35,258 nt of DNA, from contig DXDX01000052.1 in assembly GCA_019115265.1 (NCBI GenBank), positions 1 to 35,258 on the forward strand. Direction: 5' to 3'. Origin of the DNA: Candidatus Flavonifractor merdigallinarum (GTDB lineage Bacteria; Bacillota; Clostridia; Oscillospirales; Oscillospiraceae). The notes under the pieces were generated by a model. It was not told the origin of the DNA. It saw only the letters and a program-made list of their open reading frames with translations, and ran no database searches. Of the stretch, positions 1-35,258 are shown piece after piece; position 1 is the first letter of the stretch; each line of letters starts with the position of its first letter. The position numbers were made by a program, and so were the translations under genes.

Positions 1-367
1 GCCGCAGCCGGTCGATCTCCTCATTTACAGCCGAGTCCTTTTCGATAAAGGTGTCGGTGTGGGGGATATAGGCCTCCGGCTGGTAGTAGTCATAGTAGGA
101 CACGAAATATTCCACCGCGTTGTTGGGGAAAAACTCCTTGAACTCGGCGCACAGCTGGGCGGCCAGGGTCTTGTTGTGGGCCAGCACCAGGGTGGGCCGC
201 TGCACCGCTTCAATGACCTTGGCCATGGTAAAGGTCTTGCCCGAGCCGGTGACTCCCAGCAGGGTCTGCTCGTCCAGGCCGTTTTCGATGCCCGCCGCCA
301 GGGCGGCAATGGCCTCCGGCTGGTCGCCGGCGGGCTGATAATCGCTGACTACTTCAAATTTCGGCAT
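1..367 (-). CDS. uvrB: Excinuclease ABC subunit B, N-terminal part (runs off window start)
   Basis: Reverse-strand reading from CAT at 365-367 gives [122 protein letters not shown], the characteristic UvrB N-terminus with Walker A. Confidence 0.95.
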
Positions 368-432
368 ACCGTCACCTCACGCCCCCATTGTACCAAAACA
401 AATGTTCTAACGCAACAGAAACTTCCAAGCCC

Positions 433-1107
433 TCAGGGCTGGTAATAGCCGCTGTCCCGAAGGGAAACCATATCGTCGTCCACAAAGATCAGGTGGTCCA
501 CCAGGGTGATGCTCATGGCGCTCAGGATAGCGGCCAGGCTGTTGGTGGAGGCCAGATCCTCCGGGGAGGGAAGGGCCAGCCCGGACACGTGATTGTGAGC
601 CAGCACTACACCGGCGGCGTTGAGGGACAGGGCGGCCTCGGCGATGAGCCGGGTGGTGATGGCCACGGCGTTTACGTTGCCCTCGCCCAGCCTGCGCACG
701 CCCAGCACCTTGTGCTTGCCGTCCAGACAGAGCAGGCACAGCCGCTCGTTGCGGGCGCCGAAGAAATAGGGCCGCAGCAGGGCGCAGTAGTCCCTGGAGT
801 TCCGGGCGATGTCGTCCACCTGGGTGCGGACGGTGAGGTAACGGCCGGCCAGCTCCTTTACCACCTTGAAGAGGACGGCGGCGTGCTCCCCCACGCCCTT
901 GACCTTCTGCAGCTCCTCCGGGGTAGCGTCCAGCACCCCGGCCAGGGAGCCGAAGCGTTCCATCAGCTCGTGGGCCAGGGGATTGGTGTCGCTGCGGGGG
1001 TTGGCGTAAAAGAGCAGCAGCTCCAGGACCTTGTGGTCGGGAAAGGAGTCCGGCCGGGCCAGAAATTCAGTTTTCATGCGCTGACGGTGGCCGTCGTGGG
1101 TGCCCAT
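433..1107 (-). CDS. radC: RadC family (JAB/MPN domain) protein
   Basis: 224 aa ORF; HhH-like N-terminus (GVLDATPEELQKVKGVGEHAAVLFKVVKELA) and JAMM-type AHNHVSGLALPSPEDLASTNSL motif. Confidence 0.9.
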   Translation of the reverse strand: MGTHDGHRQRMKTEFLARPDSFPDHKVLELLLFYANPRSDTNPLAHELMERFGSLAGVLDATPEELQKVKGVGEHAAVLFKVVKELAGRYLTVRTQVDDIARNSRDYCALLRPYFFGARNERLCLLCLDGKHKVLGVRRLGEGNVNAVAITTRLIAEAALSLNAAGVVLAHNHVSGLALPSPEDLASTNSLAAILSAMSITLVDHLIFVDDDMVSLRDSGYYQP

Positions 1108-1130
1108 GGCCGGACCTCCTCCCTGTCAGT

Positions 1131-1802
1131 TTAGCGGGCGCCGTACTCCTTCAGGTAGGCCTCCATTCTGCCCTTCATCTCGTCGTCGATATACACCTTG
1201 CCGTCGATCTCCCGGTTGTGGAGGAAGGCGATGATCTCCTTCACGGTGACGATGGGGTGGACGGCGATGCCGTAGTCCTCCCGCAGCTCGTCCAGAGTGG
1301 AGCAGTCCCGGGTGCCCCGCTCCATCCGGTCCACGGAGACGATGAGGGCCTTCATGTTCACCTTGGCCACGTGTTTGAACAGCTCGATGGACTCCCGGAC
1401 GGCGGTACCGGCGGTGACCACGTCCTCCACGATCACCACGTTGTCCCCGTCCTGGGGCTTGTAGCCCACCATGGAGCCGCCCTCGCCGTGGTCTTTGACC
1501 TCCTTGCGGTTGAAACAGTAGGGCAGGTCCCGGTCGTAGTTGCGGTACAGGGAGGCGGCGGCAGTCACCGCCAGCGGAATCCCCTTGTAGGCGGGACCAA
1601 AGAGGCAGGTCACGCCGTCGGGCAGGTTCTCCTGGATACAGGCGGCGTAGTAGTCGCCCAGCTTGGCAGCCTGAGCGCCAGTCTTGTAGTTGCCGGTGTT
1701 GATGAAGTAGGGGGTCTTGCGGCCCGACTTGGTGGTAAAGTCCCCGAAGGTCAGCACGCCGGAGCGCACCATAAAGGTGATGAATTCTTCTTTGTAAGTC
1801 AT
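1131..1802 (-). CDS. pyrE: Orotate phosphoribosyltransferase
   Basis: MTYKEEFITFMVRSGVLTFGDFTTKSGRKTPYFINTGNYKTG... with PRPP-binding VVIVEDVVTAGTAVRESIEL. Start taken at the CAT at 1800-1802 (the longer ORF to 1949 lacks support). Confidence 0.92.
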   Translation of the reverse strand: MTYKEEFITFMVRSGVLTFGDFTTKSGRKTPYFINTGNYKTGAQAAKLGDYYAACIQENLPDGVTCLFGPAYKGIPLAVTAAASLYRNYDRDLPYCFNRKEVKDHGEGGSMVGYKPQDGDNVVIVEDVVTAGTAVRESIELFKHVAKVNMKALIVSVDRMERGTRDCSTLDELREDYGIAVHPIVTVKEIIAFLHNREIDGKVYIDDEMKGRMEAYLKEYGAR

Positions 1803-1835
1803 GGAACTCTCCCTCTCGATTGTGATATTCGGTAT

Positions 1836-1864
1836 ATTATACCACTTTACCCCCCTTCTTACAA
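1836..1864 (-). promoter_or_regulatory. Putative sigma70/A-type promoter of pyrE
   Basis: On the minus strand: TTGTAA - 17 nt - TATAAT (rc of 1859-1864 and 1836-1841), upstream of the pyrE start. Confidence 0.55.
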
Positions 1865-1910
1865 GGGGAGAAGGGCTTCTGAGGGAAAGAGTGCTCTGGA
1901 TAGACCGACA

Positions 1911-1946
1911 GCGGCCCCGGAACAGATGCATCCGTTCCGGGGCCGC
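1911..1946 (-). terminator. Stem-loop downstream of the blaR1-like gene (possible terminator, weak U-tract)
   Basis: GCGGCCCCGGAAC-AGATGCATCC-GTTCCGGGGCCGC: perfect 13-bp stem just 3' of the minus-strand gene ending at 1960. Confidence 0.45.
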
Positions 1947-1959
1947 CATGGATACCGTT

Positions 1960-3732
1960 TCATGATGCCGGCTGATAGGGGGTCATCCACAGCGCCTCCA
2001 CAATGGCGTTATCCACCACCGTCAGGCGCAGCAGGCAGTCCCCCTGGGAGTTTTCCAGCGGCTCTTCCCGGAATACTGAGCGCAGATACGCCTCCTCCGA
2101 GAACGTGGTCCCATTGTTGTACAGAGAAATAGGGGGCAGCATGGGGTTTTCCCCCAGAGAGAGGCTCCACCATCCATCCTCCCGCGCACTCCAGGTGCGT
2201 GTCACCTGGTCCACCGCCAGCGGCTGAAAGGTAAACGTCCGGCTCTCCCCGTCCCAGGTCCCGTACCGGGCCCACACCACCCCAGTCCAACGACTTCCAA
2301 AACAGGGGACCCAGCCCATTTCCGTCACCTCTCCCGCCTCATTTCGCTCACAGAAGAGAACAAGGGACTCCCCGCTCACCGACGGCCAGGCCAAAAATTC
2401 CGCCAAATTCCCGTTTCCGTCCCAATCCAGACGCACCTGACTGGCCAGATGGAGCGTCTCCTGAGGTAAATCCTCCGCCGTTCGGGCATAGAGCAGGCCG
2501 GAGCCGGTGGTCTCCACCCACAGCACCTCTATGGTACGCTCCTCCAAGTTATACCCCTGTAAGACACAGCCGCCCAAAAAGGACCAAATATCTGCCTCTT
2601 CCATGGTGATTTGGCTGCCCGGCTGGAGGGCAGTCTCCCCAACAGGCGGCTCACTGGCCGCCGGAATGGGAGTGACGCTGTCCTGGACCGCCGCCTGGGG
2701 CCCCTCCGAGCAGGAGGCCAGGGCGCTCCCCGCCAGTGCCAGCACAATAGCAACCGCAAGGACGCTCCGGCCCAGCGGGCGGTGCTTTCCGTCCACCAGG
2801 GCGGCAAAGCGCCGCCGCAGTCCCCCCATTCCCTGGGCAAAGCCGGTGGTGAGAGCCCCCTCCGCGCCGGCCCGGGCGGTCACAGTGTGCAGCAGGGCCA
2901 CGCCGTACCGCTGGCGGTATTCCAAATCCTTTCCCTCCAGCACTGCCTCGTCGCATGCCATCTCCAAATCCCGCTCACCCGCCCGGCGCAGCAGCCAGGC
3001 CAGGGGATTGAACCAGTGCAGGGCGTTGGCCACCAGCAAAAGCAGCTTGCGCCACAGGTCACCTCTGCCGCAGTGGGTATATTCGTGGAGGAGGGCGAAG
3101 TCCCGGTCCTCCCCCTCCATGCCCCGAGGCAGCACAATGGTGGGCTGGAGCCACCCCAGGAGCAGCGGGGTTTCCGCCGCCAAACACTCCACCACCGGAA
3201 TTCCCTCATACTGGCCCGCCGGGCGGCTCCACCGGCGCACCCGCTTGGCAAAGCGGAGGTAGGCCAGCGTGTGCCACAGCAGCATTCCTACCGCGCCCGC
3301 GGCCCACAGGAGAAACAACAGAGCGCCCACATTCAGGCTGTGCTCTGCGGCCCGGTCCACTCCGGCAGAAAATCCCGTTCCCTCCAGCGGGGCCAGGTCG
3401 GTACGGCTCTCCACACCGGTGTCCACCGTCCACTCTCCAGTCCCCAGCTCCAAATAGGTGACCTCGTCTCCCACACTCATCTCCATACTGTATTCCTCTG
3501 TTACAGGGGAATAGGCAGGCGTCTCACCCGGATCGGGGAAGGTCACATGCAGGGGGGACCACGGCCCGCTCCAGCTCCAGGGCAGTGCCAGACGGAGCGC
3601 CAGAACCAGCCACACCCAGCACCGCCACCGGGCGGAACAGAACCGCTCCAGCACCGGCCGCAGCAGCAACAGCAGCAAAATCACCGCGCTGGTGCCCAGG
3701 GACACCTCCAGCAGATGGGACAGCAGCGTCAT
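1960..3732 (-). CDS. BlaR1/MecR1-like M56 family peptidase, antirepressor/sensor
   Basis: 590 aa; multiple N-terminal TM helices (VILLLLLLRPVLERF...RCWVWLVLALRLALP), zinc motif LLHEYTHCGRGDLWRK, FNPLAWLLRRAGERDLEMACDEAVL typical of M56 peptidases; next to a BlaI-like gene. Confidence 0.9.
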   Translation of the reverse strand: MTLLSHLLEVSLGTSAVILLLLLLRPVLERFCSARWRCWVWLVLALRLALPWSWSGPWSPLHVTFPDPGETPAYSPVTEEYSMEMSVGDEVTYLELGTGEWTVDTGVESRTDLAPLEGTGFSAGVDRAAEHSLNVGALLFLLWAAGAVGMLLWHTLAYLRFAKRVRRWSRPAGQYEGIPVVECLAAETPLLLGWLQPTIVLPRGMEGEDRDFALLHEYTHCGRGDLWRKLLLLVANALHWFNPLAWLLRRAGERDLEMACDEAVLEGKDLEYRQRYGVALLHTVTARAGAEGALTTGFAQGMGGLRRRFAALVDGKHRPLGRSVLAVAIVLALAGSALASCSEGPQAAVQDSVTPIPAASEPPVGETALQPGSQITMEEADIWSFLGGCVLQGYNLEERTIEVLWVETTGSGLLYARTAEDLPQETLHLASQVRLDWDGNGNLAEFLAWPSVSGESLVLFCERNEAGEVTEMGWVPCFGSRWTGVVWARYGTWDGESRTFTFQPLAVDQVTRTWSAREDGWWSLSLGENPMLPPISLYNNGTTFSEEAYLRSVFREEPLENSQGDCLLRLTVVDNAIVEALWMTPYQPAS

Positions 3733-4109
3733 TTTCCCTTCCCTCCCTTCAAAATCTCCTCCAGCTCCGCCACATCCTTGGGGGAGATGGAGCGGCTCTC
3801 CATCAGCGCGGCCACCAGACTAGGCAGGGAGCCGCCGTGGAGCTTTTGGAAAAAGCGCCCGCTCTCGGCGGCCAGGTACTCCCGCTCCCCCACCAGCGGG
3901 CGGTAGTAGTTGGTCCGCCCCTCCTTCTGGGCGGCCACAAACCCCCGCTCCTCCAAGCGGGAGAGGAGCTTCAGCAGGGTGGGCAGCCGCCAGTGCCGCC
4001 CGGCCAGCTTTTCCATCAGCTGGGCCGAGGTGACGGGGTAGTCCTCCATCTGCCACAGGGCCTGCATCACCTCCAGTTCAGCGTCCGGCAGGCGATTTTC
4101 ACGGCTCAT
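3729..4109 (-). CDS. BlaI/MecI/CopY family transcriptional repressor
   Basis: MSRENRLPDAELEVMQALWQMEDYPVTSAQLMEKLAGRHWRLPTLLKLLSRLEERGFVAAQKEGRTNYYRPLV..., winged helix of the BlaI family; 4-bp overlap with the downstream M56 gene. Start at 4109 is preferred to 4127 because AAAGGA lies just upstream. Confidence 0.9.
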   Translation of the reverse strand: MSRENRLPDAELEVMQALWQMEDYPVTSAQLMEKLAGRHWRLPTLLKLLSRLEERGFVAAQKEGRTNYYRPLVGEREYLAAESGRFFQKLHGGSLPSLVAALMESRSISPKDVAELEEILKGGKGK

Positions 4110-4125
4110 ATCCTCACATCCTTTC

Positions 4126-4177
4126 ATTAGACATTTGTCTTTTTTCTTATTTTACAATTGTCTAATCAGAAAGTCAA
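4126..4177 (-). promoter_or_regulatory. blaI-like promoter with two candidate BlaI operator half-palindromes
   Basis: Minus strand TTGACT (rc 4172-4177) - 17 nt - TAAAAT (rc 4149-4154). ATTAGACATTTGTCT at 4126-4140 and the inverted ACAATTGTCTAAT at 4154-4166; MecI/BlaI/CopY-family operators carry TACA/TGTA-type dyads. Confidence 0.65.
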
Positions 4178-4226
4178 GTAAAACCTCCCCCAGCGGATTC
4201 CGCTGGGGGAGGCTCAGCTGGAATAT

Positions 4227-5150
4227 TCAGCTCTTTTCCTCTTTGTCCCGCACATACATCTGCTTCACATGGGGCAGATTGGTGGGGCGGATGTCCAGCT
4301 CAAAGCGCTCCAGGGACTTAAAGAGCTGGCTCAACTTGGAGAAGCCGAAGTTGCGGGGGTCAAAGTCGGGCTGTTTTTTCACCAGAAGATTGCCCACATC
4401 CCCCATGAGGGCGTACCCGTCCTCGTCGGCCACACTCTCCACCGAGTCGGCCAGCAGCTCCACCACCGTCATGGGCACACCGCTCTCCACCTCCGGTTCG
4501 GCGGGCTTGGCCTGCTTTTTGGCGGTACGCTTGGCGGGCTTGGTCTCGCTGGCCTTGCGGCTCTCGGCAGTTTTCTCCGCCTTCCCCGCCTCGGCCTTGG
4601 CCGCCGCCTCCGCCTTTTCCTTTTTCTCCCGCTCCAGACGGGCCTTTTCCGCCTTCTCCTTCTCCAGGCGCTGCTCGGCGGCCCGGGCGGCGGCGCGGGC
4701 CTTCTCCCCGGCTGCCCGGATGACCTCGATGTAGATAAACTTGTCGCAGGCCACAATGAAGGGGGCGGGGGTTTTGCGCTCCCCCATGCCGTAGACCGTC
4801 ATTCCCGCCTCCCGCAGACGGGTGGCCAGGCGGGTAAAGTCGCTGTCGCTGCTCACCAGCACAAAGCCGTCCACCCGCCCGGAGTAGAGAATGTCCATGG
4901 CGTCAATAATCATCGCGGAGTCGGTGGCGTTCTTGCCGGTGGTGTAGGCGTACTGCTGGACTGGGCTGATGGCATTTTCCAGCAGCAGAGGCTTCCAGGT
5001 GCTCATATTGGGGCTGGTCCAGTCCCCGTAAATCCGCTTGATGGTGGGGGTGCCGTGAACCGCCACTTCCGCCATCACATCCTTGATGGCGGAGCGGGGG
5101 GCGTTGTCGGCGTCAATAAGGACCGCCAGGCGCAGTTCCGCCCGCTCCAT
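4227..5150 (-). CDS. NYN (PIN-like nuclease) domain protein with C-terminal OST-HTH/LOTUS-like domain
   Basis: LAVLIDADNAPRSAIKDVMAEVAVHGTPTIKRIYGDW...DSAMIIDAMDILYSGRVDGFVLVSSDSDFTRLATRLREAGMTVYGMGERKTPAPFIVACDKFIYIE is a LabA/NYN signature; the C-terminus (VVELLADSVESVADEDGYALMGDVGNLLVKKQPDFDPRNFGFSKLSQLFKSLERFEL) resembles OST-HTH. Confidence 0.88.
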   Translation of the reverse strand: MERAELRLAVLIDADNAPRSAIKDVMAEVAVHGTPTIKRIYGDWTSPNMSTWKPLLLENAISPVQQYAYTTGKNATDSAMIIDAMDILYSGRVDGFVLVSSDSDFTRLATRLREAGMTVYGMGERKTPAPFIVACDKFIYIEVIRAAGEKARAAARAAEQRLEKEKAEKARLEREKKEKAEAAAKAEAGKAEKTAESRKASETKPAKRTAKKQAKPAEPEVESGVPMTVVELLADSVESVADEDGYALMGDVGNLLVKKQPDFDPRNFGFSKLSQLFKSLERFELDIRPTNLPHVKQMYVRDKEEKS

Positions 5151-5342
5151 CAGCGTTTCCCCCACAGTTCAAAAGCCCGGTGGGCCCCAAAAAATCTCAT
5201 GCGAATTCCTCCTCGTATTTTGGATGTCTTTTCTTCCCGAAAGATTCCGGTCGAATCCTGCAATCCGACTTATGATGTGTCTGAGTTTCAAAATCCCTCC
5301 GCGCCCTCAGACGCGCGCTTGGAATCCTGTGCAATTCGCTCC

Positions 5343-5370
5343 TTGCGCTCTGACATCAGAAGACTATAAT
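5343..5370 (+). promoter_or_regulatory. Putative promoter of the cstA-like gene
   Basis: TTGCGC - 16 nt - TATAAT. Confidence 0.45.
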
Positions 5371-5488
5371 AGAGCCGCAAATAAAGGGGAGCGAGGCGGC
5401 CGCTCCCTCCCCTTTGTGCGCCCTGCGTCGGAGACAGCCTGCTGCCGACCATGCCGAGTCCTAGACACGAGACACAGGAGGGATTTTC

Positions 5489-6952
5489 GTGATCAGTTTT
5501 CTTATCGCATTGGTACTTCTTGTGGTAGGCTTTTTTACCTACGGCAAGTTGATTGAGCGTGTGTTCCACATTGATGAGCGCAAGACCCCCGCACTGGCCC
5601 ACCCGGACGGGGTAGACTATGTGCCCATGAAAACCTGGCGGGTCTTTCTGATCCAGCTCTTGAATATCGCGGGTCTGGGTCCCATCTATGGCGCGCTGGC
5701 CGGCGCATGCTGGGGCCCGAAGGTATATCTGTGGATTGTGTTCGGCACCATCCTGGGCGGCGGCGTCCACGATTTTCTCTCCGGTATGATGAGCGAGCGC
5801 CACGACGGTGCCTCCATCTCGGAGATTGTGGGTCTCTACATGGGTAAGGTGATGACCTTTATCATGCGCATCTTCTCCGTGGTGCTGCTGATGATGGTGG
5901 GCGTCAACTTCTCCGTTGGCCCGGCCAACCTCATCGCCAGTATGACGCCCGAGGCGCTCGGCACCGCATTCTGGTTGGCGGTGATTCTGCTGTATTATAT
6001 GCTGGCCACGTTCCTGCCCATTGATAAAATCATCGGCAAGCTCTACCCCGTCTTTGGCATCTGTCTGATTATTATGGCCCTGGGCGTGGGCGGCGCTATT
6101 CTCCTGCTCCCCCAGTATCAGATGCCTGAGCTGTGGGACTCCATGGCCATTGTCCATCCGAAGGGCTATCCCATGTGGGCCATGATGTTCGTCACCGTCG
6201 CCTGCGGCGCGGTATCCGGCTTCCACGCCACCCAGTCCCCCATGATGGCCCGGTGCATGACCTCCGAGCGGGAGGGGCGCACTATCTTCTACGGCGCCAT
6301 GGTGGCGGAGGGCGTCATCGCCCTCATCTGGGCCGCCGCCGGTGTGACCTTCTATAACGGTGTGGGCCCCCTCCAGAACGCGCTGGACTCCCTTACCCAG
6401 GGCGGCGTTGTGAAAGACATCTGCATCACCCTGCTGGGCCCCGTGGGCGGCATCCTGGCCATTATCGGAGTGGTGGCCTGCCCCATCACCTCGGGCGATA
6501 CCGCCTTCCGCTCGGCCCGTCTCACCATTGCCGACTGGTTCCACCTGGACCAGTCCAATGTGGGCAAACGGGCGGCGCTGTCTGTCCCGCTGCTGGCCAT
6601 CGGCGCGGTGATTGCCACCGCGCTGCCCTGGGACATTCTGTGGCGGTACTTCTCCTGGTCCAACCAGACGCTGGCCATGCTGGTCCTCTGGACCGGCGCG
6701 GTGTTCCTTCATAAGCACGGTTTCCCGCCCATTGCCTGTCTGATGGCGGCATTTCCCGCCACCTTTATGTCGGCGGTGTCCATCACCTACTTCTTCCAGG
6801 CCTCGGAGTGCCTGAATCTGTCCACCGCCATCGCCTACCCGGTGGGTATTGTGGCCGCGCTGGCCTTTCTGGCTATCTTCGTGTGGCGCACGCTCTTCCT
6901 GCACAAGGACGATGTCAACCATGAGCTGATTGCCGCCATGCAAAAGCAATAA
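5489..6952 (+). CDS. cstA: Carbon starvation CstA-family transporter (short form)
   Basis: 487 aa polytopic protein; GAVSGFHATQSPMMARCMTSEREGRTIFYGAMVAEGVIALIWAAAG and ITSGDTAFRSARLTIADW are CstA-family motifs. GTG start preceded by AGGAGG. Confidence 0.9.
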   Translation: MISFLIALVLLVVGFFTYGKLIERVFHIDERKTPALAHPDGVDYVPMKTWRVFLIQLLNIAGLGPIYGALAGACWGPKVYLWIVFGTILGGGVHDFLSGMMSERHDGASISEIVGLYMGKVMTFIMRIFSVVLLMMVGVNFSVGPANLIASMTPEALGTAFWLAVILLYYMLATFLPIDKIIGKLYPVFGICLIIMALGVGGAILLLPQYQMPELWDSMAIVHPKGYPMWAMMFVTVACGAVSGFHATQSPMMARCMTSEREGRTIFYGAMVAEGVIALIWAAAGVTFYNGVGPLQNALDSLTQGGVVKDICITLLGPVGGILAIIGVVACPITSGDTAFRSARLTIADWFHLDQSNVGKRAALSVPLLAIGAVIATALPWDILWRYFSWSNQTLAMLVLWTGAVFLHKHGFPPIACLMAAFPATFMSAVSITYFFQASECLNLSTAIAYPVGIVAALAFLAIFVWRTLFLHKDDVNHELIAAMQKQ

Positions 6953-6964
6953 AGCCGCACAGGG

Positions 6965-6999
6965 CGGGACGCAGATCGGTGGATCTGCGTCCCGTTTTT
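6965..6999 (+). terminator. Intrinsic terminator after cstA
   Basis: CGGGACGCAGATC-GGTG-GATCTGCGTCCCG followed by TTTTT: 13-bp perfect stem, tetraloop, U-tract. Confidence 0.9.
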
Positions 7000-7857
7000 A
7001 TCCCAGCGCCATCCGCGCTGCTGTATACAGGAAAGCCAGCACCACGCCGCCCTTCCGCCACCATCCACGCACTGGGACGGTATCCGCCGCCAGAGGCCAC
7101 CCTCTCCACAGGGGCCAGGCCAGGGCGCACCCGGCCAGCAGGAGGAGCAGCGTCACGCCCTCTCCCACTCTCCCCAGCCGGGGGAGAAGCAGGGCGGCGG
7201 CATTCACCCCCATATGGAGCAGCACGCAGCACCACAGCCGCCCGGTGCACAGGGCCACATAGCCCAGCATCAGCCCGCCCACCAGGGCATAGAGGAGCTG
7301 GTTGGGGCTGCCGTGGCTCAGGGCAAAGCACAGAGCGCTGGCCACCACTGCCCCCCGCTCCCCCAGCGGGGCAAGGCGGCGGAGCATCGCCCCCCGAAAG
7401 AGCCACTCCTCCGCCAGAGGGGCCAGTAGGACGGTCTGCACCGCAGTCAGCGCCGGGGGATAGGAAAAAACCGCAGCGGACGCCGGTTCAGCGCCGCTCA
7501 CCGCCTGCGCCAGCGCCGCCCCCAAGAGGGTGATCAGGTTGGCCAAATACAGCAGTCCGGGCAGCACAATGGCGCAGCACAGCAGCTCTCTCCCATGCAG
7601 CGGGGGGTGCTCCGGCCTGGACGGGGCAGGCACCTGCGCCATAGCCCATAGGGCCAGTGGGAGCCCCACGCCATAGCTGGACAGCACATTCACCGTCCAC
7701 CAAAGCGCGGGCGCGTTCCAGAAGTCCCCTGTCCATTGAAGAAGTGCGCTCTGGAGCAGCAGGGCGCACACATCCCGCCCCAGGGTCCACCCCAGCAGAG
7801 CCCAGCCCGCCGCGGCCACACAGGCCAGAGCGGACGGGCTGATTTTTTCCTCCACCG
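6998..7857 (-). CDS. CPBP family intramembrane metalloprotease
   Basis: LLAPLAEEWLFRGAMLRRLAPLGERGAVVASALCFALSHGSPNQLLYALVGGLMLGY: EExxxR and HxxxN-type motifs of the CPBP (Abi/Rce1-like) family. Start uncertain; GTG at 7857 suggested. Confidence 0.85.
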
Positions 7858-7942
7858 GCCGGCTCCCCCCTTCTCCTTGCGCTGCAAAGGACACGCTCTG
7901 ATTATAACAGATTTTGCCCTCCCTGTATACTCTGTCAACATC

Positions 7943-7970
7943 TTGCTTAAAATTTTTACTGTGGTACAAT
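7943..7970 (+). promoter_or_regulatory. Putative promoter of nrdJ
   Basis: TTGCTT - 16 nt - TACAAT, about 45 bp before the nrdJ ATG. Confidence 0.5.
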
Positions 7971-8015
7971 ATCTGGTGCCTATATCCACAAATGAGAGGA
8001 AAGGGAGCGCGCAAC

Positions 8016-10262
8016 ATGCCCATCAGCGACAACGCCCGCGCCGTGCTGGAGCGGCGCTATCTCATCCGGGACGCCCAGGGCCAGCCCACCGAGACGGTGA
8101 ACGGGCTTTTTCACCGAGTGGCCGACGCCATCGCGGCGGCAGATACCCACTTTGACCCCAACGCCGACCCGGCCGCCACTGCGGCGGAGTTCTACCAACT
8201 GCTGTCAGAGCTGGACTTTCTCCCCAATTCCCCCACCCTGATGAACGCCGGGCGACCGCTGGGTCAGCTCTCGGCCTGTTTTGTCCTGCCGGTGGGGGAC
8301 TCCATGGAGGAGATTTTTGACGCCATCAAGTACGCCGCCCTCATTCACAAGTCGGGAGGCGGCACCGGCTTCTCCTTCTCCCGCCTGCGGCCCAGCGGCT
8401 CAGCGGTGAATTCCACCGGCGGAGTGGCCAGCGGCCCGGTCTCCTTTATGAAGGTGTTCAACGCCGCCACCGAGGCGGTAAAGCAGGGCGGCACCCGCCG
8501 GGGGGCCAACATGGGTATTCTCCGGGTAGACCACCCGGACATTCTGGAGTTCATCACCTGTAAGAACGACACCAGCCAGATTACCAACTTCAACCTCTCG
8601 GTGGGGGTCACCGAGGCATTTATGCGCGCGGCGGAGGAGGGTGCCGAGTATGAGCTCATCAACCCCGCCACCGGGGCGCTGGCGGGGCGGCTCAACGCCC
8701 GCAGCGTGCTGGAGCGGATGGTGGACTCCGCCTGGCGCACCGGAGAGCCGGGCATTGTATTCCTGGACCGGCTGAACCGGGACAACCCGGTGCCCAGCAT
8801 GGGAGAAATTGAGTCCACCAACCCCTGCGGAGAACAGCCGCTGCTGCCCTATGAGGCGTGCAACCTGGGCTCTATCAATCTGGTCCGCCATGTGAAGGAG
8901 GGCCCTAACGGCCGGGAAATCCACTGGGACAAGCTGCGATGCACCATCCGCACCGCCGTCCACTTTCTGGACAATGTGATTGAGGTCAACCGCTACCCTC
9001 TGCCGGAGATTGACCGGGTCACCCGCCTGACCCGGAAAATCGGTCTGGGCGTCATGGGCTTTGCCGACCTTCTGCTCCTGCTGGGCATCCCCTACAACTC
9101 CAAAGAGGGGGTGGAAACCGCTCGGACCATCATGTCCTTTGTCCAGAAGGAGGGCCACGCCGCCAGTCAGGAGCTGGCCCAAACCCGCGGCCCCTTCCCC
9201 CTCTTCGGGGAGAGCGTCTACCGGGACGGCCCGCCTCTGCGCAACGCCACCGTCACCACCATTGCCCCCACCGGCACCCTGTCCATCCTGGCCGGGGTGA
9301 GCAGCGGGGTGGAGCCGGTGTTCGCCTACGCCTATATCCGCAACATCATGGACGGCACCCGCCTGGTGGAGACTAGCCCCATCCTCCGCGCCGCCCTGGA
9401 GGAGCGGGGACTGTGGACGGAGGAGCTGGTGCACCAGATTGCCCAGCAGGGCACACTGGCCCATCTGGAAGGGCTGCCCGCCGACCTGCGCCGGGTGTTT
9501 GTCTGCGCCCACGATGTCTCCCCCCAGTGGCATGTGGAGATGCAGGGGGCTTTTCAGCAGTACACCGACAACGCGGTGAGCAAGACGGTGAACTTCCCCC
9601 ACACCGCCACACGGGAGGATGTGGCCCAGGTCTACCAGCTGGCCTGGAAGCTGGGGTGCAAGGGCGTCACCATCTACCGGGACGGCTCCCGCAGCGAGCA
9701 GGTCCTCAATCTGGGGACCGCCACCCCCTCCGCCTGTCCCGACTGCGAATCCCCCTATGGGGCCATCCAGCCCCGGCCCCGCCCCTCGGTCACCACCGGC
9801 TTTACCGAAAAGGTGCACATTGGGTGCGGCAACCTCTATATCACGGTGAACTACGACGAAAACGGCATCTGTGAGGTGTTCACCAACACTGGCCGGGCGG
9901 GGGGCTGTCCCAGCCAGAGCGAGGCCACCGCCCGCCTGGTGAGCGTGGCGCTGCGCTCCGGCATGGACCCCCAGAACATCATCCACCAGCTCAAGGGTAT
10001 CCGCTGCCCCTCCTGTCTGCGGCAGAGCGATGTCACCGTCACCTCCTGCCCGGACGCCATCGCCCGCAGTCTGGAGAAGGTGCTGAAGGCCTCCCAGTCC
10101 GGGAGCCTCCCCGCCCCACTGGAGCCCGCTGCTCCCGCCGCTGGAAACAGCACCCCCGCGCAGGCCAAACTGGCCAAGTTCTGCCCCGAGTGCGGGGCCC
10201 GTCTGGAGCACGAGGGGGGCTGCGTCACCTGCCGGGAGTGTGGTTACTCCAAGTGTAACTGA
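8016..10262 (+). CDS. nrdJ: Adenosylcobalamin-dependent (class II) ribonucleoside reductase
   Basis: FLPNSPTLMNAGRPLGQLSACFVLPVGDSMEEIFDAIKYAALIHKSGGGTGFSFSRLRP, NPCGEQPLLPYEACNLGSINL and C-terminal Zn-ribbon FCPECGARLEHEGGCVTCRECGYSKCN. ATG at 8016 with AGGAAAGGGAG upstream. Confidence 0.95.
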   Translation: MPISDNARAVLERRYLIRDAQGQPTETVNGLFHRVADAIAAADTHFDPNADPAATAAEFYQLLSELDFLPNSPTLMNAGRPLGQLSACFVLPVGDSMEEIFDAIKYAALIHKSGGGTGFSFSRLRPSGSAVNSTGGVASGPVSFMKVFNAATEAVKQGGTRRGANMGILRVDHPDILEFITCKNDTSQITNFNLSVGVTEAFMRAAEEGAEYELINPATGALAGRLNARSVLERMVDSAWRTGEPGIVFLDRLNRDNPVPSMGEIESTNPCGEQPLLPYEACNLGSINLVRHVKEGPNGREIHWDKLRCTIRTAVHFLDNVIEVNRYPLPEIDRVTRLTRKIGLGVMGFADLLLLLGIPYNSKEGVETARTIMSFVQKEGHAASQELAQTRGPFPLFGESVYRDGPPLRNATVTTIAPTGTLSILAGVSSGVEPVFAYAYIRNIMDGTRLVETSPILRAALEERGLWTEELVHQIAQQGTLAHLEGLPADLRRVFVCAHDVSPQWHVEMQGAFQQYTDNAVSKTVNFPHTATREDVAQVYQLAWKLGCKGVTIYRDGSRSEQVLNLGTATPSACPDCESPYGAIQPRPRPSVTTGFTEKVHIGCGNLYITVNYDENGICEVFTNTGRAGGCPSQSEATARLVSVALRSGMDPQNIIHQLKGIRCPSCLRQSDVTVTSCPDAIARSLEKVLKASQSGSLPAPLEPAAPAAGNSTPAQAKLAKFCPECGARLEHEGGCVTCRECGYSKCN

Positions 10263-10286
10263 CACCCCCGGTGTGTGGGTGTCCTC

Positions 10287-10634
10287 GCCGGACGGGCGTC
10301 CTGCGCGGACAGCGCCCGATTTCTTTTCGCGGAAAAGAAAAGGCGGCCTTTTAATGGGGCCGCCCCATTTTGTGGGTGCGGACCTCCAGTCTTTGCAGTC
10401 ACCTGTCTTGCATGGCAGTACAACGCTTTCCGCATAGGCAGAAAGCCCGGTTCAAATGGCACCAGGCTGGCGCAATCCCACCGCAGCAGAAATTTAGCCC
10501 GGTTGCGCATTGGGGGGAGTGCAGAGGGGGCAGCGCCCCCTCTGCGCTTTCTTTCCCACCGCTTTCTTTGGCAAAGAAAGCGGTGCCCCGTCCGGGTAGG
10601 ACGCCTGCGCGGCGAGCGCAAAAACCGCCCGGTT
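10287..10634. repeat. Two related hairpin-containing elements in inverted orientation
   Basis: 10290-10345 GGACGGGCGTCCTGCGCGGACAGCGCCCGATTTCTTTTCGCGGAAAAGAAAAGGCGG resembles the reverse complement of 10559-10612, GGCGTCCTACCCGGACGGGGCACCGCTTTCTTTGCCAAAGAAAGCGG. Includes perfect hairpins GCAGAGGGGG-CAGCG-CCCCCTCTGC (10521-10545) and CCGCTTTCTTTG-G-CAAAGAAAGCGG (10559-10583). Confidence 0.6.
10320..10370 (+). terminator. Hairpin pair downstream of nrdJ, possible terminator
   Basis: TTTCTTTTC-GCG-GAAAAGAAA (10320-10340) and AATGGGGC-C-GCCCCATT followed by TT (10353-10370). Confidence 0.45.
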
Positions 10635-10678
10635 TGGCCGGTACCCCCACTGCTTCCCCTGAAAATCTGAAAAAAGAC

Positions 10679-10709
10679 TTGACCTTCCACCCTGTGAAAG
10701 GTGTATGAT
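10679..10709 (+). promoter_or_regulatory. MerR-type promoter: 19-bp spacer with an internal dyad operator
   Basis: TTGACC (10679-10684) - 19 nt - TATGAT (10704-10709). Dyad ACCTTCCAC-CCT-GTGAAAGGT (10682-10702) sits between the boxes. Confidence 0.75.
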
Positions 10710-10766
10710 ACCCATGCCCCCAGGGATTGTATGCCCCATCCAGGGGCGGAGAGACGAGGTGAAACC

Positions 10767-11417
10767 ATGAAAATCAACGAGGTGGAGGAGCTGGTGGGCA
10801 TCACCAAGCGCAACATCCGCTTTTACGAGGCGGAGGGACTGCTCTCCCCCCGCCGGGACAGCCGCAACGGCTACCGGGACTACGGGGAGGAGGAGGTGGA
10901 GACGCTGCGCAAAATCAAGCTCCTGCGGAAGCTGGATGTGCCGCTGGAGGAGATTGGAAAACTCCAGGCCAGCCAGCTCACCCTGGAGGATGTGCTGCGC
11001 CGCCATATCATCCAGCTCCGCCGTGCCCAGGACAATCTGAACACCATGGAAGCTCTGTGTGAAAAACTGGCCGGCGCCGGGGAGCAATATGCCGCCCTGG
11101 ACGCCAGCGCGTGGTTAAGCGATATGGAGTGCATGGAACAGGAGGGAACGCGGTTTATGAATGTGAACAAGCAGGACACCCGACAGCGCTATGTGGGCCC
11201 CGTCATTGCGGCGGTGGTCTTTGTGCTGCTGATGGCGGGGCTGATGGCGCTGATGATCTGGGGCTTCACCATCAGTCCGGAGGAAGCGCCCCCCATGGTG
11301 CTCATTGTGGTGTTTGCAGCCATTCCGGGCGTCTTTATCATCGGGGTACTGCTGGCCCTGCGCCAGCGCATCCAACAAATCAAAGGAGGAGAAGAAGATG
11401 CTGCTTCTCAATATTGA
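10767..11417 (+). CDS. MerR family transcriptional regulator with two C-terminal TM helices
   Basis: MKINEVEELVGITKRNIRFYEAEGLLSPRRDSRNGYRDYGEEEVETLRKIKLLRKLDVPLEEI (MerR HTH), then coiled coil, then VGPVIAAVVFVLLMAGLMALMIWGF and APPMVLIVVFAAIPGVFIIGVLLAL. Confidence 0.9.
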   Translation: MKINEVEELVGITKRNIRFYEAEGLLSPRRDSRNGYRDYGEEEVETLRKIKLLRKLDVPLEEIGKLQASQLTLEDVLRRHIIQLRRAQDNLNTMEALCEKLAGAGEQYAALDASAWLSDMECMEQEGTRFMNVNKQDTRQRYVGPVIAAVVFVLLMAGLMALMIWGFTISPEEAPPMVLIVVFAAIPGVFIIGVLLALRQRIQQIKGGEEDAASQY

Positions 11418-11724
11418 TTCCATTCCCGGCAAGCGGGTGGAGGCTTTGGGCCTGGTAAAAGGCAGCGTGGTCCAGGCCAAGAACTTTGGCAAAGATTTTA
11501 TGGCGGGGATGAAAACCCTGGTGGGCGGCGAGATTGAGGGGTACACCGACCTTCTGAATCAGGCCCGCCAGATTGCCACCAAGCGCATGGTGGATGAGGC
11601 GGAGGCGCTGGGCGCGGACGCGGTACTGAACATCCGCTACGCCAGCTCCTCCCTCATGCAGAGCGCGGCGGAGCTCACCGCCTACGGCACCGCCGTGCGC
11701 ATTGTGGGCGTGGAGGATTGCTGA
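11398..11724 (+). CDS. YbjQ family (UPF0145) protein
   Basis: MLLLNIDSIPGKRVEALGLVKGSVVQAKNFGKDFMAGMKTLVGGEIEGYTDLLNQARQIATKRMVDEAEALGADAVLNIRYASSSLMQSAAELTAYGTAVRI; GGAGGAG ribosome-binding site; overlaps the upstream gene by 20 bp. Confidence 0.9.
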   Translation: MLLLNIDSIPGKRVEALGLVKGSVVQAKNFGKDFMAGMKTLVGGEIEGYTDLLNQARQIATKRMVDEAEALGADAVLNIRYASSSLMQSAAELTAYGTAVRIVGVEDC

Positions 11725-11726
11725 GC

Positions 11727-13571
11727 TCACACTGTGGTATTCAAATCCTTCAATAGGCCCATAAACTCCTCGCCGGTGATGGTCTCATGCTCATAGAGGT
11801 ACTGGGCCAGGGCGTTCAAATCCCGCATATGCTCCCGCAAAAGCCCCTCGGCTTTCTGGTACTGGCGCTTGACCAGCTCAATGACCTTCCGATCCACCTG
11901 GGCGGCGGTCTCAGCGGAACAGGCCAGGGAGGTATCCCCGCCCAGATACTGGTTGTTCACTGTCTCCAGGGCCACCATGCCGATATCGTCCTCCATGCCG
12001 TACCGGGTAATCATGGCCCGGGCCAGCTTGGTGGCCTGTTCAATGTCGTTGGAGGCGCCGGTGGTCACCGAGTGGAAGATGAGGTCCTCGGCCACACGTC
12101 CGCCGGTAAAGGTGGCGATCTTGTTCTCCAGCTCCTCCCGGCTCAGAAGGCTGTGGTTGTCCTGCTCCACCTGCATGGTGTAGCCCAGAGCGCCGGAGGT
12201 GCGGGGGATGATGGTAATTTTGGTGACCGGCGCGGAGTGGGACTGGAGGGCGGCCACCAGGGCGTGGCCAATCTCGTGGTAGGCCACAATCCGCTTCTCC
12301 TGGTCGGTGAGGATGGCGTTTTTCTTCTGGTAGCCCGCGATGACCACCTCCACGCTCTCCTCCAAATCAGACTGGGTGACCAGACTCCGGCCGGAGCGCA
12401 CCGCCCGCAGGGCGGCCTCGTTGATGATGTTGGCCAGCTCCGCGCCGGAGGCCCCCGCCGCCACTTTGGCGATGGCAGACAAATCCACGCTCTCGTCCAT
12501 CTTCACCTTTTTGGCGTGGACTTTCAGGATGTCCTCCCGGCCCTTCAAGTCGGGCAGCTCCACCGGAATCCGCCGGTCAAAACGGCCGGGCCGCAGAAGG
12601 GCGGGGTCCAGGCTGTCCGGCCGGTTGGTGGCCGCCAGGATGATGACGCCCTTGCGGCCGTCAAAGCCATCCATCTCGGTGAGGAGCTGGTTCAACGTCT
12701 GCTCCCGCTCGTCGTTGCCGCCTATGGCTCCGGCACCGTCCCGCTTTTTGCCGATGGTATCAATCTCGTCAATGAACACAATACAGGGGGCCTTCTCATT
12801 GGCCTGTTTGAAGAGATCCCGCACCTTGGCCGCGCCGGCACCCACGAACATCTCCACAAACTCCGAGCCGGAGATGGAGAAGAAGGGCACCTCCGCCTCA
12901 CCGGCCACCGCCTTGGCCAGCAACGTCTTGCCGGTACCCGGAGGGCCCACCAGCAGCGCGCCCTTGGGGATAGAGGCGCCGATGGCGGCGTATTTGTCGG
13001 GGTTGTGGAGGTAGTCCACAATCTCCCCCAGAAGCTCCTTGGCCTCATCTTCCCCGGCTACATCGGAGAAGCGAATCCCCTCCGTAGACTGGACATACAC
13101 CTTGGCGTTGCTCTTGCCGAAGGACATAGCGCCCCCCAGTCCGCCATTCTGGAGCATCCGCTTGTTAAGCTGCCGGGTCATCAGCTGGCCCACCCCAATA
13201 AAGAGGGCAATGGGCAGCACCCAGGACAGCAGGAACTGGAGCAGGGGGTTCATCTGTTGGATGATGGGGGTGCCATACTCGGTAATCCCCGCCTGTTGGA
13301 GCCGGTCTACCAGGAAGAGGTCCTCCATCCGCCCGGTCTTATAGAAGTTGGGCGGGTCGTTCTTGTCCGCAAAGACAATCTCCCCATCGGTGACCTGGAC
13401 CTTGCTGAGCTGGCCATTCTTCGCCATCTGGAGAAAGACGCCATAGTCCACCTCGGTCACCTGGGCCGAGAGGAGCTGGGGCGTCACCAGCATGTTGAAG
13501 AGGAAGAGCGCCAGCAAAACAATCCCGTAGTAGAAAATCAGCGGTTTTTTGGATCGCTTGACTTCTTTCAT
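11727..13571 (-). CDS. ftsH: ATP-dependent zinc metalloprotease FtsH
   Basis: [81 protein letters not shown]. Start may be 13571 (MKEVKRSK) or 13592. Confidence 0.95.
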
Positions 13572-13679
13572 GTGTTCCCAATCCTTTCCCATTTTAGTGC
13601 CTATAATTTAGCACGCGAACGGACAAAGGTCTGTGCTATTTTGTGACCAAAGGGTGAACAATCTGTAAATAACAGCAAC

Positions 13680-13710
13680 GGAGGCCCTATCCGATTCGGA
13701 TAAGGCCTCC
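13680..13710 (-). terminator. Terminator-like stem-loop after the DUF3343 gene
   Basis: GGAGGCCcTATCCG-ATT-CGGATAaGGCCTCC, 3' of the minus-strand gene ending at 13719. Confidence 0.6.
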
Positions 13711-13718
13711 ATATTCTG

Positions 13719-13976
13719 TCACCAGGTATGCTGTTTTGGGGCGGCAAGTTCCTCCACCCGCTCGATTTCAATGCCATTCTCTTGGGCGGCCTCCTGTGCG
13801 CGGGGAAGGTCCGCCACATCCTCCAACCGAAGGGACACCCCACAGCACACACTGCACTCCCGGGGGGTGGGGGCCAGGGTACAGCGCACCTGCTGTGCCT
13901 TCATCACCTCATAGAGCCTCATAGCCTCGGTGTGGTTGGGGAAGAGGACATAGCCCAGACGCTTCTCCGCCATCAC
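13719..13976 (-). CDS. DUF3343 domain protein (putative Se/S-carrier-like)
   Basis: MMAEKRLGYVLFPNHTEAMRLYEVMKAQQVRCTLAPTPRECSVCCGVSLRLEDV...: small alpha/beta protein with a PTPRxxSxxCG-like segment; 4-bp overlap with the upstream HgdB-like gene. Confidence 0.8.
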   Translation of the reverse strand: MMAEKRLGYVLFPNHTEAMRLYEVMKAQQVRCTLAPTPRECSVCCGVSLRLEDVADLPRAQEAAQENGIEIERVEELAAPKQHTW

Positions 13977-15247
13977 TTCTCCAGCAGCTCCAGGAACGCG
14001 CCGATGCGGGTGCGCAGCTGCCCGGCGTCGGTGTCGGTGTAGTCGGTCTCCAGGCCCAGCACGGGGATGCCCTTCTCCCGCAGCGCCCGCTCCACGCTGT
14101 ATCCTTCGGTGTCGTACAGGGAGCAGAACTTCAAATTCACATCAATGACGCCGTCGGCGTGGTACTCGTCCACCAGGCGGAGAATGTCGTCAATGCGGGC
14201 GGTATTGGGGGTGAAGCAGGCGCAGTTGATACCCATGTACCGCTCCGCCAGGGCCTGAATCTGCCCGTCCAGGGTGGTCTGGGACTCGTCCACCAGGCGC
14301 TCAAAGTAGCGAGTGCCGGTACACATCTCCTCGGCCACCACCGCGCCGCCGCTGGTCTCAATGATGTGGTGGAGCTTCCAGTTGGGCACCGCCAGAGGGG
14401 TGCCGGTGAGGAGGATACGCTTGGTGCCCGCGGGGAACACCGACACGCCGTCCTTCACTCGCTGGTCCAGCTCGTCGCACAGCTTGTTGGTCATCTGGGT
14501 AAAACGGGTGGGGTCGTCGTAGAAGGCAATCTGGGAAATGACCAGCGCGTCCTTGCCGCTGATGGGCAGCTTCTCATTCTTTCGCAGCTCATAGAGCCGG
14601 GAGAGGGCGCGGCGCTTATCGTTGATGAGCTTGATGGCGCCCGCCAGCTTCTCGGCGGTGACGGTGTTACCGGTGACCTCCTCCACCTTGTCCTTAAAGG
14701 CGGCAATCTCCTCCGCCCACGCCTTCACATCCTTGGCCCGCTTCATCTGGGGGAGCTGCATGACGTAGACGGGCACGTCCTCCCCTAGAATCTCCCACGC
14801 CTTCTTCTTGCCGTCACAGGTAGTCTCCCCGATGTAGATGTCCGCAATGCGGAAGAAGGGACAGGTCCGGTCCAGGCGGGCTCCCACACTGGCCTTGATG
14901 AGGGGGCAGGTGTTAGCGGGCAGCACCTTCTCCCCGCCGGGGACCCAGAACTGGGAGCCGCCGCACAGGCCGGTGGCGATACCGTCGGCGGCAAAGACAA
15001 TCTCGTCGGGCACATAGACGCAGAAGGTGCCGAACACCTTGCCGCCCTTCTTCTGGTGCTCAATGAGCTCCGCGGGCCGAACGCCGTGGATTTCCGCGAT
15101 GACGAAGTTATAGTAATCCATCGCCTCCGGGCGGTTCTCCTGGGAGAGATACACCTCCCCAAAGAGCCCGGGGAGCACTTCGCACAGCTGGTCATGGACC
15201 TCCAGATTCATGCCCAGGGACTTCCACATCTCATGGTAATCTGCCAT
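13973..15247 (-). CDS. 2-hydroxyacyl-CoA dehydratase family / double-cubane-cluster-type reductase (YjiM-like)
   Basis: GKVFGTFCVYVPDEIVFAADGIATGLCGGSQ...NTCPLIKASVGARLDRTCPFFRIADIYIGETTCDGKKKAWEIL...VYVMQLPQMKRAKD...FCSLYDTEGYSVERALREKGIPVLGLETDYTDTDAGQLRTRIGAFLELL. Confidence 0.88.
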   Translation of the reverse strand: MADYHEMWKSLGMNLEVHDQLCEVLPGLFGEVYLSQENRPEAMDYYNFVIAEIHGVRPAELIEHQKKGGKVFGTFCVYVPDEIVFAADGIATGLCGGSQFWVPGGEKVLPANTCPLIKASVGARLDRTCPFFRIADIYIGETTCDGKKKAWEILGEDVPVYVMQLPQMKRAKDVKAWAEEIAAFKDKVEEVTGNTVTAEKLAGAIKLINDKRRALSRLYELRKNEKLPISGKDALVISQIAFYDDPTRFTQMTNKLCDELDQRVKDGVSVFPAGTKRILLTGTPLAVPNWKLHHIIETSGGAVVAEEMCTGTRYFERLVDESQTTLDGQIQALAERYMGINCACFTPNTARIDDILRLVDEYHADGVIDVNLKFCSLYDTEGYSVERALREKGIPVLGLETDYTDTDAGQLRTRIGAFLELLEK

Positions 15248-15386
15248 TGCGGGACACTTCCTTTCTCCAGATGGGATGGGGGGCTCCATCCCTTTAGCCC
15301 CATCTTACCATTCTCGACCAATTCTGACCAATTCCATTTCTCAATGCAATATATAAATATTATTGTTTTTATCAATATATATCCCC

Positions 15387-15435
15387 TTGACTTACCTCGG
15401 AACTCTAGGTATACTATACCTAGGAACCCGAGGTA
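15387..15435 (+). promoter_or_regulatory. Promoter overlapped by nested palindromic operator (probable PadR autoregulatory site)
   Basis: TTGACT (15387-15392) - 17 nt - TATACT (15410-15415). Tandem 17-mers ACCTCGGAACTCTAGGT (15394-15410) and ACCTAGGAACCCGAGGT (15418-15434) lie in a larger palindrome centred on 15414 (TACCTCGG/CCGAGGTA and CTAGGTATA-C-TATACCTAG). Confidence 0.8.
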
Positions 15436-15456
15436 TCTTTGGGAAAGGAGGCTTTT

Positions 15457-15807
15457 ATGAAATCAGGCAGCAATCTGCCCACCGGCAGCACCGCTCTGCT
15501 GGTCCTCTCCCTGCTGGCGCCGGGGGACAAATACGGCTATGAGATGATTGCCGCGTTGGAGGAAAAGAGCGACCACACCTTCACCCTGAAAGAGGGCACC
15601 TTGTACCCTGTACTCCACAGTCTGGAGAAGGAGGGGGCGGTGACCGCCTACGAGAAGGAGGCCCCCACCGGCCGGAAGCGAAAGTATTATCGTATCACCC
15701 CCCGAGGTCGGCGGCTCCTGGAGGAAAAACGGACGGAATGGCAGTCCTTCAGCCGTCTGGTCAACGCCATTGTGGCCGAGGGGGAAGGGCTCCTGTCCCC
15801 CGTCTAA
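15457..15807 (+). CDS. PadR family transcriptional regulator
   Basis: MKSGSNLPTGSTALLVLSLLAPGDKYGYEMIAALEEKSDHTFTLKEGTLYPVLHSLEKEGAVTAYEKEAPTGRKRKYYRITPRGRRLLEEKRTEW: canonical PadR winged helix; GGAAAGGAGG ribosome-binding site. Confidence 0.95.
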   Translation: MKSGSNLPTGSTALLVLSLLAPGDKYGYEMIAALEEKSDHTFTLKEGTLYPVLHSLEKEGAVTAYEKEAPTGRKRKYYRITPRGRRLLEEKRTEWQSFSRLVNAIVAEGEGLLSPV

Positions 15808-15818
15808 AGGAGGGCGCC

Positions 15819-16604
15819 ATGACCATCCCGGAGTACTGCGCGGCGGTGTGCCGCTTGGTCCGCTTCATCCCCGACCACCCCGCCATTGTCCGGGAACTCT
15901 CCGGCCACCTGGAGGACGCGGTGGAGGCCCATCAGGCAAAGGGCCTCCCCTATGACCAGGCGGTGGAACAGGCGGTAACCGCCATGGGGGACCCGGCCGA
16001 GGTGGGAAAAGCCCTGGATGCCCTCCACAGTCCCCTGCTGGGGTGGATACAGATCTGGGTGCGCCGGGCGCTGGTAGTGTGCGCGACGCTGATGCTCCTT
16101 CCCGCCCTGCTGGGTCTCTGGCGTCTGGGGGAATCCTGCTTTCCCCAGGAAGACCCCGCCCAGTGGCGGAGTACCCAGACGGGCGAAGGGCTGCCCGGTC
16201 TGCCCCAGCGGAATATAGTGGAGCACAGCGGCTACACCCTCTCTCTGTGGGACGGGGTACATACCACCGGCAAAGAGACAGACCAGGTCTCTCTCCTTCT
16301 GCGTCTGGACCACTTCTCCCCCTGGCTGCGCCGCCCCAGCGAGTGGACCTTTCAGTCCCTCACCGTAACGGACGATTTGGGGACCGAGTACCTCAACTGG
16401 GCCACCGCCTACCGGGAGCACCAGGCGGACTTTCAGGTGCTGGCATCCTCCAGCGGAGTCTATGACACTTTCTTCTCCGACTGGTTTGTGCTGACTATTG
16501 ATTCCATCCCGCCGGAGGCCCAGACACTGACCATCGCGCTGGAGCAAACCGGGGAGCCCTTCTCCTTTTCCATCCCACTGACAGGAGGTGGAGAAGATGA
16601 GTAG
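15819..16604 (+). CDS. Membrane protein with N-terminal HAAS/permease-prefix-like (DUF1700-like) domain
   Basis: MTIPEYCAAVCRLVRFIPDHPAIVRELSGHLEDAVEAHQAKGLPYDQAVEQAVTAMGDPAEVGKALDALH, one TM (ALVVCATLMLLPALLGLW), then a predicted extracytoplasmic region. Confidence 0.75.
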   Translation: MTIPEYCAAVCRLVRFIPDHPAIVRELSGHLEDAVEAHQAKGLPYDQAVEQAVTAMGDPAEVGKALDALHSPLLGWIQIWVRRALVVCATLMLLPALLGLWRLGESCFPQEDPAQWRSTQTGEGLPGLPQRNIVEHSGYTLSLWDGVHTTGKETDQVSLLLRLDHFSPWLRRPSEWTFQSLTVTDDLGTEYLNWATAYREHQADFQVLASSSGVYDTFFSDWFVLTIDSIPPEAQTLTIALEQTGEPFSFSIPLTGGGEDE

Positions 16605-17238
16605 ACTTTTCCACAAGACGCCCACCCGCGGTGGAAAACTGCGGCGGGATTTGGTGTGCTTTCTGTTGTTGGGGGTATTGGGCTGGGTTCTTCTGGACTT
16701 CCCCTGTTTCACCCAGCAACAGGCGTTTGAGGCTCTGGAGGGCCGGAACTTCTATGGCGAGGGTCAGGTGCTGCGCACGCTGGAGGGTGAAAACGGCCAC
16801 CAGTACCGCATTACCCGTGCAGGTCATGCCTGCGCCTGGGAACAGGTGTGGCCGGTGCTCTTCTCCCGCTTTCTCTGGCAGCCGGGGCGGATGGAGATTG
16901 TCCCCGACGACCCCAGCACCCCTCTGGTGGCCCTGCCGGTAGATGCGGATTTTCTCCCCGGTGTGGTGGCGGTGCTGTGCCACGACAGCTCCATCGTCCG
17001 GGTAACGGCGGAGTACCCCGCCCTCTCCAATGCGCCGGAGGCGGAGGGCTGGCAGAAAATCCTGCTCTCCTCCACCGACTGCCGGAACAACTGCTTTCTT
17101 CTAACCGCACCGGCGGAAGAGGCCGCTTTTCTGGATGCCCAGGCCACGGATGCGCTGGTCCTCACCGGCTACAACCACGAGGGCGCGGTGGTCTGGAGGT
17201 CTCCGCAGCCCGACTGGTCCTTTTACGGATGGAAATGA
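16597..17238 (+). CDS. Hypothetical single-pass membrane protein
   Basis: ORF overlapping the upstream gene by 8 bp, with GGAGGTGGAG upstream; TM DLVCFLLLGVLGWVLLDFPCF and a large extracytoplasmic domain. Confidence 0.75.
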   Translation: MSRLFHKTPTRGGKLRRDLVCFLLLGVLGWVLLDFPCFTQQQAFEALEGRNFYGEGQVLRTLEGENGHQYRITRAGHACAWEQVWPVLFSRFLWQPGRMEIVPDDPSTPLVALPVDADFLPGVVAVLCHDSSIVRVTAEYPALSNAPEAEGWQKILLSSTDCRNNCFLLTAPAEEAAFLDAQATDALVLTGYNHEGAVVWRSPQPDWSFYGWK

Positions 17239-17249
17239 GGTGACGCCCT

Positions 17250-18002
17250 GTGGCGCTCTTTGTACTGGAACGATACTGTGACGCGGTGTGCTCCCATATC
17301 CGCTCCAAGCTGGGCAAGCGGGAGACTTATCGGGAGCTGCGGGACCATCTGGAGGACCACATTCAGGCCCTCACCGAGCGAGGTGTCCCTGCAGACGCGG
17401 CCCCTGAGCGGGCGGTGGCCGCCATGGGGGACCCGGCGGAGGTGGGGAAGGCTCTGGACAAACTCTACCCCTACTGTCCCCCCGCCCTGCCCACTGCCTG
17501 TACACTCCTGACCGTGGCGGTACTGCTGGCCGCCTGGGGCCTACAAAGCCGGGATCACCGGCTGTCCGATCGTTTTTTCTGGCCGGACTACACCATTGAC
17601 CAGAGCCACCAACTCTCTCTGGCCTCCGGCACCGTCCGGGGCGGCGGGGAGTTGGGCCCCTACACCTTTACCCCCGCCGGGACGGCAGAGCTGATGGAAT
17701 TGTCTGGCGAGGTGGGCGAGGACGGCACCCCGCTGGCCCGTCTGCGGATGCCCATCACCATCTCCTGGTCCCGTCCCTGGCTGGACGGCCCGGCGCTGGA
17801 GGGCAGCGAGTGCTTTACCTTAGAGCACTTCCCCGACGCCCCCGGCTACTGGAATGAGGGCACACTGACGCCGCTGTCCGTCTCCGGCGAACTGGTCCTG
17901 GTGGTGGCGGAGGATTTCCACTCGGACACCCTTCTGCTCCAGGACGGGACCGGCAACACGCTCCGCTTTTCCATCGTTCTGTCCCAGGAGGTGACACCAT
18001 GA
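17250..18002 (+). CDS. Second HAAS/permease-prefix-like membrane protein
   Basis: MALFVLERYCDAVCSHIRSKLGKRETYRELRDHLEDHIQALTERGVPADAAPERAVAAMGDPAEVGKALDKLY; shares AMGDPAEVGKALD with the gene at 15819; GTG start. Confidence 0.75.
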   Translation: MALFVLERYCDAVCSHIRSKLGKRETYRELRDHLEDHIQALTERGVPADAAPERAVAAMGDPAEVGKALDKLYPYCPPALPTACTLLTVAVLLAAWGLQSRDHRLSDRFFWPDYTIDQSHQLSLASGTVRGGGELGPYTFTPAGTAELMELSGEVGEDGTPLARLRMPITISWSRPWLDGPALEGSECFTLEHFPDAPGYWNEGTLTPLSVSGELVLVVAEDFHSDTLLLQDGTGNTLRFSIVLSQEVTP

Positions 18003-18688
18003 AGTACCGCCTGCGTCTGCTGCGGGCCTGGGGGCCCGCCATTCTCTCCGCCCTGCTGCTCATCGGCTCTCTCCTCCTTCTGTGGACAGTGACCGACTTC
18101 CCCCTCCCCGCTGAGGCCACCCTCCGCCGCCTGGAGGATCAATCCCTTCTCCCCCACGGGTCCACCCTCGCCTCTGGTACGGTTGAACTGGAGCCCTTTG
18201 CAGACCGCATCCCCCGCTTCACCTGGACGCTCCGGGGAGATGGGGAGCGGAGCTGGGCGCTGCTCACGGAATCTTTTGGATTTTTGAGCCGCCCTTACTC
18301 CCGCTATATCCCCAACGCAGTGCAAGCGGAGGGCGGCCCTTTCTGGGGTACTCTGTTGGAAATCCAGACCTTTTCGACCTTTTCTCCCTCGCTGTACGGG
18401 CCCACAGAGACCAATTGGGCCACCCAGTTTTTCCTGCTGGCCCGCACCACGGACCCGGCGGTGGTGCGGGTGGAGGCCCAGGCGGGCTGGCAGGAGGAGG
18501 CGGGCAAAACGGACACCCTGGCCGCCGGAGGGTTGACCCCGGCGGAGGGCTGTGAGGGGGTCTGGACGGGCCTTCTCACCCAGGACCCCAGCGCCAACGG
18601 CCGACTGGTGTGGCGGCTGCGGGCCTATGACAAGGCCGGGTATCTGCTCTATGAGGATTGCTCTGACCCGGCACGCTTCGCCCCCTGA
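17999..18688 (+). CDS. Hypothetical single-pass membrane protein
   Basis: 4-bp overlap (ATGA) with the upstream gene; TM PAILSALLLIGSLLLLWTVTDFPL and extracytoplasmic domain. Confidence 0.75.
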   Translation: MKYRLRLLRAWGPAILSALLLIGSLLLLWTVTDFPLPAEATLRRLEDQSLLPHGSTLASGTVELEPFADRIPRFTWTLRGDGERSWALLTESFGFLSRPYSRYIPNAVQAEGGPFWGTLLEIQTFSTFSPSLYGPTETNWATQFFLLARTTDPAVVRVEAQAGWQEEAGKTDTLAAGGLTPAEGCEGVWTGLLTQDPSANGRLVWRLRAYDKAGYLLYEDCSDPARFAP

Positions 18689-18692
18689 TATA

Positions 18693-18730
18693 CCGCCTGT
18701 ACCGAGGCAATGCGGTACAGGCGGCGCTTG
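18693..18730 (+). terminator. Intrinsic terminator of the PadR operon
   Basis: CCGCCTGTACCG-AGGCAATG-CGGTACAGGCGG (12-bp perfect stem), followed by CGCTTGTTT. Confidence 0.75.
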
Positions 18731-18785
18731 TTTGCCCCGCCATCTCCCCCACACCTCATGGTGCCATTTGAAAGACAGTCTTATG

Positions 18786-18814
18786 TTGACATTCACTCCC
18801 TATGTAGGTACAAT
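18786..18814 (+). promoter_or_regulatory. Strong sigma70/A-type promoter of the MCP gene
   Basis: TTGACA - 17 nt - TACAAT. Confidence 0.75.
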
Positions 18815-18879
18815 AGCACCGTATGTAAAGGATATTGTTCACCAAAAAATTCTACATGAGAGAGATGGAGAGATGTCCT

Positions 18880-20589
18880 ATGAAGCGTGCCATGAAGCAG
18901 TCCACTTTACTGTCAATCTTAAGCTTTGTCACCATTGGGCTTGCCGTTCTGCTAGCCGTTCTTTTTCTCGTTGTTATGCTGCTGAACGCGCAAATTCTCA
19001 ACAAACGACAACATCAACTGTACCTGAACCAGTATGCTCAGCAGTTTATTGACGCCTCGGAACTGTTGACGGAAAAGGTGCGCGCCTATGCAGCTTCCGG
19101 CAATGAGACCTACTACAATGAGTACAATCAAGAGGTGAACACCGACCAGAACCGGGAAAAAAGTGTAATGGCTATGGAGGAAATCGGCCTCACCGACGCG
19201 GAGGCTGAGATGATTGAGAACATGTCCTCCCTCTCCGATCAGCTGGTCCCTCTGGAAACCAGCGCTATGGAGAAAGTCCGCAATGGCGACACCACCAGCG
19301 CGCTGGCCTATGTCTATGGCGTGGAGTACTGTAACACGCTCAACCAGATTCACACCCTGGAAAGCCAGCTGCTGGACGAAATTCAGGTCCGCACCCAGAC
19401 CGAAATCAACCAGCTGACCGTGCGTATCTACATCCTGGAGTTTCTGGCCATCACGCTGGCCGTCATTGTGGTCATCTTCCAGGTGTGCAATCTCACGATT
19501 ACGCGGCGGCGGATTATTCGCCCCATCCAGACTCTTCAAGATGAGATGCTGGAGCTCTCCAAGGGCAATTTGAGTCACAGCTCCACGCTGGAGGCCGATT
19601 CCTCCGAGCTGGGTATGCTGGTCCACGCCATCCAGAGTACCCGCGAGACCCTCCAGCAGTACATCTCGGACATCCAGAAAAAGCTCACCGGCATGGCGCA
19701 GGGCAACATGAACCAGCAGGTGGACCTGGAGTATATCGGGGATTTCTCCCAAATCAAAACCGCCTTGGAAACCATTCTCTCCTCTCTGAATACTACACTG
19801 CACCGGATTGACGACTCCGCCGAACGGGTCAATATAAACGCCAGCCAGGTGGCCAGCGGCGCCCAGGCTCTGGCCCAGGGCTCTACGGAGCAGGCCTCCT
19901 CGGTGGAGGAGCTGGCCGCCACCATCAATGAGGTCAGTCATCTCGTCACCGATACCGCCCACCGGGTGGAGGAGGTCATGCAGGAGACCAATCTCTCCAG
20001 CCAGGAAGTGGAGCGCTGCAATCAGAAGATGGGCGAAATGACCGGGGCTATGGAGGAGATCCGAACCGCCTCTCTGCAAATTGGCGCGATTATCAAGACC
20101 ATTGAGGACATCGCCTTCCAGACCAACATTCTGGCGCTGAACGCGGCTGTGGAGGCCGCCCGGGCTGGTGCGGCGGGCAAGGGCTTTGCCGTTGTGGCCG
20201 ACGAAGTGCGCAACCTGGCGGGGAAGAGCGCCTCTGCCAGCCAGCAGACCGCCGATCTCATTCAAAATGCCGCCCAGGCGGTGGACAAAGGGGCCCAGAT
20301 TGCCATGGAGACCGCCGACGCTCTGACCCATGTGGTGGAGAGTATCCAGGCCACCGACCACCACATGTCCCAGATTTACCAGCAGAGCCAGCGTCAGGCG
20401 GAATCCGCGGCCCAGATCAGCCAGGGCGTGGAGCAGATCTCCAGCGTCATTCAGAACAATTCCGCCACCTCGGAGGAGAGTGCAGCCGCCAGTGTGGATC
20501 TGGAGGATCAGGCCACACGTCTGAAGTCTCTGGTGACCCAGTTCCACCTCCGTCCCGCTTCCTCCTATGACACCACTTCTGTCCAGTAA
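18880..20589 (+). CDS. Methyl-accepting chemotaxis protein
   Basis: N-terminal TM, extracytoplasmic helical region, second TM, HAMP ([26 protein letters not shown]) and the MCP hairpin tip [47 protein letters not shown]. Start could be 18835. Confidence 0.95.
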
Positions 20590-20610
20590 ATAAAATGACT
20601 TCTCAAATCA

Positions 20611-20650
20611 AACACCGCCTGCGCCGTACATACGGCGCAGGCGGTGTTTT
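20611..20650. terminator. Bidirectional terminator between the MCP gene and kbl
   Basis: AACACCGCCTGCGCCGTA-CA-TACGGCGCAGGCGGTGTTTTT: near-perfect 18-bp inverted repeat with U-tract, between convergent genes. Confidence 0.9.
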
Positions 20651-20671
20651 TACTCTCTATACGCTTAGAAG

Positions 20672-21859
20672 TTAAATGCCCATTTCCTTTTTCACCTCGC
20701 CGAAGCACTGCACGGCGAAGTCCAAATCCTCCTTGGTGTGTCCGGCGGAGATCTGGGTGCGGACACGGTCGCGGCCTTTGGGCACCACAGGGTAGCAGAA
20801 GCCCACCACATAGACCCCCTTCTCCAGCATCCGGGCGGCGAACTCGTTGGCCACCTTGGGGTCGTAGAGCATCACGGGGACAATGGGGTGCTCGCCGGGG
20901 AGCAGGTCAAAGCCCAGCTTCCCCATCTCGGCGCGGAAGTAGCGAGCGTTGGCGTGGACCTTGTCCCGCAGCTCGGTGGAGGCGGTGAGCAGCTCCAGCG
21001 TCTTGAGGGTGGCGGCACAGATGGCGGGGGCCACGGTGTTGGAGAAGAGATAGGGGCGGCTGCGCTGGCGGAGCAAATCCACAATCTCTTTCCGGGCGGC
21101 GGTGTAGCCGCCGGAGGCCCCGCCCAGGGCCTTGCCGAAGGTGCCGGTGAGGATGTCCACACGGCCCATGACGCCGCAGTGCTCGGGGGTGCCCCGGCCA
21201 TGCTCACCCATAAAGCCCACGGCGTGGCTGTCGTCCACCATGACCAGAGCGTCAAACTCGTCGGCCAAATCGCAGATGCCCTTCAGGTTGGCGATGTAGC
21301 CGTCCATGGAGAACACACCGTCGGTGGCGATGAGCTTCACCTTGCACCCGCTCTTCTGGGCGTCCTCCAGCTGGCGGCGCAGGTCTTCCATGTCGTTATT
21401 CTTGTAGCGGTAGCGCTTGGCCTTGCACAGACGCACGCCATCAATGATGGATGCGTGGTTGAGCTCGTCGGAGATCACCGCGTCCTCGGGGCCCAGCAGG
21501 GTCTCAAAGAGGCCGCCGTTGGCGTCAAAGCAGGAGGAATAGAGGATGGCTTCCTCCATACCCAGAAACTCGCTGAGCTTCTGCTCCAGTTCCTTGTGGA
21601 TGGCCTGGGTGCCGCAGATGAAGCGGACGGAGGAGAGGCCGAAGCCCCACTGGTCATAGCTCTCCTTGGCGGCCTGGATAAGCTCTGGCCGGTCCGAGAG
21701 GCCCAGATAGTTGTTGGCGCACAGATTCACCACACGCTTGGCGGTGGTGGTGTCAATGCGGGAGCGCTGGGGGGTGGTGATGATGCGCTCGTTCTTGTAG
21801 GTGCCCTCCTGGCGAATCTGCTCCAGAGTGGCCTGGTACTGCTTGAGTGCGGATTTCAT
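20672..21859 (-). CDS. kbl: Glycine C-acetyltransferase (2-amino-3-ketobutyrate CoA ligase)
   Basis: [101 protein letters not shown]. Confidence 0.95.
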
Positions 21860-21876
21860 AGCCCTTCTCCTCCTTT

Positions 21877-22911
21877 TTACTTGCTCCAGTCCAGAATGAC
21901 CTTACCGGACTTGCCGCTGTTCATGGCGTCAAAGCCGTCCTGGAACTGGGTGTAGTGATAGCGGTGGGTGATAACGGGGGTCAGATCCAGCCCGCCCTGC
22001 ACCATGTAGGACATCTGGTGCCAGTTGTCCATCTTGCGGCCATAGATACCCTGGAGGGTGAGGCCCTTGCAGATGATGTTGTTCATGTCAATTGGCACCG
22101 GCTTGTTGGAGATGCCCAGGAGACTGATTTTGCCGCCGTTGCGCATGACACTCACCATCTGGTCCAGGGCGCTGCCGCTGCCCGACATCTCCAGACCGAT
22201 GTCAAAGCCCTCCACCAGGCCCTGCTTCTGCATGATCTCCCCCAAATCCTCCCGGGAGATATTCACCGCCGCGTCGGCCCCCATGCTGCGGGCCAGCTCG
22301 AGACGGTAGTCGTTCACATCGGTGATGACCACCCGGCGGGCGCCGGCGTACTTACAGATGCCCGCGGCGATGATGCCAATGGGGCCCGCGCCGGTGATGA
22401 GCACATCCTCGCCCACCAGATTCCACATGAGGGCGGTGTGGGTGGCGTTGCCCACCGCATCAAAGAAGGCCACCACGTCCTCCGGCAGGTTTTCGGGGAT
22501 GAGAATAACGTTGGACTCGGGGATACAGACATACTCGGCAAAGGCGCCGTCCCGGTCCACACCCACGCTGTTGGTGTACTTACACCACTGGATGTTGCCG
22601 TTGTGGCAGTTGCGGCAGTGGCCGCAGGTGATATGGCCCTCGCCGCTGACCCGCTGGCCCACCGTGAGGCCGGTGACACCGGCGCCCAGCTTGGCAATCT
22701 CGCCCACATACTCATGGCCGATGACCATGGGGGGCTTGATGTGCAGCTGGGCCCAGGGGTCCCAGTTGTAGATGTGCACGTCAGTGCCGCAGATGGCGGT
22801 CTTATGCACCTTGATGAGGACCTCGCCGGGTCCGGGTTCCGGCACGGGCACCTGGCGCAGCTCCAGGCCCACACCGGGGGCGGTTTTCACCAATGCGTCC
22901 ATCATTTGCAT
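21877..22911 (-). CDS. tdh: L-threonine 3-dehydrogenase
   Basis: [37 protein letters not shown], structural Zn motif [31 protein letters not shown]; directly upstream of kbl. Confidence 0.95.
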
Positions 22912-22966
22912 CTTTACGTCCTCCTATCAAATACATTTATTGTGTATTCGTCTTTTTCTTATGGAC

Positions 22967-22995
22967 AATATACAATGGAACGGTCCGCCTGTCAA
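22967..22995 (-). promoter_or_regulatory. Promoter of tdh-kbl
   Basis: Minus strand TTGACA - 17 nt - TATATT (rc of 22990-22995 and 22967-22972). Confidence 0.7.
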
Positions 22996-23123
22996 GTCTG
23001 GATGTGGAATTTTTTCCGCTTTCTTTTCGCCTTCTTTCTCAGTATCTCTCCGGGCATGTTTGCGGTGCTAACCCCCTTTCTCCTTACATATTGTAGGAAA
23101 AGCCCATATGAGGAGGTACTGCC

Positions 23124-23354
23124 ATGAAATGCATCATCCTGCACCGCCGTCTGCTCACCGTGATCGCCTGTGCGTTGGCGGCCTGCGCCATCTTCGCGGT
23201 GGTCAATCACCCGGTCGTGGTGGGCGCGTCCGCCACCACCCGGCAGCTGCCCATTTACAGCGTGGAGCGGGACCAGAAGATGGTCTCCATCTCCTTCGAC
23301 GCGGCCTGGGGTGATGGAAGATTGCGGCTCTTGGAATGGCGTCGGTTGGGGTAG
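23124..23354 (+). pseudogene. Truncated polysaccharide deacetylase (PdaB-like) N-terminal remnant
   Basis: MKCIILHRRLLTVIACALAACAIFAVVNHPVVVGASATTRQLPIYSVERDQKMVSISFDAAWGD matches the typical clostridial PdaB N-terminus up to SISFDAAWG; homology then stops and the frame ends 14 codons later. AGGAGG ribosome-binding site retained. Confidence 0.75.
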
Positions 23355-23415
23355 GGCTTGCGCTCGGCGGGCAAATGCAGTATCCTGTTTCACAAGAGAT
23401 GAGGAGGGATGTGCC

Positions 23416-25920
23416 ATGCCGCAAAAACGTCGTGCAGGCCGGTGGGGCCGCCGGATACTGGGGGCGGTGCTGCTGATTTTAGTGCTGCTGTTTGTGGGCA
23501 TCTTTTATGCCGCACAGCATATCTTGCTGGAAAACGCCCAGGCGCTGGGCAATGAGCTGGCCGACAGCTACTCCCTGGAGGAGAGCCGCAACATCCGCTC
23601 GGTGGAAATTCTCATAGACTTGGGCGCCCAATATCTGGACGACCAAATCCAGGCTGGAGCCTCCCAGAGCGCCCTGGAGGACTGGATGAAAAACTTCTTC
23701 CAAAAGGTGACTGCGGTCACCGGCCAGGAGGTGTTGGATCCCTACGGAGTGGTTCACGGCCAGATTGTGGCGGCGGTACCCTGGTGGGGGGACGCCGACT
23801 ACGACTATACACAGACCAAGTGGTATCAAATGGCCCTCCAGGCGCAGGGAGACCCCATTTTCACCGACGCCTACCCGGACGCCATCACCGGCCGTCCGGT
23901 CCTCACCATCGCCCAGAAGTGTCAGAACTCCGACGATGTGATCGCGTTTGACATCTTCCCGGAAAATTTCAGCGTACAGGACAACGCCCAGGCCCTGCCG
24001 GCGGGGAGCTCCTGCTTTTTCTGCGACTCCAGCGGCACTCTGCTCTACGCCCGCACGCAGATGGAGGAACAGGGGGAAGCGCTGACGGAATATGTCCGCG
24101 TTCTGTATGAAAAAATCCAGCTGGGACAGCTGGACGGCGCTCAGGCGTATATCTATGACCTCTCCGGTGAGAAGCAGGCGGTCTACTTCAACACCACGGA
24201 AAACGGCTGGCTCTCCATCATCACCATCCCCTATTCCGCCCTGCTGGGCGGTCTGCGTCTGGCCTTTCAGGCGGCGCTGCTCCTGTGCGGCGGGGCGCTG
24301 CTGATTCTGGCGGCCATGAGCCTGCGGGAGCGGCGCATCCAGCGGCGCATGGACCGGGTCAGTGAGACGGTGGCCGCGCTGGGCAACCTCTACTACGCCA
24401 TCTACCGGGTGGATGTGGCCCAGGGCACCTATGAGGCCATCAAGGGCTCAGAGCTCATTCAACAGCTCCCCCCCACCGGCCAGTACCCCCAGCTGGTGGA
24501 GGCGGTGAGCGAGGTGATCGACCCGGAGACCTTCTCCCAGTTTCAGAGCAGCTTTTCCCTCCCAAACCTCCAGCGCCTGCTGGAGGAAGAGGTCCCCGAC
24601 TTCGGCGGAGATTTTCGGCGGCGGTTTGGGGAGGAGTACCGCTGGGTCAATGTGCGCCTTCTCTTTGACCCCTCCCTCCAGCCCCATGAGGCGGTATTGT
24701 GCTTCCGCCTGGTGGACGGGGAGAAGGCGGCCCAGCTGCGTCAGTTACAGCTCATGGAGCACGCCCTGGACAGCGCCAAACAGAGCGAGGCCGCCCGGGA
24801 GCAGTTCTTCTCCCAGATGAGCCACGACATGCGCACCCCCCTCAATGTCATCATCGGCACTGCCCAGCTGGCCCAGCGGACCTGCGAGGAAAAAAGTCAG
24901 ACCTATCTGAAAAAAATCCAGGTGGCCGCCAGTCAGCTTCTCAACCTCATCAACGATATTCTGGAGATCTCCCGCATCGAGCAGGCGGGCCTCCATCTGG
25001 AGAACCGGCAGTTTGATTTAGGGGAGACGGTGCGCCAGTGTGTCTCCGCCTTCCAGCCCCAGGCGGAGCTCCAGGAGAAGGAACTCACCCTCTCCCTCCA
25101 GCTGGACCGCTCCCAGGTGTATGGGGACGCCTTCCGGCTCCAACAGGTGCTCAACAATCTGCTGTCCAACGCCCTCAAATTCACCGAAAAGGGCGACCAC
25201 ATTCAGGTTTCGGTGGAACAGCTCCAGCGGGACAAGCACGCCAAATACCGCCTCATCGTGGCGGATACCGGCATTGGGATGTCCAAGGAGTTTCTCCCCA
25301 AGCTCTTCCTCCCCTATGAGCGGGAGACCCGCTTCTCCACTCAGACGGTACTGGGTACCGGCCTGGGGATGCCCATTGTCAAGAGCATTGTCACCAGCAT
25401 GGGCGGACAGATTCAGGTGGACAGCACCCTGGGAGAGGGGAGCACCTTCACCCTCACCCTGCCCCTGGAGGCGGCAGAGGAGCAGACCCCGCCCCCGGAC
25501 GCCCCGGCTCCGCAGGAGCTGACCGGCTCCCTCTCCGGCAAGCGGGTACTGCTGGCGGAAGATTTTGATATGAATATGGAGATTACCACGGAGCTGCTCC
25601 AGATGTGCGGCGCTCAGGTCACGCAGGCCTGGAACGGCCAGGAGGCGGTGGAGCAGTTCCAGGCGTCCGAGCCGGGGTATTTTGATGTCATCCTGATGGA
25701 TATGAACATGCCGGTGATGGACGGATGCACCGCGGCGGCGGCCATCCGGGCGCTGAACCGGCCGGACAGCCAGTCGGTGCCCATTCTGGCCCTCACCGCC
25801 AACGCCTTTGCCGAGGACATCGCCGCCTCCTCTCAGGCGGGGATGAACGCCCACATCGCCAAACCCGTGGACATGGAACAGCTGGCCGCCCTTCTTCAGC
25901 GGCTGACCGCAGACAACTAA
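23416..25920 (+). CDS. Hybrid sensor histidine kinase with C-terminal receiver domain
   Basis: Two TMs flanking an extracytoplasmic sensor; H-box FFSQMSHDMRTPLNVIIG; HATPase motifs NNLLSNALKFTEKG, DTGIGMSKEFL, GTGLGMPIVKSI; REC VLLAEDFDMN...VILMDMNMPVMDG...AHIAKPVD. ATG at 23416 with GAGGAG upstream. Confidence 0.93.
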   Translation: MPQKRRAGRWGRRILGAVLLILVLLFVGIFYAAQHILLENAQALGNELADSYSLEESRNIRSVEILIDLGAQYLDDQIQAGASQSALEDWMKNFFQKVTAVTGQEVLDPYGVVHGQIVAAVPWWGDADYDYTQTKWYQMALQAQGDPIFTDAYPDAITGRPVLTIAQKCQNSDDVIAFDIFPENFSVQDNAQALPAGSSCFFCDSSGTLLYARTQMEEQGEALTEYVRVLYEKIQLGQLDGAQAYIYDLSGEKQAVYFNTTENGWLSIITIPYSALLGGLRLAFQAALLLCGGALLILAAMSLRERRIQRRMDRVSETVAALGNLYYAIYRVDVAQGTYEAIKGSELIQQLPPTGQYPQLVEAVSEVIDPETFSQFQSSFSLPNLQRLLEEEVPDFGGDFRRRFGEEYRWVNVRLLFDPSLQPHEAVLCFRLVDGEKAAQLRQLQLMEHALDSAKQSEAAREQFFSQMSHDMRTPLNVIIGTAQLAQRTCEEKSQTYLKKIQVAASQLLNLINDILEISRIEQAGLHLENRQFDLGETVRQCVSAFQPQAELQEKELTLSLQLDRSQVYGDAFRLQQVLNNLLSNALKFTEKGDHIQVSVEQLQRDKHAKYRLIVADTGIGMSKEFLPKLFLPYERETRFSTQTVLGTGLGMPIVKSIVTSMGGQIQVDSTLGEGSTFTLTLPLEAAEEQTPPPDAPAPQELTGSLSGKRVLLAEDFDMNMEITTELLQMCGAQVTQAWNGQEAVEQFQASEPGYFDVILMDMNMPVMDGCTAAAAIRALNRPDSQSVPILALTANAFAEDIAASSQAGMNAHIAKPVDMEQLAALLQRLTADN

Positions 25921-25924
25921 AACC

Positions 25925-26989
25925 TCAGTCCGAGGGACACTCCGCCAGCGCAGCCTGGATGGCCTGCCGCCCCTCTTCCAGCGTCTGATAGACCTCCTGT
26001 GTCACCACACTCCCCACCTCACTGGCCAGGGTGCGGATCACCCGGTCCAGCCGGTCCGGGTAGCCCTGGTAGTAGTGGAGATAGTGCTGGATACGCAGGG
26101 CCAGGCGGACAATCTGGGCGCTGAGGGGGGCGGTATCCTCCTCCGGGGGCCAGCCGGAGCCGTCGGCGTTCTTGTGGTGCCACCGGGCAATCTCGGCGGC
26201 GCAGCGGAAGAAGGGAATGTCCCCCTCCTGGGAGAAGAGCTCCCAGCCCAAATCCGTGTGGCGGGTCAAATCCTCCTCTTCCCCCTCCCCCACCGGCAGG
26301 CCCAGACGGCCAATGTCGCAGAAGGGCGCGGCCAGACCGATGAGCTCCGCCTCCTCTTGGGTGAGGGGGCCGTCCGGGTGCTGCTCCACATAGACGTGGG
26401 CCAACGCGCCGGCCAGTTTCCCCAGCTGCCGGTAGGCATCTATGGAGAGCTCTGGACGGTAGCGGCAGAAGCGGCACAGGGTATCCAGCCAGCGCTTGGA
26501 CAAGTGCCGCGCCTCCTCCAGGGTGAGGTCCTGGAAGAAAGAGCGCGCCTCCCCCTCCTTCTGAGTCTCCTCTTCCTGAGGGTGGTCCAGAATGGTGCTC
26601 CCCTCCGGCCAGGCCTTTCGGACGACCGCACACACCCGCTCCTGAACGGCGTGGGGATCCACCGGCTTGACCAGAAAGTCCACCGCTCCCCGCTCCACAC
26701 TGGCCCGCACGTCCTTCTCGTTGGCGTCGGTGGTGATGAGGATCACCGGCAAATCGGAGGTGGTCTGCTCCACCTGGAGCTGATAGAGCACCGCAAAGCC
26801 CACCCCCCGGCGGCCCAGGCAGATGTCCAGCAGCACTGCGCAGATGCGCTCCCGGTTCTGCTTGAGGAAGGAGAGTCCCTGGTGGGCGTCGCTGAGGCAC
26901 ACCACCTGGAAGAGATTTTTGAAAATCTCATTCAAAATCGCCAAATCCAGTTCCGAATCGTCAATGACCAGCAGTGTATCCCGTATCAT
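25925..26989 (-). CDS. Response regulator with degenerate HD-GYP-like output domain
   Basis: REC: LLVIDDSELDLAILNEIF...AVLLDICLGRRGVGF...VILITTDANEKDVRASVERGAVDFLVKPVD. C-terminal: LIGLAAPFCDIGRLGLP...RHTDLGWELF...EIARWHHKNADGSGWPPEEDTAPLSAQIVRLALRI. Confidence 0.85.
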   Translation of the reverse strand: MIRDTLLVIDDSELDLAILNEIFKNLFQVVCLSDAHQGLSFLKQNRERICAVLLDICLGRRGVGFAVLYQLQVEQTTSDLPVILITTDANEKDVRASVERGAVDFLVKPVDPHAVQERVCAVVRKAWPEGSTILDHPQEEETQKEGEARSFFQDLTLEEARHLSKRWLDTLCRFCRYRPELSIDAYRQLGKLAGALAHVYVEQHPDGPLTQEEAELIGLAAPFCDIGRLGLPVGEGEEEDLTRHTDLGWELFSQEGDIPFFRCAAEIARWHHKNADGSGWPPEEDTAPLSAQIVRLALRIQHYLHYYQGYPDRLDRVIRTLASEVGSVVTQEVYQTLEEGRQAIQAALAECPSD

Positions 26990-27369
26990 GCCTTTTCCTC
27001 CTTCTGGTACTGTTGAATGAGGTCGGACAGGCTCTCACTCTCCCGCCTGGCCTCCTCCACCAGGGAGAGGAGCTTTTTCTTATTCTGGAATTTGGAGGCG
27101 CGGAACTCCACCAGAATGGCCTGGGCACAGTCGTGGATGGACTCAATGCTCAGATTGCCCGCCATCCCCTTGAGCCCATGGACGCGCATGTAGAATTCTT
27201 CCTCGTCCTCCTGCTCCAGAGCCTGAAGGATGGGCTCAAATTGCAGTTTTTCGGGCAGCTTGCCAATGAAGCTGAGAAACAGGGCCTCATTGCCCATAAA
27301 GCGGCCCAGAGCCTGGGAGATGTTGACGCCGGAATCCTCCAGCAGAGCCAAAAAAACTTCTTTGTCCAT
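26986..27369 (-). CDS. Histidine phosphotransfer (HPt) domain protein
   Basis: MDKEVFLALLEDSGVNISQALGRFMGNEALFLSFIGKLPEKLQFEPILQALEQEDEEEFYMRVHGLKGMAGNLSIESIHDCAQAI: HPt fold with phospho-acceptor motif HGLKGMAGNLS; overlaps the REC-HD gene start by 4 bp. Confidence 0.88.
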   Translation of the reverse strand: MDKEVFLALLEDSGVNISQALGRFMGNEALFLSFIGKLPEKLQFEPILQALEQEDEEEFYMRVHGLKGMAGNLSIESIHDCAQAILVEFRASKFQNKKKLLSLVEEARRESESLSDLIQQYQKEEKA

Positions 27370-27409
27370 AGTGGAACTCCCTTGCACATTGCGATGAGAT
27401 GTCCCCTCC

Positions 27410-27418
27410 ATTATACCA
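27410..27418 (-). promoter_or_regulatory. Extended -10 element upstream of the HPt gene
   Basis: Minus strand TGGTATAAT. Confidence 0.4.
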
Positions 27419-27506
27419 GATTTTCCGCCGAACGCCATAGGAAAGCGCACCGCGCTTGCATCAAAGCCCCCACCAATCTGTTCCAAATTCTGCTTGTCCC
27501 ATCCGC

Positions 27507-27535
27507 TTGACAAGTTTCTCCCCTCATGTTATAAA
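27507..27535 (+). promoter_or_regulatory. Promoter of the ZTP riboswitch-pflA-pflB transcript
   Basis: TTGACA (27507-27512) - 17 nt - TATAAA (27530-27535); predicted start falls at about 27541-27543. Confidence 0.8.
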
Positions 27536-27540
27536 TAGAC

Positions 27541-27643
27541 TATCATATGACTGACGGATAATGTGGAGCCTACCACATGGAGTATGATACAAAAAGCCGA
27601 CCGTCTGGGCGAGAGAAGCCTGGATTGCCGGCTTTTCTCTTTT
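27541..27643 (+). ncRNA. ZTP/ZMP riboswitch (pfl motif) with intrinsic-terminator expression platform
   Basis: P1 TATCAT/ATGATA; junction ATGACTGACGG (cf. UGACUGGCG); P2 ATGTGG-AGCCTA-CCACAT followed by GGAG; conserved 3' domain GCCGACCGTCTGGGC; pseudoknot GACGG:CCGTC. Terminator GAGAGAAGCC-TGGATTGCC-GGCTTTTCTC-TTTT at 27611-27643. Confidence 0.92.
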
Positions 27644-27665
27644 GGAAAAAGGAGGAATTTTTCCC

Positions 27666-28388
27666 ATGACAGCGGGGCTGATCCACTCCCTGGAATCCAT
27701 GGGCCTGGTGGACGGGCCGGGCATCCGCACCGTGGTCTTTTTGCAGGGCTGCGCCCTGCGCTGCCGCTACTGCCACAACCCGGACACCTGGGCCCTCCAG
27801 TCCCCAGCGGCCCAGTCCATCACCCCGGCGGCGCTGGTGGAGAAGCTAATCCGCTTCCAGCCCTATTATGGCAAAAACGGCGGGGTCACCTTCTCCGGCG
27901 GGGAACCCTTGCTCCAGCCGGAATTTCTGGCTGAGGCCCTGAATCGCTGCCGGGAGGCGGGTATCCACACCTGCCTGGATACGGCGGGGGCGGGCCTGGG
28001 GGAATACGGGGCCATTCTCGCCCACACCGACCTCATTCTGCTGGACGTGAAGCACTACACCCCCGAGGGCTACCGGGCGGTGACCGGGGCGGACATGGGG
28101 GCCTTTGACAAGTTCCTGGCCGCCGCTCAGGAGGCGGAGATCCCCCTGTGGGTGCGCCATGTGGTGGTACCTGGCCTCACCGACGGGGAAGAGCACCTGG
28201 CAGGGCTGGAGCGGTACCTCCAGACCATCCGCCACATTCAGCGGGTGGAGCTGCTGCCCTACCACACGTTGGGCGTCCACAAGTACGCCGCCCTGGGCAT
28301 CCCCTACCCCCTGGAGGGGGTAGAGCCCCCCGATCCCTCCACTCTGGAGGACTGGACCCGACGCTTGAATCAAACTTGTTGTGAATAA
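27666..28388 (+). CDS. pflA: Pyruvate formate-lyase activating enzyme (radical SAM)
   Basis: MTAGLIHSLESMGLVDGPGIRTVVFLQGCALRCRYCHNPDTW (CxxxCxxC), VTFSGGEPLLQPEFL; GGAGGA ribosome-binding site. Confidence 0.95.
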   Translation: MTAGLIHSLESMGLVDGPGIRTVVFLQGCALRCRYCHNPDTWALQSPAAQSITPAALVEKLIRFQPYYGKNGGVTFSGGEPLLQPEFLAEALNRCREAGIHTCLDTAGAGLGEYGAILAHTDLILLDVKHYTPEGYRAVTGADMGAFDKFLAAAQEAEIPLWVRHVVVPGLTDGEEHLAGLERYLQTIRHIQRVELLPYHTLGVHKYAALGIPYPLEGVEPPDPSTLEDWTRRLNQTCCE

Positions 28389-28397
28389 GGAGTTTTT

Positions 28398-30641
28398 ATG
28401 AGTATTGATGTGAACTGTGCCGCCTGGAGCGGCTTCCGCACCGGCGAGTGGCGCCACCTGGTGAATGTCCGCAATTTTATCCAGAAAAATTACACTCCGT
28501 ACGCGGGCGATGCCTCCTTCCTGGCCCCCATTTCCACAAAAACCGCCGCTGTGTGGAAAAAGGCCCACGCCCTCATCATTGAGGAGGTGAAGAAGGGCAT
28601 CATCGACGTGGAGACGGACGCCGTCTCCGGCATTGACAACTTCGCCCCCGGCTACATTGACCAGGAAAATGAGGTCATTGTGGGCCTCCAGACCGACGCA
28701 CCCCTCAAGCGGATTGTCAACCCCTTCGGCGGCATCCGCAACGCCACCTCCGCCCTGGAGCAGTACGGCTACCAGCTCAACCCGGAGATTGAGCGCCACT
28801 TCCGCCTCTACCGCAAGACTCACAACGAGGGCGTGTTCGACGCCTACCCCAAGCGCACCCGTCTGGCCCGGACGGCGGGGCTGCTCACCGGCCTGCCCGA
28901 CGCCTATGGCCGGGGGCGCATTGTGGGCGACTACCGCCGGGTGCCCCTGTACGGCACTGACTTCCTCATTGAAGAGAAGAAGGCCGACCTGGACCGGATT
29001 GACGGCCCCATGACCGACGAGCGCATCCGCCTGCGGGAGGAGGTGCAGATGCAGATCCGCGCCCTGGAGGAGATGGCCCACATGGCGGCCCGGTACGGCT
29101 GCGACATCACCCGCCCGGCGGAAAACGCCCATGAGGCGGTGCAGAACCTGTATATGGCCTACCTGGCAGGCATCAAGGAAAATAACGGCGCGGCCACCTC
29201 TCTGGGCCGCACTTCCACCTTCCTGGACATCTACATCCAGCGGGACCTGGACCGGGGCCTGCTGGACGAGCAGGGGGCCCAGGAGCTCATCGACCAGTTT
29301 GTCATCAAGCTGCGCCTGGTGCGCCACCTGCGCACCCCCGAGTACAACGAGCTCTTCGGCGGCGACCCCACCTGGGTCACCGAGTCCATCGGCGGCATGG
29401 GGGTAGACGGCCGCACCCTGGTGACCAAAAACTCCTTCCGCTACCTCCATACCCTCACCAACCTGGGCACCGCCCCCGAGCCCAACCTCACCGTGCTGTG
29501 GAGCAAGGACCTGCCCCAGGGCTTCAAGGACTACTGCTCCAAAATGAGCATCGACACCGACTCCATCCAGTACGAGAGCGACGAGGTGATGCGGCCCATG
29601 TACGGCGACGACTACTGCATTGCCTGCTGCGTCTCCGCCATGGCGGTGGGCAAGCAGATGCAGTTCTTCGGGGCCCGGGCCAACCTGGCCAAGAGCCTCT
29701 TGTACGCCATCAACGGCGGCGTGGACGAGAAGAAGGGCATTCAGGTGGTACCGGGAATTGAGCCGGATACCGATGAGGTCTTGCAGTACTCCAAGGTGCT
29801 GGGCAACTACAAAAAAGTGCTCTCCTATGTGGCGGAGCTCTACGTGGACACCATCAACATCATCCACTATATGTACGACAAATACGCCTACGAGAGCAGC
29901 CAGATGGCCCTCCACGACACTCTGGTGGAGCGGCTGGCCGCCTTCGGGGTGGCGGGGCTGTCCATCGCCGCCGACTCCCTGTCGGCCATCAAGTTCGCCC
30001 AGGTAAAGCCCATCCGCAACGAGAACGGCATCGCTGTGGACTTTGAGGTGGAGGGCGACTTCCCCAAGTACGGCAACGACGACGACCGGGTGGACGACAT
30101 CGCCGTGGAGCTGGTGTCCTACTTTTCCGCTGAACTGAAAAAGCACCCCCTGTACCGGAACGCCATCCACACCCTCTCCGCCCTGACCATTACCTCCAAC
30201 GTGATGTACGGCAAAAAGACAGGGACCACCCCGGACGGCCGCAAGGCGGGAGAGCCCTTCGCCCCCGGCGCCAACCCCATGCACGGCCGGGACAAAAACG
30301 GGGCCCTGGCCTCCCTCAACTCGGTGGCCAAAATCCCCTACCGGGCGGTGTGTCAGGACGGGGTGTCCAACACCTTCTCTATTGTGCCCGCGGCCCTGGG
30401 CAAGAGCGACACCGAGCGGGTGGACAACCTGGTGTCCATCCTGGACGGGTACTTCCTCCAGGGGGCCCACCACCTGAACGTAAATGTGATGAACCGCCAG
30501 CTCCTGCTGGACGCCATGGACCACCCAGAGCAGTACCCCACCCTCACCATCCGGGTGTCGGGCTACGCGGTGAACTTCTCCCGCCTGAGCCGGGAGCAGC
30601 AGCTGGAGGTCATCAAGCGCACCTTCCACGAGCGCATGTAA
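28398..30641 (+). CDS. pflB: Formate C-acetyltransferase (pyruvate formate-lyase)
   Basis: 747 aa; [38 protein letters not shown] (active-site Cys-Cys) and C-terminal glycyl-radical motif [31 protein letters not shown]. Confidence 0.97.
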
Positions 30642-30934
30642 GCACCTATCTGACCGCGCCCAGCGCCCAATTTAAACCAAACAGCAGCCGCCCCAGAGCC
30701 GTGGATAGATCCACCACATTTTTGTCCTCATATGCCACTTCCGGAGAGATACCATGGTAAAAGATGATTTCACAACCTGTGAGGGGTATTTTCCAGAGGA
30801 CTGGGCAGAGCTGCGGTGGGAGCGGACCTGAGCCTCCAAAGATGGTCTCCGCTGCCTATCTGGCTTAGGTCCACATATCCGCCCCAGTTTGCCACATACC
30901 ATAGAACACCGCCATCAAACAGGAGGGGATATCC

Positions 30935-31051
30935 ATGACGCCGCAGACCGCAGGGACCAAGCAGACAGCCTGGCGGGTTACTCGCCGCTTTGATGGAAAA
31001 CGGGAGCCGGAGGCCCTGCTCCGCTCGCTCATCCAGGCACACAAGAGCTAA
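30935..31051 (+). CDS. Small 38-aa ORF of unknown function
   Basis: MTPQTAGTKQTAWRVTRRFDGKREPEALLRSLIQAHKS, preceded by AGGAGGGG; not in the supplied ORF list because of its length. Confidence 0.4.
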   Translation: MTPQTAGTKQTAWRVTRRFDGKREPEALLRSLIQAHKS

Positions 31052-31081
31052 CGCTGCCCTCTCTGTATCCGCTTCCCCGGC

Positions 31082-31125
31082 AAAACCGCGGGACCGAAGG
31101 AATTTCCTTTGGTCCCGCGGTTTTT
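31082..31125. terminator. Bidirectional terminator 3' of the SLH protein gene
   Basis: AAAACCGCGGGACC-GAAGGAATTTCCTTT-GGTCCCGCGGTTTTT: 14-bp perfect stem with A/T tracts on both sides. Confidence 0.85.
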
Positions 31126-31146
31126 CTTGTGTCTGTGCTAAGCATG

Positions 31147-34100
31147 TTACGCCATAGACTCCACAAAGCGCATGAGGATGGCGGCCACCTGGGCGCGGGT
31201 CGCCTCGCCCTGGGGATCCAGTGCACCGCTTCCGGTCCCGGCAATCAGGCCGTTCTCCACCGCCCAAGTCATGGCGTCGGTGGCATAGGCACTCACGCTG
31301 GCCCCATCCGGGTAGCCGGACAGGCTGCCGGTGACAGCGGGGCTTCCGGCGTAACGGTAGAGCATGGCGGCCAGCTGCTCTCTGGAGAGGTTCTGCTCCA
31401 TATTGGTGCCATCGGAGATTCCGTTGGCCATGGCCCACTGCCGGCCAGCCGTATACCAGGTCGCGCCGGTGGAGGTATCCACCCCCTCAAAACGGGCCAG
31501 AACGGTGACAATCATCGCGCGGGTCATGGGCGTCTCCGGCCCAAAGGTGGTGGCGCTGGTGCCCGCAAAGAGCTCCCGGCTGGTAGCAAAGTTCACCGCT
31601 TCGGACCCCCAGTGGGTGTAAGGCACATCCTGGAACGTCTTACCGTTATCCACAATCTTGACGGTGTCGCCGTCGCTGAGGGTGACAGACACGCCGTCGC
31701 GTGTGGTGACAGAGGTCTTGATAACCTCCTCGGTGCCGTCGGCCTTCACCAGAATGGCCACCGTACCGGTGGTGGGGTTCTTTACGGGGATTTCCACCTT
31801 GGCACTGCTGCCGGTGGGCAGGTCTACGGTAATTGTGGAGGCACCGGTGCGGCTGGTGGTGACCGGCACGCTGGGCATGGGCAGGGTCACAGCCGCACTG
31901 CCGGCCTCCTCCACCACACTGGCGGGGAGGGTCACTTCCGCTGTGACCTGGCCATTCTGGCTGAGAGTAGTGGTGCTGCCGGAGCCATCCCGGTTGGTCA
32001 CCGTTGTCTTGCTGGAGCCGTTGGGGTTCTCCACTGTCTTGGTCTCGTTACCCGACTTGTCTGTGCTCGTTGTGGTCACCGTGCCGTCCTTGGCTGTTTC
32101 CACAACCTCCTTGGAGCCGTCGGGGTGTTTGGTGGTCTCCGTCTTGGTGCCGTTGGGCTTGGTCACCGTGGTCGTAGTGGAGCCATCCGGGTTCCGTTCG
32201 GTGGTGGTGTTGCCGGAGGGGGTATAGTCGTCATCATCGTCATGCGAGGAGGACGAACCGCCGCCACCGCCGCTGCTGGGCGTCACCGTATAGAGGACCA
32301 CTATGCCGTTGATGGTGTTGTAATTCCCCTGGTCGGTGGGGGTAAAAATCCACTTGTAGGAGGTGTTGGACTGTACCGCCGTGGTGCCGGGAAGTTCCCA
32401 GGCCACGGTGCCGGGCACCGAGAAGGTGCCGCCCTGGACGGTCAGACCGGCATCTGCCAGGGTCTTGCCGCTGGTGGTGATGGCGGTGTACTTGGGCGCA
32501 CCGGTAGGTGTGGCCTTGGAAATGGTTACCTTTACCGTGGCAGTCACCGTGGTATAGGTCTTCTGGTCGTCGGGGGTAAAGAACACGGTATGTTCTCCGC
32601 TGTCGGCCACATTTACAGGGGGATTGGCACCGCTAGACCACGTCCAGGTGCCGCTCACCGATTCGCCGTTATAGGTGGCAGTGCCCTTGATGTCAGAATT
32701 CTTCAAAGCGCTGCCGGTATAGGTGATGCTGATGGGCTCCACGGTGACACTGGGAGTAAAGAGATTGGTACCGGTGAGTTTCAACGTCAGGGCCGAATCG
32801 TTGTAGTTGACGCCGCCATGAATGACCACCTTGAGGGTATAGGTACCACCCACAACCACAGACTTGCCGCCGGTGTAGCTCAGTTTGCTTCCGTCCAGGG
32901 TCAGATTGGTCACATACTCCGCCGTGGTGGCGGCGTCGCCAAAGGAGACCTCGCCATAGCTGGCCCCATCAGGCAGGGCGGGCAGAATGACATAGCCGGC
33001 AGTCTCCGCCTTCACATAGCCGGAAGCTGTGGTGGCATTGGGGTAGTCGGCCTTGTTGATGGTAATGGTGGCCTCGGCGCTGGTGATAGAATTGTAATTA
33101 TTGTCCCCGGCCTTGGTTGCGGTGACGGTGACATCGCCCACCTGTACGGGCACCAGATTGCTGCCGCTGATGGTGGCCTTGCCGGTGCCGTCGGTGACAG
33201 CGAAGGTCACCGCGCCGTCGCCGGAACCGCCGGAAGTGGTCAGCGGGTAGTTCTCCCCATAGGTGGCAGGACCGGCGCTGGTGATGGTCAGTGCGGCCTG
33301 GTCGGCCTTGGCGATGGTGAAGCTGCCAGCGGGAAGATCGGTGGCGGCGGCGTAACCGGTGCCCTCGGCCACATCAAAGGTGACGGTGTAGCTGCCTGCA
33401 TTAACGGGAGGGGTGGTATTGCCGTTGTACTTGATAGCGGTAACATTACCCATACCCGCCACAGTAGCGTTGACCGTTACAGAAGCTGTTTTTTCCTTGC
33501 CATCATACACCGCGCCCTGGGGCAGAGTGATGGAAAAATTCTCTGCAGTGGGAATGTTCAGAACAATAATACCACTCACAACAGCAGTTTTTCCGGCATA
33601 GGTGACGGTGACGTTGGTGGTACCAACAATCAGCGGATCGGGACTTACGGTGTAGCCTGACACCGGTGCGCTGCTGCCGTCATCATAGGTGGCGGTAACC
33701 TCCATACCGGCGGGGTCGAACGAGTCACCGTTTTTATATTTCAGAGTGGCGGGCTGCTTGGTGATGGTGATGCCGGTCACCGTCTTATTCGCTGTGGCTG
33801 GGAAGGTCTTGGTGAGGACCAGGCTGCCGTCAGAGCCAGGGGTCAGATTAGACACCTTTCCGTCCATTGACACGGCGGTGGGGTTGGCAAAGGGCTGGTC
33901 TCCGGTAACGGTCAGGGTGATCTTTGCGGTATAGACGGTATTGGCCTTAAACGTGCCTGTAGCAGGGGTCCCGGTGACGGAAGTCCCTTCATACCACGTT
34001 ACCTCACCGTTCACACCGGTGGCAGGTTCGGTAACAGTTGCATTCACAAACATACCAGTGCCGGTGACAGGTGCTGTGACACTGACCGTCACCGCCGAGA

Positions 34101-35258
34101 TGGGACCGGCCTTGGTGGTGGCAGTCAGGGCGGCGGACGGTGCAGAGGCGTTGTGGGTGGTTGTCTCCTTCACCCGGGCGACAATGGAGTACTCAGTGCT
34201 GGGAGACAGGCCGCTGAAAACATTGGAGGCCTGCCAGCTGCCGCCGTTGTCTTTGGAGTACTCCCAAGTATCATTGGCAGTCACGGTAATGGAATCGGAG
34301 GTAACCGATGTAGCAGTCAAATTCGTGGGCGCGGCGGGTCCATCGCCTTTGGCTATGGTGCTGGTCGTAGAAGAGGTCAGCTCGCCGGAGTAGTCCTCGG
34401 CGGTGACCTTTACCGTGATGGTCTTGCCCACATCCTCGGCGGTGGCAGGGGTGTAGGTGCTGCTGATGGCGCCGGAAATGGCCTCGCTGCCACGGTACCA
34501 CTGATAGGTAAAGGAGGAAGCGTTACTGCCGCTGACACTCGCCGTCAGCTGTTCGCCAATCTTCGCCGTACCGCTGATGGACACAGAACCGGTCAGATTC
34601 TCCTTGGGTGTGTATTTGTTCGTTTCCAGAGTGGGGTAAGTAAACTGGTACTGTGAGCTGCTGCTGCTCCAACTGCCGCTTTCTGTGTGGCTATTGCCAA
34701 AGGTTACATTAGAACCAAAGTTTGACGCAGGTGTATCTTTTCCAACCAGGAAGAAATCATGATAGGTAGTAGTCTTATCGTCATCGTCCCAGGTACAGTC
34801 CACAGCGTACCACTTGCTGTCGTCCATCTGGACATAGTTCCACATGTGGTCTTCCTGCTTGCCATTTGTTCCGCCTGTACCACTGACCAGCACACAGGGA
34901 ATCTTGTACTCGTCACACAGTACCTTGAACGCTTTGGCATAGCCGGCGCATACTGTCACATGCTCCACTAAAGCGCTGTATACTGTCTGGAACTTGCGGG
35001 GCGTCAAATCTGAACTTGTGGTATAGGATACAGTATCGCACACATAGTCATGAATGGCTTGGACCTGTTCATAGCGGGTCTTATCCGCTGCATCGACATT
35101 GTATGTTCCGCTGTCATTATTCAGAGTCGTGATGGCGCTATTCAGAGCTTGGGTATAATCAGAAGAGGTTCCAGTCTCATTACTGTAATCGGTCACAGTC
35201 ACTGTGATTCCGTTCAGGGTAATGGTAGCGGTGTAGTTGTTATCGCTTCCCTGCACAT
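31147..35258 (-). CDS. Large surface protein: transglutaminase-like domain, Ig-like/MBG-type repeats, low-complexity Thr-rich repeats, three C-terminal SLH domains (N-terminus outside window)
   Basis: QAIHDYVCDTVSYTTS...TVCAGYAKAFKVLCDEYKIPCVLVSGT...EDHMWNYVQMDDSKWYAVDCTWDDDD (transglutaminase-like C/H/D); multiple Ig-like modules; SLH motifs FQDVPYTHWGSEAVNFATSRELFAGTSATTFGPETPMTRAMIVTVLARFEG, WYTAGRQWAMANGISDG...LSREQLAAMLYRYAG, YATDAMTWAVENGLIAGTGSGALDPQGEATRAQVAAILMRFVE. Confidence 0.9.
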   Translation of the reverse strand, partial: VQGSDNNYTATITLNGITVTVTDYSNETGTSSDYTQALNSAITTLNNDSGTYNVDAADKTRYEQVQAIHDYVCDTVSYTTSSDLTPRKFQTVYSALVEHVTVCAGYAKAFKVLCDEYKIPCVLVSGTGGTNGKQEDHMWNYVQMDDSKWYAVDCTWDDDDKTTTYHDFFLVGKDTPASNFGSNVTFGNSHTESGSWSSSSSQYQFTYPTLETNKYTPKENLTGSVSISGTAKIGEQLTASVSGSNASSFTYQWYRGSEAISGAISSTYTPATAEDVGKTITVKVTAEDYSGELTSSTTSTIAKGDGPAAPTNLTATSVTSDSITVTANDTWEYSKDNGGSWQASNVFSGLSPSTEYSIVARVKETTTHNASAPSAALTATTKAGPISAVTVSVTAPVTGTGMFVNATVTEPATGVNGEVTWYEGTSVTGTPATGTFKANTVYTAKITLTVTGDQPFANPTAVSMDGKVSNLTPGSDGSLVLTKTFPATANKTVTGITITKQPATLKYKNGDSFDPAGMEVTATYDDGSSAPVSGYTVSPDPLIVGTTNVTVTYAGKTAVVSGIIVLNIPTAENFSITLPQGAVYDGKEKTASVTVNATVAGMGNVTAIKYNGNTTPPVNAGSYTVTFDVAEGTGYAAATDLPAGSFTIAKADQAALTITSAGPATYGENYPLTTSGGSGDGAVTFAVTDGTGKATISGSNLVPVQVGDVTVTATKAGDNNYNSITSAEATITINKADYPNATTASGYVKAETAGYVILPALPDGASYGEVSFGDAATTAEYVTNLTLDGSKLSYTGGKSVVVGGTYTLKVVIHGGVNYNDSALTLKLTGTNLFTPSVTVEPISITYTGSALKNSDIKGTATYNGESVSGTWTWSSGANPPVNVADSGEHTVFFTPDDQKTYTTVTATVKVTISKATPTGAPKYTAITTSGKTLADAGLTVQGGTFSVPGTVAWELPGTTAVQSNTSYKWIFTPTDQGNYNTINGIVVLYTVTPSSGGGGGSSSSHDDDDDYTPSGNTTTERNPDGSTTTTVTKPNGTKTETTKHPDGSKEVVETAKDGTVTTTSTDKSGNETKTVENPNGSSKTTVTNRDGSGSTTTLSQNGQVTAEVTLPASVVEEAGSAAVTLPMPSVPVTTSRTGASTITVDLPTGSSAKVEIPVKNPTTGTVAILVKADGTEEVIKTSVTTRDGVSVTLSDGDTVKIVDNGKTFQDVPYTHWGSEAVNFATSRELFAGTSATTFGPETPMTRAMIVTVLARFEGVDTSTGATWYTAGRQWAMANGISDGTNMEQNLSREQLAAMLYRYAGSPAVTGSLSGYPDGASVSAYATDAMTWAVENGLIAGTGSGALDPQGEATRAQVAAILMRFVESMA
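31945..32200 (-). repeat. Degenerate ~11-residue Thr/Gly/Asp-rich repeats encoded in the SLH protein
   Basis: RNPDGSTTTTVTK / PNGTKTETTKH / PDGSKEVVETAK / DGTVTTTSTDK / SGNETKTVEN / PNGSSKTTVTN / RDGSGSTTTLSQ. Confidence 0.75.

Follow-up and report, generated by a model that had tools for sequence, protein, structure and literature searches.

The leader RNA of the pflA–pflB operon of Candidatus Flavonifractor merdigallinarum carries a genuine ZTP riboswitch, a functional-looking example of an ordinary, well-known kind in one of its best-known locations, and it very probably switches transcription of the operon ON. The element was analysed in a 35,258-nt stretch of DNA (the window); its parts and the genes downstream are listed in Table 1.

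Table 1. Positions of the riboswitch, its promoter and expression platform, and the downstream genes in the window
Feature	Position	Strand	Details and basis
Promoter	27507..27535	+	TTGACA 27507-27512, 17-nt spacer, TATAAA 27530-27535; read directly
ZMP/ZTP aptamer (pfl motif)	27537..27617	+	full-length match to RF01750
P1	27541..27589	+	27541-27548 pairs with 27582-27589; two-sided changes at 8/8 pairs in 86 relatives
Pseudoknot 5' strand GACGG	27553..27557	+	partner CCGTC 27601-27605; paired in 100% of cells in 86 relatives
P2	27561..27578	+	ATGTGG 27561-27566 / CCACAT 27573-27578
Expression platform, terminator-type hairpin	about 27591..27643	+	RNAfold, pflA relatives
P3 hairpin GCC..GGC	27596..27610	+	GCCGACCGTCTGGGC; bears 3' pseudoknot strand CCGTC 27601-27605; alignment to RF01750, covariation
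Alternative hairpin (putative ligand-bound state)	27611..27639	+	GAGAGAAGCC / GGCTTTTCTC; MFE with P3/pseudoknot strand blocked
Shine-Dalgarno of pflA, AGGAGG	27650..27655	+	read directly
pflA, pyruvate formate-lyase-activating enzyme (radical SAM)	27666..28388, ATG 27666	+	TIGR02493 288.6 bits, cut-off 231.75
pflB, formate C-acetyltransferase	28398..30641	+	TIGR01255 1232.2 bits, cut-off 994.2

The pflA leader contains a ZMP/ZTP aptamer

An earlier note on this DNA had proposed a ZTP (pfl) aptamer in front of pflA–pflB and suggested a covariance-model search as a check. The Rfam family RF01750 (ZMP-ZTP) matched over its full length (model positions 1–86 of 86), with a score of 56.1 bits against a curated gathering score of 39 and an E-value of 1.1e-6 (cmscan of the 35 kb window against 4227 families). 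In the whole-genome search the E-value of this match was 1.9e-8. Both downstream genes scored over their cut-offs, and the proposal is largely upheld. No other Rfam family matched above its gathering score in the window. The whole-genome search found no second ZTP riboswitch; as the genome is ~82% complete, this uniqueness is provisional.

Like other members of RF01750, the aptamer is built as P1-J1/2-P2, a variable linker and P3 with an H-type pseudoknot, and it precedes the kind of gene that gave the motif its name. In P1, TATCAT (27541–27546) pairs with ATGATA (27584–27589), the junction ATGACTGACGG occupies 27547–27557, and GGAG (27579–27582) follows directly 3' of P2. P1, P2, GGAG, the junction, the P3 domain and the pseudoknot all lie where the earlier note had placed them. 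Every sequence-testable defining feature of the family is present in the window: the three helices with the conserved junction and the GCCG..CUGGGC core, the pseudoknot in which GRCGG of J1/2 pairs with CCGYC of the P3 loop, and a leader position before one-carbon/purine genes, with pflA–pflB directly downstream. Different from the consensus, the linker is short (27590–27595), and GGCGG:CCGCC of the pseudoknot is replaced by GACGG:CCGUC, the majority form in the sampled Clostridia. ZMP/ZTP is the established ligand of pfl-motif RNAs, which are tied to purine and 10-formyl-THF genes (PMC7266159); by homology, the RNA of the window would be expected to bind it as well.

Covariation was analysed in an alignment of 86 aptamers from family, phylum and pflA relatives. 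P1, P2, P3 and the pseudoknot together were paired in 93.7% of cells, compared to 31–44% with slid partners. Two-sided changes occurred at 15/20 pairs and in 221 cells, compared to 73 in shuffles; as the cells count related sequences, these figures overstate the number of independent events. The P2 core, GTGG:CCAC, was paired in 96% of cells. The five pairs of the pseudoknot were formed in 430/430 cells, whereas slid controls reached at most 47%; its 26 two-sided changes comprise 23 A-U to G-C and three G-C to A-U changes.

The earlier note had regarded GACGG:CCGTC as a compensatory change relative to a GGCG:CGCC form. The compensatory relation stands, but the variant is not special to the window: A-U occupies the variable pseudoknot pair in 62 of the 86 aligned aptamers, and GACGG:CCGUC is the commonest pseudoknot, found in 72 of 104 unique aptamers. 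We thus rejected the idea of an unusual compensatory variant; the sequence covaries with GGCGG:CCGCC, yet it is the majority form.

Promoter and expression platform

The coordinates of the earlier note held for the aptamer but missed a promoter and a terminator-type platform located just outside them. The promoter matches the consensus at 11/12 bases and places the predicted transcription start at about 27541–27543, the 5' edge of P1. The closest pflA relatives possess TTGACA and a TATAAN-type −10 box 13–15 nt upstream of the ACTG core. The consensus promoter scan gave no match here, as it accepts only −10 boxes whose sixth base is T; promoter and terminator were instead called from the sequence itself, from folding and from their conservation in relatives.

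The platform consists of a 5' arm, AAAAGCCGACCGTCTGGGC, which holds P3 and the pseudoknot strand, a GAGAGAA loop and an invader arm, GCCTGGATTGCCGGCTTTT (27618–27636), followed by the pyrimidine/U tract CTCTTTT (27637–27643). As predicted by RNAfold, 27592–27610 pairs with 27618–27636 with an energy of −23.1 kcal/mol (z = −3.4), and 0/200 shuffles were equally stable. Sequence and folding indicated that this hairpin and P3/pseudoknot are mutually exclusive. In 47 other pflA leaders, too, the P3/pseudoknot strand is predicted to supply the 5' side of such a hairpin, and the U run there is usually longer than that of the window. Relatives sharing the architecture include Flavonifractor sp. An92, Pseudoflavonifractor phocaeensis, [Clostridium] symbiosum and Fournierella massiliensis. 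Flavonifractor sp. An92 (L037/L035) belongs to the genus of the window; its riboswitch has a near-identical aptamer, the same platform architecture and pflA downstream, and differs slightly in the sequence of the P2 loop and of the invader.

The predicted terminator of the window is rather weak. Its stem contains two mismatches (27600 with 27628 and 27602 with 27626), and its U tract is broken (UUUUCUCUUUU). The longest U run is four residues; the stem can absorb UUUU (27633–27636), leaving CUCUUUU. Published curation of this class called for at least 5 U in the poly-U tract that follows the stem (PMC10085676). A simple terminator scan reported no terminator here, probably owing to the interruptions of the stem and the few Ts behind it.

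The pfl riboswitch of Clostridium beijerinckii, measured in cells and in vitro, is an ON switch based on ligand-gated strand displacement. Without ligand, its P3 and pseudoknot give way to an invader strand, which ZMP blocks; the pflA-regulating Clostridium members behaved alike (PMC10085676). The riboswitch in the window precedes the same gene and shares the design: in the predicted terminator, the P3/pseudoknot strand forms the 5' arm, and the 3' arm is formed by an invader that leaves mismatches in the stem. Its two stem mismatches and its interrupted U tract set it apart from the C. beijerinckii riboswitch and predict that the ON level or the leak in the OFF state differs. Stem mismatches tune the dynamic range (PMC10085676); given the two mismatches and the broken U tract, the dynamic range of the window's switch may therefore differ.

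Alternative explanations

Control of pflA might instead be mainly translational. In the free RNA, the U tract CUCUUUU would pair with the Shine-Dalgarno (AAAAGGAG), and ligand binding would draw the U tract into the alternative hairpin, away from it. The MFE of the window's leader does pair the two, holding the P3/pseudoknot strand increases the mean probability predicted for an unpaired Shine-Dalgarno from 0.11 to 0.38, and the interrupted terminator U tract would fit this reading. However, over the 47 pflA leaders the mean accessibility of the Shine-Dalgarno was 0.34 vs 0.35, and among the changes greater than 0.1, 13 were up and 10 were down. There being no consistent trend, we rejected conserved translational control through this pairing. 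Moreover, a U tract and a purine-rich Shine-Dalgarno pair trivially, and the terminator architecture is conserved; predominantly translational control thus appears improbable. We give similarly little credence to a switch acting at two levels, in which termination would be combined with a U tract that hides the pflA Shine-Dalgarno in ligand-free read-through RNA and frees it on ligand binding. If true, it would provide a tighter OFF state, offsetting the weak terminator.

A terminator stem weaker than in most relatives might also be expected of a degenerate aptamer, one that is recognisable in sequence and has lost ligand binding or switching. Such decay is very unlikely: the score is well above the gathering score, the pseudoknot, P2 and P3 pairs are all intact, and promoter, aptamer and platform stand in order upstream of intact pflA–pflB. 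Chance resemblance to an RNA element is refuted by the RF01750 match with its E-values in window and genome, by covariation and by conservation of the element upstream of pflA in dozens of species.

Proposed mechanism

The reading that we favour, a transcriptional ON switch, is based on the RF01750 match, the covariation, the P3-derived terminator hairpin of the window and of the 47 relatives, and the C. beijerinckii precedent. It is also based on the genes that the aptamers fetched from family and phylum precede, namely purE, IMP cyclohydrolase, fhs, glyA and PFL-type genes, which form the expected one-carbon/purine regulon.

Transcription is predicted to start at the 5' edge of P1. By homology with the known ZTP riboswitches, when ZMP/ZTP is low, the newly made invader arm would oust P3 and the pseudoknot strand, and the resulting long hairpin and U-rich tract would halt transcription ahead of pflA. 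A shortage of 10-formyl-THF would stall AICAR formylation, and ZMP/ZTP would build up. The ligand would then lock the P1-P2/P3 pseudoknot aptamer, leaving the invader to pair with 27611–27620 in the alternative hairpin, and the polymerase would read through into pflA–pflB. PFL would convert pyruvate to formate and Fhs would convert formate to 10-formyl-THF, relieving the shortage.

The genome encodes one formate-THF ligase (Fhs), a protein with an AICAR-formyltransferase domain (partial purH match, positions 197–511) and a separate IMP cyclohydrolase; no PFL-like gene other than pflB was found in the ~82% complete genome. With these enzymes present, the genome is consistent with the one-carbon logic that the earlier note had put forward, which is the published logic for the class. 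The element adds a regulatory RNA omitted by gene tracks and links the ZTP alarmone with the single PFL found in this gut bacterium of the Flavonifractor type; formate output should therefore respond to folate or purine stress. Its platform, with two stem mismatches and a broken U tract, contributes a natural variant to a well-studied strand-displacement system. Knowledge of the ZTP riboswitch class as such is unchanged by this example.

Distribution in relatives and genome context

The riboswitch was found in 7/10 genomes of the window's genus, whereas a PFL-activating enzyme scored over the cut-off in only two, those of the window and of Flavonifractor sp. An92; these are small numbers, and some of the genomes are incomplete. 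In both genomes the riboswitch precedes pflA. The other five (L025, L032, L033, L034 and L036), without a PFL activase over the cut-off, carry it before fhs in one case and otherwise before IMP cyclohydrolase, which was confirmed by Pfam in two genomes and recognised by a matching N-terminal sequence in two. In the wider family, 130/301 sampled genomes have at least one copy, and in the phylum it is present in 52/300. One aptamer (L145:845-1429, − strand) precedes a DUF436 gene, which is not among the usual one-carbon/purine genes. Another (L027:500-1447, − strand) is located upstream of a trigger-factor-like (FKBP_C + Trigger_C) gene, and its true target may be further downstream.

The purH function is split in this genome (G000:C17:24007-25856; L148, L171): a stand-alone IMP cyclohydrolase (PF07826) lies beside the AICAR-formyltransferase-domain protein, which has no N-terminal part of PurH. 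No recognisable aptamer core (ACTG[AG]CG) was found in coding orientation around this operon, where several congeners carry one.

Within the window, 25925–27369 (− strand), divergent from pflA, encodes a small Hpt-like protein and a response regulator that matches an HD domain weakly. They adjoin a hybrid histidine kinase at 23170–25920 (+ strand), whose match to a dCache sensor is also weak. On the other side of the operon, 31147–35256 (− strand) encodes a large surface protein of 1369 aa, which contains a transglutaminase-like core, Ig-like domains and C-terminal S-layer homology repeats.
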